This document shows positions 1-64,000 of a stretch of 64,000 bases of DNA, in pieces. The notes below the pieces were generated by a model. The model did no database searches. It worked only from the letters and a program-made list of their open reading frames with translations, and was not told the DNA's origin. The translations under genes were made by a program, and so were the position numbers. Within the stretch, counting starts at the first letter, position 1; each line of letters begins with the position of its first letter. This stretch comes from Candidatus Firestonebacteria bacterium RIFOXYD2_FULL_39_29 (GTDB taxonomy: Bacteria > Oederibacteriota > D2-FULL-39-29), in NCBI GenBank assembly GCA_001778375.1, contig MFGV01000061.1, positions 1-64,000 on the forward strand, read 5' to 3'.

Positions 1-111
1 GGTACAGACCTTTAATAAAAAAAGGCTTTAAATAAGGGAAATGAGTCTAAATATGCCTAATTCAGCGGAACTTGGGCTAAAGACGAAAATCAGAGACAGT
101 GGAGGATATTT

Positions 112-151
112 AAAAAAAATACCGCCGGCTTTGGGCAAAACCGGCGGTATT
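112..151 (-). terminator. Intrinsic terminator of the pilin gene
   Basis: An 11-bp perfect inverted repeat (arms 118-128 and 141-151, core ACCGCCGG/CCGGCGGT) lies just past the pilin stop codon. Read on the minus strand it is followed by a run of T. This is the classical factor-independent terminator layout and closes the pilin transcript. The bases to its left (1-111) show no gene. Confidence 0.85.
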
Positions 152-161
152 TTCATTTATA

Positions 162-581
162 TTAATATGTTGTAAACGAGACACCTTTGGTGTCTGTTGC
201 GGTGCTGTTAGCAAACACGCTGCCAACATAAGTCGCACCTGCAGTAGTCACATACGCCCATCCCACTCCGGGAGCTGACGGAATGTCAGCTGCTAAAGTT
301 ACATCTGATACATTTCCCAGCTGATTTGCCTTTGCAGGCGGAATCGGATAAAGGTAGCTGGTAAAACCTGTAGACAAGTCTGCCGGCCAAACGCCTTCCT
401 TTTCCGAGTAGTAAATCGAAATAGCGGAACGGATAGCTGACAGGTTGCCTTTTGTTGCGCCTTCCCTGGATTTGTCAAGCATCTGCGCGAATCTGGGAAT
501 CGCAACAGCCGCAAGGATCCCGATGATCGCAACAACAATCATCAGTTCAATCAGGGTAAACCCTCTTTTATTTTTTTGCAT
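162..581 (-). CDS. Type IV pilin-like (pseudopilin) protein
   Basis: A 139-residue prepilin. The N-terminus is a short basic leader ending KNKRG, then FTLIE, the canonical class III signal: prepilin peptidase PilD cuts after G7 and methylates the new F, and E5 of the mature protein is present. A hydrophobic helix (about residues 8-30) follows, which forms the filament core. The rest is a small globular head. The start is supported by GAGGTG about 8 bases upstream. It sits alone, with its own terminator at 112-151 and no assembly genes nearby. It could be a major pilin or a GspG-type pseudopilin; the sequence alone does not decide. Confidence 0.9.
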   Translation of the reverse strand: MQKNKRGFTLIELMIVVAIIGILAAVAIPRFAQMLDKSREGATKGNLSAIRSAISIYYSEKEGVWPADLSTGFTSYLYPIPPAKANQLGNVSDVTLAADIPSAPGVGWAYVTTAGATYVGSVFANSTATDTKGVSFTTY

Positions 582-985
582 TTGATATCACCTCTCTTTT
601 GCGGAATACCGCATTTCTTCACTTCTATCTATTATTAAAGCAAAAAATATGCCAGTGAAGCAGAAAATAGAAAGTCGAGAATCGAGAGTTGAGAAAGGTA
701 TAAATGATTATATATAAAAAGAGGAATCGTAATACTTGAGCGTTATCAGACGCTTATGGCAAACATTTTAAAAGAAGGACTTCAGGGTAAGAGTGCCTGA
801 AATGCAGGGCAAGAACGCCCATTCAGGAGGCTTAGAGGTTCGGAGGTTTGGATGCGCGGTAAGAACAAAACCGAATATTCTTTTCTTTATAGCCGGCTCT
901 TTGGCGGAGAACCGCAAAAAGACTTTTCGAAAATAGAAAATCGAGAATAGACCGCTATCGCTCCATAAAATTGCAAGCAATTTTA
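582..985. other. Intergenic region without a credible gene
   Basis: No open frame here looks coding. The stretch holds short tandem-like A/G-rich strings (around 668-690 and 926-945, variants of GAAAATAGAAAATCGAG). One of these recurs inverted at about 3066-3085. A 10-bp-arm palindrome (965-986) runs into the 3' end of the tRNA-Leu gene. Confidence 0.5.
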
Positions 986-1069
986 TGCCGGGGGGCGGAA
1001 TCGAACCGCCATGGCCTTGCGACCGAGGGATTTTAAGTCCCTTGTGTCTACCTATTTCACCACCCCGGC
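986..1069 (-). tRNA. tRNA-Leu (anticodon TAA)
   Basis: The reverse complement folds as a class II tRNA. The acceptor stem GCCGGGG pairs with CCCCGGC, the anticodon loop in GGGACTTAAAATCCC gives TAA, there is a long variable arm, and the T arm has GGTTCGATTCC. The 3' CCA is not encoded. The 5' half of this gene (1031-1069) is repeated exactly at 2944-2982. Confidence 0.93.
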
Positions 1070-1182
1070 AACTATTATTCTATATGGTTTTCATTTTTTA
1101 TCTCATTGCATTTCTTGTCTAACTGCCAGATTTCTGCCATCTTGACTCTGTTTTTCAGCCCACAAATTGTCGCCCACAACTA

Positions 1183-2403
1183 TTACCGTATATTAAATAC
1201 TATTTCTGGGTTTAATAAATATTCTTCTAAGTCTATTATTTTATGATTTTCTATATGCTCTTTTGTGGAGGAAATAACCAGTGATATTGCTTTTTCATGC
1301 CTGTCTTTGAATATATTTAATCCTGAAAGGTCTTTTATCTTCTTTCCGGATTTTACTTCAATTGCAATAAGCTTATCCCCGTATTTTACAATGTAATCTA
1401 CCTCGTAATCCCTTTCCCGCCAATAAAATATTTCTGCTCCTTTTTCTTTGCACAGGCTATAAAGCACTGAGCCTACGGCGTTCTCCACAAGATGCCCCCA
1501 ATGCTCAGTATCTTGTGTTGCGGCTTTATAATCCCGGCCAGACAAAACATTTGCTATTGAGTTGTCAAAGAGCACTATTTTCGGGATAGAACCTTTTTGT
1601 TTAATTTTGCTTCCACTGTATCTTTCCAGAGAAGTTACCATAAATGCACTCGACAGTACGTTTATGTATGATGCCACAGTCGTTGTGTTCCCTGCATCGT
1701 TCAGTTGGCCGATCATCTTCTGATAGCTTACTATTTGAGCCGGATGAGACGCGCACAACCCGAAAACCTGCCTCAATAGCGCAGGTTTGCTGATACTAGA
1801 CATAAGCAATACGTCTTTTGATATTACAGTTTCTATTATTGAATCTCTTACATATGCGGACCATCTTTCCTGATCCTTATAAAATGTTAATGCCTTGGGG
1901 TATCCTCCAAAATACAAGTACTGTTTCAAGCTTAACCCAAAACACTCACTGCATTCGCGATACGACCAATGATGGTGCTTGTGTAATTCAAATCTCCCGG
2001 CTAAACTCTCGGTTAAGCCCTTCTGCATTAACAGTGATGACGAACCCAGTATTATTACCTTAATTTTATTTCCATTTTTATTATCATAATCAATGTTTCT
2101 TTTTACCGCATTACTCCATTTCTCTATTTTATGAATTTCGTCTATTACAAGTAATACACGCTTTTTGTTTTTAAGCAGGTTTCTTGCTTCCGCCCAGCAT
2201 TCGTCAATCCATTTTTCCTCCGGGATAACCGGCGCATCCGCAGTCTTATAAATACTGTGTTCTTTCATTGCTGCGCATAACTGCAATACCAGTGTTGTTT
2301 TCCCGATCTGCCTCGGTCCGACAATCGCCTGTATTAGCCACGAATTGTCTGCTATTCTTTTAGCCAGCTTGGTATATAGTTCTTTTCTTACATATCTTAT
2401 CAT
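1183..2403 (-). CDS. AAA (AAA_14) ATPase with C-terminal DUF4143
   Basis: A 406-residue P-loop ATPase. Walker A is GPRQIGKTT near residue 30 and Walker B is LLVIDEIHK near residue 90; a sensor-like ILGSSSLL follows. The C-terminal third carries a PD-(D/E)XK-like core (YEVDYIVKYGDKLIAIEVKSG), typical of DUF4143. Such proteins are widespread, often multicopy and laterally moved; their cellular role is not established. This copy lies between tRNA-Leu and the duplicated tRNA-Leu fragment, so it may have arrived on a small element. A second, divergent member is at 3651-4958. Confidence 0.85.
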   Translation of the reverse strand: MIRYVRKELYTKLAKRIADNSWLIQAIVGPRQIGKTTLVLQLCAAMKEHSIYKTADAPVIPEEKWIDECWAEARNLLKNKKRVLLVIDEIHKIEKWSNAVKRNIDYDNKNGNKIKVIILGSSSLLMQKGLTESLAGRFELHKHHHWSYRECSECFGLSLKQYLYFGGYPKALTFYKDQERWSAYVRDSIIETVISKDVLLMSSISKPALLRQVFGLCASHPAQIVSYQKMIGQLNDAGNTTTVASYINVLSSAFMVTSLERYSGSKIKQKGSIPKIVLFDNSIANVLSGRDYKAATQDTEHWGHLVENAVGSVLYSLCKEKGAEIFYWRERDYEVDYIVKYGDKLIAIEVKSGKKIKDLSGLNIFKDRHEKAISLVISSTKEHIENHKIIDLEEYLLNPEIVFNIR

Positions 2404-2442
2404 TTCGGATTATAACATTTTATCGTTTTTGGTGTCAACAAT

Positions 2443-2845
2443 TTACTCAATGCTTTGAGCAAATTGTATTAAGCATCTAGGTGTCATGGGGACATCAGAG
2501 CCCACTGACCTGCTCATATTCGTTGCTTTCGTTATTTCGCCTACAAACCCCGAAGCATCCTTAACTTTGATATAATCTTTCCATTCCTTCCCGCTTATAT
2601 CAAAGTATCCTCTTATTCCGGTTATACTTATTTCCCCACTTACCGGCATTTGTCAATATTAAACGTCGCTGTCCCCTAAGTATGTTAATTTCGGTTGTCC
2701 CTATTACTTCTTTAATATTTCCCTCTATTATATTCTCAATGTTTTTTTCAATTCTGGTGTCAAATAATACAGCAACAATACTAACAACTAACATCAATAA
2801 AGCAACACTAATAAATCCCATGATTAGTTTTTGAATTAATCTCAT
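2443..2845 (-). pseudogene. Fragment of a membrane sensor (chemoreceptor-like) gene
   Basis: Two overlapping frames look like one broken gene. The upstream part (2600-2845, 81 residues) starts MRLIQKLIMGF, with a hydrophobic segment (about residues 8-28) like the first membrane helix of chemoreceptors and sensor kinases. The downstream part (2443-2649) is in another frame and ends early. A frameshift near 2600-2650 plus the missing cytoplasmic domain argue for decay. Bases near 2485 and 2670 carry GGGGACA-type strings, so small insertions may have broken it. Family assignment is weak. Confidence 0.45.
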
Positions 2846-2943
2846 TCTACACCTCCAAATTTTAATGTTAGTCTTTCAATTAAGGCATATTTGGCTGAAT
2901 CCTTTGTCATTTATATGGAAAGCGACAGAACAGCTATTTAAGC

Positions 2944-2982
2944 TTTTAAGTCCCTTGTGTCTACCTATTTCACCACCCCGGC
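2944..2982 (-). pseudogene. Partial tRNA-Leu (5' half) copy
   Basis: These 39 bases are identical to 1031-1069, the tRNA-Leu gene from its 5' end through the anticodon TAA, in the same orientation. The rest of the tRNA is missing, so it cannot be functional. Together with the intact gene it makes a direct repeat around the ATPase gene at 1183-2403. Confidence 0.85.
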
Positions 2983-3007
2983 GTAAATTTTGTAAAGCAA
3001 AATTTAC
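2983..3007. repeat. AT-rich hairpin next to the tRNA fragment
   Basis: A perfect 10-bp inverted repeat (GTAAATTTTG / CAAAATTTAC) with a 5-base loop abuts the truncated tRNA. A similar palindrome (965-986) abuts the intact tRNA at its other end. No gene is visible in the flanking bases 2846-2943 and 3008-3164. Confidence 0.6.
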
Positions 3008-3164
3008 AGAGCAATTGAGCAATCGATAGTCGAAATTAGACCAAGGTAAGGCCAATTGCGATCCATTTTCGATTTTCTATTTTCAAGAACTCTTTCTATA
3101 AAAGGTCTTACCAATATACAATAAATCCCTTAAAAAGTCGATAGTTTTCACGTTAAATTGCCTT

Positions 3165-3464
3165 TTAACTCTTTTCTTCGGAAGTATAATCGTATTTTCC
3201 ATGGCATTCAATATCAAAATAATATCCGGAGAGACCCAGCGCATTAATAATATTGAAAATAAGATCCCTTGCTTTTTTACAATCCTCGTTTGATCCAGGG
3301 TTATCTGACAATCCTTCTTTTGTCTCGAATACATCCGCAATATAACCTTCATCAGCAGGATTAGGATAAGTTATTACATACCCGTTACTGTGCTCTTCAA
3401 TTTGAACAACAGATAAAGGTTTAGCGTATTTTTTCTCTACTTTTTTAACTTTTTTTTCCTTCAT
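3165..3464 (-). CDS. Small hypothetical protein
   Basis: A 99-residue protein that I do not recognise. It has a very basic N-terminus (MKEKKVKKVEKKYAK), no membrane segment, and an acidic, aromatic-rich middle. A strong AGGAGG sits 4 bases before the ATG, which supports real translation. It is followed by decayed sequence and preceded by a mobile-type repeat (3492-3625). Confidence 0.5.
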   Translation of the reverse strand: MKEKKVKKVEKKYAKPLSVVQIEEHSNGYVITYPNPADEGYIADVFETKEGLSDNPGSNEDCKKARDLIFNIINALGLSGYYFDIECHGKYDYTSEEKS

Positions 3465-3491
3465 AAACCTCCTTTAAACCGCAAAAACACT

Positions 3492-3625
3492 TAGCAGGCT
3501 GCTGAAAAACTAAAATAATGGACTTTAAGCAGCCTGATACCTCGCCATTTGCTCTCGAATGGCGGGTAAAATGATAAAAATTGCAGCTGAAAAAATCTTA
3601 AAAAGAGTTTTTCAGCAATCTGTTA
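3492..3625. mobile_element. MITE-like repeat, copy 1
   Basis: An element of about 134 bp. Its ends are imperfect terminal inverted repeats (GCAGGCTGCTGAAAAACT on the left; ACAGATTGCTGAAAAACTC read inward from the right), flanked by TA on both sides. A central palindrome CGCCATTTG/CGAATGGCG lies near 3542-3567. A near-identical copy in the opposite orientation is at 59701-59835. It has no coding capacity, so a transposase would have to act in trans. TA flanks suit an IS630/Tc1-type enzyme, but that is inference. Confidence 0.75.
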
Positions 3626-3650
3626 GCATAAATAATTCAAGAAATTCCTT

Positions 3651-4958
3651 TCATTGCCTGATAATACGCTGAAAACAGGAGATTAAATATAAAGGAATGT
3701 TGAGCAATCCCTGATCTTTCTTGAATCCCGACATCGAAGCGCGCACGGCAATCGAGGGTTTATATAAATCACGGTAGGATCTAAGACTTTTTGCTTTAAG
3801 GTTTTCTTCTGCTTTAACTTCGAACGGGATAACTTTACCCTCCGACTGAACTATGAAATCAACTTCAGCCAAACCTTTTTCTGCAGTCCAATAGGAAATA
3901 TGAATATCTTTAAGTGTTTTAAGTTCCTGAAAAACATACTGTTCAGAAAGAGCACCCTTAAATTCCGTAAAGATCCTATTACCTTCAAGCAGACTCTTCG
4001 CATCTAGCCCGCACAAGGCTCCGAGCAATCCCACATCAGAAATGTAAAGTTTAAATATCGAGTTATCCTCGTAAGCTTTTAAGGGAATACCGGGTTTTCT
4101 TATCCTTTTTACTCCCGAGCTCAGACCGTAATCACTCAGCCAGGTTAAAGCAGTTTCATACTCTTTAGCTCTTGCACCGTGACGGATAAGCCCATAAATA
4201 AATTTATGATTTTCCTTTGATAACTGGGCAGGTATGGAGTTCCACAGCATGCGTAGTCTTGGAACAACACCCGCCGGAATGTGCTTTGAAAAATCCTGTT
4301 CATACGCCAGCAGTATATTCTTTTGTATCTGTCTTGTTTTTTCATAACTCCCGGTATTAATAAACTCTGCAACCGCTTCCGGCATGCCGCCTGTAAAATA
4401 ATAATTGCGCAAGAGCTCAATATATTTATCGCTAAATGCATTTGTAAGACCAAAATCACCGGCATCAACCGGACCCAGAAGTTTTTCTTTTTCTGCAGCT
4501 CTGATAAATTCAAAATAACTCATCGGGAAAAGTTCAAGGAATTCTACTTTTCCGACAGGAAACGAAGCACCGCTATGAAGGGCTATTCCAAGTTGACTTC
4601 CTGCGGCAACTATCATATATTCCGGGGCGTTTTCGTTGAAATATTTTAGCGAGGAGATGGCAGAGGCACACTCCTGGATTTCATCCAGTATAATCAGTGT
4701 GTTTTCCGGGTTAATATTAACTCCGGATTCCAGTTCGAGTCCGCTTATTATATGCTTGATGTCATAATCTCCGGAAAAAAGTTTCTGCATTCTTGAATTA
4801 TTGTCAAAGTTTATATAGGAAAAGCTATTAAAGTGGGTTTTTCCAAACTCTTTCATAAGCCAGGTTTTACCGGATTGACGGACACCCCTGATTATTAAAG
4901 GCTTACGGCCCGTCTTTTTTTTCCATTCTAAAAGCTCCTTCATTGCTGATCTTTTCAT
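3651..4958 (-). CDS. AAA (AAA_14) ATPase with C-terminal DUF4143
   Basis: About 435 residues. Walker A is GVRQSGKTW near residue 27, Walker B is LIILDEIQE near residue 90, followed by VAAGSQLG. The C-terminus holds a nuclease-like core (AEVDFIVQSEGKVIPFEVKA) as in DUF4143. I choose the ATG at 4958 (MKRSAMKELLEW) rather than 5018, because GGAGG lies 5 bases before it and the longer N-terminus is unlike the family. It is distinct in sequence from the ATPase at 1183-2403, so it is not a recent duplicate. Confidence 0.85.
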   Translation of the reverse strand: MKRSAMKELLEWKKKTGRKPLIIRGVRQSGKTWLMKEFGKTHFNSFSYINFDNNSRMQKLFSGDYDIKHIISGLELESGVNINPENTLIILDEIQECASAISSLKYFNENAPEYMIVAAGSQLGIALHSGASFPVGKVEFLELFPMSYFEFIRAAEKEKLLGPVDAGDFGLTNAFSDKYIELLRNYYFTGGMPEAVAEFINTGSYEKTRQIQKNILLAYEQDFSKHIPAGVVPRLRMLWNSIPAQLSKENHKFIYGLIRHGARAKEYETALTWLSDYGLSSGVKRIRKPGIPLKAYEDNSIFKLYISDVGLLGALCGLDAKSLLEGNRIFTEFKGALSEQYVFQELKTLKDIHISYWTAEKGLAEVDFIVQSEGKVIPFEVKAEENLKAKSLRSYRDLYKPSIAVRASMSGFKKDQGLLNIPLYLISCFQRIIRQ

Positions 4959-5045
4959 TTCGACCTCCATCTTCACCCATAAAGCTTTATTGATACAACA
5001 TTTTACACCACAAATCACACTTTTTCAATTGAATAAATGTATTAA

Positions 5046-5675
5046 TTAACACTTTTTCAAGCGAATAAGAGTACTGCAATGCGCGAATGTATGACGATAA
5101 ACTGATATTAATGAGTTTATAACATTTATAAGGAAATTGTAGCCGTAATACTTTAATGTGAGAAATGTTATTTTAACTCGACTGACGTAGAAACAGGCTC
5201 TCAATAATGGCATATTTGCGTTTATCTCTATGTCTATCTTCCCCATCTTCTTTATGAATCTTTTCAGATCGGAGATGTAATAGACTTTGATATTCTTGGT
5301 CTGCCAGTCCTTAATCAAGGTTTCATCGGGATAGTAAATATACTCTATGTCCGAATTCTGCAACAATCTGTCTTTTTCCTGTTCTACCAGGATAAGAGGC
5401 ATCCACCAGCCGATAATTACTACGGACTTTTCCTTTATGGTCTTATTGTGTTCCAGAATCTTTCGGGTAACACTAAGATTGTTTTCCCGTCTGGACTGTT
5501 CGTAGAAGATAGGGCCTTTTGCCGGGTCAATAAATACCATGTTCGCGCCGGCGTTAAATTCTACAAGGATTTTGGAGCAGGTCATTGTATCGGTCAACTC
5601 ATAGTATCTGTCGAAATTTAAGAAAAAGGAAGAGGCAATAGGGTAACAGATATCTTGAAAGATGCGAATGCACAA
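5046..5675 (-). pseudogene. Unrecognised open frame, probably a 3' gene remnant
   Basis: A 209-residue frame whose only long-form start is TTG, with an in-frame stop a few codons upstream. Residues about 36-135 look like a soluble domain (VFIDPAKGPIFYEQSRREN, VVIIGWWMPLILVEQE). This resembles, weakly, the exported C-terminal domains of GT39-like membrane glycosyltransferases. No membrane helices precede it. The lack of a start and the surrounding decayed DNA suggest a truncated gene. Family placement is a guess. Confidence 0.35.
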
Positions 5676-5751
5676 TGAAATATTTTAAATTATTACTGAC
5701 ATATCTCGATTAAAATACTTGAAGCAAATGTTTTCATTCATTTCACAACTG

Positions 5752-6174
5752 CTATTTGCGGCGTTTTCCTGTTTTTCCGTAGAATTGCTTTTTAATATCG
5801 GCTGTTTTTTCCATATTCCTTCTTGAAAACTTTTTCAGCTGTTCGTCAAAATCTTTATCTTCATTTATCGCCGTTCCGGTCCTTCCAAACAACCGGGAAG
5901 GTCTTATTTCTTCCGTTGAAGAAAGCGCCAAAGAATCTGTTTTCTCAAGAGCCTTCAAAGACAAAGAAATCTTTCCTTCCTCATTTATACCAATTACCTT
6001 CACCATTAATTCTTGTCCGACACTTAGATGGTCTTTGATATTTCCGATAAAACCCGTTTTAAATTCCGAAACATGAAGCAGTCCGCTTTTACCTTCAGGA
6101 AGGGCAACAAATGCGCCGTAAGATAAAAGTTTTTCTATATTTCCAAAAAGTATGTCCCCATTTTTTATTGTCAT
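5752..6174 (-). CDS. S1 RNA-binding domain protein
   Basis: A 140-residue protein. Residues 1-75 form one S1 (OB-fold) domain: GDILFGNIEKLLSYGAFVAL, then GLLHVSEF, VGQELMVKVIGIN and KISLSLKAL. The rest is charged and ends in a basic tail. It resembles small S1 proteins such as B. subtilis YugI, which associate with ribosomes or RNA. Just upstream, a terminator (6183-6220) separates it from the corrinoid gene. Start ATG has AAGGGG close upstream. Confidence 0.8.
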   Translation of the reverse strand: MTIKNGDILFGNIEKLLSYGAFVALPEGKSGLLHVSEFKTGFIGNIKDHLSVGQELMVKVIGINEEGKISLSLKALEKTDSLALSSTEEIRPSRLFGRTGTAINEDKDFDEQLKKFSRRNMEKTADIKKQFYGKTGKRRK

Positions 6175-6182
6175 AGCCCCTT

Positions 6183-6220
6183 AAAAAAAGTATGAGTGGA
6201 GCTTTTATCCCCACTCATAC
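6183..6220 (-). terminator. Intrinsic terminator after the corrinoid gene
   Basis: A 10-bp perfect stem (GTATGAGTGG 6190-6199, CCACTCATAC 6211-6220) is followed on the minus strand by seven T. It lies 19 bases past the corrinoid stop codon. Confidence 0.88.
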
Positions 6221-6238
6221 GGTTAAATAACTGATCAA

Positions 6239-6868
6239 TTACTTTTTTAATAATTCTTTTGCTTTGTCAACCGCGCTCGCAGCATCAGGCGCATAGCCCG
6301 AAGCTCCTATTTCATCCGCATAAGCCTGAGTAACCGGAGCGCCGCCGATCATTACTTTCGCAGTAACACCTGCTTTTTTCAGTTCTTCAATAGCCGATTT
6401 CATGGCTACCATGGTAGTGGTAAGAAGCGCTGACATAGCAATAACGGATGCTTTGCTTTCTTTCGTCGCATTAATAAACTTTTCCGGAGACGCATCAATA
6501 CCAACGTCAACAACCTTAAAACCCGCGCCTTCAAGCATCATTCCTACAAGATTCTTACCAATATCATGCAAGTCGCCTTTTACGGTACCCAGAACAACCA
6601 CCCCGAGAGGTTGAACACCTGCAGTTGCAAGCAGGGGTTTTAATATTTCCATACCTGCTTTCATAGCTCTCGCTGCAATAAGAACTTCCGGGACATAGAC
6701 CTCATTCTTTTTGAATCTTTCTCCGATAAAACCCATCCCGACAATAAGACCTTTTTGAAGAATATCGCTGGCAGTAACCTTTTCGTTTACTGCTTTTTGT
6801 ACCAGCTCCTTCACTTTTGGTGCCTGCCCTTTTATTACTGCGTCAGAAATTTCCTTAAAGTCTGCCAT
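6239..6868 (-). CDS. Corrinoid (cobalamin-binding) protein of a methyltransferase system
   Basis: 209 residues, the usual size for MtaC/MtbC/MttC-type proteins. An N-terminal four-helix B12-binding cap (about 1-85) is followed by a Rossmann-like B12 domain. The cobalt-ligating motif D-x-H-x-x-G is present (D99, H101, G104), as are SAL in VIAMSALL and GGAPV. These proteins carry a methyl group between a substrate-specific methyltransferase and a UroD-family methyltransferase. No methyltransferase is adjacent. The UroD-family gene at 23085-24194 is the only candidate partner in the window. It forms a single-gene unit with its own terminator. Confidence 0.92.
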   Translation of the reverse strand: MADFKEISDAVIKGQAPKVKELVQKAVNEKVTASDILQKGLIVGMGFIGERFKKNEVYVPEVLIAARAMKAGMEILKPLLATAGVQPLGVVVLGTVKGDLHDIGKNLVGMMLEGAGFKVVDVGIDASPEKFINATKESKASVIAMSALLTTTMVAMKSAIEELKKAGVTAKVMIGGAPVTQAYADEIGASGYAPDAASAVDKAKELLKK

Positions 6869-7039
6869 CGAATATTCCCCCTTTTCTTACTTTAATACCC
6901 AAACAACAGGTATCATATTTTTTCTTCTTTGTAAAAATCAGACTATTTCTTCAATGATGCTTTTCAATTTTACTTTAAATATTTTTGATAGTCAATTGTA
7001 TTCTTATATCCAGGCAGTCAGTTCCGGATATAAACACTC

Positions 7040-7062
7040 TTTCCAAGCATAATACTTGGAAA
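7040..7062. repeat. Hairpin downstream of rluD
   Basis: An 8-bp inverted repeat, TTTCCAAG/CTTGGAAA, with a 7-base loop lies 36 bases past the rluD stop. No T tract follows it on the minus strand, so it is at best a weak terminator. A second short inverted repeat (ATATCC/GGATAT) is at about 7016-7032. The rest of 6869-7097 shows nothing. Confidence 0.4.
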
Positions 7063-7097
7063 TTCATTCATTTTATTCTATTTTCAAAGCCCCTCCG

Positions 7098-8006
7098 TTA
7101 TTTCCAAACCGAGTAAAACATAACGGCTTTTTTAATATCCTCAGGTAATTCTGCTTCAAATTCCACTCTTTTTCCTGTAACAGGATGAGTAAAGCTTAAG
7201 AAAAAGCAGTGTAATGCTTGTCTGTCAATATTTGCGTCTTTTTTTCCGTAGACAGCATCACCTACAACGGGATGTTTGATATGCGCCAGATGAACTCTTA
7301 TCTGATGCGTTCTGCCTGTTTTTATTTTTATTTCAAGTAAGGCTGTTTTTTCATATTGTTCCAGGACTTTGTATTCTGTATAGGCATCTCTGGCTTTTTT
7401 TGTCTTTACTCCGATTTTTTTCCTGTCTGACTCGCTTCTTCCGATCGGAACATCAATATACCCGCTTTTTATTTCAAAATTCCCCCATACCAGAGCCTTA
7501 TAGATTTTGTCAACTTTCCTATCTTTAAATTGTTTGGAAATTGTTCTATGCGCATAGTCATTCTTTGCGGCAACTATCACTCCGGAAGTGTCCTTATCCA
7601 GCCTGTGTACCAGCCCCGGGCGGACGACTCCTCCTTCTTTTGATAATTTATTACAATGAAAGAGCAGGGCATTGACTAAAGTGCCGTCAGGCACTCCTGC
7701 CGCAGGATGAACCACCATTTTCGCCGGTTTATTGACAACTACGATATCATTATCTTCATATATAATATCAAGTGAGATGTTTTGCGGGATAAGATCCAAA
7801 GGTACGGGTTTTGGGATATTAATAACAACGGTATCATTTTCTTTAAGCTTGTAACTTGGTTTTACCGGTTTGCCGTTTACCAGAACAGTTCCCGCTGAAA
7901 TCCAGCGCCCGGTTGCAGCCCTGGAATTATTGCTCCGCTTTGCAGCTATTATATCCACCCTTTTTCCTGTTTCATTTTTTTCTGTTTCAAAAACAATATT
8001 TTGCAT
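7098..8006 (-). CDS. rluD: RluA/RluD-family 23S rRNA pseudouridine synthase
   Basis: 302 residues. An N-terminal S4 RNA-binding domain (about 13-75: RWISAGTVLVNGKPV) precedes the RluA catalytic domain. The catalytic aspartate lies in VHRLDKDTSGV (about residue 140). It isomerises uridines in large-subunit rRNA, the RluD-type target being helix 69. The ATG shares its A with the lgt stop (TGATG), so it is translationally coupled as the last gene of ileS-lspA-lgt-rluD. The exact target site cannot be read from sequence. Confidence 0.9.
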   Translation of the reverse strand: MQNIVFETEKNETGKRVDIIAAKRSNNSRAATGRWISAGTVLVNGKPVKPSYKLKENDTVVINIPKPVPLDLIPQNISLDIIYEDNDIVVVNKPAKMVVHPAAGVPDGTLVNALLFHCNKLSKEGGVVRPGLVHRLDKDTSGVIVAAKNDYAHRTISKQFKDRKVDKIYKALVWGNFEIKSGYIDVPIGRSESDRKKIGVKTKKARDAYTEYKVLEQYEKTALLEIKIKTGRTHQIRVHLAHIKHPVVGDAVYGKKDANIDRQALHCFFLSFTHPVTGKRVEFEAELPEDIKKAVMFYSVWK

Positions 8007-8740
8007 CAGGTGTTTTTTGCTTTAAAACGCCTGTAAAAAATAACGCCTGCGAGAACAGCAAAAAGGCTTATAAATTGCGAGACCGAGAGCAGATTAAAGA
8101 ATACAGGACCTCTTTCATCTCCTCTTAAAAACTCTATTAAAAACCTTACTGTTCCATACATTACTAAATATAAAGCAAATATCTCCCCTTTAAATTTAGG
8201 CTTTCTATATGTAAGAAAGAAAAAGACGGCTAAAACTGCAGCTGATTCTATCAGTTGTGTCGGAATGCGGGGTTCTCTGATATCCTTAAAGACAATCCCA
8301 AATATATTACTCTCCCTGCCATAGCAGCACCCCCTCATAAAACAACCCAGCCTGCCTATCGCCTGCCCGAGAGCTACCGCCGGAATTATAATATCCCCGA
8401 CAAGCAAAGCGTCAAGTTTTTGCCTTTTTACATACCAGAAATAAAAGAGTACTCCTCCGATAAGTGCCCCGTAAAACACCAAACCCCCTTCCCAGATTTT
8501 AAGTATCTCTCCCGGAGACTTCATATAATATTTTGACTCGGTCAACACATATAGAATCCTGGCCCCTATTATGCCCGCCAGAAAAGTATAAATATTTATA
8601 TCCATTATTTTTTCGGGCAGAATTCCGGCTGCTTTGGCACGGCGTCCCGCGATATAAGTAGCGGCTAAAAATCCTATGGCTACAAATAAACCGTAAGAGT
8701 ATATGGTCAAAGAACCTATTTTAAAAAGTTCAGGATACAT
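8006..8740 (-). CDS. lgt: Prolipoprotein diacylglyceryl transferase
   Basis: 244 residues with several membrane helices. The Lgt signature appears as AIGRLGCFMRGCCYGRESN (about 128-146), followed by a conserved R near RIPTQLIES. Lgt moves diacylglycerol from phosphatidylglycerol onto the lipobox cysteine of prolipoproteins in the inner membrane. It overlaps lspA, the next enzyme of the same pathway, by 11 bases and rluD by 1 base. Slightly shorter than E. coli Lgt (291). Confidence 0.93.
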   Translation of the reverse strand: MYPELFKIGSLTIYSYGLFVAIGFLAATYIAGRRAKAAGILPEKIMDINIYTFLAGIIGARILYVLTESKYYMKSPGEILKIWEGGLVFYGALIGGVLFYFWYVKRQKLDALLVGDIIIPAVALGQAIGRLGCFMRGCCYGRESNIFGIVFKDIREPRIPTQLIESAAVLAVFFFLTYRKPKFKGEIFALYLVMYGTVRFLIEFLRGDERGPVFFNLLSVSQFISLFAVLAGVIFYRRFKAKNT

Positions 8741-9215
8741 TTTGTTCCTTTTTAGAGCCTGTCATGAAATGTATTATAAGCAGACAAACCCCTGTCGAAA
8801 TTGCAGCATCGGCAATATTGAATACCGCGAATTTGTACCGGGCATTTATCCCCAATTCAATAAAATCCCTGACTTGACCCTGAAAAGTGATCCTGTCAAT
8901 CAGATTTCCCACTGCACCGCCTATAATAAGAGAAAAAGAAAGCCGGGCAAGAACACCCTCTACAAGTATTTTCTTAAAGTAATAGAAGACAAACCCGAGA
9001 AAACAAAAACCAATGATAAGAAAAAAAGGTATACGGATTCTCGCATCCAAATCCGAAAGCATACCGAAAGCAGCGCCTTTGTTCATAATATAGGTAATAC
9101 GAAAAATCTCTCCAATTACAGAAATGGATTCGTTTAAATACATGCGGTGCTGCACAAAATATTTTACCGCCTGATCAAGTAAAATAACCCCTGTTATTAC
9201 AAAGTAAATCCACAT
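8730..9215 (-). CDS. lspA: Lipoprotein signal peptidase (SPase II)
   Basis: 161 residues with four predicted membrane segments. Both catalytic aspartate motifs are present: NLIDRI (about 110) and FNIADAAIS (about 137). LspA cleaves the signal peptide of lipoproteins after Lgt modification. It lies directly after ileS (4-base gap), the arrangement also found in E. coli (ileS-lspA). Confidence 0.94.
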   Translation of the reverse strand: MWIYFVITGVILLDQAVKYFVQHRMYLNESISVIGEIFRITYIMNKGAAFGMLSDLDARIRIPFFLIIGFCFLGFVFYYFKKILVEGVLARLSFSLIIGGAVGNLIDRITFQGQVRDFIELGINARYKFAVFNIADAAISTGVCLLIIHFMTGSKKEQNVS

Positions 9216-9219
9216 AAAG

Positions 9220-11991
9220 TCAGTATTGCTTAGTCTCCTTGAGAACCGTCACGCATCTTTCACATAGAGAGGCATGCGCGCTGTCTTTTCCCACTGTAGC
9301 GCTGAAATTCCAGCACCTTTCACATTTAACACCATCCGCCTTTTTTACTTCTACAAGGTTCTTATCCGCTTTTATAACTTCCACCTGCGAAACTATGAAA
9401 ATACCCGGCAATTCTTTTTCATATTGTTTATAAAGCATAAAATCCCCGTCAGAAGCCGTATTTACAACAACTTTTGCTTCATACGGATGACCGATTACTT
9501 TTGTATTCCTGAGAACCTCAAGCAGTTTCAGAGTTTCCGATCGAAGCGCTATTATTTTTTCATACTTTGTTTTTATCTCATTGTTTATATACTTTTCGGA
9601 AACCACAGGCCAATCAGAAGCATGCACACTTTTCTCAGGCACGCCTATTTTTCTGAGTTCCTGCCATATCTCTTCAGAAGTATAAACAAGGACCGGCGCC
9701 GTCATTTTAGTCAACGCCGTCAGTATTCTATACATAACAAATTGAGAACCTTTTCGGATAATAGAATCAGAAGCATTCACATAAAGGCGGTCTTTTAGAA
9801 TATCCATATAAAAAGAGCTTAAATCTACCACACAAAAATTATAGATTGCCTGATAGAATTTATAAAATTCATATTCATCATAATGTCCGGTTGATTCTTT
9901 TATTACTTCTTCCAGCCGGTGAAGCATATATTTATCCAGATCTGTAAGCTGCTCATAGGAGGGATCTTTTTCCCCCGGCCTGTAATCATAAAGATTGGAG
10001 ATTAAGTATCTCGCCGTATTTCTTATTTTCCTGTAGGCATCCATAAGCCTGGCAAGTATCTCATCCGAAAAACGGATATCATCGGTGTAATCAGAAGCCG
10101 CCACCCAGAGGCGGACTATATCAGCGCCGTATTTTTTGCAGGCCTCTTCCCCCGTAATTAAATTACCGAGGGATTTTGACATTTTTTTGCCTTCACCGTC
10201 CACGACATAACCGTGAGTTAAAACATTTTTAAAAGAAGGCTTGCCTTCCAGTGCCATCGCAGTAATGAGCGAAACCTGAAACCATCCTCGATGCTGATCC
10301 GAACCTTCAAGATACATCTCGCAAGGCCAGTCAAGCTTCGGGTTATTTTTTAAAACTGCAAAATGAGAACAGGAAGAGTCAAACCAGACATCCAGGATAT
10401 TTGTGTCTTTTTTAAACTCCGAACTTCCGCATTTTTTGCAGGTATATTTTTCCGGAAGGAATTCCGATGTTTCACGGGAGAACCACGCTTCGCTCCCTTC
10501 TTTTCCTATAATGCCGGTAATTTTGCTCAATACCCCTTCTTCAAGAACCGGTTCAAAGCATTTTTCGCAGTATATAACAGGGATTGGAACGCCCCAATAT
10601 CGCTGTCTCGAAAGACACCAGTCAGGCCGGCTTTCAAGCATGCCTTTCAGCCTGTTTTCCCCTACAGCCGGATACCATTTTACGCCCCCGGCAGCAGCAA
10701 TCATCTTCTTTCTCAGATCTTTATGTTCAACATTCAAAAACCATTGTTCCGTCGTTCTGAAAATAACAGGCTTTCTGCAGCGCCAGCAATGAGGGTAGGA
10801 GTGGATTATCTTTTCTTCATAGAGCAAGACCCCTTTCTCTTTTAAAAGTTCAATCACCAGAGGATCCGCCTCAAATACTTTCTTTCCTTCAAAAAGCTTA
10901 ACCTCTGAGGTAAATCTGCCGGCATCATCAAGCGGGCTAAGCGGGGCTATACCGTATTTTTTTGCAATAAAAAAGTCATCTTCTCCGTGTCCGGGAGCCG
11001 TATGCACGCAGCCTGTACCGTCCTGATCCGTAACATGCCCGCCAAGTATCACAAGACCTTCCCACCCCATAAACGGATGAAAGTATTTAAGCTTTTCCAG
11101 AACTGCGCCTTTAACACCTGTTTTTACCACGGTAAAACCGGTAATTTTTGCTTTTTCCAGAACTGTATTTACAAGATTGGCGGCAAGAATTATATATTCA
11201 TCTTTTATTTTTACAACGGCATAATCAATATCAGGATTAAGACAAATAGCCAGATTGGACGGAAGCGTCCAAGGGGTAGTTGTCCAGATAAGTAAACTTA
11301 CTTTTTTCCCGTCAGTTTCCGGACAGATATTTTTAATATTATTTTTAAGAAGAAATTTAACATAAACTGTCGGGGAAGTTTCATCTGCATATTCCACTTC
11401 AGCATCTGCCAGAGCTGTTTTGTGCGTCATGCACCAGAGTACGGGTCTCAGGCCTTTGTAAATATAACCTTCTTTTACAAGGCGCGCAAAGGTTCCGACG
11501 ATAGCCGCTTCGTAATTATGATCCAGAGACAAGTAAGGCTTTTCCCATTCTCCGAGTATTCCCAGCCGCTTAAACTGTTTTTTCTGAATTTCGACATACT
11601 TTAAGGCATAATCACGGCAAGCTCCTCTGAATTTCAGCAAGCCCTCTTTGGTGTGTTCAATTTTATGTTTTTCCGTTACTTTATGTTCAATAGGCATACC
11701 ATGACAGTCCCAACCGGGAATGTAGGGAGAGTCAAAACCTTTCATAGTTTTATATTTTATCACCATATCTTTCAGTACTTTATTTAAAGCAGTACCGACA
11801 TGAATATCGCCGTTAGCATAAGGCGGCCCGTCATGCAGGATAAACTTTTCATTCCCCGCTCTTTTTTCGCGTATCAGTTCGTAAAGTTTTTCCTTATCCC
11901 AGATATCAAGTATTACCGGCTCCCTCTGAGGCAGCCCGGCTTTCATGGGAAAAGAAGTATTTGGAAGATTTATTGTTTTACTGTAATCCAT
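9220..11991 (-). CDS. ileS: Isoleucyl-tRNA synthetase
   Basis: 923 residues, the normal bacterial length. The HIGH-type motif is GPPYANGDIHVGTALNK (about 55-71), the KMSKS motif is GKKMSKSLGN (about 600), and the long CP1 editing domain lies between (GWDCHGMPIEHK before it; TTTPWTLPSN within it). The C-terminus ends in a zinc ribbon (CERCWNF and CERC, about 895-915). It charges tRNA-Ile and edits misactivated valine. First gene of a four-gene operon with lspA, lgt and rluD. Confidence 0.97.
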   Translation of the reverse strand: MDYSKTINLPNTSFPMKAGLPQREPVILDIWDKEKLYELIREKRAGNEKFILHDGPPYANGDIHVGTALNKVLKDMVIKYKTMKGFDSPYIPGWDCHGMPIEHKVTEKHKIEHTKEGLLKFRGACRDYALKYVEIQKKQFKRLGILGEWEKPYLSLDHNYEAAIVGTFARLVKEGYIYKGLRPVLWCMTHKTALADAEVEYADETSPTVYVKFLLKNNIKNICPETDGKKVSLLIWTTTPWTLPSNLAICLNPDIDYAVVKIKDEYIILAANLVNTVLEKAKITGFTVVKTGVKGAVLEKLKYFHPFMGWEGLVILGGHVTDQDGTGCVHTAPGHGEDDFFIAKKYGIAPLSPLDDAGRFTSEVKLFEGKKVFEADPLVIELLKEKGVLLYEEKIIHSYPHCWRCRKPVIFRTTEQWFLNVEHKDLRKKMIAAAGGVKWYPAVGENRLKGMLESRPDWCLSRQRYWGVPIPVIYCEKCFEPVLEEGVLSKITGIIGKEGSEAWFSRETSEFLPEKYTCKKCGSSEFKKDTNILDVWFDSSCSHFAVLKNNPKLDWPCEMYLEGSDQHRGWFQVSLITAMALEGKPSFKNVLTHGYVVDGEGKKMSKSLGNLITGEEACKKYGADIVRLWVAASDYTDDIRFSDEILARLMDAYRKIRNTARYLISNLYDYRPGEKDPSYEQLTDLDKYMLHRLEEVIKESTGHYDEYEFYKFYQAIYNFCVVDLSSFYMDILKDRLYVNASDSIIRKGSQFVMYRILTALTKMTAPVLVYTSEEIWQELRKIGVPEKSVHASDWPVVSEKYINNEIKTKYEKIIALRSETLKLLEVLRNTKVIGHPYEAKVVVNTASDGDFMLYKQYEKELPGIFIVSQVEVIKADKNLVEVKKADGVKCERCWNFSATVGKDSAHASLCERCVTVLKETKQY

Positions 11992-12034
11992 AATTATTCG
12001 CCTTTAAAAGGATTTATTGTTTCCGGAAGGTCAG

Positions 12035-12643
12035 CTATTTATTCAGATATACCAGTAATCTTTTCATTGCAACATCAACCTCTACAGTCATTACTTTTAT
12101 TTTGCGCTGGAAATAGTTATAAGCTATTACACAGGGAATTGCGACCACCAGACCGCCGGCAGTTGCAACAAGAGCTTCCGCAATACCTTTTGCAACTATA
12201 GTCGGTCCGCCTGAACCTGATTTTGCCAGATCTTGGAATGCTTTAATAATTCCGACTACTGTACCAAAGAGTCCGATAAAAGGAGAAGCATTACCAAGCG
12301 TTCCGAGAATGCCAAGCCAGCTGTCCATTTTTACTCTTTCTTCCATCTTCTTAGATTCCATCAGTTCGCCTATATCAGCTTTATCCTTCTTCCTGTTTAT
12401 TATTCCCACTCTTATTACATTTGATATTGGAACAGGATTTTTATCGCAATGTGTTATAGCTTCATCGTAGGCATTCTTTTCAATAAACAACTCTATTTTT
12501 TCCATAAACTTGCTTGTATCAATACTGCACTTTCTAATGTACCACCATCTTTCGATAAAAGCAGTAACCGCCAGGACAGAACAAAGCAGTAATATAACAA
12601 GCGTAAAACTTGATTTAAATATCTCTAAAAAATCTATATTCAT
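12035..12643 (-). CDS. MotA/TolQ/ExbB proton channel family protein
   Basis: 202 residues. One membrane helix lies near the N-terminus (about 10-30) and two in the C-terminal half (about 100-125 and 150-175). The family signature SPFIGLFGTVVGIIKAF is present (about 117-133). Such proteins form the ion channel that energises Tol-Pal, TonB-type or flagellar machinery. No ExbD/TolR partner is adjacent, so the system it drives cannot be named. Its ATG lies 43 bases upstream of ileS on the same strand. GGAGG precedes the start. Confidence 0.88.
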   Translation of the reverse strand: MNIDFLEIFKSSFTLVILLLCSVLAVTAFIERWWYIRKCSIDTSKFMEKIELFIEKNAYDEAITHCDKNPVPISNVIRVGIINRKKDKADIGELMESKKMEERVKMDSWLGILGTLGNASPFIGLFGTVVGIIKAFQDLAKSGSGGPTIVAKGIAEALVATAGGLVVAIPCVIAYNYFQRKIKVMTVEVDVAMKRLLVYLNK

Positions 12644-12926
12644 CTAGCGCCTCCAAACATACAATTTACCCCTGATTTTACCATATTATATACGCTTTTT
12701 GCAAATACTCTTTAATTCTCTAATTTCCTAATGTGAAAGCAAAGTAAAGTATATTTATCACCGCGCAAAAAAGAAACCGTCAACCGGCAAGATAATCTAT
12801 ATGCAGGAACAATTTAAAGAAGCAGTTAATTATGGAAGACATAATACCTAAATTGCAACGTTTCAATCCAAGAGCCCGCGAGGAGCGCAACACCTGGTTT
12901 GCAGGGTTTACCCCGGGATAACGTGT

Positions 12927-14567
12927 TTAATCATTTCCTGTTGATTTCTTTAATATTTTTGCCAGATTTTTAAAAGGTGCGTTAATACTGACATCACCTT
13001 TATATTTTGAACCTTTTGTCGTCCTTCTTCTCAGTTTTTGAGTCAGCTCTCCCGCTATTCCTCCGCCTACGGACCCTCCCCGGTTCCGCAGGGAAGCCAT
13101 CAAAGCTATATAACATTCCTTGCAGCCGTAGTATTTTCTAAGTCTTACTGGAGCTTCCCATTCATGTCCGCTTTTACATTTCCACCAGACTTTTTTTGAG
13201 AAGCTCAGGGTTACATCTTTTGGAGTTAATTTTACATTTTTTACAGGATGCCATTCTTTTGCAAGTTCAGGCTTTACTGTAGCAAGGCAATTATCGTCAC
13301 AAACTTTCCTATTCTCACAATACGGGCATTTGACCCCTTTATTTCTTTTCTGTACTGACATTTCATAAACATGGCCTTTACTGCAAATCCACCATACTTT
13401 ATGCTGAGATACCGGTGAAACCTCATAAGGTGTAAAACTGTTATTCTTAGAAGGATGCCATTCCCGAACCAACAGGGGATTCAAGACCTGAAGACTTGCC
13501 TCCCTCGCTATTTTATACCCCGAACAATAAGGACAACCCGATCCCTTACTCCTGCTGGAAACTGCAGCATTCCATTCATGGCCTTTTTTACATTTCCACC
13601 AGACTTTGCTGCTAGACGCGGATGTCAAATCACAAGGAGTTAATTCCCCGTTTTTTGTCGGATGCCATTCTTTTGCCAGCCCTGGGTTCAATACGGCAAG
13701 AGAAGTCTCAGGACTTGCTTTAAAGTGTGAACAATATGGACATCCGGCACCGGCATTTCTACTGGCAATTACTGCTTTCCAGACATGCTTAGACTTGCAA
13801 ATCCACCAGACTTTTCTTCTGCCAGCCCCCGGAGGCACATCATAAGGGGTCAATTCTCCATTTTTAACAGGATGCCATTCTTTTGCCAGCTTTGGATTTA
13901 CAGCGGCAAGGCAATTGTTCTTATCAATTTTCTGATTACAACAGTAAGGACAACCGCGCCCAAGAGAGGTTCTATTGGCTATTCTCGCATTCCATTCATG
14001 CCCTTTGCTGCATTTCCACCAGGCTTTTAATACTATTTTTGAGCTGACCTCAAAAGGAGTCAGTTTACCATTTTTTCTGGGATGCCATTCTCCGGCTATT
14101 TCCGGATATAAAAGCGCGAGGCTTCTTTCTTTGGAAAACTTATTTCCGCTGCAATATGGACAGCCTCTTCCTCCAATACTTCTATCACCTACATTTGTCT
14201 GCCATTCATGCCCGTTTTCACAGGACCACCACACCTTTCTGTTGGAACCATTCACAACATCACGCGGAGTCAAGCTTCCATTTTTTACAGGATGCCATTC
14301 TTTTGCCAGCTTACCGTTTTTTGCCGCAAGAGAATTCTCTTTGCAAACCCTGTGACCGCTGCAATACGGACAGCCATCCCCTCTGCGCCGATGAGATATC
14401 GTATCTTCCCAGGCATGCCCTTTCACGCATTTCCACCAGACTTTCCGGCCGCTTCCCGGAGTAATATCACGGGGAGTCAGTTTACCGTTTTTTACAGGAT
14501 GCCATTCTTTTGCCAGCTTTGGATATTTTATTTTCAGACTACGTGTTTTGATAGTTTTACGGTTCAT
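12927..14567 (-). CDS. Seven-repeat zinc-ribbon protein (DUF4379)
   Basis: 546 residues built almost wholly from seven tandem units of about 68 residues. Each unit reads EWHP.KNG.LTP...., then KVWW.C..GHEW, then GCPYCSG. Each carries two Cys pairs or a Cys plus CPYC set fit to bind one zinc (treble-clef/zinc-ribbon). Unit 7 is degenerate (GCKECY) and is followed by a basic tail of about 60 residues. DUF4379 units occur in bacterial, phage and giant-virus proteins, often beside endonuclease domains. None is fused here. Nucleic-acid binding is a reasonable inference, not shown. It stands alone between tolQ and an SGNH gene. Confidence 0.85.
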   Translation of the reverse strand: MNRKTIKTRSLKIKYPKLAKEWHPVKNGKLTPRDITPGSGRKVWWKCVKGHAWEDTISHRRRGDGCPYCSGHRVCKENSLAAKNGKLAKEWHPVKNGSLTPRDVVNGSNRKVWWSCENGHEWQTNVGDRSIGGRGCPYCSGNKFSKERSLALLYPEIAGEWHPRKNGKLTPFEVSSKIVLKAWWKCSKGHEWNARIANRTSLGRGCPYCCNQKIDKNNCLAAVNPKLAKEWHPVKNGELTPYDVPPGAGRRKVWWICKSKHVWKAVIASRNAGAGCPYCSHFKASPETSLAVLNPGLAKEWHPTKNGELTPCDLTSASSSKVWWKCKKGHEWNAAVSSRSKGSGCPYCSGYKIAREASLQVLNPLLVREWHPSKNNSFTPYEVSPVSQHKVWWICSKGHVYEMSVQKRNKGVKCPYCENRKVCDDNCLATVKPELAKEWHPVKNVKLTPKDVTLSFSKKVWWKCKSGHEWEAPVRLRKYYGCKECYIALMASLRNRGGSVGGGIAGELTQKLRRRTTKGSKYKGDVSINAPFKNLAKILKKSTGND

Positions 14568-14767
14568 TTTCTTTTTCCTTTTTTATGAAACACCCAGTTA
14601 TATGTAGCTTATTATTACTACTTTTACAGAAAAATATAAAGTTGTTTTGTCTTCGAAATACCGGGAAGACAAGATCTTTGCAGGTACCTTTTGAAGTTCT
14701 TAAATGTCCTACTTGATTCTTTTGCCGCAACAATTACATTGAAGACTGCTTCTTATGTAATTCAGGC

Positions 14768-14800
14768 AGGTGACAGTCCCAAAGAGCAGGACAGTCACCT
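14768..14800. repeat. REP-like hairpin
   Basis: AGGTGACAGTCC and GGACAGTCACCT form a 12-bp stem with one central mismatch and a 9-base loop. It sits in the 14568-14859 gap, which otherwise shows no gene. Such isolated GC-richer palindromes resemble REP elements; no T run follows on either strand. Confidence 0.5.
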
Positions 14801-14859
14801 TACCCGGGTTGAATGCACATTAATATTGTATCCAAGTTTGAGCAAATGGTATTTTTGGG

Positions 14860-15507
14860 TTAGAACCACGTTGACAGCTGTTTTGCTATCATTTTATGGG
14901 CTTTTGCGTTCGGGTGGTTGATCTGGGAGAGCAGCTGTCTTAAATTTTTTCCGGATTTAATATGCCTTCGGTAGATTTTGAGACTGTCAACAAACCCGAC
15001 TCCATTTTCTTTTGCAAGCTTTTCTACCTGCAACCCGTGTAGATTAAGCCGGTTATTTTCATTTTCAAGGTTCTCCGTCCAATCCCCGGTGGGTGAAAGA
15101 AGTATCACTTTTATCCCGGCCACTTTAGCCTTTTTTATCATAGAGTTCCAGTATTTTTTCGCAGGTTTGAGCCCAAGTCCCCGGTCATTCAGAGAGTAAT
15201 CTATGGTTACAACATCCGGCTTTAGACTTAGGACGTCCCTTTTGAATCTCTTCGCCCCGCTTTTGGAGTTTTCCCCGCCTATGGCGGTGACTATCACATT
15301 CACCACGGCATAAGGATATTTTTTCTTTAGAGCAAGATGCAGGAGGTGCGGGTAAGAATTAAAAGTATCGACAAAAGGGGTTTTGAAATATCCAGAAGGA
15401 ACACTGTGCCCGTGACACACAATATTAACAGTACGGTTAGCAGGCCACTTGGAACGCATAATAGATTTTACTTCAGATAAATATTTCTTCTTGTTGGCAA
15501 TGGACAT
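14860..15507 (-). CDS. SGNH/GDSL-type hydrolase
   Basis: 215 residues. Block I is HGHSVPSGY (about 29-37; GHS instead of GDS, keeping the nucleophilic serine). Block III is DYSLNDRG (about 100-107, N for the oxyanion hole). Block V is NHPNAKAH (about 195-202, catalytic His). This supports a serine esterase/lipase or carbohydrate deacetylase fold. No signal peptide is evident. Substrate unknown. Upstream lies an AT-rich dispersed repeat (15541-15695). Confidence 0.82.
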   Translation of the reverse strand: MSIANKKKYLSEVKSIMRSKWPANRTVNIVCHGHSVPSGYFKTPFVDTFNSYPHLLHLALKKKYPYAVVNVIVTAIGGENSKSGAKRFKRDVLSLKPDVVTIDYSLNDRGLGLKPAKKYWNSMIKKAKVAGIKVILLSPTGDWTENLENENNRLNLHGLQVEKLAKENGVGFVDSLKIYRRHIKSGKNLRQLLSQINHPNAKAHKMIAKQLSTWF

Positions 15508-15540
15508 ATCATCCTTTCAGTAATAAATAATTAAGAACTA

Positions 15541-15695
15541 AGCACTAATAACTAAACAATAAGATTAAAATCATAAGCACTAAACATAAGGAGGTTTATT
15601 AAAACAATTACAACGATTTAGTTTAAGATTTAATTATTAAGTATTTGGTTTTTGTTGTCGAGTAGAATTTAGTGCTTTGCTCTTAGTCATTGCTC
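15541..15695. repeat. AT-rich dispersed repeat, copy A
   Basis: About 155 bp sharing the order AGCACTAATAACTAA, AACGATTTAGTTTAAGATTT, ATTATTAAGT and TTAGTGCTTTG with copy B at 24863-25022, in inverted orientation. It has no coding capacity. Its right end overlaps the last codons and the stop of the next gene (15683-15916). Confidence 0.6.
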
Positions 15696-15916
15696 TTTAT
15701 AGTAAACCATTTTGATCTTATTTTGCACGAGATCATAGCCAGAAAGAGTGAGATTATTGTGCTCCAGGGAGTAAAAGAGCAATGCGCTTTATAACCCAGA
15801 GGGCAGAGCTTGCTTGCAGCAGCATCCGGGATCAGTGTTATTACCGCAGATAAAGTCATAATTACCGTGAACGCCATTAATATCCCGTACCAAGGCTGCT
15901 TTTTTATTTTTGTCAT
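15683..15916 (-). CDS. Small membrane protein, DUF4418-like
   Basis: About 77 residues. A membrane helix (about 8-30), the segment CPLGYKAHCSFTPWSTI and a second helix match what I recall of DUF4418 proteins. I use the ATG at 15916, preceded by AAGGTGG, rather than 15949. Family members are often near permeases; none is here. The last residues (KSND and the stop) fall inside the repeat at 15541-15695, so the C-terminus may have been altered by the insertion. Confidence 0.6.
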   Translation of the reverse strand: MTKIKKQPWYGILMAFTVIMTLSAVITLIPDAAASKLCPLGYKAHCSFTPWSTIISLFLAMISCKIRSKWFTIKSND

Positions 15917-16139
15917 TTTGCCACCTTCTTTGTTTAAATTCCTTTCCACGATTTATTCCTTATATCTTTTTCTCTTTCGGATTTGATTTTGCAAACCGTC
16001 TAAACATCCAAACATCTAACCTTCGGTTATTTTCCCTGCTTCCGCCTAGGCGGATTTCGCGAAGAATTAAGGTTCTGATATTTAATACTTCGCTCAACTT
16101 CCCTTACTGCTTCTACTGTCCTTGCTTTCTCTACTTTTC

Positions 16140-19100
16140 TTACTTCCCCTGTTCCTTGAGCTGCGCTTTGATCGATTCAATCCTGAGTTTTGCCGCATTT
16201 ATCCATTCATCCTTCCCTGCATTTTTTATAATATCATTATATATATTTATTGCTTCATCAATTTTTTTCTTTTCTTCATATATCTCCGCAAGCTTAGCCA
16301 GGCCTGTAAGACGCCAGGCCCCTGATTTTGGCTCCATTTCACCAAGTTTAATAAGCTCTTTCTCCGCTTCATCATTTTTATCCTGCTTCATAAAGCATTC
16401 CGCAATCTGATACTGAATCTCTAGACTTGCTTCATCACCGTTTTTAAAAGGATATTTTCTGTAAGACTCCAAAGCAAGGTCAAATCTCTTAAGTTTTTGA
16501 TAAATATTTGCCGCTTCAGAAAGTGAAGAAAGCGCATTTTGATCCGCCGGGTATTTTTTATTAAACTCCGTATAGGTTGCCGCCGCCTCTTCAAGCTTAT
16601 TTGCCTTTTTGTAGGCTAAAGCCATGTTAAACATCGCCGCAGAGGCAAACTCAGATTCCGGAAATTTCTTTAGTATTTCCTTATAAGACAGTGCGGCATC
16701 CGCAAATAATTTCAGATTATAGTTGGAAGTCGCCGAATGAAATAATGCATCAATGACGTATTCATCCGCAGAAAAATTATTTATATACCTGCGGTAAGCC
16801 GAAAGTGCTTCTTCATAATTCTGCAATTTATAGTAAGATTCCGCAAGAAAGAAATGAGCTCCTCCCGCAGAGGAAGTCTCCGGATAATCCATTATGACTT
16901 TTAACAACTCCTCAGCCGCTTTATCATATTTCTTATCATCATAATATTTGCGGCCTATTTTAAATTGTATCTCTCCTGCAATCTTCGAATTCGGATATTT
17001 TACAAGAATACTTTTTAAGGTATCTATGGATTCCGAAACAGGATTTTCCGTATCAGCACCGGCTGCCGTTGTTTTTGTGCCGGCGGTTACCGCCGCAGCA
17101 GAAGCTTCGACCTTCTTTTTTGTTGCCGACTCAAGGGATTCTATAACATCCGCGACCTGCGCATCCTCAGGATAGAGATCAAGGTATTTTTTAAATTCCT
17201 TCATGGCACTGTCATATTCTCTTGCATTATAATAACTCTGTCCGATTCTAAGCTGTGCGTCTTTTACCCACTTTGCCTCGGAATAATTGGCAATTAGTTT
17301 TCTAAAAGCCGTGACCGCTTCTGTGTATTTCTGCGCTCTAAAGTAGGTATCGGCAACTTGATAAAGAGCTTCCGGGGCTTTTTTATCGTTTTTGTATTTT
17401 TCAACAAGGTTTTCCCAGGATTTAATTGCATTACTGTAGTATTCAAGACGGTAGTAGCAAAGTCCGCTTCTATAAAGCGCTTCAGGGGCAAGAACATCTT
17501 CCGAATTGTCATTAGCATACTTCTCATAAAGAGAAAGTGCTTCAGTATATTTTTTTTGATTAAACAAACTGTCGGCGATCTCATACTGCGACTGTGTAAC
17601 CATCTTATCATGAGTGTCTTTTGTTTCTTCCTGATCAAAAGACTCTAATACTTTTTTTGTTTCTTTCTCCGCCATATCATATTTCCCTGTTGCATTTGAG
17701 ACATAAGACATTCCCGACTGGGCATGAACAGCTTCCGGAGTATTTTTAAAATCCCTGCGGATCATATCAAAGACCATCTGTGCATCCTTATAAAGACCCG
17801 AACGGAAGTAAGCATCTGCAACATACAGGAACGTACGAGCTCTCCATACACTATCCGAAGGTTTTAAAGTATTGGCTATAAATTGATAGTTGGTTATTAT
17901 CTGATCGAAATTACGCTGCTCATACTCGCTGTCATTTAACAGGCAAAGAGAGGCCTCATAAAGATTGGTAGCCGGCATCTTGTCCAGCACCATTCCGTAA
18001 TATTTTGAAGAGTCTGCGAATTTTTTCTCCTTGTAAAAATTATTGGCTGTCATATAAAGTGAATACGGGAATAGTTCATGCCGGTCAAAATCCCTGTTAT
18101 ACTGTTCATAAGCCCCTGCCGCCATAGGATAGGCCCCAACCGTGTAATAACACCAGCCGATTTTGTACTGAGCATAGGGTGCTACATTTTCTTTAAAATA
18201 CTCGGTGACGACGCTGCCGTATTTTACGTTTGCTTCACTCAACTTAGACTGTTTTCTTAACGATTCGGCAATCAGATACGCCGAAACAGGAGCGACCTCA
18301 ATATCAGCATAGGTTTTTCTGGTGTCTTCAAAAACCTTAATTGCTTCGTTATAATTTTTCTGAAGAAAGAAAGAGCAGCCGATTTTATAGGAGGCATACG
18401 CTTTATAAGCGCTCTTGGGAAATTGATCCATGAATTTTCTGTAAGAATTAGCCGCTGAGAAATAATCTGTAGCCGAATAAAAGGACTCGGGAATAGAGTA
18501 AGATGCTCTCTCAACATAATTGCTTTTTGGGAACTCAATGACTACTTTTCTGTAATTTACTATTGCCGAAAAACCCTTACCTTGAAGGTCCAGACACCTG
18601 CCGGTATAATAATAGCCTTCCGCTGTTTTAACATTTTTGAACCGCTCGTAAGCAGCACTTATATCATTTTTATAATATGCTATAAGCCCGAGAGCAAACT
18701 GGACTTTAGGACTGTCGGCATAGGCAGGATACATGGTTCCAAGCTGTACCAGCACATTTGCGGCCTCTTCCCATTTCTCCCGAATAAGGCAGCAAAGCGC
18801 AATGCTGTATATTGCTTCACTTTTTAAATATGAATCCGAATAAACATTCGTAAGGTCTCTGAAGGTTTCTATAGCTTTTTCATAATTACCCTTATTATAA
18901 TAACATTCCGCTATGCGAAAAAGAGCGTCATCACTTACTTCGTTTCTGGAGTAACCTCCTACTTTTTTATATTCTTCTATCGCATTATCAAAGGTCGGAA
19001 TAAACGGCACTTCCTCGGGAAGAACAACACCTTTTTCGTCAACTTTGGATTTTAATCTCAAATCCTTCACTTGCTTAAGGGAAAAAGCTTTTATTGCTTC

Positions 19101-19355
19101 TGTAAATAAACATTCACCAAGCATAAATTGGGCTTTTGGTGCCTTATCAGAATCCGGAAAATATCGAATGAATCTTTTATACTCATAAAAAGAATTCTTT
19201 TTATCTTCGTTTTGAATATAAAGCTTTGAGGCAATTGTATATTGCCCTTTCTCGGTAAGCTGCGACTGAGAAGGGTTATCCGCCTGCTTGTCAGCTCCGT
19301 ATATCGAAGCCCCGAGTAGACCGGCTATGATTATTATTTTAAGCATCTTTTCCAT
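16140..19355 (-). CDS. Large exported TPR-repeat protein
   Basis: 1071 residues. The first ~20 (MEKMLKIIIIAGLLGASIYG) form a signal peptide. The rest is a run of some twenty-five TPR-like units of about 35-37 residues, with recurring patterns such as YY.RGLCYYRLEYYSNAI, FPKS and ALY..A. A linker rich in A, T and V (about 770-795) splits the array in two. Units resemble those of BamD/YbgF-type proteins, which scaffold envelope complexes. It lies upstream of nothing obvious in operon and follows a PorV-like gene transcribed the same way. Likely periplasmic or outer-membrane scaffold; partner unknown. Confidence 0.85.
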   Translation of the reverse strand: MEKMLKIIIIAGLLGASIYGADKQADNPSQSQLTEKGQYTIASKLYIQNEDKKNSFYEYKRFIRYFPDSDKAPKAQFMLGECLFTEAIKAFSLKQVKDLRLKSKVDEKGVVLPEEVPFIPTFDNAIEEYKKVGGYSRNEVSDDALFRIAECYYNKGNYEKAIETFRDLTNVYSDSYLKSEAIYSIALCCLIREKWEEAANVLVQLGTMYPAYADSPKVQFALGLIAYYKNDISAAYERFKNVKTAEGYYYTGRCLDLQGKGFSAIVNYRKVVIEFPKSNYVERASYSIPESFYSATDYFSAANSYRKFMDQFPKSAYKAYASYKIGCSFFLQKNYNEAIKVFEDTRKTYADIEVAPVSAYLIAESLRKQSKLSEANVKYGSVVTEYFKENVAPYAQYKIGWCYYTVGAYPMAAGAYEQYNRDFDRHELFPYSLYMTANNFYKEKKFADSSKYYGMVLDKMPATNLYEASLCLLNDSEYEQRNFDQIITNYQFIANTLKPSDSVWRARTFLYVADAYFRSGLYKDAQMVFDMIRRDFKNTPEAVHAQSGMSYVSNATGKYDMAEKETKKVLESFDQEETKDTHDKMVTQSQYEIADSLFNQKKYTEALSLYEKYANDNSEDVLAPEALYRSGLCYYRLEYYSNAIKSWENLVEKYKNDKKAPEALYQVADTYFRAQKYTEAVTAFRKLIANYSEAKWVKDAQLRIGQSYYNAREYDSAMKEFKKYLDLYPEDAQVADVIESLESATKKKVEASAAAVTAGTKTTAAGADTENPVSESIDTLKSILVKYPNSKIAGEIQFKIGRKYYDDKKYDKAAEELLKVIMDYPETSSAGGAHFFLAESYYKLQNYEEALSAYRRYINNFSADEYVIDALFHSATSNYNLKLFADAALSYKEILKKFPESEFASAAMFNMALAYKKANKLEEAAATYTEFNKKYPADQNALSSLSEAANIYQKLKRFDLALESYRKYPFKNGDEASLEIQYQIAECFMKQDKNDEAEKELIKLGEMEPKSGAWRLTGLAKLAEIYEEKKKIDEAINIYNDIIKNAGKDEWINAAKLRIESIKAQLKEQGK

Positions 19356-19393
19356 ATTTTTCTAACTTTCCCCGCTATTCTTGATTATGATTT

Positions 19394-19709
19394 CACTGAT
19401 TACAAATCTACAGGATTCCACTGATACAAACCTTTTCCCGGCTTACTATTCTTTCTGTTATTAACCTCTTCGAGCTTACATAGGAGATTTTCAATTATTC
19501 ATGCCAAATTTCCGCTAAGGGCGAAATCTCGTCAGAAACTCTGACGGACAGGCTGCTCGGGGATTTCTTTGGCATAACGTCATAAGCTATTATACATCAA
19601 GTATTATATATAATCTATTATTTTCCCTAAAAACCAAGCAATAATAAGATTTTAATACACTATATTTCTATTTCTAAATCAGCGGAATCCTGTAGTTCTA
19701 TAATCGGTG
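19394..19709. repeat. Intergenic region bounded by 32-bp inverted repeats
   Basis: The arms 19394-19425 and 19678-19709 are inverted copies matching at about 26 of 32 positions (core CTACAGGATTCC). They enclose the ATGCCAAA-ended element at 19501-19575. No gene is visible in the whole gap 19356-19780. Confidence 0.55.
19501..19575. mobile_element. Short ATGCCAAA-ended repeat, copy 1
   Basis: A 75-bp non-coding unit with 8-bp terminal inverted repeats ATGCCAAA/TTTGGCAT. It shares CCGCTAAGGGCGA, CAGAAACTCTGACGGACAGG and CTGCTC with the longer unit at 31719-31827, in the same orientation. Confidence 0.6.
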
Positions 19710-19780
19710 GAATCTAACCCAAAATCCGTAAAGATATCCGCCTAAATAAGTCTGATATTCTGCTTGCGCAGGATTTCGGA

Positions 19781-20956
19781 TTACTGTATTTCCAGCTCTG
19801 ATTCGGCGCTCGGTATCCGGGTATCAACTGTAACGTTATTGATAACTCTTTCAATCTCATTTACTTTATCTATCAGCGTCAATTCTATTTCATAATCTCC
19901 GTCTTTCACCATATCACCGTTTTCAAGCTTTGCATCCCAGATATAACTTAAAGGCGGAGTATCCCTGCCTTCTAATTTCTTTATCATATTTCTTTTCACA
20001 TCTCTGATTGCAACCTGCCAGCTTTTCGTTCCATATTTAGTTGCCCCAATAAAAGTTATTTTAACGGTTTTATTTTTTCCCGCAGGAGAAAATGTTTTTG
20101 GACTGACTTTAATTCCCATGTCAAAGGAGCCAAACTTTATACCGGCGGTTATCTGATGGTTAAAATCATTCGAGTATGTAGAAAGGGAGGTAACAGAAAA
20201 ATCTATAAAATAATTACCGGAAGACAGGCCAAAACCGGCGGTCGGCACGGTATGATTTATTCCGCCTCTGATACTGAAATAACTATAAGGTTTGTACTCT
20301 ATACCGCCGTGAAAAGAAAATTCCGCGTTCTCTTTTTTTTCAATATCTATGGTGAAGTTAATCCTGTGTTCATACAAGCTTATACACGCCCCGCCTCTTA
20401 GAGTTAGAGGGTACGAACGTGTAATATCAAGAGCAAACGTCGGTTTAATAAGATTGATGACCGCGCCGCTCAAAGTTAAAAAATCAAGATCATAAAAAGA
20501 AATACCGGCGTCAGCGCCAAAACCAAAAGCCGTACCACTTGAAAACGACTGATTGAATCCTTTTAAAGTGAGACCCAGGCTCCAGGAGTAAAATTCTTTA
20601 CCAAGGGAAAGATAGGCCCCTGAAACAGTTTCATTTTTGAACGCATAATAAATACCACCCGCGGCAAAAGTCCCAAAGTATACAACAGGCTGGGTAAAAC
20701 CCGCAAAACACATATTACTACCGTCAAAATTACTGCCATAAACTACGCCTAATTGATTATTGTAGACCCTGGCGAGTCCTGCCGGATTCCAATAAACCGC
20801 TGTGACATCATTAGAAAGTCCGACAAAGGCCTTTCCCATAGAAACAGCGCGGGCGCCTATTCCGTAGTCCAGATAATCAGAAGGCGAGTTTAAACTTCCT
20901 GCAGCATTTGACAAAAGGATACTTAAGGACAATAAAAGAGGCCCGAATAATTTCAT
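19781..20956 (-). CDS. PorV/UPF0164-type outer-membrane beta-barrel protein
   Basis: 391 residues. A signal peptide (about 1-19) is followed by YGIGARAVSMGKAFVGLSNDVTAVYWNPAGLA, split across residues 31-64, the hallmark of PorV/UPF0164-like (FadL-related) proteins. Alternating hydrophobic strands fill the middle. The last ~90 residues resemble a FlgD-type Ig fold (NMIKKLEG, YIWDAKLENGDMVKDGDYEI). It is exported and embedded in the outer membrane. PorV proteins shuttle substrates in type 9 secretion in Bacteroidetes; no other such component is nearby, so that role is not claimed. Confidence 0.82.
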   Translation of the reverse strand: MKLFGPLLLSLSILLSNAAGSLNSPSDYLDYGIGARAVSMGKAFVGLSNDVTAVYWNPAGLARVYNNQLGVVYGSNFDGSNMCFAGFTQPVVYFGTFAAGGIYYAFKNETVSGAYLSLGKEFYSWSLGLTLKGFNQSFSSGTAFGFGADAGISFYDLDFLTLSGAVINLIKPTFALDITRSYPLTLRGGACISLYEHRINFTIDIEKKENAEFSFHGGIEYKPYSYFSIRGGINHTVPTAGFGLSSGNYFIDFSVTSLSTYSNDFNHQITAGIKFGSFDMGIKVSPKTFSPAGKNKTVKITFIGATKYGTKSWQVAIRDVKRNMIKKLEGRDTPPLSYIWDAKLENGDMVKDGDYEIELTLIDKVNEIERVINNVTVDTRIPSAESELEIQ

Positions 20957-21080
20957 TAGCTTTCCCTTTTTACCCGAAGTATAATATTTAAGTTACCTTT
21001 TCAGTTAGCCTTTCCTGCTTCAACCCTAAAACATTCCCATGTATCATTCGTAAAACTCAGGTACATAATCAGGTATAGGG

Positions 21081-21122
21081 TTTAACTCTGCACCCGAACA
21101 TAGAGAGTGGTACAGGGTTAAA
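21081..21122. repeat. Hairpin across the end of the HAMP gene
   Basis: TTTAACTCTGCACC (21081-21094) pairs with GGTACAGGGTTAAA (21109-21122), a 14-bp stem with one mismatch and one G-T pair. The right arm includes the stop codon of the HAMP-domain gene. No T run follows on the minus strand, so it looks more like a REP-type palindrome than a standard terminator. Confidence 0.5.
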
Positions 21123-21669
21123 TTTTAAAGAAACTCGTTATAGCTTTCATATCTGCGGATATTTCTTTCAAACTTATTTTCATTTCTTCTGCTTCTTTCC
21201 CTGCACCTATTTTATCCAGCTTTTTATTAAGATCTGATATTTTTTTATTTATCCTATCCAGGCACTTTCTGTCCTCAGCTACTGCTTTTCTTAACGCATG
21301 CATCATTTCATTAAAAGATATTTCGAAATCACGGAGCATATCACCTTTTCTCAAATCCACAAAAGTGGAGATATCCCCGTTAGTAATGTTTTTTATGCGC
21401 ATTTCAAAAGCGTAAATGGGACCGGCTATCTTGTGTGATAAAAATACTCCGAGAAAAATATTTAGAAGCGTCATTCCGACAAAGGATAAAAGAAGTATTA
21501 CATAAAACCTGTAAATATTATCCGAAACCTTCTGCGACATGGAAAGAGCATAGGAAAATATTCCCCCAAAGATTACAACTTCTATCGAAACAAGAACTAT
21601 AAGGAAAATGGACATCTTAATCTGAAGATCAGTATTAATATATATTTGCTGCCTTTTAAATAGACTCAT
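21118..21669 (-). CDS. HAMP-domain membrane protein without output domain
   Basis: 183 residues. Two membrane helices (about 17-40 and 54-77) flank a short outside loop. A HAMP domain follows (about 75-130: LSHKIAGPIYAFEMRIKNITNGDISTFVDLR), then a coiled coil (about 130-183). There is no kinase, cyclase or methyl-accepting domain. Its ATG overlaps the galT stop by one base (TGATG), so the two genes are coupled. HAMP-only proteins of this kind may pass on envelope signals; partner unknown. Confidence 0.78.
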   Translation of the reverse strand: MSLFKRQQIYINTDLQIKMSIFLIVLVSIEVVIFGGIFSYALSMSQKVSDNIYRFYVILLLSFVGMTLLNIFLGVFLSHKIAGPIYAFEMRIKNITNGDISTFVDLRKGDMLRDFEISFNEMMHALRKAVAEDRKCLDRINKKISDLNKKLDKIGAGKEAEEMKISLKEISADMKAITSFFKI

Positions 21670-22670
21670 CAGATCTCCACTTCTTTTAAATATTTTGCCG
21701 CTTCTTCCGGCGGTGTCGGATTAATATAAAATCCGGAACCCCACTCAAAGCCGGCCACTTTTGTAAGTTTTGGAATAATCTCCATATGCCAGTGGCTAAA
21801 ATAACCTTCGGTCTTTCTAAGAGGGGCCGTATGTATTATATAATTATACGGCGGATCATTTAATGCTCCTTTTATCTTTAAAAGTGTGTCTTTTAAAATT
21901 TTCGCCATATCGTAAGATTGCTCTTCGCTTATCGTAATAAAATCCGCATTATGAACTTTTGGGAGTATCCAGGTTTCAAACGGAAACCTCGGAGCAAACG
22001 GAGCAAACGCAACAAAATGTCTGTTTTCCAGTATTATCCTGGTTCCGTCTTTCATCTCCTGTTTTATCATATCGCAGAAGACACACCTCTCTTTATATTC
22101 ATAATGATGCTTGGCTCCTCCATATTCTTCAAGAACCCTTTTTGGTATTATAGGCGTGGCAATAAGCTGCGAATGCGGGTGTTCAAGAGTTGCTCCGGCC
22201 GCATCTCCGTAGTTACGGAAAATAAGAAGATATTCAAACCTAAGATCGTTCTTTAAATCCTGAGATCTCATTTTATAAGTCCAGATAACTTTCTGCACCT
22301 GTTCATAAGAAAAATCAGCCATGCTCTTATCATGTTCAGGGGTTTCAATGATAACCTCGTGGGCTCCAATACCTTCCATCATATCATACATACCGTCACC
22401 GCGCCGGTTAAGATCTCCTTCTACCCTGAGTACCGGAAATTTGTTTGGAACAACTCTTACCTGCCAGCCCGGAGTATTACGGGCTGTATGAGCGGGACGT
22501 ATTGCTATAATTTCCCCCGGAGTTTTTTCCTCGCTGCCATAGCAAAAAGGGCAAAACCCCCCCTTTTTTTCATGTTTGAAGGTGTCCATAAAATCGGTCG
22601 GTCTTTTAGATCTGTCTGTTGAAATAATAACCCATCTGTTGGAAACAGGATCTTTTCTAAGCTCAGGCAT
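21669..22670 (-). CDS. galT: Galactose-1-phosphate uridylyltransferase (HIT family)
   Basis: 333 residues. The active-site motif is EHPHSQLIATP (His triad with catalytic second His, about 162-172). Zinc ligands are present as CPFC (about 41-44) and CVFC (about 192-195). It exchanges UMP between UDP-glucose and galactose-1-phosphate in the Leloir pathway; relatives act as ADP-glucose or UDP-sugar phosphorylases, so substrate preference is not certain. Its promoter is at 22751-22779, and the HAMP gene follows in the same transcript. Confidence 0.9.
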   Translation of the reverse strand: MPELRKDPVSNRWVIISTDRSKRPTDFMDTFKHEKKGGFCPFCYGSEEKTPGEIIAIRPAHTARNTPGWQVRVVPNKFPVLRVEGDLNRRGDGMYDMMEGIGAHEVIIETPEHDKSMADFSYEQVQKVIWTYKMRSQDLKNDLRFEYLLIFRNYGDAAGATLEHPHSQLIATPIIPKRVLEEYGGAKHHYEYKERCVFCDMIKQEMKDGTRIILENRHFVAFAPFAPRFPFETWILPKVHNADFITISEEQSYDMAKILKDTLLKIKGALNDPPYNYIIHTAPLRKTEGYFSHWHMEIIPKLTKVAGFEWGSGFYINPTPPEEAAKYLKEVEI

Positions 22671-22750
22671 GTATTCTCCTTTTTCTCGTCAGGAAATCAG
22701 AAGAAATCGTAGAACTCTCAACTTACGACTTCTTGAATATTTACTTTAAA

Positions 22751-22779
22751 AGTATAGCATACACACAGGGTTAATTCAA
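22751..22779 (-). promoter_or_regulatory. Sigma-70-type promoter for galT
   Basis: On the minus strand, TTGAAT (22774-22779) and TATACT (22751-22756) are separated by exactly 17 bases. They lie about 80 bases upstream of the galT start. Sequence match only. Confidence 0.6.
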
Positions 22780-22959
22780 TTTGTAAAAACAATTACTCTT
22801 TTCATCTTCTTAATATATAATATTTCATGAATTATAATTTATTTGTTTTATTTTTACAGACCGACAACTGAGGCATTACCTAAGGTTTTCTGCCATCCTG
22901 AACCGGATTCAGGATCTCTTAATTTCGTAAAGATTACGAGGAATCAATGTTTCAATGTA

Positions 22960-22988
22960 TTGACATTTAGCACTTATTCTAATAGAAT
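22960..22988 (+). promoter_or_regulatory. Sigma-70-type promoter for the UroD-family gene
   Basis: TTGACA (22960-22965), a 17-base spacer and TAGAAT (22983-22988) give a near-consensus promoter about 95 bases before the start at 23085. The rest of the 22671-23084 gap between the divergent galT and UroD genes shows no other gene. Confidence 0.7.
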
Positions 22989-23084
22989 AAACTATCATTA
23001 ACTTAACGGTTGATTCTCGTTTGTTTTAATTAGAAGTATTTAAAAAAGCCGGACAAAAAGTAAAAAAAGAGAAAGCTAAAATAA

Positions 23085-24194
23085 ATGACCTCAAAAGAAA
23101 GACTACATTGCATACTTAAGGGAAATATTCCGGACCGGGTACCTGTTTCAACATACGAGTTAAACGGCTGGAATTTTGATTCCTTTGAGAATAAAGAACC
23201 TTCCTATAAAAAACTAATGGATCTCGTAAGGGAAAAGACTGATTGTCTCTACATGTCAAGTGTTTCTTTTGATAATAGTTACATTGGGAAAAACACCATT
23301 GTTGAAAATAAAACTGAAGGCATTTCCACAATCTCTAATATTATAATTAAAACTCCGGAAGGAGATATTAAGAGAACCACGCGCGTCGACAGCAATGTTT
23401 ATACTACCTGGAATCTTGAGCATTTTTTGAAAACTGACGAAGATCTCAAGCGCTACATGTCAATCCCCGACACACAGGAAAAACCTGACTGTTCCCGCCT
23501 TTTTGAAATAGAAAAAAAGCTTGGAGATAAAGGGATGATTTTACTGTCCATAGAGGATCCCATCTGCGTAGCGGCGGAACTCTTTGAATTTGGAGAGTTT
23601 ACCATAAGAGCGCTTACACAGACAGAAGATATCGTAAAACTGCTGGATAAACTCTATTTTTCACAACTCGAACATCTTAAAGATATTTTAAAACAGATAA
23701 AAAACAGAGGCTATCTCTTCAGGATCTGCGGTCCGGAATACGCAACTCCGCCTTATCTTTCTCCTGAATATTTTCATGACTTTGTATGCAAATATGACAA
23801 GGAATTCATACGTCTGATAAAAGAAAGCGGTAATTTTGCGCGTATTCACTCTCACGGCAAAATAGCCAGGGTCTTTGACCATATACTTGAGATGGCCCCG
23901 GACGGGCTTGACCCTATTGAAGCGCCGCATAACGGAGATATATTACTTAAGGAAGCCAAAGAAAGAAGCAAAGGCAAACTCTGTCTCTTTGGAAACATTC
24001 AGCTTAGGGACCTGGAAAACGCAAAACCCGGGGAAATGGAAAATATTGTAAAAGACTGCATGAAAGACGCAAAAGAAGGCGGCCGTTATGTTATTATGCC
24101 GACCGCAGCACCTATCAATGTACCGCTTTCTCCAATTACGGCAAGAAATTATGAAATATTCATAGAAACAGCTTTAAAACACGGTAAATATTAA
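23085..24194 (+). CDS. Uroporphyrinogen decarboxylase (URO-D) family protein
   Basis: 369 residues. The family start TSKERLHCILKGNIPDRVPV is present, as are GDKGMILLSIEDP and the C-terminal GGRYVIMPTAAPINVPLSP. Members include HemE and corrinoid methyltransferases (MtaA, MtbA, CmuA). The usual H-x-C zinc motif of MtaA/MtbA is replaced by RIHSHGK (about 262), a variant seen in poorly characterised relatives. No other haem genes are nearby, so true HemE is unlikely. It may be a methyltransferase partner for the corrinoid protein at 6239-6868; that link is inference. Followed 30 bases later by a CBM9-like gene. Confidence 0.82.
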   Translation: MTSKERLHCILKGNIPDRVPVSTYELNGWNFDSFENKEPSYKKLMDLVREKTDCLYMSSVSFDNSYIGKNTIVENKTEGISTISNIIIKTPEGDIKRTTRVDSNVYTTWNLEHFLKTDEDLKRYMSIPDTQEKPDCSRLFEIEKKLGDKGMILLSIEDPICVAAELFEFGEFTIRALTQTEDIVKLLDKLYFSQLEHLKDILKQIKNRGYLFRICGPEYATPPYLSPEYFHDFVCKYDKEFIRLIKESGNFARIHSHGKIARVFDHILEMAPDGLDPIEAPHNGDILLKEAKERSKGKLCLFGNIQLRDLENAKPGEMENIVKDCMKDAKEGGRYVIMPTAAPINVPLSPITARNYEIFIETALKHGKY

Positions 24195-24224
24195 AAAAAG
24201 ATTTTTTGATATTCAGGAGTTATA

Positions 24225-24857
24225 ATGAGAAAAAAAGTTTATATTTGCAAAAATATTAGACAGCCCATAAAAATTGACGGAAATATAAATAAACCTGCCT
24301 GGAAAAAGATAAAGCCAATTACGGATTTTGAAACTCCCTGGAAAAAAGCAGGAGATCTTCACCAAAAAACCGAATGCCGTATCTGCAGAGATGATGATTT
24401 TTTGTATGTGGGTTATCTTGCTTATGATATTGACATCATCTACATTGACAGAGGTTATAAAGGTGTTGTCTGTCTTGACGATGTTGTAGAGATTTTTCTG
24501 GATCCCCATCCTAAAGACAAAGATTATTTCGGTTTTGAAGTCAATGCCGGCGGCTATTACCTTGACTATGCCGCCAGTTTCTACAGAAAATTTAATAATA
24601 AATGGAGCGCAAAGGGTTTTAAAACAAAGACTATTATAAAGAAAGGGAAGTATTTTTCCTGCGAAATGGCAATACCTTTCTCCGCCTTAAAACGCTACCC
24701 TGTCCCCGGAGAGATATGGAAGATAGGTCTTTACAGAGTAGATTACAACATGATAAATGGCGTGAAAAATGATGAGTATCATATCTGGCACCCCAACAAA
24801 AACAAAACCCCGGACTTCCACAGAGAAAAGTCTTTTGGAATACTGAAGTTCCAGTAA
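24225..24857 (+). CDS. CBM9-like carbohydrate-binding protein
   Basis: 210 residues forming one CBM family 9-like domain: IKIDGNINKPAWKKI at the start, then TECRICRDDDFLYVGYLAYD, VVEIFLDPH, YFGFEVNAGG, and CEMAIPFSAL with GEIWKIGLYRVD near the end. It lacks a signal peptide and any catalytic domain. Such domains bind reducing ends of sugars or haem; here the ligand is unknown. It is probably co-transcribed with the UroD-family gene 30 bases upstream. Confidence 0.82.
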   Translation: MRKKVYICKNIRQPIKIDGNINKPAWKKIKPITDFETPWKKAGDLHQKTECRICRDDDFLYVGYLAYDIDIIYIDRGYKGVVCLDDVVEIFLDPHPKDKDYFGFEVNAGGYYLDYAASFYRKFNNKWSAKGFKTKTIIKKGKYFSCEMAIPFSALKRYPVPGEIWKIGLYRVDYNMINGVKNDEYHIWHPNKNKTPDFHREKSFGILKFQ

Positions 24858-24862
24858 CATTA

Positions 24863-25022
24863 AAGCAATTACTAAGATTAAAATTCTAAATCCTAAATAA
24901 TCACTTAATAATAAAATCTTAAACAAAATCGTTGTCTTTATACTAATAAACTTCCTTACTTTTATCACTTAGTACTTTGACCTTAGTTATTGTTTATAAT
25001 TTAGTATTTAGTTATTAGTGCT
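24863..25022. repeat. AT-rich dispersed repeat, copy B
   Basis: Inverted, diverged copy of the repeat at 15541-15695 (shared blocks when reversed: AGCACTAATAACTAA, GTTTATTA, ACGATTTTGTTTAAGATTT, ATTATTAAGT). It fills the gap between the CBM9-like gene and the end of the helicase gene. Confidence 0.6.
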
Positions 25023-25029
25023 TGTTTTA

Positions 25030-27429
25030 TTAAAGGTATTTCCAAAACCCTTTATTCTTCTCATCCCTGACGCCGGATAATATCAGGCGGTCTCTTGCTC
25101 TGGTCACGGCAACATAAAATATCCTTTTTTCTTCTTCCTCTTCTTTCATTTTAAGCTCAACAAATTCAGAGATCTTTCCCCTTATTTCCTTGTCCGGACA
25201 ATATAATATCCCGGTCATATCCTTCCCCTCATTTACCCGTATATAATCTCTATCCCTCCTTACCTCTTCACCCATTCTGACAAAGAAAACCACAGGAAAT
25301 TCCAGACCTTTTGCAGTATGAACCGTCATTATCCTTACAGCATCCGTATCTTCAGTGTTCAAGTTTGCTTTCGGCTCTTCATCAGTATCTACTCTTTCCT
25401 CAAAATAGGCCCGTATCTCCTGTAAAGAGTCGCCTCTGGTCTCAAACTCCTGCACAATTTCTATAAATTTCTTTATATTAGCCGATCTCTGAGGCTCCCA
25501 AAAATACTTCCAGCCTTTTGCTTTTTCCATGAAACTTTCCAAAATTTGATTTAACGGAGTTGTGTTAAGCATCAAGGAATGCTCTATAATTATTTTGAAC
25601 TTTTCATTTGTTCTGATTTTTTCATATAACGTTTTTCCTTCTTTCGAAACTAAATCTATTATCTCTTCTTCTTTCAGTGAGAATAAACGGCTTTTTAAAA
25701 GCAAATAAAGGTTATAATCGTCAGTGGGTTCAATCAGCGTAAAAAGAAGAGATCTTAGAATGATGATTTCCGGCTGCTGATAAAAACCGAGCCCGTTTAC
25801 AACAACATAATCTATTTTTGCTTTCGAAAAAGCTTCTTCAAAATCAGCCAGGTGCGTTCTTTTCCTGAGGAGTACAGCAATATCCCCTTTTTTTATTTTT
25901 CCGGATACTTCTTTATTGTCAACCCCTTTGGTATAAACATCTTCTTTCCCCACAAGTTCACTTATCCGTCCAGCTACTTTTCTTGCCTCTGCCAGACTGT
26001 CCTTCTCCCCTTTAGGAACTTCCAATATTTCAACTTTCCCCGCAACATTCCGGATAGAATCAAAGCTTTTATATTGTGTTCTCCATTTCGGTTCAAAACG
26101 TCCTCTGGTCATTATCCGTGAGAATATTTTATTTACATACTCTACAATTTCTTTACCGCTCCGGTAATTCTCGCTTACCTGTTCATATATAAACCCGCTG
26201 CCATACCACTTTTTCATTTCCACTACCGCAGTATCAAATACTTCTACATTCGCGCTTCGGAAGCCGAATATTGACTGCTTTTCATCCCCGACAATAAACA
26301 ATGTGGGGATTATACCTTCATCTCTTTTACTTCCCAGTCCGGATCTCCATTCCTCGGTAAGCTTATTAATTATTGACCACTGAAGAAAGTTAGTATCCTG
26401 AAACTCATCTACAAAAATATGATCCGTTTGCTCGTCAAAAGCATAAAGTATATTGTCCACCTCTGTATGATTGTTTAACAGCTCATAGGTACTATATTCA
26501 AGATCATTGAAATCCAGAACATTTAATTCTTTCTTTTTCTTTGTATACTCGTTATTGCTGAATACAAATATTTCATAGAACATTAAAAGTTCATTATTAT
26601 AAACAAAGCGCTTTGCCTCATTATAAAGATCAAATATTTTCTCATTAACAGCAGCATATTCTTCCCTGGATATTTTAATACCCGAGTCTTTCGGAATGTT
26701 TTTTCTGGGGGTACCCGCGGTTGTAAGGAGCAAATCCCTTATGGAATCAACAGCATAAACAATACTTTCCGGAGAGTCTTCTTTGATTATCTCTTTGTAA
26801 TGATCTTCAAAGTAAGTATCCTCTTTCAAAGCGGTAACCGCTGAAAATTGCGTTTTTTTAAAATTTGAAACATTGAGTAACTTTGGTCTTCCGACTAACG
26901 TCGCAGGACGGAGTAAAAAGAATTTCTCTATTATTTCTTTTAATTTACTCCACCCATATTTAGAGCTAAGGTCTACCAGATGCTTTCGTAAAGCTTGAAT
27001 ATTTTCTTTTCCTTTCACCTGCTCTGATTCTATTATTCCGGTAAAAGAGGAAGATAAAACGTTATCAATCAGACCGGTATCTTTCGGATCTACTATCTCA
27101 AAATTGGGATCCAGATCAAGTTCAAACGCAAATCTCTTCAGCAAGCTTAAACAAAAACTATGAATGGTTGAGATTCTCATCAGAAATATTTTTTCTTTAA
27201 TATTTTTGTAAAGTTCGGGTTTTTCCGCTTTTAAAATCCTTAGAATTCTTTCTTTCATTTCCACTGCCGCTTTTTCGGTAAAAGTAATAGCCAGAATCCT
27301 TTCCGGACTTACCCCTGCAGACAAAAGTGCAATGTACCGGCGGGCAAGCTTTTCAGTCTTACCGGAACCCGCTGGAGCGGAAACAACGACGTTCTTGGTT
27401 ATGTCGAATATGGACGAAGGATTGCTCAT
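25030..27429 (-). CDS. UvrD/RecB-like superfamily 1 helicase, no nuclease domain
   Basis: 799 residues. Motif I is SAPAGSGKTEKLARRY (about 17-32), Ia TFTEKAAVEMKER, II HIFVDEFQDTNFLQW (about 340), III VGDEKQSIFGFRSA, IV-V region VMTVHTAKGLEFPVVFF (about 715) and VI FYVAVTRARDRL (about 775). The order and spacing match the AddA/RecB group. AddA is 1100-1250 residues and ends in a RecB-type nuclease; this protein stops right after motif VI at GFWKYL. No addB is adjacent. It may be a truncated AddA or a stand-alone repair helicase. A dispersed repeat begins 8 bases after the stop. Confidence 0.85.
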   Translation of the reverse strand: MSNPSSIFDITKNVVVSAPAGSGKTEKLARRYIALLSAGVSPERILAITFTEKAAVEMKERILRILKAEKPELYKNIKEKIFLMRISTIHSFCLSLLKRFAFELDLDPNFEIVDPKDTGLIDNVLSSSFTGIIESEQVKGKENIQALRKHLVDLSSKYGWSKLKEIIEKFFLLRPATLVGRPKLLNVSNFKKTQFSAVTALKEDTYFEDHYKEIIKEDSPESIVYAVDSIRDLLLTTAGTPRKNIPKDSGIKISREEYAAVNEKIFDLYNEAKRFVYNNELLMFYEIFVFSNNEYTKKKKELNVLDFNDLEYSTYELLNNHTEVDNILYAFDEQTDHIFVDEFQDTNFLQWSIINKLTEEWRSGLGSKRDEGIIPTLFIVGDEKQSIFGFRSANVEVFDTAVVEMKKWYGSGFIYEQVSENYRSGKEIVEYVNKIFSRIMTRGRFEPKWRTQYKSFDSIRNVAGKVEILEVPKGEKDSLAEARKVAGRISELVGKEDVYTKGVDNKEVSGKIKKGDIAVLLRKRTHLADFEEAFSKAKIDYVVVNGLGFYQQPEIIILRSLLFTLIEPTDDYNLYLLLKSRLFSLKEEEIIDLVSKEGKTLYEKIRTNEKFKIIIEHSLMLNTTPLNQILESFMEKAKGWKYFWEPQRSANIKKFIEIVQEFETRGDSLQEIRAYFEERVDTDEEPKANLNTEDTDAVRIMTVHTAKGLEFPVVFFVRMGEEVRRDRDYIRVNEGKDMTGILYCPDKEIRGKISEFVELKMKEEEEEKRIFYVAVTRARDRLILSGVRDEKNKGFWKYL

Positions 27430-27482
27430 GGTGTATTATACGATACCCCGGATAAAGTTTACATGCAATAAATCACACAATG

Positions 27483-27514
27483 AAGTACTATTGACTAATG
27501 ACTAGTGACTATTT
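27483..27514. repeat. 32-bp inverted repeat, left arm
   Basis: Starts AAGTACTATTGACTAATGAC. Its reverse complement matches 27974-28005 at all but two positions. The two arms enclose the broken S23 gene. Gap 27430-27618 shows no gene. Confidence 0.75.
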
Positions 27515-27618
27515 TATGAAGGCAAGATAATGACTTTGCCATATTATTTCAATTACTTAATTTAATATTGGAGTAAGTTTTATTCAATTCTCATAGTTCG
27601 TCAATAGTCAATTATTTT

Positions 27619-27913
27619 TTATTTGATTAACTTACTTTTCACGGTTTTTATAGACGCCACAAATATTGCCGTTAATTCATCTGTCTCCTTGATCAATGTT
27701 TCTATTTCACGGCCATTAGCGCTGTTTGTTTCCTGCAATAGCTCAAGCCAATATCTGGTTTCTATTATTTCCTCTTCTACCGGACGTCCCTGAACGCACA
27801 ACTTGGTTGAAGATTATCTTATTAACTCTGGATTCTCTTAATATCTCGGTAAGCCTTATAATATTAATAGAGAATATTTTAACTCTCTTTAATAGTTCAT
27901 TTTCCTTTCTCAT
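27619..27913 (-). pseudogene. Broken S23 four-helix bundle protein gene
   Basis: The 5' part, from ATG at 27913 (GGGGTG upstream), encodes MRKENELLKRVKIFSI and then KIIFNQVVRSGTS, the N-terminal half of the S23 (23S rRNA intervening sequence) family. After GTS the frame is lost. The C-terminal half continues in another frame (ETRYWLELLQE, LIKETDELTAIFVASIKT). The segment between them, which is conserved in the family, is missing, so an internal deletion with frameshift has broken the gene. It sits inside a pair of 32-bp inverted repeats. Confidence 0.8.
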
Positions 27914-27973
27914 ATTCACCCCTTTAAAATATTAATTTTATTCTTTATTTATCTTTTATAAATATTCCTCCCT

Positions 27974-28005
27974 AAATAGTCATTAGTCACTAGTCAATAG
28001 TACTT
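27974..28005. repeat. 32-bp inverted repeat, right arm
   Basis: Inverted partner of 27483-27514; ends 4 bases from the hydG stop codon region. Related short strings (AGTCAATAGTCAAT) occur at about 27600-27613. Confidence 0.75.
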
Positions 28006-28008
28006 CTC

Positions 28009-29376
28009 TTAGTAGAAAATATCTCTTTTTCCTTTCTTAATTTCCGTCAGTCCTTCTTTCACCCTTGTGAGCAATACCGGGTTTTCTATTTTTTTCGTGT
28101 AATAGTCTATAACCTTGTATCCGTCCTCTTTTAATTTATTTGAGGCAAAATCCTCGAGGTATTCGGCAAAGGTGAGCAAACCGTTTGTGCGGCAAAAAGT
28201 GTGAATTTCTCCGGGCTTTGACAGATACATAAAATCTTCTCCCGTCCGTCCCAGCCTGTAGCAGGCTGTACAGAAAGAAGGTAACAGCTTGTCCGCCAAA
28301 GCATCTTTTATGACCTCTTCAAGGCTTCTCGGGTCGTGAGAGGTAAATTGCACCGAATCTGTCTGATTGCCGTATCCTCCCGTAGAAGTGACAGAAGCCG
28401 CGGAAGTCTGGGAAATGCCTATCTTAAATGCCTTTCTTCTAATCTCGGGAGTTTCCCGTGTTGAAATTATCATGCCGGTATATGGGACGGAAAGTCTGAG
28501 TATGGCGATTATCTTTAAAAAATCATCATCTGAAACAGGATATTCCGGAGAGTATTTTACCGTCGGCGCTTCACAAAGACGGGGTACAGATATAGTATGC
28601 GGTCCGACGCCTCCGACCTTATCCATATGCTCTGCGTGAGCAATAAGACCGAGAACTTCGAACTTCCAGTCATAAAGCCCGAAGAGAACACCAAGCCCCC
28701 GGTCATCAATTCCCGCTTCCAGAGCTCTGTCGTGCGCGGTTAACTGCCTGTCATAATCAGCTTTTGGGCCTTTATGCAGTTTTGCATAAGTAGGCCTGTG
28801 ATATGTTTCCTGAAAAAGCTGGTAAGTCCCGATATTCGCGGCTTTTATTTTTTTGTAATTTTCCACAGTAGTCGCGGCAATATTTACATTGACCCTGCGA
28901 ATGTTACCTTTTTCGGTTTTAACTTTATAAATTTCGTTTATTACATCAACGACATACTCTATGGGATTTTCTTTTTTATCTTCTCCGAATTCCAGCAGAA
29001 CTCTCTTGTGCCCCATATTAATAAGTATCTTTACCTGCTCTCTTACCTGTTCCAGCGTAAGCTTACTTCTCTTTAGACCTTTATTTGTCTGATGAAAATT
29101 ACAATAGGCACAATCATTCATGCAATAATCCGAAACATAAAGAGGTGCAAAGAAAACAAGACGTTCGCCGTAGATCTCTTCTTTTATTTTAGCAGCAGTA
29201 TCAAACATCTCTTTAAGAAGCCGGGGCTCAGTAAGATTAATAAGAACTCCCACCTCTTCAAGGTTCAAACCTTTTCTTTCCTTTGCCTTGTTAATTACAT
29301 TTTGCACTATTTTTATGTCAGGCTCTTTCGTTTTTTCCAAAACCTTAAGTATTCTTACTTCATCAATAATGTTCAT
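28009..29376 (-). CDS. hydG: [FeFe]-hydrogenase maturase HydG (tyrosine lyase)
   Basis: 455 residues. The radical SAM cluster motif is CX3CX2C (C85, C89, C92). The C-terminal auxiliary cluster motif is CX2CX22C in CTACYRLGRTGEDFM...HTFC. The second motif separates HydG from ThiH. HydG cleaves tyrosine to supply CO, CN- and an Fe-Cys synthon for the H-cluster. The client enzymes are the two HydA proteins in this window. Its ATG overlaps the stop of the ThiF-like gene by one base (TAATG). It ends beside the inverted repeat at 27974-28005. Confidence 0.96.
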   Translation of the reverse strand: MNIIDEVRILKVLEKTKEPDIKIVQNVINKAKERKGLNLEEVGVLINLTEPRLLKEMFDTAAKIKEEIYGERLVFFAPLYVSDYCMNDCAYCNFHQTNKGLKRSKLTLEQVREQVKILINMGHKRVLLEFGEDKKENPIEYVVDVINEIYKVKTEKGNIRRVNVNIAATTVENYKKIKAANIGTYQLFQETYHRPTYAKLHKGPKADYDRQLTAHDRALEAGIDDRGLGVLFGLYDWKFEVLGLIAHAEHMDKVGGVGPHTISVPRLCEAPTVKYSPEYPVSDDDFLKIIAILRLSVPYTGMIISTRETPEIRRKAFKIGISQTSAASVTSTGGYGNQTDSVQFTSHDPRSLEEVIKDALADKLLPSFCTACYRLGRTGEDFMYLSKPGEIHTFCRTNGLLTFAEYLEDFASNKLKEDGYKVIDYYTKKIENPVLLTRVKEGLTEIKKGKRDIFY

Positions 29377-30113
29377 TATTTTTCCTTCCCGCAGACTTTG
29401 CAGAGTAAATTTCTTTTTAATATAACCTTACGAAACTCTTGTTTTAATCCGTCCCAAGTTAAAAGTTCGCTGTTCAAATTCCCGCCGGCTCCGGAAAGAT
29501 ATTTTACCGCTTCCATAGCCTGAAGTGAGCCGATAACTCCGGGCGTTGCTCCGAGTACAGGGAATATTCCTTTTACCGGCAAGCCTTCAAATATACAAGC
29601 AAGACAAAAACTTTTTCCCGGTCTGATAAACGCCAGCTGTCCAAAGAAACCGTATATCGCGCCAAACAACAGGGGCTTTTTCTTTTTAACAGCATAGGCG
29701 TTGAGAAGGAACCTTGTTTCAAAATTATCCAAACAGTCAAGGAGAATGTCGGCTTTTTTTACATATTTATCTATGTTCGCACCGGTTATTCTTTCAGTAA
29801 CCGCTTCTATTTTAATATTACTGTTTAAAGCTTCCAAGGTGATCTTGGCAGAGAGTGCTTTGTTTTTTCCTATCCTTTTCATTCCATGTAGTACCTGACG
29901 GTTAAGATTAGAAAGCTCTACCTTATCAGCATCAGCTATTATGATCCGCCCAACTCCTGCTCCGGCAAGATAAAAAGCAGCAGAACTCCCAAGACCGCCC
30001 GCGCCGACCATAAAAACGGTTGATTTTTTAAGCCTTTTTTGCCCTTTTTCCCCAAAAAGCAAAATCTGCCGCTTATATATTTCTTTTTCAGATGATGATA
30101 AAGTTGTTCTCAT
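29376..30113 (-). CDS. ThiF/MoeB/HesA-type E1-like adenylyltransferase
   Basis: 245 residues. The nucleotide-binding start is VGAGGLGSSAAFYLAGAGVG (about 32-51), followed by DADKVELSNLNRQVLH, typical of ThiF/MoeB. Two CxxC pairs (CLAC about 172, CKVC about 238) supply the structural zinc. Such enzymes adenylate the C-terminal Gly of a ubiquitin-like protein (ThiS, MoaD). No such partner is in the window. The one-base overlap with hydG suggests tight co-expression. It may serve thiamine or molybdopterin synthesis, or have a role in H-cluster assembly; the sequence does not decide. The transcript may be leaderless (promoter 30122-30151). Confidence 0.85.
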   Translation of the reverse strand: MRTTLSSSEKEIYKRQILLFGEKGQKRLKKSTVFMVGAGGLGSSAAFYLAGAGVGRIIIADADKVELSNLNRQVLHGMKRIGKNKALSAKITLEALNSNIKIEAVTERITGANIDKYVKKADILLDCLDNFETRFLLNAYAVKKKKPLLFGAIYGFFGQLAFIRPGKSFCLACIFEGLPVKGIFPVLGATPGVIGSLQAMEAVKYLSGAGGNLNSELLTWDGLKQEFRKVILKRNLLCKVCGKEK

Positions 30114-30121
30114 ATTACTAT

Positions 30122-30151
30122 ATTATATCTGCTTATCAAGAGATTTTTCAA
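30122..30151 (-). promoter_or_regulatory. Promoter for the thiF-like gene and hydG
   Basis: Minus-strand TTGAAA (30146-30151), 18-base spacer, TATAAT (30122-30127). Only 8 bases separate the -10 box from the ATG at 30113, so transcription would begin at or near the start codon, giving a leaderless mRNA. Confidence 0.6.
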
Positions 30152-30297
30152 TGATAATAGTCATAAATAAAGAAAGTCTATAAAAGTCCGTCAAAGTCCA
30201 TAACCGTCTATAAAGGTAAAAGAAGGTTTTACGTTGCTAACGTAACTGAAATAATCGGCTATTTTGTCATATATAATATTTTTGAGCTCTGTTTACG

Positions 30298-30306
30298 TGG
30301 TATAAT
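30298..30306 (+). promoter_or_regulatory. Extended -10 promoter for the small hypothetical gene
   Basis: TGGTATAAT (extended -10 form TGnTATAAT) ends 37 bases before the ATG at 30344. No good -35 box is seen at 17 bases, as is usual for this class. Confidence 0.5.
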
Positions 30307-30343
30307 TGTATTGTGGATTTCTGATAGATCAAAGGGGTCGCAA

Positions 30344-30634
30344 ATGAAAGCAATGCCGGTGCAAATAAAAAATGCAGTAAGAAAAGTTCTGATCGCAAAT
30401 ACGGGGTATTATATTACAGCCACTCAAATTTACAATGGCCTGTCAGCTCCGACACGCCGTGGACTTAAGTCTTACGCTGAAAGATGTAAAATGCCGGAAA
30501 AATCCAATGGTACTCTGCATGCAGTAGCGGAAGCCGCCAAATTGGTTGCAGAGGACACAGACGGAACTCACACTAAATCAGGCTGGAAAAACTGCAGACT
30601 TTACTGCATAAAAAAAGTAAAAGCAGAAAGATAA
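30344..30634 (+). CDS. Small hypothetical protein, possible winged-helix fold
   Basis: 96 residues from the ATG at 30344 (AAAGGGG upstream); a longer start at 30311 has no ribosome site. I do not recognise the family. The pattern VRKVLIANTGYYITATQIYNGLS followed by a basic stretch resembles a small winged-helix domain, but this is weak. It faces the radical SAM gene (ends 19 bases apart), so the two are not co-transcribed. Confidence 0.55.
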   Translation: MKAMPVQIKNAVRKVLIANTGYYITATQIYNGLSAPTRRGLKSYAERCKMPEKSNGTLHAVAEAAKLVAEDTDGTHTKSGWKNCRLYCIKKVKAER

Positions 30635-30652
30635 AACGCTGTAACTATTTTA

Positions 30653-31720
30653 CTATTTATAACACTGGCTGTCTTCGGCCAGATAGTCCAGGGATAAACT
30701 GTATGCCAGAGCCGGGCAGCCGCGGCAGTCTAAATATTCACATTCTTTGCACTTTCCCTTCTTAAGTCCGGTCATAATATTATTAAGCACCGTAGATTCA
30801 ATTATCTTTTCAAGCGGTTCCTTTAATATATTGCCGATCTTTAAACCAAACCTGCGGCAAGGATAAACATCAGCGCTCGGCATAATACAGAAGTTATTCT
30901 TTCCTATGTTGCATTCCGCTCCGGAAAGTTCGATCTTTCCGTCCTTTAATATTTCTATCCAAAAAGCTCTCCAATCGTATATATCCGGTTTGCTCTGCTT
31001 TTCTCCAGAAAGATCCAGCATTGTTTCAACAAGTTCTTTCCATTCATTTTTGTTTAAGACCTCTTTTTTTATTTTACGGCCCTCTCCCATAGGAATAAAT
31101 CTTTCTATTATCAAGCCGTCTGCTTTTATTTTCCGGCATAATTTCACAAGCTCCAAAACATCGGACAGGTTTGATTTCATCACGGTAAACATTACCGTGA
31201 CAGGAATACCGTTCTTAATAAGCATTTCAATAGCTTTAACTGCTTTATCAAAAGAACCTTTTCCTCTGATTGAATCATTTACGGAAGGTACAGCTGACTC
31301 AAGAGAAACCTTAATACCCGAGAGTTTTCTCATGGATTTTAATCTGTTGATAGTTTCAAGATCAATAAGCATTCCATTCGTTATAATGATGTATTCCCGT
31401 ACTTCTTTTAATGAATCAAGATAAGCACAAAGCGGGAATAATTCTTTTTTTAGAAAAGGTTCTCCGCCGGTAATATTGTAAACAATATCAATTTCTTTTC
31501 TTGCAGCCGTAGAAGAAACAGAATCTGCAATCTGCTTTAAACTATCTATATCAAGTTCTTTATCCGCCGTGTAAATGTCCTGATAACAATGCTTGCACCT
31601 CAAATTACAAACATTTGTTATATGCCATTGAAAATATAACTCTCCGGATTTATCCTCCTTGAAAGATTGGCGGACAGGCTGCTCAGAGTTTTGACGATAG
31701 GAAGATATTTTATCACTCAT
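30653..31720 (-). CDS. Radical SAM/SPASM-type protein
   Basis: 355 residues. The radical SAM motif is CNLRCKHC (CX3CX2C, about 38-45), with ITGGEPFL (about 92). The C-terminus carries a SPASM-like cluster region: CNIGKNNFCIMPSADVYPC and CKECEYLDCRGCPA. SPASM enzymes modify peptides, carry out anaerobic sulfatase-type chemistry, or act in cofactor synthesis. No precursor peptide is obvious. It lies between hydG-thiF and hypB on the same strand, so a role in hydrogenase or cofactor maturation is possible but unproven. Residues about 9-22 are encoded by a dispersed repeat, and the ATG lies at the edge of another; the true N-terminus may have been replaced. Confidence 0.82.
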   Translation of the reverse strand: MSDKISSYRQNSEQPVRQSFKEDKSGELYFQWHITNVCNLRCKHCYQDIYTADKELDIDSLKQIADSVSSTAARKEIDIVYNITGGEPFLKKELFPLCAYLDSLKEVREYIIITNGMLIDLETINRLKSMRKLSGIKVSLESAVPSVNDSIRGKGSFDKAVKAIEMLIKNGIPVTVMFTVMKSNLSDVLELVKLCRKIKADGLIIERFIPMGEGRKIKKEVLNKNEWKELVETMLDLSGEKQSKPDIYDWRAFWIEILKDGKIELSGAECNIGKNNFCIMPSADVYPCRRFGLKIGNILKEPLEKIIESTVLNNIMTGLKKGKCKECEYLDCRGCPALAYSLSLDYLAEDSQCYK

Positions 31721-31827
31721 GCCAAATTTTCCGCGAGCTCATCCGCCCAAAAGATTGGCGGATCCGCTAAGGGCGAGATCTCGGCAGAAACTCTGACGGA
31801 CAGGCTGCTCCGGGTTTTCTTTGGCAT
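31719..31827. mobile_element. Short ATGCCAAA-ended repeat, copy 2
   Basis: Same termini (ATGCCAAA/TTTGGCAT) as 19501-19575, and the same internal blocks, but about 34 bp longer owing to an extra palindromic insert (ATCCGCC...GGCGGAT). A partial third copy (ATTGGCGGACAGGCTGCTC) lies at about 31668-31686 inside the radical SAM gene. The rest of the gap to hypB has two GC-rich hairpins (31896-31914, 31934-31952) and no gene. Confidence 0.6.
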
Positions 31828-31965
31828 AGCATCATAAAGTCCACTCAATTTTCTATCCTTATACACGGTTTTTTTCGCCTGAGGAGGACACTTACCCGCC
31901 AAGCTTAAGGGCGGTCATCCACGGGTTTACACCGGCGGTTTTCAAAACCGCCCGCACAACAAATC

Positions 31966-32640
31966 TCATTCAATCGTAAATTGTAAATTAATTAATCTTT
32001 CTTCCAGATACGCTGCAAACTTGTCCAGGTCTTTTCCTGCCGTCGCATCAAGGTAAAACACCTTCGCTTTCGGATTTAACCTTGCAATGTCTTTCTTTAC
32101 GCCTTTCACGCTAAAATCGAAATGCCTTAGAAGATCGAACTTGTTCACGACAATCACATCAGCCTTCATGAACATCGGCGGGTACTTGCTGATCTTATCA
32201 TCACCTTCCGTTATCGATGTCATGGAAATACGCAGATGTTCTCCAAGGTCAAATTCCGCGGGGCAAACCAGGTTACCTATATTCTCAATGAAAAGAATAT
32301 TAACTTTTTCTCCAAGCTTCTTATAGGCTTTCCGTATCATCTTCGAAGTGAGATGGCAGGCATTGCCTATCTGGTCCGTATTTAAAAGCGCTACGGGAAT
32401 TTTTAACTTTGCGATTTTCTCCGCATCTTTAGCAGTCGCTACATCACCTTCAATTACACCGAGGGAATACTTCTTTTTTAGAAGTTTTATAATCCCGGAG
32501 ATGAGAGTAGTTTTTCCGGAGCCGGGGGAACCCATGAAATTTATGACAAAGATATTTTGCTTTGTAAAATATTTACGCGCTTTATTAGCCGCCAAATCAT
32601 TTTCTTCAAGGATGTTCGCGGAAAGTTTTATTTTCTTCAA
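31966..32640 (-). CDS. hypB: Hydrogenase nickel-insertion GTPase HypB
   Basis: 224 residues. The P-loop is GSPGSGKTTL (about 36-45). The switch and metal region is IENIGNLVCPAEFDLGEH (about 121-138, metal-binding C and H), and VVNKFDL gives guanine specificity. The histidine-rich N-terminal tail of some HypB proteins is absent. HypB works with HypA to place nickel into the [NiFe] large subunit. It follows hypA after 3 bases, and serves the enzyme encoded at 50374-54331. Confidence 0.95.
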   Translation of the reverse strand: MKKIKLSANILEENDLAANKARKYFTKQNIFVINFMGSPGSGKTTLISGIIKLLKKKYSLGVIEGDVATAKDAEKIAKLKIPVALLNTDQIGNACHLTSKMIRKAYKKLGEKVNILFIENIGNLVCPAEFDLGEHLRISMTSITEGDDKISKYPPMFMKADVIVVNKFDLLRHFDFSVKGVKKDIARLNPKAKVFYLDATAGKDLDKFAAYLEERLINLQFTIE

Positions 32641-32643
32641 TTT

Positions 32644-32994
32644 CTATTCTCCTTCAATACCGCTGATTATCAACTCATTTCCCTCTTTGATCTTCATTTC
32701 TTTTTTACCGCATTTAACACACTTTAACACAATATTTTCCGGGATTTTGACAATAATTTCATTGCCGCAAACCGAACATTTAATCTTTAATTTTATTGCG
32801 CATACCCTTATTTTTACATTTTTAAAAAGCTCTTCCTTACCAAGCATTTTAAATGCATCTGTGAGAAGTTCTGAAACAACATTTCTTAAAATTCCGACTT
32901 TTAATCTGATAACCTTTAACTTTTTTATTCCATTCTTTTTGCATTCTTTTCTTAAAACACCCGCTATCGAGGTTACCAGTGAAAGTTCGTGCAT
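32644..32994 (-). CDS. hypA: Hydrogenase nickel-insertion protein HypA
   Basis: 116 residues. It begins MHELSL (the conserved nickel-binding M-H-E). The zinc site is two CxxC pairs (CSVCGN about 75, CVKCGK about 92). It delivers nickel with HypB. Its start overlaps the stop of the HypC-HydE fusion by one base, so all three are one transcript. Confidence 0.95.
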   Translation of the reverse strand: MHELSLVTSIAGVLRKECKKNGIKKLKVIRLKVGILRNVVSELLTDAFKMLGKEELFKNVKIRVCAIKLKIKCSVCGNEIIVKIPENIVLKCVKCGKKEMKIKEGNELIISGIEGE

Positions 32995-34175
32995 CAGACT
33001 AACCCTATATCCGTAGGCGCTCGTCCTATTGATTCAAGGAGTTTCAGGACTTCCTTTATCCGGTCTTCCACAGTCTGTTCCATCCCTTTTCTCCCGGGAT
33101 ATATCTCGTAGTGATCCCGGTACTTTTCCGGGGTAAGGTTAATCATTAAAGAATTTGCTCCGGACATCAAACCTTTTTTTGCCCCTCCCTTTTTATCAAG
33201 CGTTTCCAGGGCAGTGGTCACCACTATCTTTGACTCCGGGTAAAGAATCCTTGCCCGGGCTATTACAGTGAGTACCTCGTCAAGCGTGGGGATTCTTTCC
33301 TTGGAAAGAGGAGTCCCTTTATGAGGTATAAAAGGACCGAAGGAGAACATTTCCGGATTTATATCACCTGTCAGCCTGATATCATCCATAAGGTCATGCT
33401 CAGTCTGGCCGGGAAGGCCTATCAAAAATCCAGATATTACCAAGTATCCCAGCTCTTTAAGTTTGTTTATCAGCGCAAGTCTGTCTTTGAGTTTCTTACC
33501 TTCCTTCATACTTTCGTAAATTTTCTCATTGGCTGTTTCAAACCTGATAAGTGCTGATTTGGCGCCCGCTTCGTAAAGGTTTTTGTAAACTGACACCGGC
33601 CGATCTCCGATACTTAAAACTATGAGAACACCGCACTTCTCTCTGATTCTTTTAACAAGCAGGAGAAGTTTTTCCTCGGTATACCAGGAATCTTCCCCGG
33701 ATTGAAGCACAAGCGCTTTAAAACCAAGCTTGTTGACTGCATTGTCCGCCTGTTTTACAATCTCCTCGATAGTCATACGATAGCGCTTTACTTCCTTATT
33801 ATTTTTTCTTATCCCGCAATACATACAATCGCAGGTGCAGTAATTGGAAAATTCTATTATACCGTGCACGCAGCAGGAATTATCCTGATGTTTTTGCCTG
33901 GTGGCGTTAGCAATCTGGTAGAGCGTTTTTGGTTCCCGGGCAAGACGGAGATCCTTTTCTTTCAGCTTAAGAAATACTTCTTTCCAATTCTGAAGCAAAA
34001 TTTCCGCCTCTTTCACCTCCACGGTGGAAACAATAAATCCCCCCTGAGCATAAACATACTGTCCGGGCGTAAGCTCATAGAACTCATTCTTGGCTTTCCT
34101 GATCTCGCCAAAGTATTCGACGGTGACCATTTTACCGTCTATTTTTAAAACCTTACCGGGTATGGAGTAACACAT
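32994..34175 (-). CDS. HypC-HydE fusion: [NiFe] chaperone joined to [FeFe] radical SAM maturase
   Basis: About 393 residues from the ATG at 34175 (MCYSIPGK, with GAGG 6 bases upstream). The longer frame from 34208 would bury the essential Cys2. Residues 1 to about 60 are HypC: Cys2 in MCYSIPGKVL, a beta-barrel, and GQYVYAQGGF followed by an acidic helix. The conserved HypC histidine (VLVHVGF in E. coli) appears as Gln44. Residues about 62-393 are HydE: IIEFSNYC, then CX3CX2C (C113, C117, C120) followed by GIRKNNKEVKRYRMT, VLQSGED and GFLIGLPGQTEHD. HypC carries the Fe(CN)2CO unit for [NiFe] enzymes; HydE makes a precursor of the [FeFe] H-cluster. No separate hypC or hydE is in the window. Followed by hypA and hypB. 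Confidence 0.92.
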   Translation of the reverse strand: MCYSIPGKVLKIDGKMVTVEYFGEIRKAKNEFYELTPGQYVYAQGGFIVSTVEVKEAEILLQNWKEVFLKLKEKDLRLAREPKTLYQIANATRQKHQDNSCCVHGIIEFSNYCTCDCMYCGIRKNNKEVKRYRMTIEEIVKQADNAVNKLGFKALVLQSGEDSWYTEEKLLLLVKRIREKCGVLIVLSIGDRPVSVYKNLYEAGAKSALIRFETANEKIYESMKEGKKLKDRLALINKLKELGYLVISGFLIGLPGQTEHDLMDDIRLTGDINPEMFSFGPFIPHKGTPLSKERIPTLDEVLTVIARARILYPESKIVVTTALETLDKKGGAKKGLMSGANSLMINLTPEKYRDHYEIYPGRKGMEQTVEDRIKEVLKLLESIGRAPTDIGLV

Positions 34176-34249
34176 GTCAACCTCGACTAAAACATAGTTT
34201 TGCAGCAACTAAATATGTTTACAGTAAAACCAAAGGATATTATTTTTTA

Positions 34250-34262
34250 TACTGAAACAGTA
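34250..34262. promoter_or_regulatory. Palindrome upstream of the HypC-HydE gene
   Basis: TACTGAAACAGTA is a perfect odd-centred palindrome 75 bases before the start. A related GTTTACAGTAAAAC lies at 34217-34230. They could be operator sites for an unknown regulator. No clear promoter boxes at consensus spacing were found in this gap. Confidence 0.3.
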
Positions 34263-34311
34263 CTTTGTAAATCTCGAAAATAAATCTTTATCTTTTTAAT
34301 TAAACATCCCC

Positions 34312-34354
34312 GTAAAAAGAAAACGCACGAATCGGAAGAGTTACCGGCCCGTGC
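34312..34354 (-). terminator. Intrinsic terminator after the first response-regulator gene
   Basis: On the minus strand GCACGGGCCGG pairs with CCGATTCGTGC (arms about 34344-34354 and 34325-34335, one mismatch, two G-T pairs), followed by GTTTTCTTTTT. It separates the response regulators from the HypC-HydE/hypA/hypB unit. Confidence 0.7.
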
Positions 34355-34366
34355 GCAAAAGTAAAC

Positions 34367-34753
34367 TTACTTTATTATTTTACCGATTTCAGCAAGTAAT
34401 TGTTCCGGTTTTACAGGCTTTTCAAGCACTGCTTTTACCGGAAGCCATTCTTTATCCGCTTCAAAGCCGAATGGAAGATTCATCTCTTTTCTTATTCCGG
34501 TGATCATTATTATAGGTATCTTGCTTAGTTTTTCATCTTTTGACAATTTTCTGCTGAATTCAAAACCTTCATCTCTTTTTGTCATCATGACATCAAGAAG
34601 AAGGAGGTCAGGGACATTTTTGCTTATTGCTTTTAGGCCTTCTTCACTGTTTGCTGCTGTGTTTACCGTAAAACCCTTTGATTCCAAAAGGTTCTTGGTT
34701 GCATCAACAAAATCCGGATCATCATCTATAATCATTATAAAACTTTTCGCCAT
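34367..34753 (-). CDS. Single-domain response regulator (receiver only)
   Basis: 128 residues, one receiver domain: acidic pocket DDD (about 10-12), phospho-acceptor Asp in LLLLDVMM (about 54), T in MITGIR (about 84), and K in VLEKPVKPE (about 112). It has no DNA-binding or enzymatic output. A hairpin (34777-34796) lies in its leader. It belongs to the same block as the sensor kinase at 40889-42748, a plausible phosphodonor. About 40% similar by eye to its neighbour at 34961. Confidence 0.88.
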   Translation of the reverse strand: MAKSFIMIIDDDPDFVDATKNLLESKGFTVNTAANSEEGLKAISKNVPDLLLLDVMMTKRDEGFEFSRKLSKDEKLSKIPIIMITGIRKEMNLPFGFEADKEWLPVKAVLEKPVKPEQLLAEIGKIIK

Positions 34754-34960
34754 ACTTCCTCCTTTTAAAACTTATCAAAAGCCCCGGAAAAAAGGGCTTA
34801 TTATTTTTATTATTTCACATTAATTATACCATAAATACCGGAATATTTGACCTAAATTTTCTTTTCAGGAACTGAAACAACATCCTATAAATCCTTATTT
34901 TAACTTGCAAAACATCCGGTTGACTAAAAGTTTTCATCCGGTTTCTATTATTAAACTGAC

Positions 34961-35341
34961 CTATAGTTTTTGTATCACGCCAAGTAAAATTGACGGCTTT
35001 ACGGGTTTATCCAGCACATATTTTACATTTTCCCACTTTTTGACAATTTCATCTTCCTTGTCGGTAAGTCCGGTTCTTTTAAAATAAGCTGTCAGAAAAA
35101 TTACAGGAATTTTTTTCAGGCTTTCATCTAAATTCATTTTTTCGGCTATTTCAAAACCGCTGGTTTCCTTAGTCATTAAAACATCCAGCAGCACCAGATC
35201 CGGTTTTGAGTTTCTAATATGCTCTATCGCATTCTCATCTTTGTTTTCAACTTCAACATTATAGCTTGCCGCTTCAAGAAAATTCTCTACCGCTTCGGTA
35301 AAATCAAAATCATCATCTACAAGTAGAATATTTTTAATCAC
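34961..35341 (-). CDS. Single-domain response regulator (receiver only)
   Basis: 126 residues. Acidic pocket DDD at about 9-11, phospho-acceptor Asp in LVLLDVLM (about 52), T in FLTAYF (about 83), K in LDKPVKPS. No output domain. It starts 19 bases after the NuoE-like hydrogenase subunit gene, so it probably belongs to the rex-kinase-hydrogenase transcript. Both receivers share an insert after the phosphorylation site (TKRDEGFEF here TKETSGFEI). Confidence 0.88.
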   Translation of the reverse strand: MIKNILLVDDDFDFTEAVENFLEAASYNVEVENKDENAIEHIRNSKPDLVLLDVLMTKETSGFEIAEKMNLDESLKKIPVIFLTAYFKRTGLTDKEDEIVKKWENVKYVLDKPVKPSILLGVIQKL

Positions 35342-35359
35342 TTGCCGGCTCCCTGAAAA

Positions 35360-35890
35360 CTATTTTCCTTTCTTTTCCAATTTTTTAAATTTCTCAAGTA
35401 TACCCGGAACTTTCTCCGGGACCATTCTTACAAATATTTCCTCGTTCACCTGCATTACGGGCGACAAGCCGCAGCATCCAAGACATCTGGTAATACCCAG
35501 ACCAAAAAGTCCGTCTTCGGTAACTTCACCGGGTTTTAACTTGAGCTCTTCCCGGAGTTTTTCTAAAATTCGAGCCCCGCCGGCCACATAACAGGCAGTG
35601 CCCTTGCACATAAATATCTGATATTTTGCCCTGGGTTTCAGCGAGAAGAAATTGTAGAAGGTCGCCATACCATAAATATGGGCGGTAGGCACTTCCAATT
35701 CTTCGGAAACCAAATCCATTGCTTCTCTTGGAATGTAACCAAAAATATCCTGGACTTTATGTAAAACCCCCATAAGAGCGCCTTGTTTGTCATATAGCGG
35801 CTTTAGGTGTTTGATATGCTCTTTAAGCTCTTTTAAATTGGCTGCAGTTTCTTTTTCTTTTAATTCAGGAGCGCATGTGCACTTATTCAT
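35360..35890 (-). CDS. [FeFe]-hydrogenase NuoE-like subunit (system 1)
   Basis: About 176 residues from the ATG at 35890 (AGGAGG upstream; the longer frame overlaps hydA). It is a thioredoxin-like [2Fe-2S] protein: VLHKVQDIFGYIPREAM, then CKGTAC and CLGCC give the four cluster cysteines (about 100, 105, 141, 145). In HndA/HydC-type complexes this subunit passes electrons to the NuoF-like subunit. A short N-terminal extension with CTC is unusual. Last structural gene after the fused NuoF-GltD and HydA genes. Confidence 0.92.
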   Translation of the reverse strand: MNKCTCAPELKEKETAANLKELKEHIKHLKPLYDKQGALMGVLHKVQDIFGYIPREAMDLVSEELEVPTAHIYGMATFYNFFSLKPRAKYQIFMCKGTACYVAGGARILEKLREELKLKPGEVTEDGLFGLGITRCLGCCGLSPVMQVNEEIFVRMVPEKVPGILEKFKKLEKKGK

Positions 35891-35901
35891 TTTTCCTCCT
35901 T

Positions 35902-37689
35902 TTAACCTATACTTACCGTGTCTCTCAGACCGGATGGTATCCCTTTCGGACACTTGTGATGGTAATGAGTGTGTAATAATTTATGGGAAACTTCCCCGAG
36001 AGGCTTGATCAGAAATTCCTCGTAAATTTTGGTAATCAAAGGATTTTCATGAGATTTTCTGATTTTCTTTTTTTCATCAATTGAATACAAGCCCTCTGCT
36101 CGAAGAGAATACAGTTCCTTGTCCATAGCTTCAATATCGCCCTGCGGGTAGATCTGCCCGCCCCCTCCTATACAACCCCCGGGACAGGTCATTACTTCCA
36201 CAAAATGGTAATTTCTTTTACCTTCTTTTATTTCCGTAAGCACTTTATGCACGTTGGCAAGGCCAAACACTACAGCCACATTAACTTTTGTGCCGGCAAC
36301 ATCCACGGTTGCTTCTTTTATTCCCGTAAGGCCCCTGACCACCTTAAAGTCAATTGAAGGAAGTTCTTTTTTTGTAATGACTTCATAAGCCGTCCGGAGA
36401 GCTGCTTCCATTACTCCGCCGGTAACACCAAATATCGGCGCGGCTCCCGTGGATTCCCCGAGAGGCTGGTCAAACTGCCCTTTTTTCAGCTCTTTATATT
36501 TAATTCCTGCCTGCTTTATCATTTTAGCAAGCTCTCTTGTTGTCAGCACCACATCTACATCCCTGAAACCGCTGGAGTTCATTTCAGGTCTGGCGCACTC
36601 GTATTTTTTAGCAGTACAGGGCATTATAGAAACAGAGTATATTTTAGCAGGATCCAGACCCATTTTTTTTGCGTAGAAAGTTTTAATTAGCGCGCCCATC
36701 ATCTGTTGGGGCGACTTACACGTTGAAACATTCTCAATAAATTCCGGATGGAAAGTTTCAAGGTATTTTATCCAGCCCGGGGAACAGGAAGTGAACATCG
36801 GGAGCTTTCCGCCTGTTGTTAAACGCTTAATAAACTCATGGCCTTCTTCAATTATTGTAAGATCTGCCGAGAACTGAGTATCAAAAACAACTTTAAAACC
36901 CAGCATTCTTAAGGCAGTAACGGTTTCGTAGGTTTTATCCGTCCCCGGTGTAAAACCAAAAGCTTCCCCGATAGCCACTCTTACCGCCGGCGCAATCTGG
37001 ACAATGCAAACCTTTTCCTTATCATTCAGGTTTTTAAAAGTTTCTTTTATCCCGTCTTTTTCGGTCAGGGCTGCCGTAGGACAAAACAAAGTACACTGTC
37101 CGCAATTAATACAGACGCTTTCCGACATATTCATATCATAAGCCGGTCCTACATTTGCTTTATAGCCCCTGGCGGAAACGGACAGAACATTAACGCCTTG
37201 TATTTCCGAGCAGACACGAACACACTTACCGCAAAGTATGCATTTATCCGGATCCCTTACTATAGAAGCAGAAGAATAATCTGCGGCAAAGCGTTTTCTT
37301 TCTCCGGGAAACTCGTACTCTTCAATACCCAGAGTAAGAGCCAGCTCCTGAAGTTCACAGTTATTATTTTTCTCACAGATCTGACATTCCCGGGGATGAT
37401 TATCCAGAATTAATTCTACAAGATCCCTTCTTGCCTCCCTAATTTCGGGAGAATTTGTCTTAACGTTCATTCCTTCGGAAACTGCGGTAATACAGGATGC
37501 GGAATAATTTTTTGCGCCTTCTATTTCAACTATGCAAATCCTGCAGGCACCCACTGCGGAAAGTTTCGGATGATAACAAAGACGGGGAATATGAATTCCT
37601 GCAGCGTCCGCGGCCTGCATAACCGTAAAATCCGCGGGTACGGATATTTTATTTCCGTCTATTGTTAAATTTATCTGTTTTTTATCCAT
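35902..37689 (-). CDS. hydA: [FeFe]-hydrogenase catalytic subunit (system 1)
   Basis: 595 residues. Domains in order: [2Fe-2S] ferredoxin (C38, C49, C52, C66), His-Cys3 [4Fe-4S] site (HPRECQICEKNNNC, 98-111), 2x[4Fe-4S] (CILCGKCVRVC about 150, CINCGQCTLFC about 193), then the H-cluster domain. Motif L1 is TSCSPGW (300-306), L2 MPCTAKKYE, L3 TCPGGCIGGGGQ. L1 differs from the usual TSCCPxW of the second enzyme here: the second Cys, a cluster ligand in the C. pasteurianum enzyme, is Ser303. The enzyme interconverts H2 with protons and electrons. It overlaps nothing but sits 1 base after the fused NuoF-GltD gene, so the two form one complex with the NuoE-like subunit. Confidence 0.94.
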   Translation of the reverse strand: MDKKQINLTIDGNKISVPADFTVMQAADAAGIHIPRLCYHPKLSAVGACRICIVEIEGAKNYSASCITAVSEGMNVKTNSPEIREARRDLVELILDNHPRECQICEKNNNCELQELALTLGIEEYEFPGERKRFAADYSSASIVRDPDKCILCGKCVRVCSEIQGVNVLSVSARGYKANVGPAYDMNMSESVCINCGQCTLFCPTAALTEKDGIKETFKNLNDKEKVCIVQIAPAVRVAIGEAFGFTPGTDKTYETVTALRMLGFKVVFDTQFSADLTIIEEGHEFIKRLTTGGKLPMFTSCSPGWIKYLETFHPEFIENVSTCKSPQQMMGALIKTFYAKKMGLDPAKIYSVSIMPCTAKKYECARPEMNSSGFRDVDVVLTTRELAKMIKQAGIKYKELKKGQFDQPLGESTGAAPIFGVTGGVMEAALRTAYEVITKKELPSIDFKVVRGLTGIKEATVDVAGTKVNVAVVFGLANVHKVLTEIKEGKRNYHFVEVMTCPGGCIGGGGQIYPQGDIEAMDKELYSLRAEGLYSIDEKKKIRKSHENPLITKIYEEFLIKPLGEVSHKLLHTHYHHKCPKGIPSGLRDTVSIG

Positions 37690-37690
37690 T

Positions 37691-40600
37691 TTATTCCGCC
37701 TCCTTTTTGTCGCACCTTAAACATCTGTCTGCCTCTTCCATCGCCTGACTCTTTCCATACCCGAGGTCAACTTCCGTAAAAGCCTGTAATCTTTTTTCCA
37801 TACTCAGCTGCGCGTGTTTTATTCTGCATTTTTCTTTTACATCTTTGGAAGGGTCAATATATTCCACAGCTTTTCTTTCTCCCTTTATCACATACCTGTC
37901 TTTAAATAAATCTTCATTTTTCAAGTACCTGTCGATTGAAGTTGCGGCTTTTTCCCCGTCAGCAACCGAATCTATTACCGTTCCTCCTCCCGTAACAACA
38001 TCCCCGCCTGCAAAAACACCTTCAATATTTGTTGTAAATACTCCGGGATCCGCAGAAAGCGTGCCCCAGTCTGTCATAGCCAGATCATCCTTTAGAAGTT
38101 CGGCTCCCGAAGGCCTGCCGCCAATCGCGCTTATTACGATATCAACAGGAAGGTTAAACGTATCCTTAGTCGCAACAGGACGTCTTCTGCCGGAGGCATC
38201 AAAGTCTCCCGGTTTTGTATGCAGACACTCAAGCTCGGTAATTTTTCCGTTCTTTCCCTTAATGGCATTTGGTATTAAAAGAAAATGGAGTTTTGCACCT
38301 TCTTTTTCACACTCGGAAACTTCCTCGGGAATTGCAGGCATATCTGACTTATCTCTTCTATATACAACATGAACCTCGGAAGCCCCAAGCCTTAGACACG
38401 TTCTTGCCACATCCATGGCCGCATTACCTCCGCCAACTACAGCAACCCGCTTTCCGGTAACCGCAATATTATGTTCTTTATCAAGAATTATTGAGTACAC
38501 ACCTTTGATTTTCTTGATTTTTTCTGTGTTATAATTTTTCAGGAAAGAAAGAGAACCCATAAAACCAAGCAGGTCCGTACCGTGAATCTTCAAGGGTACT
38601 TCTTTCCAGGCTCCGATAGCTAAAAACACGGCTTTAAACCCTTTTGCTTTGAGCTCTTTCAGGGAGATGTCTTTTCCAAAGGTCACTCCAGTTTTAATCT
38701 TTACTCCTGCATCTTTTATTCTATTTATATCCCGCTCGACTATATCTTTCGGAAGCCTATATTCAGGAATGCCGATTCGGAGCATTCCGCCGGCAACTTT
38801 TTCAGATTCATAAATCGTCACCTGATACCCGCGCTTTGCAAGGTGATAGGCGCAGGATAAGCCCGCAGGCCCGCTGCCTACTACGGCAACAGATTCCTTC
38901 AGCATTTTTCCTTTATATTTTTCAACTTTTACATCCTTATCTCCTGCGGTATAATCTGCGGCAAATCTTTTAAGCATCATAATCGACACGGGATCTTCAA
39001 TTTTACCCCTTCTACAATTAGATTCGCAGGGGTGATGACAGACTCTTCCGCAAACAGAGGGCAGAGGATTTCTCTTTAAAATAAGTTCTATACTCTCTTT
39101 AATTTTGCCTTCGCGAATATTTCCAATAAAACCCGGTATATCAATATTCACAGGACAAGTATGCTGGCAGGGAGAAACAAAAAGCTCTCCGCAAACAGCT
39201 GATTTACACTTTCTATCTTTAATATGCGATTCATACTCTTCCCTGAAATATTTTATCGTAGAAAGTACCGGGTTTGGAGCAGTCTGACCCAAACCGCAAA
39301 GAGCTGTCTTCTTTATTGTATTCCCAAGTTTTTCAAGTTTTTCGATATCCCCTTCTTTCCCCTCGCCCTTCGTAATCCGTTCAAGAATTTCCAACATTCT
39401 TTTGGTGCCTTCCCTGCAGGGAGTACATTTGCCGCAGGATTCGTCCTGTGTAAATTCAAGGAAAAACTTTGCAACATCCACCATACAATCTTTTTCGTCC
39501 ATGACTATAAGACCGCCGGATCCCATAATAGAACCGGCAGAAATTAAAGAATCATAATCAATAGGAGTGTTCAAAAATTTTGTCGGTAAACATCCGCCGG
39601 AAGGACCTCCGGTTTGGGCCGCCTTATACTTTGTTCCGTCTTTCGTCCCTCCGCCAATGTCAAAAACCACTTCACCTAAAGACGTACCCATGGGAACTTC
39701 CACGAGTCCCGTATTCTTAATCTTTCCCGCAAGCGCAAACACTTTGGTACCTTTGCTTTTTTCGGTACCTATTGATGCAAAATAATCAGAACCATCAAGA
39801 ATAATTACAGGGATATTTGCCCACGTCTCTACATTGTTAATGAGCGTAGGCCTTCCCCATAAACCCTTTACAGCGGGGAAAGGCGGCCTGGTACGGGGCA
39901 TACCGCGCATTCCCATAATTGAATTTATAAGAGCGGTTTCTTCTCCGCAGACAAAAGCCCCCGCACCCAAAACAATCTCTATGTCAAAGGAGAAATTGCT
40001 CCCGAGAATATTTTTACCAAGCAGGTTTTTATTTTTAGCATCAATAATAGCTTTTTTAAGCCTTTCCACGGCAAGCGGATATTCGGCGCGGATATAGACG
40101 ATACCCTGAGAGGCTCCGACGGCAAAACCTCCTACAGTCATTGCTTCAAGTACACTATACGGATCCCCCTCAATAACACTTCTGTCCATAAATGCGCCCG
40201 GATCACCCTCATCTGCATTACATATAACATATTTAATGTCAGACTGCTGTTTAGCAACGAAGGTCCATTTTGTACCGGTAGGAAAACCCCCTCCGCCTCT
40301 GCCTCTGAGGCCGGATTTAATAATTTCATCAATAACTTTATCCGGAGCATATTCTACAAGTACTTTTGCAAGAGCTTCATACCCTCTGACAGAAAGATAA
40401 TCATCCAGGGATTCCGGATCTATTACCCCGCAGTTACGGAGTGCCATTCTTTTTTGCTTCTTAAAATAATCAATATCTCCGAAAATGTAATTTGACTTAC
40501 CCGTAAGAATATTAGAGCTCGAAACATATCCTTTACCTTTACACTCTAAATGCACTGCACTGTTTTTCACCAGATGAGCCAGTACTATTTGTCTGGCTTT

Positions 40601-40888
40601 TTTAGCATCAACATTCTCGTATTTAAAGGGCTTTTTGCCGGCCTGAAATATTTCTATGGTAGGCTCGAGATGGCATCTTCCTACACAGCCCTTCTGCCCG
40701 ATATGAACATTTTTTATCTTCCTCTTCTTTATTTCATCTTTAATAGCCGTGTAAACACTTTTTGAGCCGGCGGCTATTTCACAGGTAGACATTCCGACAT
40801 TAATCCTGGTGTCGCAAAGCCACTTGGAAAGATTTTCGTGAAGCGCTTTTTGTTTCATTTTACTCAATTTTTCTATTGCATTACTCAT
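37691..40888 (-). CDS. Fused NuoF-like / GltD (NfnB)-like hydrogenase subunit
   Basis: 1065 residues. N-terminus (about 1-115): thioredoxin-like [2Fe-2S] domain (STCEIAAG, KGCVGRC). Middle (about 125-575): NuoF core, with FMN/NADH site [26 protein letters not shown] and [4Fe-4S] motif SCGKCTPCREGT. C-terminal half (about 580-1065): GltD/NfnB-type module with its Fe-S cysteines (CQHTCPVNIDIPGF, CGRVCHHPCESNCRRG), FAD site VVGSGPAGLSCAYHL and NAD(P)H site VVGGGNAAMDVART, ending GGDVVTGGGTVIDSVADG. The protein therefore has two flavin/nicotinamide sites. This suggests electron transfer between H2, ferredoxin, NAD(H) and NADP(H), possibly by bifurcation. Follows the sensor kinase gene directly (TAA-ATG). 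Confidence 0.92.
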   Translation of the reverse strand: MSNAIEKLSKMKQKALHENLSKWLCDTRINVGMSTCEIAAGSKSVYTAIKDEIKKRKIKNVHIGQKGCVGRCHLEPTIEIFQAGKKPFKYENVDAKKARQIVLAHLVKNSAVHLECKGKGYVSSSNILTGKSNYIFGDIDYFKKQKRMALRNCGVIDPESLDDYLSVRGYEALAKVLVEYAPDKVIDEIIKSGLRGRGGGGFPTGTKWTFVAKQQSDIKYVICNADEGDPGAFMDRSVIEGDPYSVLEAMTVGGFAVGASQGIVYIRAEYPLAVERLKKAIIDAKNKNLLGKNILGSNFSFDIEIVLGAGAFVCGEETALINSIMGMRGMPRTRPPFPAVKGLWGRPTLINNVETWANIPVIILDGSDYFASIGTEKSKGTKVFALAGKIKNTGLVEVPMGTSLGEVVFDIGGGTKDGTKYKAAQTGGPSGGCLPTKFLNTPIDYDSLISAGSIMGSGGLIVMDEKDCMVDVAKFFLEFTQDESCGKCTPCREGTKRMLEILERITKGEGKEGDIEKLEKLGNTIKKTALCGLGQTAPNPVLSTIKYFREEYESHIKDRKCKSAVCGELFVSPCQHTCPVNIDIPGFIGNIREGKIKESIELILKRNPLPSVCGRVCHHPCESNCRRGKIEDPVSIMMLKRFAADYTAGDKDVKVEKYKGKMLKESVAVVGSGPAGLSCAYHLAKRGYQVTIYESEKVAGGMLRIGIPEYRLPKDIVERDINRIKDAGVKIKTGVTFGKDISLKELKAKGFKAVFLAIGAWKEVPLKIHGTDLLGFMGSLSFLKNYNTEKIKKIKGVYSIILDKEHNIAVTGKRVAVVGGGNAAMDVARTCLRLGASEVHVVYRRDKSDMPAIPEEVSECEKEGAKLHFLLIPNAIKGKNGKITELECLHTKPGDFDASGRRRPVATKDTFNLPVDIVISAIGGRPSGAELLKDDLAMTDWGTLSADPGVFTTNIEGVFAGGDVVTGGGTVIDSVADGEKAATSIDRYLKNEDLFKDRYVIKGERKAVEYIDPSKDVKEKCRIKHAQLSMEKRLQAFTEVDLGYGKSQAMEEADRCLRCDKKEAE

Positions 40889-42748
40889 TTAATTGCTCCT
40901 TTTCCTTATTAAAAGGCTGAATCTATTTCCCGTTTTTACTGCTTCATGAGTTATTTTTCCGTCATGTTTTTCAATTATCTGCCTGGCAATGAACAAGCCA
41001 ATGCCGCTTCCTTTTATTTTTTCCGTACCGGGCAGCCTGGAGAATTTCTTGAATAACATGTCTTTTTTATCGTCAGGTATCGGCTCTGAGTCATTATAGA
41101 AAACAAACTTGAAGTATTCTTCTCCCGCATCCTCGCTTGATAATATAATGCTTCCGTTTCTAGCCCCATACTTAACCGCATTACTGAGTAAATTATCACA
41201 CACTATCAGCATAAGACCCTTGTCGGCTGATATTTTTATACCGGAAGAAATATTATTTTCTATTTTAATATTTTTCTCCTGAGCTTGTTTTTCAAAATGT
41301 TGTATAGCCGTCTTAATAATATCTTCGGAGAAATCAAGAGTAACAGGTCTTATTTCCAGTTCTCCCTTTTCAATCCTTGAAAGGTCAAGGTAATTCTTGA
41401 CCATATTTTCAAAATAATCAAGAATCCTGGCAACAGAATCTATTGCTTTTTTTTGCTTCTCATTAATTTCCCCTAAAAATCCTTCTTTGATTGAATATAT
41501 ATTCATAACGATGGAACCTAAAATGCCTTTTAGCTGATGAGAAACAAAACCCACCATATCAAGATAGTTTTTATTCGCAGCATTTAATTTTTCATTCGCT
41601 TCAAGTATTTCTCGCCTGTCCTCATTCAAAGCCATTGCCATTGCATTGAATGCCTCAGCAAGTATATTAAATTCCGTTATTCCGGTATCTTTGCTGACCC
41701 TGACATTTAAATCGTTATTTGCGATTTGTTTTACCGCCGCTGTCATTTGTATAAAATGCCTGTCAATCGCAATTGAGATCCAGTAAGAGATCAAAACACA
41801 AAGCAGCGTACTTAAGAGAAGGAGGAGAAAAAGGTCTCTTCTCATGATATCCCTTATTTCCAGGAAAGGAGCTTCTAATCTTCCTATATATAATATACCG
41901 ACAATATTCCCCTTAGAATCTTTTATAGGGTCATAGGCCGTAATATACCATTCGTTTACAACAAAAGCCCGGTCTCTCCATTTAGTTCCTTTCGTAATAA
42001 CTTTGTCATAGACCGTTTCCGAAATATGCGTACCTATCGCCCGTTCTCCGTTTAACGTCAACACATTTGTGGCAACTCTTATATCTTTCAAAAACAATGT
42101 TACAGTGCCAATGGATTTTTGTTTATATTTCTGATCTTCAAATATAATATTATTTATTTTATCTATTATCTCCGAGTTTTTATTCAGAAGTTTTCCTATT
42201 CTCAGGGTACCTTTTTCCGGTTCTTTTGTATCAAAATATGAAACAGTTGCTTCCATTACAAGACCGTCTTTCAAATCAGACACAGGTATTTTTTTTGCCA
42301 TTTCAGTTTCTTTAGATTTTATAAAAGCTCTTTCGGCAAGGTTATTGCTTAATTCTTTAAGTTCTTTTGCAGATACAATTCTTGTTTCTGCGCGAGGTCT
42401 TGAATTTTCCGCTATTTTCTCATTTACTTTACCGGGAGTAAATACAATATAATCTATTTTATATTTCTCTTTGATTTTTGCCAATAAGACTTTATTCGTG
42501 CGATATTCATTACAATGCACTCCGGAAAGGAAATCCGCAATGGTTTTGATATTTTCGATTTCGTTATTATATTCATTCCATGCAGAATTTATATTTCTGG
42601 CAACTTCACGCTGGGCTCTGCCGTAAACATTGTCAGAAATAAAAAAACTTCCATAGGTATAAGCTATTATGCCAATCACTATAATTACCAGCAGAAAGCT
42701 TAAAAAAAGCCTAACTTTGAATGAGATTTGCCTTATCTTGTTTTTCAT
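40889..42748 (-). CDS. Sensor histidine kinase with Cache-type sensor
   Basis: 619 residues. Membrane helix about 13-33, then a large extracytoplasmic domain (about 35-300) ending in GTVTLFLKDIRVATNV...ITAYDPIKDSKGNIVGILYIG, a Cache-fold signature. A second helix lies at about 303-325, HAMP at about 325-378, HisKA with FVSHQLKGIL (phospho-His about 400), and HATPase with NLLSNAVKYGA and GSGIGLFIARQI. Its start lies inside rex (38-base overlap), and the hydrogenase subunit gene begins right after its stop. It probably senses a periplasmic ligand linked to H2 metabolism. The receivers at 34367 and 34961 are candidate partners. Confidence 0.9.
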   Translation of the reverse strand: MKNKIRQISFKVRLFLSFLLVIIVIGIIAYTYGSFFISDNVYGRAQREVARNINSAWNEYNNEIENIKTIADFLSGVHCNEYRTNKVLLAKIKEKYKIDYIVFTPGKVNEKIAENSRPRAETRIVSAKELKELSNNLAERAFIKSKETEMAKKIPVSDLKDGLVMEATVSYFDTKEPEKGTLRIGKLLNKNSEIIDKINNIIFEDQKYKQKSIGTVTLFLKDIRVATNVLTLNGERAIGTHISETVYDKVITKGTKWRDRAFVVNEWYITAYDPIKDSKGNIVGILYIGRLEAPFLEIRDIMRRDLFLLLLLSTLLCVLISYWISIAIDRHFIQMTAAVKQIANNDLNVRVSKDTGITEFNILAEAFNAMAMALNEDRREILEANEKLNAANKNYLDMVGFVSHQLKGILGSIVMNIYSIKEGFLGEINEKQKKAIDSVARILDYFENMVKNYLDLSRIEKGELEIRPVTLDFSEDIIKTAIQHFEKQAQEKNIKIENNISSGIKISADKGLMLIVCDNLLSNAVKYGARNGSIILSSEDAGEEYFKFVFYNDSEPIPDDKKDMLFKKFSRLPGTEKIKGSGIGLFIARQIIEKHDGKITHEAVKTGNRFSLLIRKRSN

Positions 42749-43367
42749 TACGTTCCCTTGCGTTCACATAGTAAATAACATTTTCAAGTTCAATGGCAAG
42801 ATTCACATTATTTACCACTATCCGTTCAGGAACTTTTAGAGTAACAGGCGCAAAATTTAAAATCCCGCGTATCCCTGCGGAAATAAGCATCTCGCTTACC
42901 TCCTGCGCAACTACGGACGGAACTGCAAGTACGGCAACCCTTACTTTATTATTCCTGACATAATCAAATACATCCTTTATCGGATGAACTTGTATGTTAT
43001 TAACTTTTATATTTTTTGCGGGATCGGCGTCAAAAGCCGCCACTATATTTATATCTTCTTTTTCAAAACCTTTATACCTTGTCAGAGCGCTTCCAAGATT
43101 CCCGGCTCCGACCAAAATAACTTTCTGAATTTCATCTTTTCCCAGGATATAATTAATTCTTTCAATAAGATTATCAATAATATAGCCGCCTTTTTTATTT
43201 CCTGAAATTCCAAATAGGGAGAAATCCTTTCTTACCTGAGTTGCCGTTACCCCTGTAGCTTCACCCAGATTATCCGAAAATATCTTTACATAACCCAACT
43301 CTTTTAAATCCTTGAGAGTTCGTCTGTACCTGCAGAGCCTCAATATACAGCTTTTTGATTCCGACAT
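42711..43367 (-). CDS. rex: Redox-sensing transcriptional repressor Rex
   Basis: About 218 residues from the ATG at 43367 (AGGTGG upstream; a GTG at 43385 is less likely). The winged-helix part (about 1-75: LCRYRRTLKDLKELG, GVTATQVRKDFSLFG) precedes a Rossmann domain (VGAGNLGSALTRYKGF about 88-103) and the swapped C-terminal helix. Rex leaves DNA when NADH binds, so it reports the NADH/NAD+ ratio. A strong Rex-type operator covers the promoter of the adjacent hydrogenase operon (47960-47977). It is the first gene of the rex-kinase-hydrogenase 1 unit. Confidence 0.95.
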   Translation of the reverse strand: MSESKSCILRLCRYRRTLKDLKELGYVKIFSDNLGEATGVTATQVRKDFSLFGISGNKKGGYIIDNLIERINYILGKDEIQKVILVGAGNLGSALTRYKGFEKEDINIVAAFDADPAKNIKVNNIQVHPIKDVFDYVRNNKVRVAVLAVPSVVAQEVSEMLISAGIRGILNFAPVTLKVPERIVVNNVNLAIELENVIYYVNARERNEKQDKANLIQS

Positions 43368-43431
43368 TATTGTACCACCTTTCACATTAACTTAAAATAC
43401 TCTATCAGTTTCCGTTATTTAAGTCAAGATT

Positions 43432-43442
43432 ATTGTGACAAT
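43432..43442. promoter_or_regulatory. Possible weak Rex/redox site upstream of rex
   Basis: ATTGTGACAAT is an 11-base palindrome 65 bases before the rex start. A related ATTGTCACATT is at 43516-43526. TTCACATTAA sits at 43381-43390, just before the ribosome site. These share the TGTGA half-site of Rex operators without the full spaced palindrome, so autoregulation is only suggested. No gene lies in 43386-43601. Confidence 0.35.
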
Positions 43443-43601
43443 ATTTGAAATTTATAGATAATTAGACATAATATTATCATTTATAATACAGGTTTTTTAC
43501 GATTATTAAGTAATTATTGTCACATTAAAATAATATTTTTTAATAAAAGTTATTCATGGATATAATATATTGCTACTTACATTCACTTAATCTTGTATTT
43601 T

Positions 43602-45353
43602 TCATCTTATATATATTGGTCTTGCTTTATAATCAGTGTGACAGAGTTTATGCGACTTTTCACTTAGAGGCTTTCCCAGAAAATCCTTGTATAGTTTTTT
43701 TACATACGGATTTTTGTGCGAACAGCGAAACTCTTTGTCCTTATCGTCCTGATAGATTGCTGCTGTTCTTTTTAATCTTAAAGTATCAGTAACATTATAC
43801 GGCTGGCCGCCGCCGCCTATACAACCGCCGGGACAAGCCATGACTTCAATAAAATGATAGGGTGTTTCCCTGCCTTCTTTTTTTGCCTGTCTCACCCTGT
43901 TTAGAACCTCTTCGACATGAGCAAGGCCATGCGCTACTGCTATCCTGATTTTTGTCCCCTTGATATCTATTTCTGCTTCTTTGATAAACTCAAGACCCCG
44001 TGTCTTAACAAAATTAACATCTTCAAGTTCCTTTCCGGTAATAAGATTATAAGCAGTCCGCAGAGCCGCTTCCATTACGCCGCCGGTTGCGCCAAAGATA
44101 ACACCGGCGCCGGTATAATCTCCGAGCAAACTATCCGCTTCCTCATCCGGCAGATTCATAAAATCAATACCCGCCTGTTTTATCATACGCGCAAGTTCCC
44201 TTGTGGTAATCGTAACATCAATATCTTGGAAACCGGAAGCGAACATTTCGTTGGATCTTGTAATCTCATATTTCTTTGCCGTGCAGGGCATGATGGAAAC
44301 CATATAAATCTTTGCCGGATCTATTTTATTCTTTTCCGCGTAATAGGTTTTTGAAAGCGTACCTATAATTTCATGCGGGGATTTACAGGTGGAAAAGTGG
44401 TTTATCATATCAGAATGAAATTTCTCCATAAAGTCCACCCAGGCCGGACAGCAGGAAGTGATAAGCGGCAGTTCATCTTTTTTGTTTGTAAACCTTTCAA
44501 CAAACTCCGTACTTTCTTCCATTATTGTAACATCCGCACCAAAATTGGTGTCAAAAACCGCTTTGAAACCCAATCTCCTGAATAAAGCGTATAATTTTTT
44601 TGTCAGATTTTTTCCCACAACTCCAAATGCTTCACCTATCGCAACCCTGACGGCGGGGGCTATCTGGATAACGCAATACTTATCCTGATTTTTAAGAGCA
44701 TCCCAGACCAAATGGGTGTCATCCTTTTCGAATATAGCGCCGGTCGGGCAATGCGCTGAACATTGACCGCACTTTACACAGGGAGATTCAGAAAGCTTAA
44801 TATCCCCTGCGGGAGATATTCTGGTATCCCTGCCCCGTTCCAAAAACGAAAGCGCCCAGACATCCTGGTTTTTTTGGCAGACTTCTATGCACCTGCCGCA
44901 TAAAATACATTTTGTCGGTTCCAGCACAATTGTGCCGGTCGTTCCATCCTTTGGAAGGTCTCTTAAAAACTTTTCAAAAACATCTTCCCTGATTCCAAAA
45001 TCCGAAGCCATACTTTGAAGTTCACAATTATTATTCCGTCCGCATTTCAAACAATCATTGGGATGATTAGAAAGAATTAACTCGAGTACGGTTTTCCTTA
45101 CCTCTACGATATCGGGATCATTGGTGGTTATCTCCATTTTGTCTTCAAGCGGAGTACAACAAGAGCGAAGCATCTTATTGGAACCTTTTACTTTGACAAT
45201 ACAAAGACCGCAGGCCGCTGAAGGCGGCAGATCAGGATGTTTACAAAGTGTAGGAATTTTGATCTGAACCTTTTTTGCCGCTTCCAACACGGTTGTTCCT
45301 TCTTTAACTTCCACGGTAATACCGTTTATTTTAGCTTCAATCATTTTATACAT
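43602..45353 (-). CDS. hydA: [FeFe]-hydrogenase catalytic subunit (system 2, HndD-like)
   Basis: 583 residues with the same domain order as the enzyme at 35902: [2Fe-2S] (C37, C48, C51, C65), His-Cys3 site (HPNDCLKCGRNNNC), 2x[4Fe-4S] (CILCGRCIEVC, CVKCGQCSAHC) and H-cluster domain. L1 is the canonical TSCCPAW (299-305), L2 MPCTAKKYE, L3 ACPGGCIGGGGQP. Last gene of a HndABCD-like operon driven from 47977-48005. The two catalytic subunits are clearly related but well diverged, so not a recent duplication. Confidence 0.95.
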   Translation of the reverse strand: MYKMIEAKINGITVEVKEGTTVLEAAKKVQIKIPTLCKHPDLPPSAACGLCIVKVKGSNKMLRSCCTPLEDKMEITTNDPDIVEVRKTVLELILSNHPNDCLKCGRNNNCELQSMASDFGIREDVFEKFLRDLPKDGTTGTIVLEPTKCILCGRCIEVCQKNQDVWALSFLERGRDTRISPAGDIKLSESPCVKCGQCSAHCPTGAIFEKDDTHLVWDALKNQDKYCVIQIAPAVRVAIGEAFGVVGKNLTKKLYALFRRLGFKAVFDTNFGADVTIMEESTEFVERFTNKKDELPLITSCCPAWVDFMEKFHSDMINHFSTCKSPHEIIGTLSKTYYAEKNKIDPAKIYMVSIMPCTAKKYEITRSNEMFASGFQDIDVTITTRELARMIKQAGIDFMNLPDEEADSLLGDYTGAGVIFGATGGVMEAALRTAYNLITGKELEDVNFVKTRGLEFIKEAEIDIKGTKIRIAVAHGLAHVEEVLNRVRQAKKEGRETPYHFIEVMACPGGCIGGGGQPYNVTDTLRLKRTAAIYQDDKDKEFRCSHKNPYVKKLYKDFLGKPLSEKSHKLCHTDYKARPIYIR

Positions 45354-45358
45354 TATTT

Positions 45359-47101
45359 TTACTCCTTCAAAACAGCTTTAAACTTACAAACATCAAAACA
45401 AGCACCGCATTTAATACATTTTTGAGGATCTATAACATAACCGGCTTCGCGGCTTCCAAGTATGGCATTCGAAGGACAATTTTTCATACAAAGGCCGCAT
45501 TTTTTGCACTTTTGAGGAAGAATTTTAAAATACACAAGAGCTTTACATTTCCCGGCCGGGCATTTCTTATTAACTATATGCTGTCTGTATTCTTCTTCAA
45601 AATATCTTATTGTCGAAAATACCGGATTAGAAGCTGACTGCCCCAGACCGCAAAGCGAAGCTTTTTGCATAGCATAGGAAATCTTCTTTAATTTATTCAA
45701 ATCCTCAAGCTCCCCTTTCCCTTCAGATATTTTTTCAAGTATGCAAAGCAGCTGATAACCTCCAAGACGGCAGGGAGCGCATTTACCGCATGATTCATCA
45801 ACGCAGAACTTAAGGTAGAACTTTGCAAGATCTACCAGACAATCGGTATCATCTATAGCAATCATACCCCCGGAGCCCATAATAGAACCAAGTTTACCCA
45901 GGTTTTCATAGTCCACCGGTGTATCCAGATATTCTTTAGGAATAACTCCACCCGATGGACCTCCGGTCTGAACGGCTTTTATGGCACGGTTATTAAGTAT
46001 TCCTCCGCCAATATCAAATATAATCTCACGAAGAGTGATCCCCATCGGCACTTCAACCAGTCCTGAATTTTTCACCTTTCCCGTAAGCGCAAATACTTTT
46101 GTACCTTTACTTTTTTCTGTTCCGATTGAGGCAAATTTTGCTCCGCCACCGGCAATCAGTTGAGGAATATTTGCAAGCGTTTCTACGTTATTTATTATGG
46201 TGGGTTTTTCCCAAAGACCTTTAACGGAAGGATACGGGGGTCTCGGATGAGGCGTACCTCTTTTACCTTCTATAGAAGCTATGAGCGCCGTTTCCTCCCC
46301 GCACACAAACGCACCGGCGCCGAGTCTTATCTCGAGTTCAAAATTAAAAATACTGCCCAGTATATTATTACCGAGTAACCCGGCAGCAACGGCCTGATCA
46401 ATAGCCTTTTGTACCCTTTCGACCGCCAGCGGATACTCGGCTCTTATATAAAAATAGCCTTTTAAAGAGCCGATCGCATAGCCGGCGATTATCATACCTT
46501 CCAAAACAGAATGCGGATCGCCTTCAAGTACGCTTCTGTCCATATAAGCACCGGGATCGCCTTCATCCCCGTTGCAGATAACATATTTTTCGGGGGAGTT
46601 CATTCCCCGGGCAAAATTCCATTTCATCCAGGTAGGATAGCCCGCCCCGCCCCGACCGCGTAACCCGCTCTTTTTAAGCTCGTCTATCACATTTTCCGGT
46701 TTCATACCCGTAAGCACTTTTACCAGAGCTTTATAACCGCCCGCATCAATATAATCTTCAATACTTTCCGGATCTATATACCCGCAGTTTTTAAGAACAG
46801 CTCTTAACTGTTTTGATTTTTTTTCGTAAAGCAGGTCTTTGATTATTTTATTGTCTTTTATACTCTCTTCTACTATTCTTTTAACATCCGTATTTTTAAT
46901 CCCGGTGTAAATAATATTTTCCGGAAGAATCTTGACTACAATACCTTTTTCATACAAGCCGATATCCGCTATTTTTACGAGCTGTACAGGCTCGGAAAGA
47001 TTGGCATCTCGGAGTTCATTGGAGAAAAGAGTAAAAAAGTCATTAATCCGTTCCTGCTCCGCCGAATCGGTATCTCTCAGATAGATTATTTTCTTTTCCA
47101 T
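45359..47101 (-). CDS. [FeFe]-hydrogenase NuoF-like subunit (system 2, HndC-like)
   Basis: 580 residues. The first ~95 residues look like the thioredoxin-like domain of NuoF-type hydrogenase subunits but lack its cysteines; the separate HndB-like protein may replace it. NuoF core follows: [16 protein letters not shown] (FMN/NADH site, about 148), [10 protein letters not shown], and [13 protein letters not shown] ([4Fe-4S], about 462). The C-terminus has two ferredoxin-type [4Fe-4S] motifs ([22 protein letters not shown]). It oxidises or reduces NAD(P)H within the complex. Lies between the HndB-like and hydA genes. Confidence 0.93.
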
Positions 47102-47116
47102 GGTTCTCGTCCTTTT

Positions 47117-47461
47117 CTAATTGATTTCAAAAATATAATCATGCAGGAGTTTTTTATTCCTTACATGGCGTTCAAGAATTATTACCGCGACCTCTTTTGT
47201 AACTCTGCCGTATAACACCTTAGGCAATCCTTCCACTTTAACTTCAACCAGCGGCTCCACCGAACAGGCGCCCTGACAGCCGCATTTTCTTATATCTATT
47301 TCTATGTTGCGTTTTTTTGATTCTTCAATAAGAGTGGCGTAAACTTCATCTGCCCCGGCGGCTACCCCGCAGGTGCTCAGGCCGACCTTTATCCAATATT
47401 TTCCCAAATCTTTCTTTGCAGGATCAATTTTCTCTATATCTTCTTTTGTTATTTTTTTCAT
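47117..47461 (-). CDS. Small [2Fe-2S] subunit, HndB-like (system 2)
   Basis: 114 residues, thioredoxin-like ferredoxin: GLSTCGVAAGADEVYATLIEE and KCGCQGACSVEPLVEV supply the four cluster cysteines. It corresponds to the free-standing HndB subunit of NADP-reducing hydrogenase. In system 1 the same domain is fused to the N-terminus of the NuoF-GltD protein. Confidence 0.92.
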   Translation of the reverse strand: MKKITKEDIEKIDPAKKDLGKYWIKVGLSTCGVAAGADEVYATLIEESKKRNIEIDIRKCGCQGACSVEPLVEVKVEGLPKVLYGRVTKEVAVIILERHVRNKKLLHDYIFEIN

Positions 47462-47464
47462 ACC

Positions 47465-47941
47465 TTAGTCCTCTTCCTTTACGTACTTGGACAAAATGTC
47501 CACTATCTCGTTCTTCTTAACCTTACCATAGACTTTTTCGTCTATCATCATTACCGGAGCCAAACCGCAACAGCCCAGACACCTTACAACATCAAGATGG
47601 AACATTTCATCTTTTGTCGTCTGCCCTTCCTTTATGTGAAGGATTTTTTCTACTTCTTCTATGAGTGAGGCAGCATCTCTGAGATAACAAGCCGTCCCCA
47701 TGCAAACCGAAACATTATGCTTGCCCGGCGGTTCCAGTTTAAAATAGTTATAGAAAGTAATTACTTCATATATTCTTGCTAAAGGCACATCAAGAAGCCG
47801 GGACAATTTCATGGAAGTTTCCCTTGGGACATAGCCGTAAATATTCTCAATACTATGGAGAATCATTATCAGGTTGCCCTTTTTATCCTTCCACTTCCTG
47901 ACAAGCCCTTCCAGATCTGCCTGCAACCTATCTTTTTTCAT
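47465..47941 (-). CDS. NuoE-like subunit, HndA-like (system 2)
   Basis: 158 residues, thioredoxin-like [2Fe-2S] protein with CMGTAC and CLGCC ligand motifs and the family start MILHSIENIYGYVPRE. First gene of the second [FeFe]-hydrogenase operon (HndA-B-C-D order). Its start lies 19 bases from a Rex-type operator. Confidence 0.93.
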   Translation of the reverse strand: MKKDRLQADLEGLVRKWKDKKGNLIMILHSIENIYGYVPRETSMKLSRLLDVPLARIYEVITFYNYFKLEPPGKHNVSVCMGTACYLRDAASLIEEVEKILHIKEGQTTKDEMFHLDVVRCLGCCGLAPVMMIDEKVYGKVKKNEIVDILSKYVKEED

Positions 47942-47959
47942 ATGTTTTGCCCATCCTTT

Positions 47960-47977
47960 ATGTGATACTTTTCACAA
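47960..47977. promoter_or_regulatory. Rex operator
   Basis: ATGTGATACTTTTCACAA matches the Rex consensus TTGTGA-N6-TCACAA at 11 of 12 half-site positions. It begins at the last base of the -10 box of the operon promoter and covers the expected transcription start. Binding here would block initiation. The rex gene lies downstream in the same island. Confidence 0.8.
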
Positions 47978-48005
47978 TTATAGCTCTTATAATTGATAAT
48001 GTCAA
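47977..48005 (-). promoter_or_regulatory. Consensus sigma-70 promoter of the HndABCD-like operon
   Basis: Minus-strand TTGACA (48000-48005), exactly 17 bases, TATAAT (47977-47982). This is a perfect consensus promoter about 36 bases upstream of the first gene, and it is overlapped by the Rex operator. Confidence 0.85.
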
Positions 48006-48068
48006 TAGGGTTACGTACAACATTATATATTCAGCTGTATTGAGATTATTACATTTGGTTGGGCTATT

Positions 48069-48086
48069 TCGTGATATTATTCACAT
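48069..48086. promoter_or_regulatory. Second Rex-like site
   Basis: TCGTGATATTATTCACAT keeps the GTGA-N6-TCAC core of the Rex operator. It lies 64 bases upstream of the -35 box and abuts the pabBC stop codon. It could strengthen repression cooperatively. Confidence 0.55.
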
Positions 48087-48087
48087 A

Positions 48088-49887
48088 TTAAAACGCTATT
48101 TCAACTTCTACAATTCCGCGAACAGAATTTACCAAATATATCCTGTCTGCCAGCTTTAAATCCTTTATTTTCAATATTTGTTGAACTGCTTTTTTTTCTT
48201 TCAGCAGATACTCTCTGTAAACACCCGGGAGCAGCCCCGAAGAGACTGGAGGAGTATAATACTTCCCCTTCTTCTCGATAAAGATATTTGTTATCGCGCC
48301 TTCAGTAACTTCTTTTTTTTCGTTTAAAAATATTACGTCAAATATGTCTTTTTCTTTTATTTTCTCTCTTTCTTTTTCATATAATTTTCTCAGAGTGGTT
48401 TTATGATACAAATATTTGTTTTTACTGTCCACCCGCGCGCTTGAAATAACAGCTTTTTCTTTTATATTTTTTCGCGGAGTTAAAGCACTGCTTAAACATT
48501 CAACTTTTCCATTTTTTGACAACAACAATCTAACCATATGTTTATTATCACCATTTAATAACTTTTCTTTTGCTTTCAGCTGCTTCTTAATATTATTCAG
48601 GTCCAAGATAAAGTTAAAATACTTGGCTGACTTTTCGAGACGTCTTAAATGCCCGCCAAGTAAAACATATTTCCGGGCCCATAATATTGTTTCAATTATT
48701 TTAAAATCTTCCGGTTCTTCGGTTAAAAACTTAGCTTTAAGCAGAGCCTCCGCATATTCTTCCTTAACTCCCGAATCGTAAACAATTCCACTGCCTATAC
48801 CCATCTCTCCTGTTTTATTTTTCAAGAGAATTGTTCTTATAGGTACGGAAAACACCGCATGGTTTTTTGGAGATATAAAACCAAGCGCTCCGCAATATAT
48901 ATTTCTATTTTCTTTCTCAAGTTCCCTGATAATCTGCATTGCTCTGATCTTCGGCGCGCCGGTTATAGACCCGCCCGGAAATATACTTTTAAAGATCTCT
49001 TTCCAGGTTATCCCTTTACTTAGCCGGCCGCGCACCGTAGTTATCATCTGAAGCAGTGTATTGTACTTAATTACTTCGTATATTTTCGAAGTATGAATAC
49101 TCCCGGTCCTGCAAATTCTGCCCAGATCATTTCTAATCAAATCCGTTATCATTATATTCTCAGCCCTGTTTTTACTGCTCTCCCTCAGTTCTTTCATTTT
49201 AGCAGTATCTTCAGCAAGGTCTCGTCCTCTATTCATTGTTCCTTTCATAGGTTTTGATTCAATTACCCCGTTTTTCACCGAAAAAAACAGCTCAGGAGAA
49301 AGAGAAATCACAGTTTCGTTTTTCAATTTCAGAAATGCGGAATACGGTACTTCTTGTTTCTCTGTCAGGCTGCGGTAAAAGGAAAAGGAATCCCCTTTAA
49401 ATTTAAACTTTAGCTTACCGGTATAGTTAATTTGATAAACATCTCCCTTTTCAATGTACCGTTTTATTTTGCCTATATTTCTTTTATATTGCGAGTATGG
49501 TATGTTAAATTTTATATTACTTGCTTTAAAATCTTTATTTCGCCCGCTTGAAATATTCCTAGAGGCATTTTGGATTTCAGGTTTTTTAAAAGCATAAAGT
49601 TCAAGCAGGGGGTTGTTATACTTGTGCTCGGCAGGAAAAGAATCCATTTCAAATCCATAACCTAGCTCATAGGAAAAATATCCCGCAATCCAGTATTTCC
49701 TTTGTATTAGCCCTTCAATATCATCTAAAGCTTTTTCCGCTGAAGCCCGATCATAGGCAATAAGTGACTTAACAGGATTTTGAAAAAAGTAAGTATTTCT
49801 ATTTTGGCTGTCAGGCCGGCAGGTCTCAAAAAGCATATGGACATCTTGTTTTTCGAATTTTGTTTTTAATACATCGTCAGTTAACAT
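48088..49887 (-). CDS. PabB-PabC fusion: aminodeoxychorismate synthase I and lyase
   Basis: 599 residues. The N-terminal ~360 residues are chorismate-binding PabB (GDVYQINYTGKLKF, ESKPMKGTMNRG, SIFPGGSITGAPKIRAM). The rest is a PLP-fold type IV PabC lyase (DVIFLNEKKEVTEGAITNIFI, VSSGLLPGVYREYLL). Together they make p-aminobenzoate for folate. The fused order is known in many bacteria. It follows the [NiFe] protease gene by 22 bases on the same strand and so is probably part of that operon. No pabA or other folate gene is nearby. Confidence 0.92.
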   Translation of the reverse strand: MLTDDVLKTKFEKQDVHMLFETCRPDSQNRNTYFFQNPVKSLIAYDRASAEKALDDIEGLIQRKYWIAGYFSYELGYGFEMDSFPAEHKYNNPLLELYAFKKPEIQNASRNISSGRNKDFKASNIKFNIPYSQYKRNIGKIKRYIEKGDVYQINYTGKLKFKFKGDSFSFYRSLTEKQEVPYSAFLKLKNETVISLSPELFFSVKNGVIESKPMKGTMNRGRDLAEDTAKMKELRESSKNRAENIMITDLIRNDLGRICRTGSIHTSKIYEVIKYNTLLQMITTVRGRLSKGITWKEIFKSIFPGGSITGAPKIRAMQIIRELEKENRNIYCGALGFISPKNHAVFSVPIRTILLKNKTGEMGIGSGIVYDSGVKEEYAEALLKAKFLTEEPEDFKIIETILWARKYVLLGGHLRRLEKSAKYFNFILDLNNIKKQLKAKEKLLNGDNKHMVRLLLSKNGKVECLSSALTPRKNIKEKAVISSARVDSKNKYLYHKTTLRKLYEKEREKIKEKDIFDVIFLNEKKEVTEGAITNIFIEKKGKYYTPPVSSGLLPGVYREYLLKEKKAVQQILKIKDLKLADRIYLVNSVRGIVEVEIAF

Positions 49888-49909
49888 AGCCTTTCCAATA
49901 AGAATGATT

Positions 49910-50377
49910 TTACAACAGCGCCGTTATTATTTTTGCTGTTTCCTTTACTATTCGTGGAAATAGTATACGTATTTCCTTGGATAACTCAAGCCCAAAAGAA
50001 GCATCGTCAGGTTGAACACCTATTATAACGATACTATCCGCCATATTCAAGCTTTTGGCAATTTCCAGAGTGTGGGTCAGGTTAAACCCGTGAGTAGAGC
50101 CGGAGGGACCTTCTATTTTGGTTATTATTTCCTCAGGTTTGAAGGCTTTTACCGTACCCAAAGGAAGCTTCATATCGGCAGCGTCAATTACGATGACTTT
50201 TACATCTTTTTCGAAATATTTTAATATATCAAGGCCGGATATGTCGCCGCACACCAGCCTTGCCTTTTTGCCAAATGACTTTTTCTTTTCAAAAACCTCG
50301 ACGATTCGTACCCCGAGTGCATCATCTTTCCGAAGTACACTGCCAATACCAATTATTACTGCCTTTTTTTCTTTCAC
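49910..50377 (-). CDS. [NiFe]-hydrogenase maturation endopeptidase
   Basis: 155 residues, HycI/HybD family: GIGSVLRKDDALGVRIVE (D18/D19 region), VIDAADM (about 61) and STHGFNL (His about 94) form the nickel-sensing metal site. It trims the C-terminus of the large subunit once nickel is in place. It overlaps the large-subunit gene by 4 bases, so the pair is dedicated. Confidence 0.93.
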   Translation of the reverse strand: MKEKKAVIIGIGSVLRKDDALGVRIVEVFEKKKSFGKKARLVCGDISGLDILKYFEKDVKVIVIDAADMKLPLGTVKAFKPEEIITKIEGPSGSTHGFNLTHTLEIAKSLNMADSIVIIGVQPDDASFGLELSKEIRILFPRIVKETAKIITALL

Positions 50378-51702
50378 ACAAATTTTATATCAAGCATATG
50401 GCAGGAGCAGGAAATACAGGGATCATAGGCTCTGATAAGCATCTCCGACTGAAGAGTAATTTCTTCTTTTGTTTTTTCCAGTATTTCAGGAATCATCTTC
50501 TTTAAATCATCATCCATATTTGAAAGATTCTGATTTGTCGGGATCACACAGTTTGCTTTTTCAATCATGCCTTTAGCATTTACCGTGTAGTCATGGAATA
50601 AAACACCTCTGGGAACTTCTACAGCTCCTACACCACGGCCCGCTTTAAATTTAAAAGATTCATTTTTCGAAGGCCAGCTGGAAACCACCTCGTCTTTATT
50701 GATACCTTTTTCCAGGAATTCGTCTATTATTTTTATAGCATCCTGCGCGCAAAAAAGCGTTTCTACCGCCTGAGCCACGGTATTCATGTAAGGATTGTAG
50801 CAGGGCGCTTTAAGTCCGAGTTGTGAGGCAAGATCACGGACGTTCTTTGGTAATTTCTCATGATTGATGTTGAACCTTGCCAGAGCACCGACCATGTAGG
50901 AGGTTCTCTTGTTCTTTGAATGTTTTGAAGTACAATGATCCGCATAATATTCATGAACAAACTCAAGGTATTTCTGCGGTGTAACCTCTCCGCCGTCGGA
51001 AGATTTCAGGTTACCGTCAAGGAATGCATATTCATCAGGATGAGATAAAGCCAGATATTCAGTTTCCCTCTCAAACTGCGGAAGTTTTAAAGTCTTGATA
51101 ACTTCCAGAGCTTTTCCATAATCAGCCGCCAGTTCCACAAGAAGCTCTTTGGATTTTTCCAGCTCTTTTCTGGTCGGAAGTTTTGTAAAACCACGGACCA
51201 CTAAAGTAATGGGGTGTGTATGCCGGCCGAGTAAGATATCACAAAGGTCGCTGCAGATTTTTTTTACTTTTAAAGCCAAAACTACAACTTCAGGATGCGT
51301 CTTTATCATCGGAAAGACGCTTTCCGCGCCAACGCAGTCAGGGGCAACCAGAAATAATATATGAAGGAGGTGGCTGTCCAGGGTTTCATAATGCAAAGCA
51401 AGCTTACGGAGTTTCCTTGTTTGTTCAGACGGCGTAAAACCTATGGCATCCTCGGTAGCTTTAATTGAAGCCAGACAATGTCCCGTGGAGCAAATCCCGC
51501 ATATTCTGGAAGTTATATGCTGGACTTCGAACATGGAGCGCCCTTTAACCATCTGCTCAAAAAACCTCGGCGCTTCAATAATATTAAGCTGACACTTTTC
51601 CAGCTTACCTTCCTTTACATTAATCACTATGTTTCCGTGCCCTTCCACGCGGGTAAGGTATTCTACATTAATATCAAGGTTCTTTTTTGTAATATTGCTC
51701 AT
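50374..51702 (-). CDS. hyhL: [NiFe]-hydrogenase large subunit (group 3b type, alpha)
   Basis: 442 residues. Motif L1 is RICGICSTGH (66-75); L2 is DPCISCSCH (427-435), so C68, C71, C429 and C432 bind Ni-Fe. Seven residues (MLDIKFV) follow H435 and would be removed by the protease. With the beta, gamma and delta genes in this order it matches archaeal-type sulfhydrogenases (hyhBGSL, NAD(P)-linked group 3b). It oxidises or evolves H2 in the cytoplasm. An extra Cys (C434) inside L2 is unusual. Confidence 0.95.
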   Translation of the reverse strand: MSNITKKNLDINVEYLTRVEGHGNIVINVKEGKLEKCQLNIIEAPRFFEQMVKGRSMFEVQHITSRICGICSTGHCLASIKATEDAIGFTPSEQTRKLRKLALHYETLDSHLLHILFLVAPDCVGAESVFPMIKTHPEVVVLALKVKKICSDLCDILLGRHTHPITLVVRGFTKLPTRKELEKSKELLVELAADYGKALEVIKTLKLPQFERETEYLALSHPDEYAFLDGNLKSSDGGEVTPQKYLEFVHEYYADHCTSKHSKNKRTSYMVGALARFNINHEKLPKNVRDLASQLGLKAPCYNPYMNTVAQAVETLFCAQDAIKIIDEFLEKGINKDEVVSSWPSKNESFKFKAGRGVGAVEVPRGVLFHDYTVNAKGMIEKANCVIPTNQNLSNMDDDLKKMIPEILEKTKEEITLQSEMLIRAYDPCISCSCHMLDIKFV

Positions 51703-52454
51703 TTATTCCCCTCCAGTTTGCACCCGTTGTAAAGGCTGAATTTATCTTTAAGCATTTCCACTGTTACTCCGTGTTTCTGCAGAATGTCAAGCTGGCCCTG
51801 CTTATTAATATCTTCCAGGAGACCCCTGCAGCTGTAGCAGGTGTTACCGTTACCGGTGCACCAGGCGCCGCAACCGGCTCTTGTTACGGGACCCATACAA
51901 ATCTGTCCTTTTTCGTAAAGGCAGACATTTTCTTTTAGTTTGCATTCCACGCAAACCGCATAATCCGGAACTTTGTAAAGCGCTCCGGCAAGCAATCCTT
52001 TTAGAACAGCCGCAAATTCATTAAGATTTATCGGACAGCCGTGAACATAGGCGTCTACTTTTACAACCTGGTCAACAGCGCGAATCAGACCGGTTTCTAA
52101 TTTATCCTTTCTGCCGGGGTAAACAGTTTCCAGCGCGGCCTTAACGGTGTGATTCCTCATTATCCCGTTAATACCTCCGGTACAGGCACAGGCCCCGTAA
52201 GCCACAAGTATCTTGGCTTTAGCTCTGATGTCTTTTAGCCTTTCCTCATCATGAGGCCTTGTTATAGAACCTTCAATAACGGCAACATCATAATCCTCAG
52301 ACCTTTCATGCATTACTTCTCTAAAATTCACAATGTCAATACTGTTTAGAATATCCAGCAGTGCCGTATTTAAATAGGTTAACTGGAGCTGACAGCCTTC
52401 GCAATCAGCAAAATCAAAAAACGCAACTCTTACTTTCTTTTTTGTCTCGCTCAT
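51699..52454 (-). CDS. hyhS: [NiFe]-hydrogenase small subunit (delta)
   Basis: 251 residues. The proximal cluster site is FADCEGCQLQLTYL (about 13-26) with GACACTGG and VHGCPINLNEF. The C-terminal part has many cysteines (CVECKLKENVC, GCGAWC, CYSCRGL) for further Fe-S clusters. No Tat signal, so the enzyme is cytoplasmic. It overlaps both neighbours by 4 bases. Confidence 0.94.
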   Translation of the reverse strand: MSETKKKVRVAFFDFADCEGCQLQLTYLNTALLDILNSIDIVNFREVMHERSEDYDVAVIEGSITRPHDEERLKDIRAKAKILVAYGACACTGGINGIMRNHTVKAALETVYPGRKDKLETGLIRAVDQVVKVDAYVHGCPINLNEFAAVLKGLLAGALYKVPDYAVCVECKLKENVCLYEKGQICMGPVTRAGCGAWCTGNGNTCYSCRGLLEDINKQGQLDILQKHGVTVEMLKDKFSLYNGCKLEGNK

Positions 52455-53302
52455 AGCGCGCCCTCCAATCCTTTTAGTTTGTCATAGCTGAATACAGGGC
52501 CGTCCTGACAGCAATAATATTTATTGATCTGGCAGTGTCCGCACTTTCCGACTCCGCATTTCATTCTTCTTTCGAGTGAAAGAAGAATCTGGTTTTCCGG
52601 AATATTTTTTTCCATTAATTTTAGGAGCACAAATTTATACATAATCGGCGGCCCGCAGACTATACTGTAGGTCTGTTTGACATCTATATCCACGCCGGGG
52701 ATAAGCTCGGTAATCAGACCAACATTGCCTTTCCAGTCAGGAGCGCCTTTATCAACAGTGCACCTGAAAGCAACATCCGTAAGCTTTGACCACTTTTCAA
52801 TCTCATCCATATAAAGCAGCTGAGAAGGCTCTTTACAGCCTAAGAGTATGGTTACCTTGCCAAAATCCTTCCTTTTATCTATTACAAAGTTAATAAGAGA
52901 TCTAAGCGGCGCAATTCCGAGTCCGCCGGCAATAAAAAGAAGATCCTTCCCTTTTAATTCATCAACAGGAAAACCGTGTCCAAAAGGGCCTCTAATACCG
53001 ATTTCGTCGCCTTCTTTCATTCCATGTAAAACCGTTGTAACCTTGCCGGCTTTTCTTACGCAAAGCTCAAAGTAGCCTTTCTGCGTAGGAGAAGAAGATA
53101 TGGAAATAGGCGCTTCGCCTATGCCGAGTAATGATACCTCCACAAACTGCCCCGGCCCGTGATGCAGCTCTTTTTTTCCTTCAAGCTCTATTTTAAACCA
53201 CTTCTCAGTCTCTGTCATCTGTCTTACTGAAATTATCTTCCCTGTCACAGGCTCGTATAAAGAAGCTTTTTTTTCTTTTTCCAGCACAATATCATTTGCC
53301 AT
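52451..53302 (-). CDS. hyhG: Hydrogenase gamma subunit (FAD/NAD(P)H, FNR-like)
   Basis: 283 residues. An FAD-binding barrel (GPGQFVEVSLLGIGEAPISISSSP, split over about 50-75) is followed by a nucleotide-binding domain (FIAGGLGIAPLRSLI about 123) and a C-terminal [2Fe-2S] site (CGVGKCGHCQINKYYCC). It links the enzyme to NAD(P)H; homologues also serve sulfide dehydrogenase and dihydroorotate dehydrogenase, but the operon settles its role. Confidence 0.94.
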   Translation of the reverse strand: MANDIVLEKEKKASLYEPVTGKIISVRQMTETEKWFKIELEGKKELHHGPGQFVEVSLLGIGEAPISISSSPTQKGYFELCVRKAGKVTTVLHGMKEGDEIGIRGPFGHGFPVDELKGKDLLFIAGGLGIAPLRSLINFVIDKRKDFGKVTILLGCKEPSQLLYMDEIEKWSKLTDVAFRCTVDKGAPDWKGNVGLITELIPGVDIDVKQTYSIVCGPPIMYKFVLLKLMEKNIPENQILLSLERRMKCGVGKCGHCQINKYYCCQDGPVFSYDKLKGLEGAL

Positions 53303-53305
53303 AAA

Positions 53306-54331
53306 TTACTCCTTTACCAGATTGTTCATGGTTTCATAAAGGCTTATACTTGCCATACAAACCCTGGTACACCTGCCGCAGCCGGTGCAAAAGAATCTGT
53401 TATATTTTTCAACGGAATAACTGAATTTCCGGAGCAACCTGTGCTGCTGGCGGGTTTTCCTGTCTTTTCTGAAATTTTCTCCGCCTGCAACTTCGGCAAA
53501 TTCTTTTAACTGGCAGGAATCCCAAACCCTCGACCTTGTGCCTTTATCCAGGTTCAAATCAACATCATCCCTGACATCAAAACAGTAACATGTAGGGCAG
53601 ACGTTAGTACAGTTACCGCAGGAAACACAGCGGGCTTTAACACTCTCCCATTCCTTATGCTTTAAATTGCCGTCAAGCGTCTTTTTTAAATCTTCTGTTT
53701 TTACTTTAAGTTTTTTGGGCCACTTTTCTTTTTCCTGCCTCATTTGCATCAAACTTTCTTCAGATTTGACATCACTTTCTTTAAATAGAAATTTATATTC
53801 ATTTATAAGATTTTCGCCTTCGGTGGAATTTATCTGAACTATATATTTGCTTCCGGCCTCAGTAAGCATAAGATCAAAGCCGCCTTTTGGATTATGAGTA
53901 TCCATCGTTATACAGGTCGCGTGCTCATCGCAGGGTTTTGAACATTCAATACCGACAATTAATACATTCTTTTTTCTTTTATGAAAATTGGAATCCCTGG
54001 GCTCGATGGAAGATGCATGATCAAGGCATGTAACACCCGTAATATCACACGTGTGCGCTCCGAAGATAATAAGATTTTCTTTTATTACTTCCACCTGAGC
54101 TGCTTTTGCTTCCTTGAATTTAAAAGTCAAGAGCTGCTCTTCCTGGGGCAGATAGTATTTTTTAAGAGAAAGGATAGGCGGTTTATGCTCAAGCCTTAGC
54201 TCCTCTGCCTCCTCTATATCTCCGTACACAAAAAGATTTTCTTTTTCCTTAGGCCCCACTACCCGGTATTTCTTCTTTAGAGCATTTACGAGTTCGCTTA
54301 CTTTTGTTTTTTCCAGCAAATTGTATTTCAT
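53306..54331 (-). CDS. hyhB: Hydrogenase beta subunit (2x[4Fe-4S])
   Basis: 341 residues. Two [4Fe-4S] motifs, CVSCGNCTNVCPTCYC (about 231) and CTGCGRCTRVC (about 315), identify it as the beta subunit of sulfhydrogenase-type enzymes (related to anaerobic sulfite reductase subunit A). First gene of the operon; a promoter lies at 54406-54434. Confidence 0.93.
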   Translation of the reverse strand: MKYNLLEKTKVSELVNALKKKYRVVGPKEKENLFVYGDIEEAEELRLEHKPPILSLKKYYLPQEEQLLTFKFKEAKAAQVEVIKENLIIFGAHTCDITGVTCLDHASSIEPRDSNFHKRKKNVLIVGIECSKPCDEHATCITMDTHNPKGGFDLMLTEAGSKYIVQINSTEGENLINEYKFLFKESDVKSEESLMQMRQEKEKWPKKLKVKTEDLKKTLDGNLKHKEWESVKARCVSCGNCTNVCPTCYCFDVRDDVDLNLDKGTRSRVWDSCQLKEFAEVAGGENFRKDRKTRQQHRLLRKFSYSVEKYNRFFCTGCGRCTRVCMASISLYETMNNLVKE

Positions 54332-54378
54332 ACACGCCCCTTTTAAATATTTCGAATCTCAACTATTAATATTCACTA

Positions 54379-54405
54379 TTTCACATTAACTAAATCAATG
54401 TGTAA
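54379..54405. promoter_or_regulatory. Inverted repeat in the [NiFe] operon leader
   Basis: TTTCACATT (54379-54387) and AATGTGTAA (54397-54405) face each other across 9 bases, directly downstream of the -10 box. The TGTGA core recalls Rex half-sites, but arm orientation and spacing differ. It is a candidate operator for redox or CRP/FNR-type control. Confidence 0.4.
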
Positions 54406-54434
54406 ATTATACTACATTGCAAAGATAAAGTAAA
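54406..54434 (-). promoter_or_regulatory. Promoter of the [NiFe]-hydrogenase operon
   Basis: Minus-strand TTTACT (54429-54434), 17-base spacer, TATAAT (54406-54411), about 75 bases before hyhB. Bases 54435-54660 show no gene. Confidence 0.6.
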
Positions 54435-54669
54435 CACTCGTAAAACAAGCAAATCATTATTATATAATGCTTTTTCTGCTTTTGTTGTGACTATTAGTAC
54501 AATATATTAATAGATATTTATTGTTCTTTTTCAACCATTAATTACGTTTGAATATAGCTAGGCAGGAAAACTTATAGAAATTTATATTGTACCTTATATA
54601 TGCAATATCTTAGATTATTCGGCTAGATTTCTATTTTTTCAAAAAGGAAGTATGAATATTATTTTTATG

Positions 54670-54699
54670 AAAAAAAGCGCCGGATAATATTTCCGGCGC
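54670..54699 (-). terminator. Terminator of the initiator tRNA gene
   Basis: GCGCCGGA (54677-54684) pairs with TCCGGCGC (54692-54699), an 8-bp GC-rich stem, followed on the minus strand by seven T. Confidence 0.88.
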
Positions 54700-54711
54700 C
54701 TGTTTGTTTTC

Positions 54712-54787
54712 TGGTTGCGGGGGGCCGAGTCGAACGGCCGACCTTCGGGTTATGAGCCCGACGAGCTTCCAACTGCTCCACCCCGCG
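54712..54787 (-). tRNA. Initiator tRNA-Met (anticodon CAT)
   Basis: 76 bases including an encoded CCA. The first base C faces A at position 72 (no Watson-Crick pair), and the anticodon stem has three G-C pairs (GGGCTCATAACCC); both mark initiator tRNA. The T arm has GTTCGACTC. Confidence 0.95.
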
Positions 54788-54816
54788 ATATTATATACAA
54801 TTTTCAGTGTTTATTT

Positions 54817-54845
54817 ATTATACATTGTTATTTAATGCTTTTCAA
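54817..54845 (-). promoter_or_regulatory. Promoter of the initiator tRNA
   Basis: Minus-strand TTGAAA (54840-54845), 17-base spacer, TATAAT (54817-54822), about 30 bases before the tRNA. Confidence 0.65.
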
Positions 54846-54932
54846 TACAAATCTAGGCAAAAAACAATTATCAAAACCGCCACACTTTTTATACGACGGC
54901 TTTGATAACTTTTACTTACCTTACCGGTAAAA

Positions 54933-55736
54933 TTACTTGTGCTTTTGTATCATCCGTCTTAAATATTTTACGGAATTTTTAGCGGCGGCGAATTCATTTT
55001 CCTCACCTTCATACTCTATACTCAGAAAACCGTTATATTTATCTTTTTTGAGCAGAGAAAATATTTTTTCATAATCCAGCTGCTTTTCCGTTCCGCTTTT
55101 TACTTTAAATGTCTTGGCATGCACAACTGCGGCTTCTTTTACGGTTTTCCCTATTGATTTATACAGGTCAACAAAATTGCCCGTATCCAGGCAAAGTTTA
55201 AAATAAGGAGATTTCACAGCCTTTTTTAATCTGAAATAATCCGCGCTCGTGCTCATAAAACCGCCGTGATTATGATTTTCTACGGCAAGCACAATACCTT
55301 TTTTCTCCGCATACTTCACACATTCTTTTACGGCATATATTAAGGATTTCCAGCCGGCTTCCCTTTTGTCTTCAGGCACGGGACACCCCGCAAAGAACCT
55401 GAGAACCGGAGCCCCCAGATAACAAGCAATATCAACCCATTTTTTTACATACTCAATTTCAGGTTTTAATTTTTTCCTGTCAATAAACCCGAAATTATTT
55501 CCGCAGGATACAAGATAGATCGAAAGATACTGATCTGAACAGGTTTTCTTTATTATTTTTAATTCGGCTTCTTTCGGGATCCTCCTGTTCTTAAAGGACT
55601 TCTGAAAACCAAAATCAAGGAGTTCAACCCCGTCAACTTTCAAATCCTCTCCGCACATTTTGAGCCAGCCAAGATGGGAGATCTTTCCTTTCAATAAAGA
55701 CTTATGATGCGACCAGATGCTTATTCCTACCTTCAT
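54933..55736 (-). CDS. Sugar phosphate isomerase/epimerase (xylose isomerase-like barrel)
   Basis: 267 residues, AP-endonuclease-2-type TIM barrel. Metal-site residues appear in VLAVENHNHGG (E and H, about 148-158), CLDTGNF (D, about 177) and FLSIEYEGEENEF (E, about 237). Family members isomerise or dehydrate sugars or inosose; this one's substrate is unknown. Next to a secreted beta-helix protein and a Gfo/Idh-like fusion, so a carbohydrate context is likely. Confidence 0.85.
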   Translation of the reverse strand: MKVGISIWSHHKSLLKGKISHLGWLKMCGEDLKVDGVELLDFGFQKSFKNRRIPKEAELKIIKKTCSDQYLSIYLVSCGNNFGFIDRKKLKPEIEYVKKWVDIACYLGAPVLRFFAGCPVPEDKREAGWKSLIYAVKECVKYAEKKGIVLAVENHNHGGFMSTSADYFRLKKAVKSPYFKLCLDTGNFVDLYKSIGKTVKEAAVVHAKTFKVKSGTEKQLDYEKIFSLLKKDKYNGFLSIEYEGEENEFAAAKNSVKYLRRMIQKHK

Positions 55737-55813
55737 ATTTTTCCTCCATTAAAAGAATTTTATTTTTCCCGTATTCCGGCCGGACGTACCATAATCAAAT
55801 ATCTGTCCGGCAG

Positions 55814-58003
55814 TTATTGTTTTATTTTTAATTCAATATCCTTATCCAGGACAACACTCTTTATATTTTTGCCGACTCTAACATTATAGGAAGAACATTT
55901 GGTTTTCTGCTCCTCAGCTTTATTCTTATCCCCGGTGAGGAGTATCTTGTATTCGGGAAGACGGGCTTTTAATACGCCTGCAGCATCTGTTTTATCTTTT
56001 ACTGCATCAGCGCCGTCCTTATCCGTAATTACAACTTCTGCATTTTCAACAGGTTTACCGTCCTTGTCAGATATTTTTACCGTCAAAGTCCACCCTACAC
56101 TCCAGTTACTGCCTGTCCCGTCATGTTTATATATATCAGAATCTGCCCAGCCTTCATATTTGTTGGAATAAAACTCGATATCATTGGCAGGCGGTCCCCA
56201 GTAATTTCCCATCAAAAATACTTTATACTTTGGCAGAGTGTTTTTTGACTTTATGAATGTATTGTTATAAAACTTGGTATTCTTCGCATCTCCATAACGG
56301 TTGCTTATCCAGGCAACTGTTGTATTGCTCGTAACTTTATTATTGTAAATTTCTCCGCCATTGGTTGAACCTCCGATAAAAAATGCAAACGCCGCATCCG
56401 GAGCTTCAGGGTCCTTGTTTTCCACAACTATTTCATTATCATAAATATAATTTGTACCGCCGCCGACACTTATGAAAAACGCATAAGCCTGAGCCCTGTA
56501 TCTCGGATAATCAGGATAATTTTTCGCATAAATATGAAATTTATTTTTGTATATCTTATTATTAATACAGCCGTTTTTCGCTCCGGCAGCAGCTTCATAA
56601 TCACTTAAGCGTATCGCATTTGTGCTGTAATATGTGTTAATATACTCCGTATTCGGCGGAGCAGTTGAGACTTTAAAGGAATTGTTATAAACCTCTATAT
56701 TTTGAGATGCTCCAAGGTAAATTCCGGAACCTATTTGCGCATCAAAAGTATTATTATAAATCTTATGATTTTTCCCTCCGGGATTTACGCTGTAATGATT
56801 TGTAACCGTCTGGCGGTTAACAAAAAGATTATCACGGACAATCGAGCCGTCTCCGTTAAAAGATAAATTACCCTGACCGCCGATAAACTCGTTATCGGAA
56901 GCTTCTATAAGATTTTCCACGCATGCAGACATTTCCGACGTATTATGCCGGTTGATAATATATGGAGTATCAACTTCAAACCGGCAATTTTTTACAGATG
57001 CTTTTGAAGCAAAAAGAGCATTTGTATTTATGCCGCCGGTTACAACTTTTACGTTTTCAAGTTTTATCGTTACCTCTTTGGCGTTAGAATGTATCGCCCA
57101 CCACCGTATTCCGTCAAAAGCACTTTTAACCACTCCATTCTTAATTGTTATTTCACCGGAACCCTTTACTACCGGTACAGTTTCAACCGTGATCATAGTA
57201 TTTTTTTTACAGTAATCAAAAAAATCACAAGCATAATAACTTAGCATATCACTATACGTCGCCCAGGGGCTAATACCCGAAACAACGGCAATACCCGCAT
57301 CAAAACAAGGACGGATATCAACCTCATCGATCACGCAGTCCGTAACTGCTTTTATTCGTATTCTATACTTACCGGCAGGAAGATAACATAAATGTGCAAA
57401 TACAATTCCTCCGCCTTTTTTCGGGCCTATATTTTCTATAGGGCAGCCGATATGTTCTTTCCTTCCACCTTTAAATTCACAGTTTAATGATTTACCCTTT
57501 TCATCTTCAACATAAATAGAATATTTCATTTCATTATCTGCAGCCGCACACATGGCGTAATAGGATCTTTCGGCTACCGGTAAAACAATATATTTAGAAA
57601 CAATTTCCTCGCCGGCTTTGATCTCGCAAACCTTCTGACCGCACATAGGCCACATTTTGGAAGATATTGCTTTTGCATTCGGCGCTTTTGATGTGTCCCA
57701 ATCTTTCATTCCCTCTTCAAAACTATAATTCGGAACATGTATGTATTTCCCGTCAGCAAAACTTATAGTATGCCCGTTTAAATCAAGCGTTACATCTTTT
57801 CCGAGAAAAACTGTAGTTGTGGGGCTTGCTATGTCATTCATTAAAACATAAGTCGTCCCGGCTTTACCGTAGCTTCCGGCGCATGTTACAGCAACCGCTC
57901 CGGCAGGCAAATCTTTACTTGGTTTAGTATCTTTGTATTTTGCATAAGAAACTTGCGAAAAAAGAAAAAATACTGCCGCCAATACTCCAAAAAGCTTTCT
58001 CAT
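55814..58003 (-). CDS. Secreted parallel beta-helix (pectate lyase-fold) protein
   Basis: About 729 residues from the ATG at 58003 (AGGAGG upstream; the frame from 58072 adds an unlikely leader). Residues 1-21 are a signal peptide (LFGVLAAVFFLFSQVSYA). Parts: a TLDLNGHTISF-type opening of right-handed helices; a domain at about 90-230 that looks like a carbohydrate-binding sandwich; many N.I..N.F turns (about 270-600) of a beta-helix; and a C-terminal Ig/carboxypeptidase-regulatory-like domain (DKDGKPVENAEVVITDKDG). It probably binds or cleaves polysaccharide outside the cell. No catalytic residues can be named. Confidence 0.82.
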   Translation of the reverse strand: MRKLFGVLAAVFFLFSQVSYAKYKDTKPSKDLPAGAVAVTCAGSYGKAGTTYVLMNDIASPTTTVFLGKDVTLDLNGHTISFADGKYIHVPNYSFEEGMKDWDTSKAPNAKAISSKMWPMCGQKVCEIKAGEEIVSKYIVLPVAERSYYAMCAAADNEMKYSIYVEDEKGKSLNCEFKGGRKEHIGCPIENIGPKKGGGIVFAHLCYLPAGKYRIRIKAVTDCVIDEVDIRPCFDAGIAVVSGISPWATYSDMLSYYACDFFDYCKKNTMITVETVPVVKGSGEITIKNGVVKSAFDGIRWWAIHSNAKEVTIKLENVKVVTGGINTNALFASKASVKNCRFEVDTPYIINRHNTSEMSACVENLIEASDNEFIGGQGNLSFNGDGSIVRDNLFVNRQTVTNHYSVNPGGKNHKIYNNTFDAQIGSGIYLGASQNIEVYNNSFKVSTAPPNTEYINTYYSTNAIRLSDYEAAAGAKNGCINNKIYKNKFHIYAKNYPDYPRYRAQAYAFFISVGGGTNYIYDNEIVVENKDPEAPDAAFAFFIGGSTNGGEIYNNKVTSNTTVAWISNRYGDAKNTKFYNNTFIKSKNTLPKYKVFLMGNYWGPPANDIEFYSNKYEGWADSDIYKHDGTGSNWSVGWTLTVKISDKDGKPVENAEVVITDKDGADAVKDKTDAAGVLKARLPEYKILLTGDKNKAEEQKTKCSSYNVRVGKNIKSVVLDKDIELKIKQ

Positions 58004-58022
58004 AACAATTCCTCCTTTTAGC

Positions 58023-59630
58023 TTACTTGAGTTTTTCAAGCACTTTTGACCAGCGCCATTTGTGAAGATCATTTACCGGCACAGGTTCAAAACCTAAATC
58101 CAGATAACTTTTTATTGCCCCCAATCTAAAATCATCAGTTCTTAAATATACTTCTTCAGAACTTCTTTTTCTAAAATAATCAAGCACAGCCAAAGATAAA
58201 GAATACCCAAGACCTTTGCCCCGGTGTTTAGGATAAACAGCTACCATGTGAAGCGTACATTTTTTCCCTGTTATATACTTATCTGACCAGGCACAGGCGG
58301 TTCCGGCTATTTCTTTGCCTTTAACGGCAAAAAACAACCCTTTTGGATCAAATTTATCAGATTTAAATAATGACTTTTGGGCACTGTTAAGATCATAATT
58401 CGAACCCACGCATTCATTAACCAGCTTGATCCAGCCCTCTTCATCTCCTTGTTTAAAAGCTCTTATATTGTAGCCCTTATGACACCTTGATTCAAGGTGT
58501 GTATTCAAATATTTCTTTTTCATTACCAATTGATTTTCGGTATCAGGATCCGGCGACCAAAAATCATACTCATGCTGTTTTCTTATACTTTCTTCCCTGA
58601 AGTCAGGAATCGCCATTTCCCGCTTTTTCAAGGAGGACCTGTGTGCTAATATCCCGGGAAGAGTCATATCCGCCGCCTTATAAATATCTATCGGCATTTT
58701 TCTGTTATTTTTATATGCATTTAAGAAATTATAAATGGTCAGGTAGTCCGCGCCAAGATGAGCATCTTTTACTTTGTTACCCCGGTGCTTTGCCGTGTAG
58801 TGCCTGTATTTCCTGGCTTTTTCTTCATATAAATATAGTTCCTGCTCAGGCTCCCATCTGCTGCTTTCCATCATACCTTTAGTCCCGTACATACAAAACC
58901 AGCGGGAAACCGGTTCTCTGGGCAAGGTATACCCGCACAATATTTTGATTGTAGAATTCTTATCGGTCTTTACCAGGGCTAACTCCATATCTATTTTTCT
59001 TAGATCAGGAAGTACCTTTCCGTCTGCTATCATACCGGTTACAGATACAGGTCTTTCTCCTGTAATCTTTAAAATCGGACCAATGCTGTGAGTGCAGTAA
59101 TATATGGGAGGAAACCAGGTCCGCCAGTATTTGCTGCCGTCCGGCCGGAGCAGCAGATATCTTATATCGTGAACATACTCGCACTCTCCGTGCACAAACT
59201 TTCCTATATTACTTTTATTGTAAAGTCTTTCCATCTCCAGCACATGAGGAAAATAGTTGACGTTTTCAGCCATCATATATTTTCTTTTGGTTTTTTCAAC
59301 CGTCCTTGAAAGTTCAACACCCTCACCAAGAGTATGGAACGCCGTAACTTCTGAAAATATATCTTTACCTTTCTTCATTGCCTGTATGGCCTGGTATCCG
59401 TGAACATGGCAGTCGCTTGCAAGAACCAACACATCAAAATCCGCATTCAAAAACTCTTCAAAGTCAGCGTAAACTTCCGCAGTTTGAGAGACTTCTTTAA
59501 ATCTTTCTTTTCTTTGCGGATCAATATCACAGCCTGCCGAGATCTCTACTCCCGGAAATTGTTTAAAAATATTTGCAAGATATGCGCCTCTCCGAAAACC
59601 CAGTATTCCTAGTCTTATTTTTTTTCTCAT
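58023..59630 (-). CDS. Gfo/Idh/MocA oxidoreductase fused to a GNAT acetyltransferase
   Basis: 535 residues. Residues 1 to about 375 are Gfo/Idh/MocA-like: IRLGILGFRRGAYLANIF, DVLVLASDCHVHGYQAIQAMKKGKDIFSEVTA, YYCTHSIGPILKITGERPVSV. The usual EKP motif with the catalytic lysine reads SEVTA, so dehydrogenase activity is doubtful. Residues about 400-535 are GNAT: FFAVKGKEIAGTACAW, LHMVAVYPKHRGKGLGYSLS (acetyl-CoA loop) and FRLGAIKSYLDLGFEPVP. Such a fusion could tie sugar binding to acetylation. It ends 20 bases before the beta-helix gene start. Confidence 0.87.
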   Translation of the reverse strand: MRKKIRLGILGFRRGAYLANIFKQFPGVEISAGCDIDPQRKERFKEVSQTAEVYADFEEFLNADFDVLVLASDCHVHGYQAIQAMKKGKDIFSEVTAFHTLGEGVELSRTVEKTKRKYMMAENVNYFPHVLEMERLYNKSNIGKFVHGECEYVHDIRYLLLRPDGSKYWRTWFPPIYYCTHSIGPILKITGERPVSVTGMIADGKVLPDLRKIDMELALVKTDKNSTIKILCGYTLPREPVSRWFCMYGTKGMMESSRWEPEQELYLYEEKARKYRHYTAKHRGNKVKDAHLGADYLTIYNFLNAYKNNRKMPIDIYKAADMTLPGILAHRSSLKKREMAIPDFREESIRKQHEYDFWSPDPDTENQLVMKKKYLNTHLESRCHKGYNIRAFKQGDEEGWIKLVNECVGSNYDLNSAQKSLFKSDKFDPKGLFFAVKGKEIAGTACAWSDKYITGKKCTLHMVAVYPKHRGKGLGYSLSLAVLDYFRKRSSEEVYLRTDDFRLGAIKSYLDLGFEPVPVNDLHKWRWSKVLEKLK

Positions 59631-59700
59631 TTTTCAATCTTCCTTTGTCTTTAGTTTTATCCCGTTTTCCCGGTGCCTCAAATATTGAACCGGAAAGCCC

Positions 59701-59835
59701 TAACATGTTGCTGAAAAATTCTTTTTAAGATTTTTTTCAGCTGCAATTTTTATCATTTTACCCGCCATTTGAGGGCAAATGGCGAGGTATCAGGCTGCTT
59801 AAAGTCCATTATTTTAGTTTTTCAGCAACCTGCTA
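59701..59835. mobile_element. MITE-like repeat, copy 2
   Basis: About 135 bp, inverted relative to 3492-3625 and roughly 95% alike by eye. Same TA flanks and same terminal repeats (read inward: ACATGTTGCTGAAAAATTC and GCAGGTTGCTGAAAAACT), same central palindrome. Its right-hand TA forms part of the TAG stop codon of maf. Confidence 0.75.
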
Positions 59836-60423
59836 AAACTTATATCTTACAATTGGTTTTGATTTTACCCCGAACCTCGCAAGCATTCCAGACAGTAATT
59901 CCGTCGGCAGACCTACAATATTTGTCCTTGAGCCTTTTAATACCTTAAGATACTTGTCATCTTCCTGAATACCATACCCCCCTGCTTTATCAAGATTTTT
60001 TGCAGCAAGATATTCTATCTCATTTTTAGCAAGATTTTTCATTCTTATTCTGGATACACAGGTTTTTATTTCTTTTTTTCCGGAATATTTATCTATAATG
60101 GCTACAGCTGTCCAGACATTCTGTGTTGTTCCGCTCAAAGTTTTAAGCATTACCCTTGCTTTTTTAATAGTCTCCGGTTTCCCGTAGATAACCCCTTTTA
60201 CGACAACAATAGTGTCTGCAGCAATAATCAAGCCTTTTTCTATTTTTCCGGAAACAACTGCTGCTTTTTGAAACGCAATCTTTTTAAGAGCCTTTGCCTG
60301 GAACCTTCGGCCCAAATTCTCTTTTATTTTGGCAGGAACAACTTTAAATTTCAGCCCCATCCTCTTTAAGAGTTCCTTCCTTCTCGGGGATTCCGAAGCC
60401 AGTACAATATTTTTTTTATTCAT
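59833..60423 (-). CDS. maf: Maf-family nucleotide pyrophosphatase
   Basis: 196 residues, full family length. Signature SESPRRKELLKRMG (about 11-24), AADTIVV (catalytic D about 69) and GKPETIKKA. Maf proteins hydrolyse non-canonical or excess NTPs and affect septation. The stop codon TAG lies at the boundary of the MITE-like element, so the final codon(s) may have been reset by its insertion. Confidence 0.92.
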   Translation of the reverse strand: MNKKNIVLASESPRRKELLKRMGLKFKVVPAKIKENLGRRFQAKALKKIAFQKAAVVSGKIEKGLIIAADTIVVVKGVIYGKPETIKKARVMLKTLSGTTQNVWTAVAIIDKYSGKKEIKTCVSRIRMKNLAKNEIEYLAAKNLDKAGGYGIQEDDKYLKVLKGSRTNIVGLPTELLSGMLARFGVKSKPIVRYKF

Positions 60424-60459
60424 GCCCCTGATTCTACCATATTATTTATCAAAAAGTAA

Positions 60460-60488
60460 TTGAGAATAACTCTGCTTTGTGCTAAAAT
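60460..60488 (+). promoter_or_regulatory. Promoter of the polysaccharide cluster
   Basis: TTGAGA (60460-60465), 17-base spacer, TAAAAT (60483-60488). The ATG at 60499 follows so closely that the mRNA would have almost no leader. A TTG start at 60460 would lie on the -35 box and is therefore unlikely. Confidence 0.5.
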
Positions 60489-60498
60489 TATGTTAATT

Positions 60499-62349
60499 AT
60501 GCGGAGAAATTCAATAATTTACATATTATTTGACATTATCTTTATAAATATCTCGCTTTTACTTGCATTTATAATACGCTTTGAAGGCATAAGAGAGTAC
60601 ACGGAACACCTCGGACAAATATTCATTTTCGCCACATTAGCAAGATTAATCATCCTTTTAACTTTCAAAATTTACAACATAATATGGAAATACTCCGGAA
60701 TCAAAGATATGCTCAGTTTGACCGGAGCTATAACCGTTGGTTCGGCAATTTTTGTTACTGCGGTTTTTTTTAATAGAAACCTGTCTTTTCCAAGAGCAGT
60801 CCTCCTAATTGACTGGTTTCTGTGCATTTCCTTTCTTCTCGGCTATAGAATATTCCCGGCAATAAAACCCCATTTATTTTTTCTCAGACAAATCAAAAAA
60901 GGGAAGAGGACTCTTATCATAGGAGCAGGAGAAGCAGGAACTCTTTTGGCCAGAGACATTTTAAATAATCCAAAGTCAGGTTATGCCCTCATCGGTTTTA
61001 TTGACGATGACAAACATAAAAAAAGGAGCACCATTAACGGTATTGAAGTTATAGGAAATTCAGATGAATTAGAACAGCTTGCAAAAGAATTAAAGATAGA
61101 GCAGATTATCATTACTATTCCCTCAGCTTCACCTTCCCATATTAAAATACTCGTTGAGATTTGCGCCCGGCTTTCCGGCTTCGGGGTGCATTATAAAATA
61201 ATTCCGGGATTTAAAGAGATAATAGACGGAGATGTTTCAATTTCTCACATCAGAGAGGTAGAACTCGAGGACTTGCTTGGAAGAGATACTATTACGCTGG
61301 ACACAAAAGAAATATCTCATTATATAAAGGGAAATGTTGTACTGATTACCGGCGCGGGAGGATCTATCGGTTCGGAGTTAACACGCCAAACTTTAAGGTT
61401 TAACCCTAAAACATTAATCCTGGTGGGACAAGGCGAAAATTCCATATACAGTATGGAGATGGAATTAAATAATTTTCACCCGAATAATAATCCGGTAAAA
61501 ATTATTCCTGTTATCGCAGATGTCAAAGAACCGAATAAAATGGAGTATATTTTTAAAAAATATTCTCCTGATGTGGTCTTTCATGCCGCTGCTTATAAAC
61601 ATGTCCCGCTTATGGAGCATAACCCCGAAGAGGCCATTAAAAACAATATTTCCGGAACAAAAAATATGGCCGAGCTTTCGGTCAAATACGGCGTTGACAG
61701 ATTTGTAATGATTTCCACGGATAAAGCAGTAAATCCTACAAGCATTATGGGCGCTACAAAAAAAATAGCCGAACTTGTAGTGCAGGCGCTTTCTAAAAAA
61801 CAAAAAAAGACAAAATTCATGACAGTCCGTTTTGGTAATGTCCTGGGAAGCCGGGGCAGTGTTGTACCTCTCTTTAAAAAACAAATAGCCGCCGGCGGCC
61901 CCGTGACGGTTACGCATCCCGAGGTTGTACGTTTCTTTATGACAATAGAAGAAGCCGCGCAACTCGTCATCCAGGCCGGAAGCATGGGCGGAAACGGGGA
62001 TGTTTTCGTACTGGATATGGGAAAACCGGTAAAGATCGACGATTTAGCCAGGGATCTTATAAAACTTTCAGGCTATACACCTGATGTAGACATAAAGATT
62101 GAATACGTAGGCCTCCGTCCCGGTGAAAAACTTTACGAGGAAACACTTACCAAGGAAGAAGGCATTTCCTCCTCCTCCCACAAAAAGATATTTATCGCAA
62201 GGCCTGAAGTAATAAATGAAAAGAAATTCTATAATGCAACAGAAAAACTTATTCTACTTGCAGAATCCAAAGACTTTAGCAGAAAACCTGCGGAAAAGCT
62301 TATTAAATCAATTTTACCTTCCTTTAAACCAAAAGGTAACCTTAAATGA
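60499..62349 (+). CDS. Membrane nucleotide-sugar 4,6-dehydratase/epimerase (CapD/WbpM type)
   Basis: About 616 residues from ATG 60499 (MRRNSIIYILFD). Four membrane helices (about 1-125), then a Rossmann domain (TLIIGAGEAGTLLARDI about 142), then the catalytic SDR domain with LITGAGGSIGSELTRQ (about 288), AAAYKHVPLMEHNP and ISTDKAVNPTSIMGATKK. The M-x3-K form is typical of WbpM/FlaA1/PglF. It makes a 4-keto-6-deoxy sugar nucleotide for surface glycan. Overlaps the DegT gene by 4 bases. Confidence 0.92.
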   Translation: MRRNSIIYILFDIIFINISLLLAFIIRFEGIREYTEHLGQIFIFATLARLIILLTFKIYNIIWKYSGIKDMLSLTGAITVGSAIFVTAVFFNRNLSFPRAVLLIDWFLCISFLLGYRIFPAIKPHLFFLRQIKKGKRTLIIGAGEAGTLLARDILNNPKSGYALIGFIDDDKHKKRSTINGIEVIGNSDELEQLAKELKIEQIIITIPSASPSHIKILVEICARLSGFGVHYKIIPGFKEIIDGDVSISHIREVELEDLLGRDTITLDTKEISHYIKGNVVLITGAGGSIGSELTRQTLRFNPKTLILVGQGENSIYSMEMELNNFHPNNNPVKIIPVIADVKEPNKMEYIFKKYSPDVVFHAAAYKHVPLMEHNPEEAIKNNISGTKNMAELSVKYGVDRFVMISTDKAVNPTSIMGATKKIAELVVQALSKKQKKTKFMTVRFGNVLGSRGSVVPLFKKQIAAGGPVTVTHPEVVRFFMTIEEAAQLVIQAGSMGGNGDVFVLDMGKPVKIDDLARDLIKLSGYTPDVDIKIEYVGLRPGEKLYEETLTKEEGISSSSHKKIFIARPEVINEKKFYNATEKLILLAESKDFSRKPAEKLIKSILPSFKPKGNLK

Positions 62350-63527
62350 AAAAAAGAACCAAGTTTTTACCCTTTGCCCGCCCGTCTATCTCTAAAGAAG
62401 AAATAGACAGTGTAGTGGATACTTTAAAAAGCGGCTGGCTTACTACGGGACCTAAGACAAAGCTGTTTGAGAGTGCTTTTTGCAGAGAAACAGGATGCAG
62501 ACATGCCGCAGCCCTTAATTCCGCTACTGCAGGACTTTTTTTATCACTTGCAGCCTTAGGAGTAAAAAAAGGTGATAATGTAATAACTACCCCCTATACT
62601 TTCTGCGCCACTTATAACATAGTTCTTGAAAACAACGCCAACCTGATCTTTGCCGATATAAAAGAAGATGATTATAATATTAATCCGGAAGAAATAGAAC
62701 GTAAAGCAAAAGGTAAAACTATAAAAGCAATCATTCCGGTGCACTTTGCAGGATTACCCTGCGATATGAAAGAGATACTCTCTATAGCAAAAAAAAAGAA
62801 CTCCTATGTTATCGAAGACGCGGCTCATGCTTTATCTGCTGAATATAAAGGAAAACAAATAGGTGATATATCCGGTTATACCGGGGACGTAACCGTATTT
62901 TCATTTTATGCTACAAAAAATATTACAACGGGTGAAGGCGGTATGGCTGTCACAAAATCAAAAACACTGAGAGATCTTATAGCCGTGCTCGGACTTCACG
63001 GGATAAGTAAAGACGCCTGGAAGAGATATACTTCGGAGGGCAGCTGGTATTATGAAGTGGCCTACGCGGGATATAAATACAATATGACGGATATTGCGGC
63101 AGCCATCGGGCTGGAACAATTAAAAAAGGCGGACACTCTCCTTAAAAGGCGTGAAGCTATAGCCGCCCGGTACACAGAAGCGTTCAAATTCATTGATGGC
63201 CTCTTTGTTCCGTTCACTTTTAAAGAAAAAAGGAACGCCTGGCATCTCTTTGTCCTTAAGATAGATGACAAAATATTAAAGATTGACCGCAGTACTTTTA
63301 TTGAAAAATTAAAAGAAGCAAATATAGGAACGAGCGTGCATTTTATCCCGGCACACCTGCACCCTTATTACAGAAAGAGATTCGGGTTCAAGCCGTCTGA
63401 CTTTCCGGTGGCGACAAAGCTGTATAAACAAAGCCTTTCTCTTCCTATTTACCCTGCAATGACAGATAAAGATGTGAATTACGTGATACAAAAAGTAAAA
63501 GAAATCGCAAAAAAACATAAAAGGTGA
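62346..63527 (+). CDS. DegT/DnrJ/EryC1/StrS aminotransferase
   Basis: 393 residues. PLP lysine in SFYATKNITTGEGGM (about 195), with VIEDAAHALSAEYKG (Asp for the pyridine nitrogen, about 157) and VHFIPAHLHPYYR. It likely aminates the 4-keto sugar made by the upstream enzyme (PglE/PseC-like pairing). Overlaps upstream gene by ATGA; the sugar transferase starts 1 base later. Confidence 0.93.
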   Translation: MKKRTKFLPFARPSISKEEIDSVVDTLKSGWLTTGPKTKLFESAFCRETGCRHAAALNSATAGLFLSLAALGVKKGDNVITTPYTFCATYNIVLENNANLIFADIKEDDYNINPEEIERKAKGKTIKAIIPVHFAGLPCDMKEILSIAKKKNSYVIEDAAHALSAEYKGKQIGDISGYTGDVTVFSFYATKNITTGEGGMAVTKSKTLRDLIAVLGLHGISKDAWKRYTSEGSWYYEVAYAGYKYNMTDIAAAIGLEQLKKADTLLKRREAIAARYTEAFKFIDGLFVPFTFKEKRNAWHLFVLKIDDKILKIDRSTFIEKLKEANIGTSVHFIPAHLHPYYRKRFGFKPSDFPVATKLYKQSLSLPIYPAMTDKDVNYVIQKVKEIAKKHKR

Positions 63528-63528
63528 T

Positions 63529-64000
63529 ATGTTAAAGCGGAGTTTCGACATACTGTTCTCTCTCTTCATGATAATTCTCCTTTCCCCCGTTCTGATACTC
63601 ACAGCTCTTCTTGTAAAATTTACTTCAAAAGGCCCGGTTATATTCAAACATAAGAGAGTCGGGTTAAACGGCAAGGATATTTTTGTATACAAATTCAGAA
63701 CTATGGTTCCTGATGCAGAAAAACTCGGCCCCGGGTTAACAGAGAGAAATGATTCCAGAGTTACAAAGTTCGGTAAGTTCCTCAGAAGAACAAGCATTGA
63801 TGAGTTCCCGCAGTTTTTTAACACTCTCTTCGGTTCCATGAGCGTTGCAGGTCCGAGACCGGAGATACCCGAGATAGTCAGGGATTACTCTGCTTTTCAA
63901 AGACAAGTGCTTGCCCTGCGCCCCGGGATAACCGGATTTCCGCAGATAAACGGCAGGGCGGATCTTACCATTCCTAAAAAATTGCGGCTGGATGTCTATT
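63529..64000 (+). CDS. Polyprenyl-phosphate sugar phosphotransferase (5' part)
   Basis: Open to the window edge; 157 codons visible. It starts MLKRSFDILFSLFMIIL, one re-entrant membrane helix, then VIFKHKRVG, YKFRTMVPDAE, SIDEFPQFFNTLFGSMS, VAGPRPEIPE and RPGITGFPQING. These are the PglC/WcaJ C-terminal-type (bacterial sugar transferase) motifs. It places the first sugar phosphate on undecaprenyl phosphate, in line with the two sugar-nucleotide genes before it. Confidence 0.93.
   Translation, partial: MLKRSFDILFSLFMIILLSPVLILTALLVKFTSKGPVIFKHKRVGLNGKDIFVYKFRTMVPDAEKLGPGLTERNDSRVTKFGKFLRRTSIDEFPQFFNTLFGSMSVAGPRPEIPEIVRDYSAFQRQVLALRPGITGFPQINGRADLTIPKKLRLDVY

Follow-up and report, generated by a model that had tools for sequence, protein, structure and literature searches.

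A HypC–HydE fusion as the probable central maturase of a HypD-, HypE-, and HypF-independent route to the [NiFe] active site

A protein that joins a HypC domain to a HydE domain is probably the central maturase of a route to the [NiFe] active site that does not depend on HypD, HypE, and HypF. It was found in the window, i.e., the whole stretch of 64,000 nucleotides of DNA analyzed here. The comparison of genomes points to several unrelated bacterial groups using the fusion in place of HypD, HypE, and HypF, which would be an undescribed way to this metal site. The component families are known; the pathway that they form appears to be new. The replacement of HypCDEF by the fusion in [NiFe] maturation is strongly supported by genomics.

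Architecture of the HypC–HydE fusion

The fusion is real and encoded by one ORF. The frame is single and unbroken, starting with an ATG at 34175 on the reverse strand with a GAGG 5′ of the start (Table 1). Pfam assigns residues 1–62 to HupF_HypC (E 3.7e-11, 43.4 bits versus a cut-off of 28.5) and residues 107–268 and 282–384 to Radical_SAM and BATS, respectively, both above their curated cut-offs. The NCBIfam equivalog model of HydE (TIGR03956) scores 267.2 bits with a cut-off of 254.6, and the NCBIfam model of HypC (TIGR00074) scores 34.6 bits, below its cut-off of 48. The joining of HypC to HydE in one protein, as claimed in an earlier note on this DNA, is thus confirmed, and Cys2, Gln44, and the CX3CX2C motif of the HydE part (C113, C117, and C120) lie exactly where that note had placed them. 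The best match among solved structures is HydE of Thermotoga maritima (e.g., 7o1o; 238 bits, residues 83–387), and residues 1–68 match HypC structure entries. An AlphaFold2 model built only from the window protein and its relative from locus L010 has a pLDDT of 37, too low for the model to be used.

This relative, from Candidatus Firestonebacteria RIFOXYA2_FULL_40_8, is 92% identical and was the one close relative returned by a contig search with the fusion protein alone; the distant fusions stem from whole-genome searches. Herein, a chimeric query was used that combined the fusion, HypD, HypE, two [NiFe] large subunits, the H-domain of HydA, and part of HypF. The search for the same domain architecture, which the earlier note had proposed, yielded 11 fusions from eight families (genomes G000, the window genome, G001, G059, G098, G099, G117, G133, G187, G282, G300, and G323) in at least two phyla. 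Since the fusion recurs as an open frame in 11 genomes, a frameshift, a chimera, an assembly error between the two parts, or a gap in a metagenome-assembled genome was rejected as its origin.

Table 1. Features of the window around the HypC–HydE fusion and the [NiFe] operon.
Feature	Position	Strand	Evidence and remarks
HydG, tyrosine lyase forming CO and CN	28009–29376	(−)	TIGR03955 541 bits; CX3CX2C and CX2CX22C
ThiF/MoeB-like adenylyltransferase directly before hydG	29376–30113	(−)	profiles; position conserved in family
Radical SAM/SPASM protein, 3′ of hypB	30653–31720	(−)	profiles; missing at this place in G002–G004
HypB, nickel-insertion GTPase, 224 aa	31966–32640	(−)	NCBIfam hypB 249 bits versus 121
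HypA, nickel metallochaperone, 116 aa	32644–32994	(−)	Pfam HypA 82 bits
HypC–HydE fusion, 393 aa	32994–34175	(−)	HypC 1–62 (Cys2, Gln44), linker ~63–82, radical SAM/BATS HydE ~83–387
HycI/HyaD-family maturation protease	49910–50377	(−)	TIGR00072 106 bits versus 47
[NiFe] large subunit, sulfhydrogenase-like group 3	50374–51702	(−)	L1 RICGIC, L2 DPCISC, short C-terminal tail
[NiFe] small subunit	51699–52454	(−)	
Two more [NiFe] group 3 subunits	52451–54331	(−)	ferredoxin-NADP reductase-like 52451–53302; beta, Fe-S 53306–54331; assigned by reading and BLAST against homologous operons

Gene neighborhood in the window

Going in the 3′ direction, the fusion is followed by hypA, hypB, the radical SAM/SPASM gene, the ThiF-like gene, and hydG, the only hydG of the window genome. 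The stop codon of the fusion and the ATG of hypA share one base (TGATG); hence, the two genes are probably translationally coupled. On the 5′ side lies the [FeFe] HydABC set and, 16 kb away from the fusion, the group 3 [NiFe] operon with its protease gene 3′ of the large subunit. The earlier note had described the fusion itself correctly and overlooked these surroundings, namely the adjoining hypA and hypB, the [NiFe] hydrogenase, and the missing hypDEF. A ThiF/MoeB-like gene occurs directly 5′ of hydG in five related genomes (seen in the window and in L075–L077). When the window is compared with L010 (4324–5358 for the two nickel genes), HypA (42% identity) and HypB (52%) diverge far more than the flanking HypC–HydE (92%) and HydG (91%), which suggests that just these two genes were replaced between the relatives. 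At 37691–40888, HydB (NuoF-like) is fused to a GltD-like Fer4_20/pyridine nucleotide oxidoreductase module to give 1065 aa, a fusion likewise present in L087 and L093.

The position of the cassette within the [FeFe] cluster, at a distance from the [NiFe] operon, is a point against a role in [NiFe] maturation. The fusion might instead be a second HydE for the H-cluster, with HypC as a carrier of Fe/CO/CN for HydE or HydF and the [NiFe] enzyme matured otherwise. The score of the HydE domain above the HydE cut-off and the location between the HydABC genes and HydG in both G000 and G001 speak for this reading, which is nevertheless very unlikely in view of the operons, the gene content, and the sequence signatures of the other fusion genomes.

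[NiFe] operons across the fusion genomes

Eight of the 11 fusions are part of a [NiFe] operon or lie next to one, a linkage that argues against a second HydE for the H-cluster. A common arrangement is large subunit–protease–short HypA–HypC-HydE. It is embedded in the order beta–FNR-like–small–large–HycI–short HypA–HypC-HydE in G133, G187, G323, and G282, where large subunit and fusion are spaced by 717–844 bp. Short HypA proteins of ~80 aa, without the zinc-binding half and with no HypB nearby, were found at L082 4794–5036, L083 11011–11253, L085 6057–6326, and L087 15159–15401. In G059, G098, and G099, the fusion is the first gene of a group 4 [NiFe] operon, whose 3′ end consists of HypA and HypB in G059 and G098; the contig of G099 ends early. 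The fusion of G300 is located 3′ of HypA and 2.3 kb from a group 4 large subunit on the opposite strand. In G117, the gene directly 5′ of the fusion is hydG, and an Mbh-like [NiFe] operon with HypA and protease is located on a different contig.

Cysteine-less relatives of [NiFe] subunits exist, NuoD of complex I being one. If the [NiFe]-like subunits of the fusion genomes were degenerate in the same manner and contained no Fe(CO)(CN) site, no HypCDEF would be needed. This is extremely unlikely, as both CxxC motifs (L1 and L2) are kept in 11/11 large subunits examined, and the proteases and HypA are kept as well.

Missing HypD, HypE, and HypF

The window genome is 96% complete; the fusion is its sole HypC, and a profile search found no HypD in it. 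Of its two HydE proteins, one is the fusion and the other, encoded on a separate contig (C5:51746), is canonical. A separate intact hydE together with a separate hypC, the fusion gene being unexpressed, had been named in the earlier note as evidence against its reading; herein, the separate canonical hydE is present and the separate hypC is not. The HypD profile was also negative in G001 and G059, and the HypF and HypE profiles gave nothing above the cut-off in G000, G001, G059, G098, and G099. The best scores in these five genomes were 37 bits for HypF and 65 bits for HypE, i.e., paralogue-sized, as opposed to 767–781 bits for HypF and 416–434 bits for HypE in the control genomes G010 and G051.

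Among 98 genomes, the 34 with a stand-alone HypC are the same 34 that have HypD above the cut-off, and HypD is missing from the three genomes whose HypC is fused (G000, G001, and G059). The chance of three HypD-negative genomes falling at random on the fused ones among the 37 genomes with HypC is 1/7770. G059 belongs to a phylum different from that of the window genome and is 99% complete; the fusion was found in all three genomes examined from its phylum.

A survey of 384 genomes revealed a distinct low-scoring group of HypC. Two genomes with low HypC scores, G121 and G170, were rejected as fusion genomes, not being fusions by the chimeric-query search. This single-sequence search gave no HypD or HypF rows and one HypC match each in 11/11 fusion genomes, with positive controls. 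For G117, G133, G187, G282, G300, and G323, the absence of HypD, HypE, and HypF refers to one query sequence per protein. Such a search could miss a divergent HypD, since the HypD query also gave no match in G170 (L092), although this genome has HypF (in addition to HypA, HypB, and a weak HypC match).

Most fusion genomes are draft assemblies, and G001 is 80% complete, which would fit the three proteins merely being missing from incomplete or mis-binned assemblies and the fusion being an accessory. We regard this as a most improbable explanation, because the absence recurs across independent genomes whose completeness reaches 99%, including G187 with its single contig of 2.27 Mb, and because the sets of genomes with HypC and HypD coincide exactly elsewhere.

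Co-occurrence with HydG and [FeFe] hydrogenase

HydG is present in 11/11 fusion genomes. G117 and G133 have the fusion, HydG, and a [NiFe] hydrogenase, and neither HydA nor canonical HydE gave a match in them at E ≤ 1e-6 in the single-sequence search. A canonical HydE separate from the fusion was found in all [FeFe]-bearing fusion genomes except G099, where none was seen. Both observations stand against a second HydE for the H-cluster. G002 (same genus) as well as G003 and G004 (same family) have the HydABC–ThiF–HydG block in common with G000, without the cassette of hypC-hydE, hypA, hypB, and the SPASM gene at that block. They retain canonical HydE and show no group 3 [NiFe] match; in G000 and G001, cassette and [NiFe] operon occur together.

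Sequence signatures and phylogeny

The HypC part scores 40–54 bits with PF01455 in 11/11 fusions (cut-off 28.5), and Cys2 is present in all of them (MCY[SA]IPG; with a GTG start in G187). The iron is coordinated by Cys2 of HypC and C41 of HypD, and H51 of HypC (Escherichia coli numbering) may be a further ligand; exchanging these residues eliminates the activity (PMC12134894). The histidine belongs to a motif H[A/V/T/I]G in 26/26 stand-alone HypC proteins examined, whereas all 11 fusions read YAQGG with a glutamine. Judged by sequence, this loss would fit a HypC that has ceased to cooperate with HypD, and the repurposing of the HypC part suspected in the earlier note is supported.

The HydE part retains CX3CX2C in 11/11 fusions. 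BATS was found in eight, twice below the curated cut-off, and TIGR03956 also falls short of 254.6 bits in G059 (232.9 bits) and G187 (249.6 bits). Residues that are invariant in the fusions only include Cys102, His104, Phe212, and Glu324; His104, nine residues before the first cluster cysteine, is an arginine in 12/12 canonical HydE proteins. In the tree, the fused HydE proteins form a clade of their own, supported at 100/100 (95/100 when BioB serves as outgroup), and do not group with the canonical HydE that these organisms also encode. Because they form one clade, the simplest reading is that the fusion arose once and then spread.

The differences at positions fixed in canonical HydE likewise argue against a second HydE for the H-cluster, and the fusion is very probably not mainly an [FeFe] protein. 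The earlier note had suggested a carrier that serves HydE in H-cluster assembly. More likely, the roles are reversed, because the fusion lies in [NiFe] operons, HypD, HypE, and HypF are missing, all [FeFe]-bearing fusion genomes but G099 have a separate canonical HydE, and two fusion genomes have no detected [FeFe] hydrogenase.

Proposed maturation pathway

Tyrosine is converted by HydG into [Fe(Cys)(CN)(CO)2]−, which HydE takes over and, through a radical addition, reduces to a di-iron product (PMC12752695). In [NiFe] maturation, Fe(CN)2CO can be carried on Cys2 of HypC, and in models with the large subunit, this cysteine is located in the NiFe pocket (PMC11565642). The chemistry that we infer for the HypC–HydE route combines these elements. 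First, HydG would cleave tyrosine to the Fe–CO–CN synthon by its known chemistry, put here to a new use. Second, the synthon would enter the HydE barrel of the fusion, which would handle it as a single iron unit, and SAM-radical chemistry, as in HydE itself, may free or re-ligate the iron. Third, the iron unit would move to the invariant Cys2 of the fused HypC, similar to Fe(CN)2CO in HypC–HypD. Fourth, by analogy with HypC, the HypC domain would dock on the apo large subunit and hand over the iron unit. Fifth, nickel would be supplied by HypA (and HypB where found), and a HycI-type protease, if present, would trim the C terminus; the genes for this last step are conserved.

One mismatch concerns stoichiometry. 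The HydG synthon has two CO and one CN, as opposed to one CO and two CN in the known Fe(CN)2CO of [NiFe] enzymes. Ligand exchange, use of the free CN of HydG, or an unusual ligand set in these enzymes could account for it. The mismatch would also fit a fusion that matures the [NiFe] enzyme with CO and CN of a different origin than HydG, be it free CO, another part of metabolism, or a cyanide producer that has escaped recognition, with HydE replacing the HypD scaffold only, and [FeFe] maturation also explains HydG in most fusion genomes. Such an origin is rather unlikely: G117 and G133, neither of which gave a HydA match, retain HydG, and in G117 it adjoins the fusion. HypE and HypF, the known source of CN in [NiFe] maturation, are absent by the profile and single-sequence searches. 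The known substrate of HydE is, moreover, the product of HydG (PMC12752695). With moderate confidence, we favor a radical-SAM origin of the Fe(CO)/(CN) half from tyrosine via HydG and the HypC-fused HydE, without carbamoyl phosphate or HypCDEF, in which two CO and one CN may be kept. The idea of the earlier note that the two pathways share the handling of Fe/CO/CN thereby gains support.

Relation to known systems

No published account of the fusion or of its route was found in the open-access literature searched, excluding bioRxiv, for HypC paired with HydE, HydG paired with HypD, HypCDEF substitutes, and HydE-like proteins in [NiFe] maturation. A paper on the maturation of acetogen hydrogenases was set aside as a prior description, as it deals with other gaps, and the text of a 2025 review mentions neither HydE and HydG nor radical enzymes (PMC12134894). 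The route bears on the open question of the source of the CO ligand for [NiFe] hydrogenases in anaerobes and makes tyrosine a directly testable source of CO and CN. The fusion would be a natural link joining both hydrogenase maturation pathways and may provide a compact set of maturases for producing [NiFe] enzymes heterologously.

The fusion shares with the HypC/HybG–HypD scaffold (PMC12134894, PMC11565642) the HypC fold and Cys2, which in that scaffold holds Fe(CN)2CO and can pass it to the large subunit, followed by HypA/HypB and a protease. However, the fusion systems have no HypD, HypE, or HypF, the HypC is covalently attached to a radical SAM enzyme, and H51 is replaced by glutamine. With HydE of T. 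maritima, the fusion has the radical SAM barrel, CX3CX2C, and BATS in common; it differs from canonical HydE by its separate clade, His104 in place of arginine, the invariant Cys102, the attached HypC, and the [NiFe] operon setting. HypX, an alternative source of CO in aerobes, is a comparable variation in the ligand supply to [NiFe] maturation. However, HypX makes CO only and is added to HypCDEF, whereas the fusion genomes do without HypDEF.

HydG, the CO- and CN-forming tyrosine lyase, has motifs of the SAM and auxiliary-cluster type in all fusion genomes, including the two in which it is retained without a detectable [FeFe] hydrogenase. The CX2CX22C motif is kept except in G117, G187, and G323, where the third cysteine is offset, resembling the known variant CX5CX19C. 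A second HydG-like protein with the auxiliary-cluster motif CTACYR is encoded at L068 7685–9058 (G059), L071 7976–9349, and L074 1509–2882. As the relevant HydG of G059, G098, and G099, it was set aside, being located in a thiamine cluster with ThiE upstream and ThiG/ThiC downstream, as read from the sequence; it apparently fills the role of ThiH.
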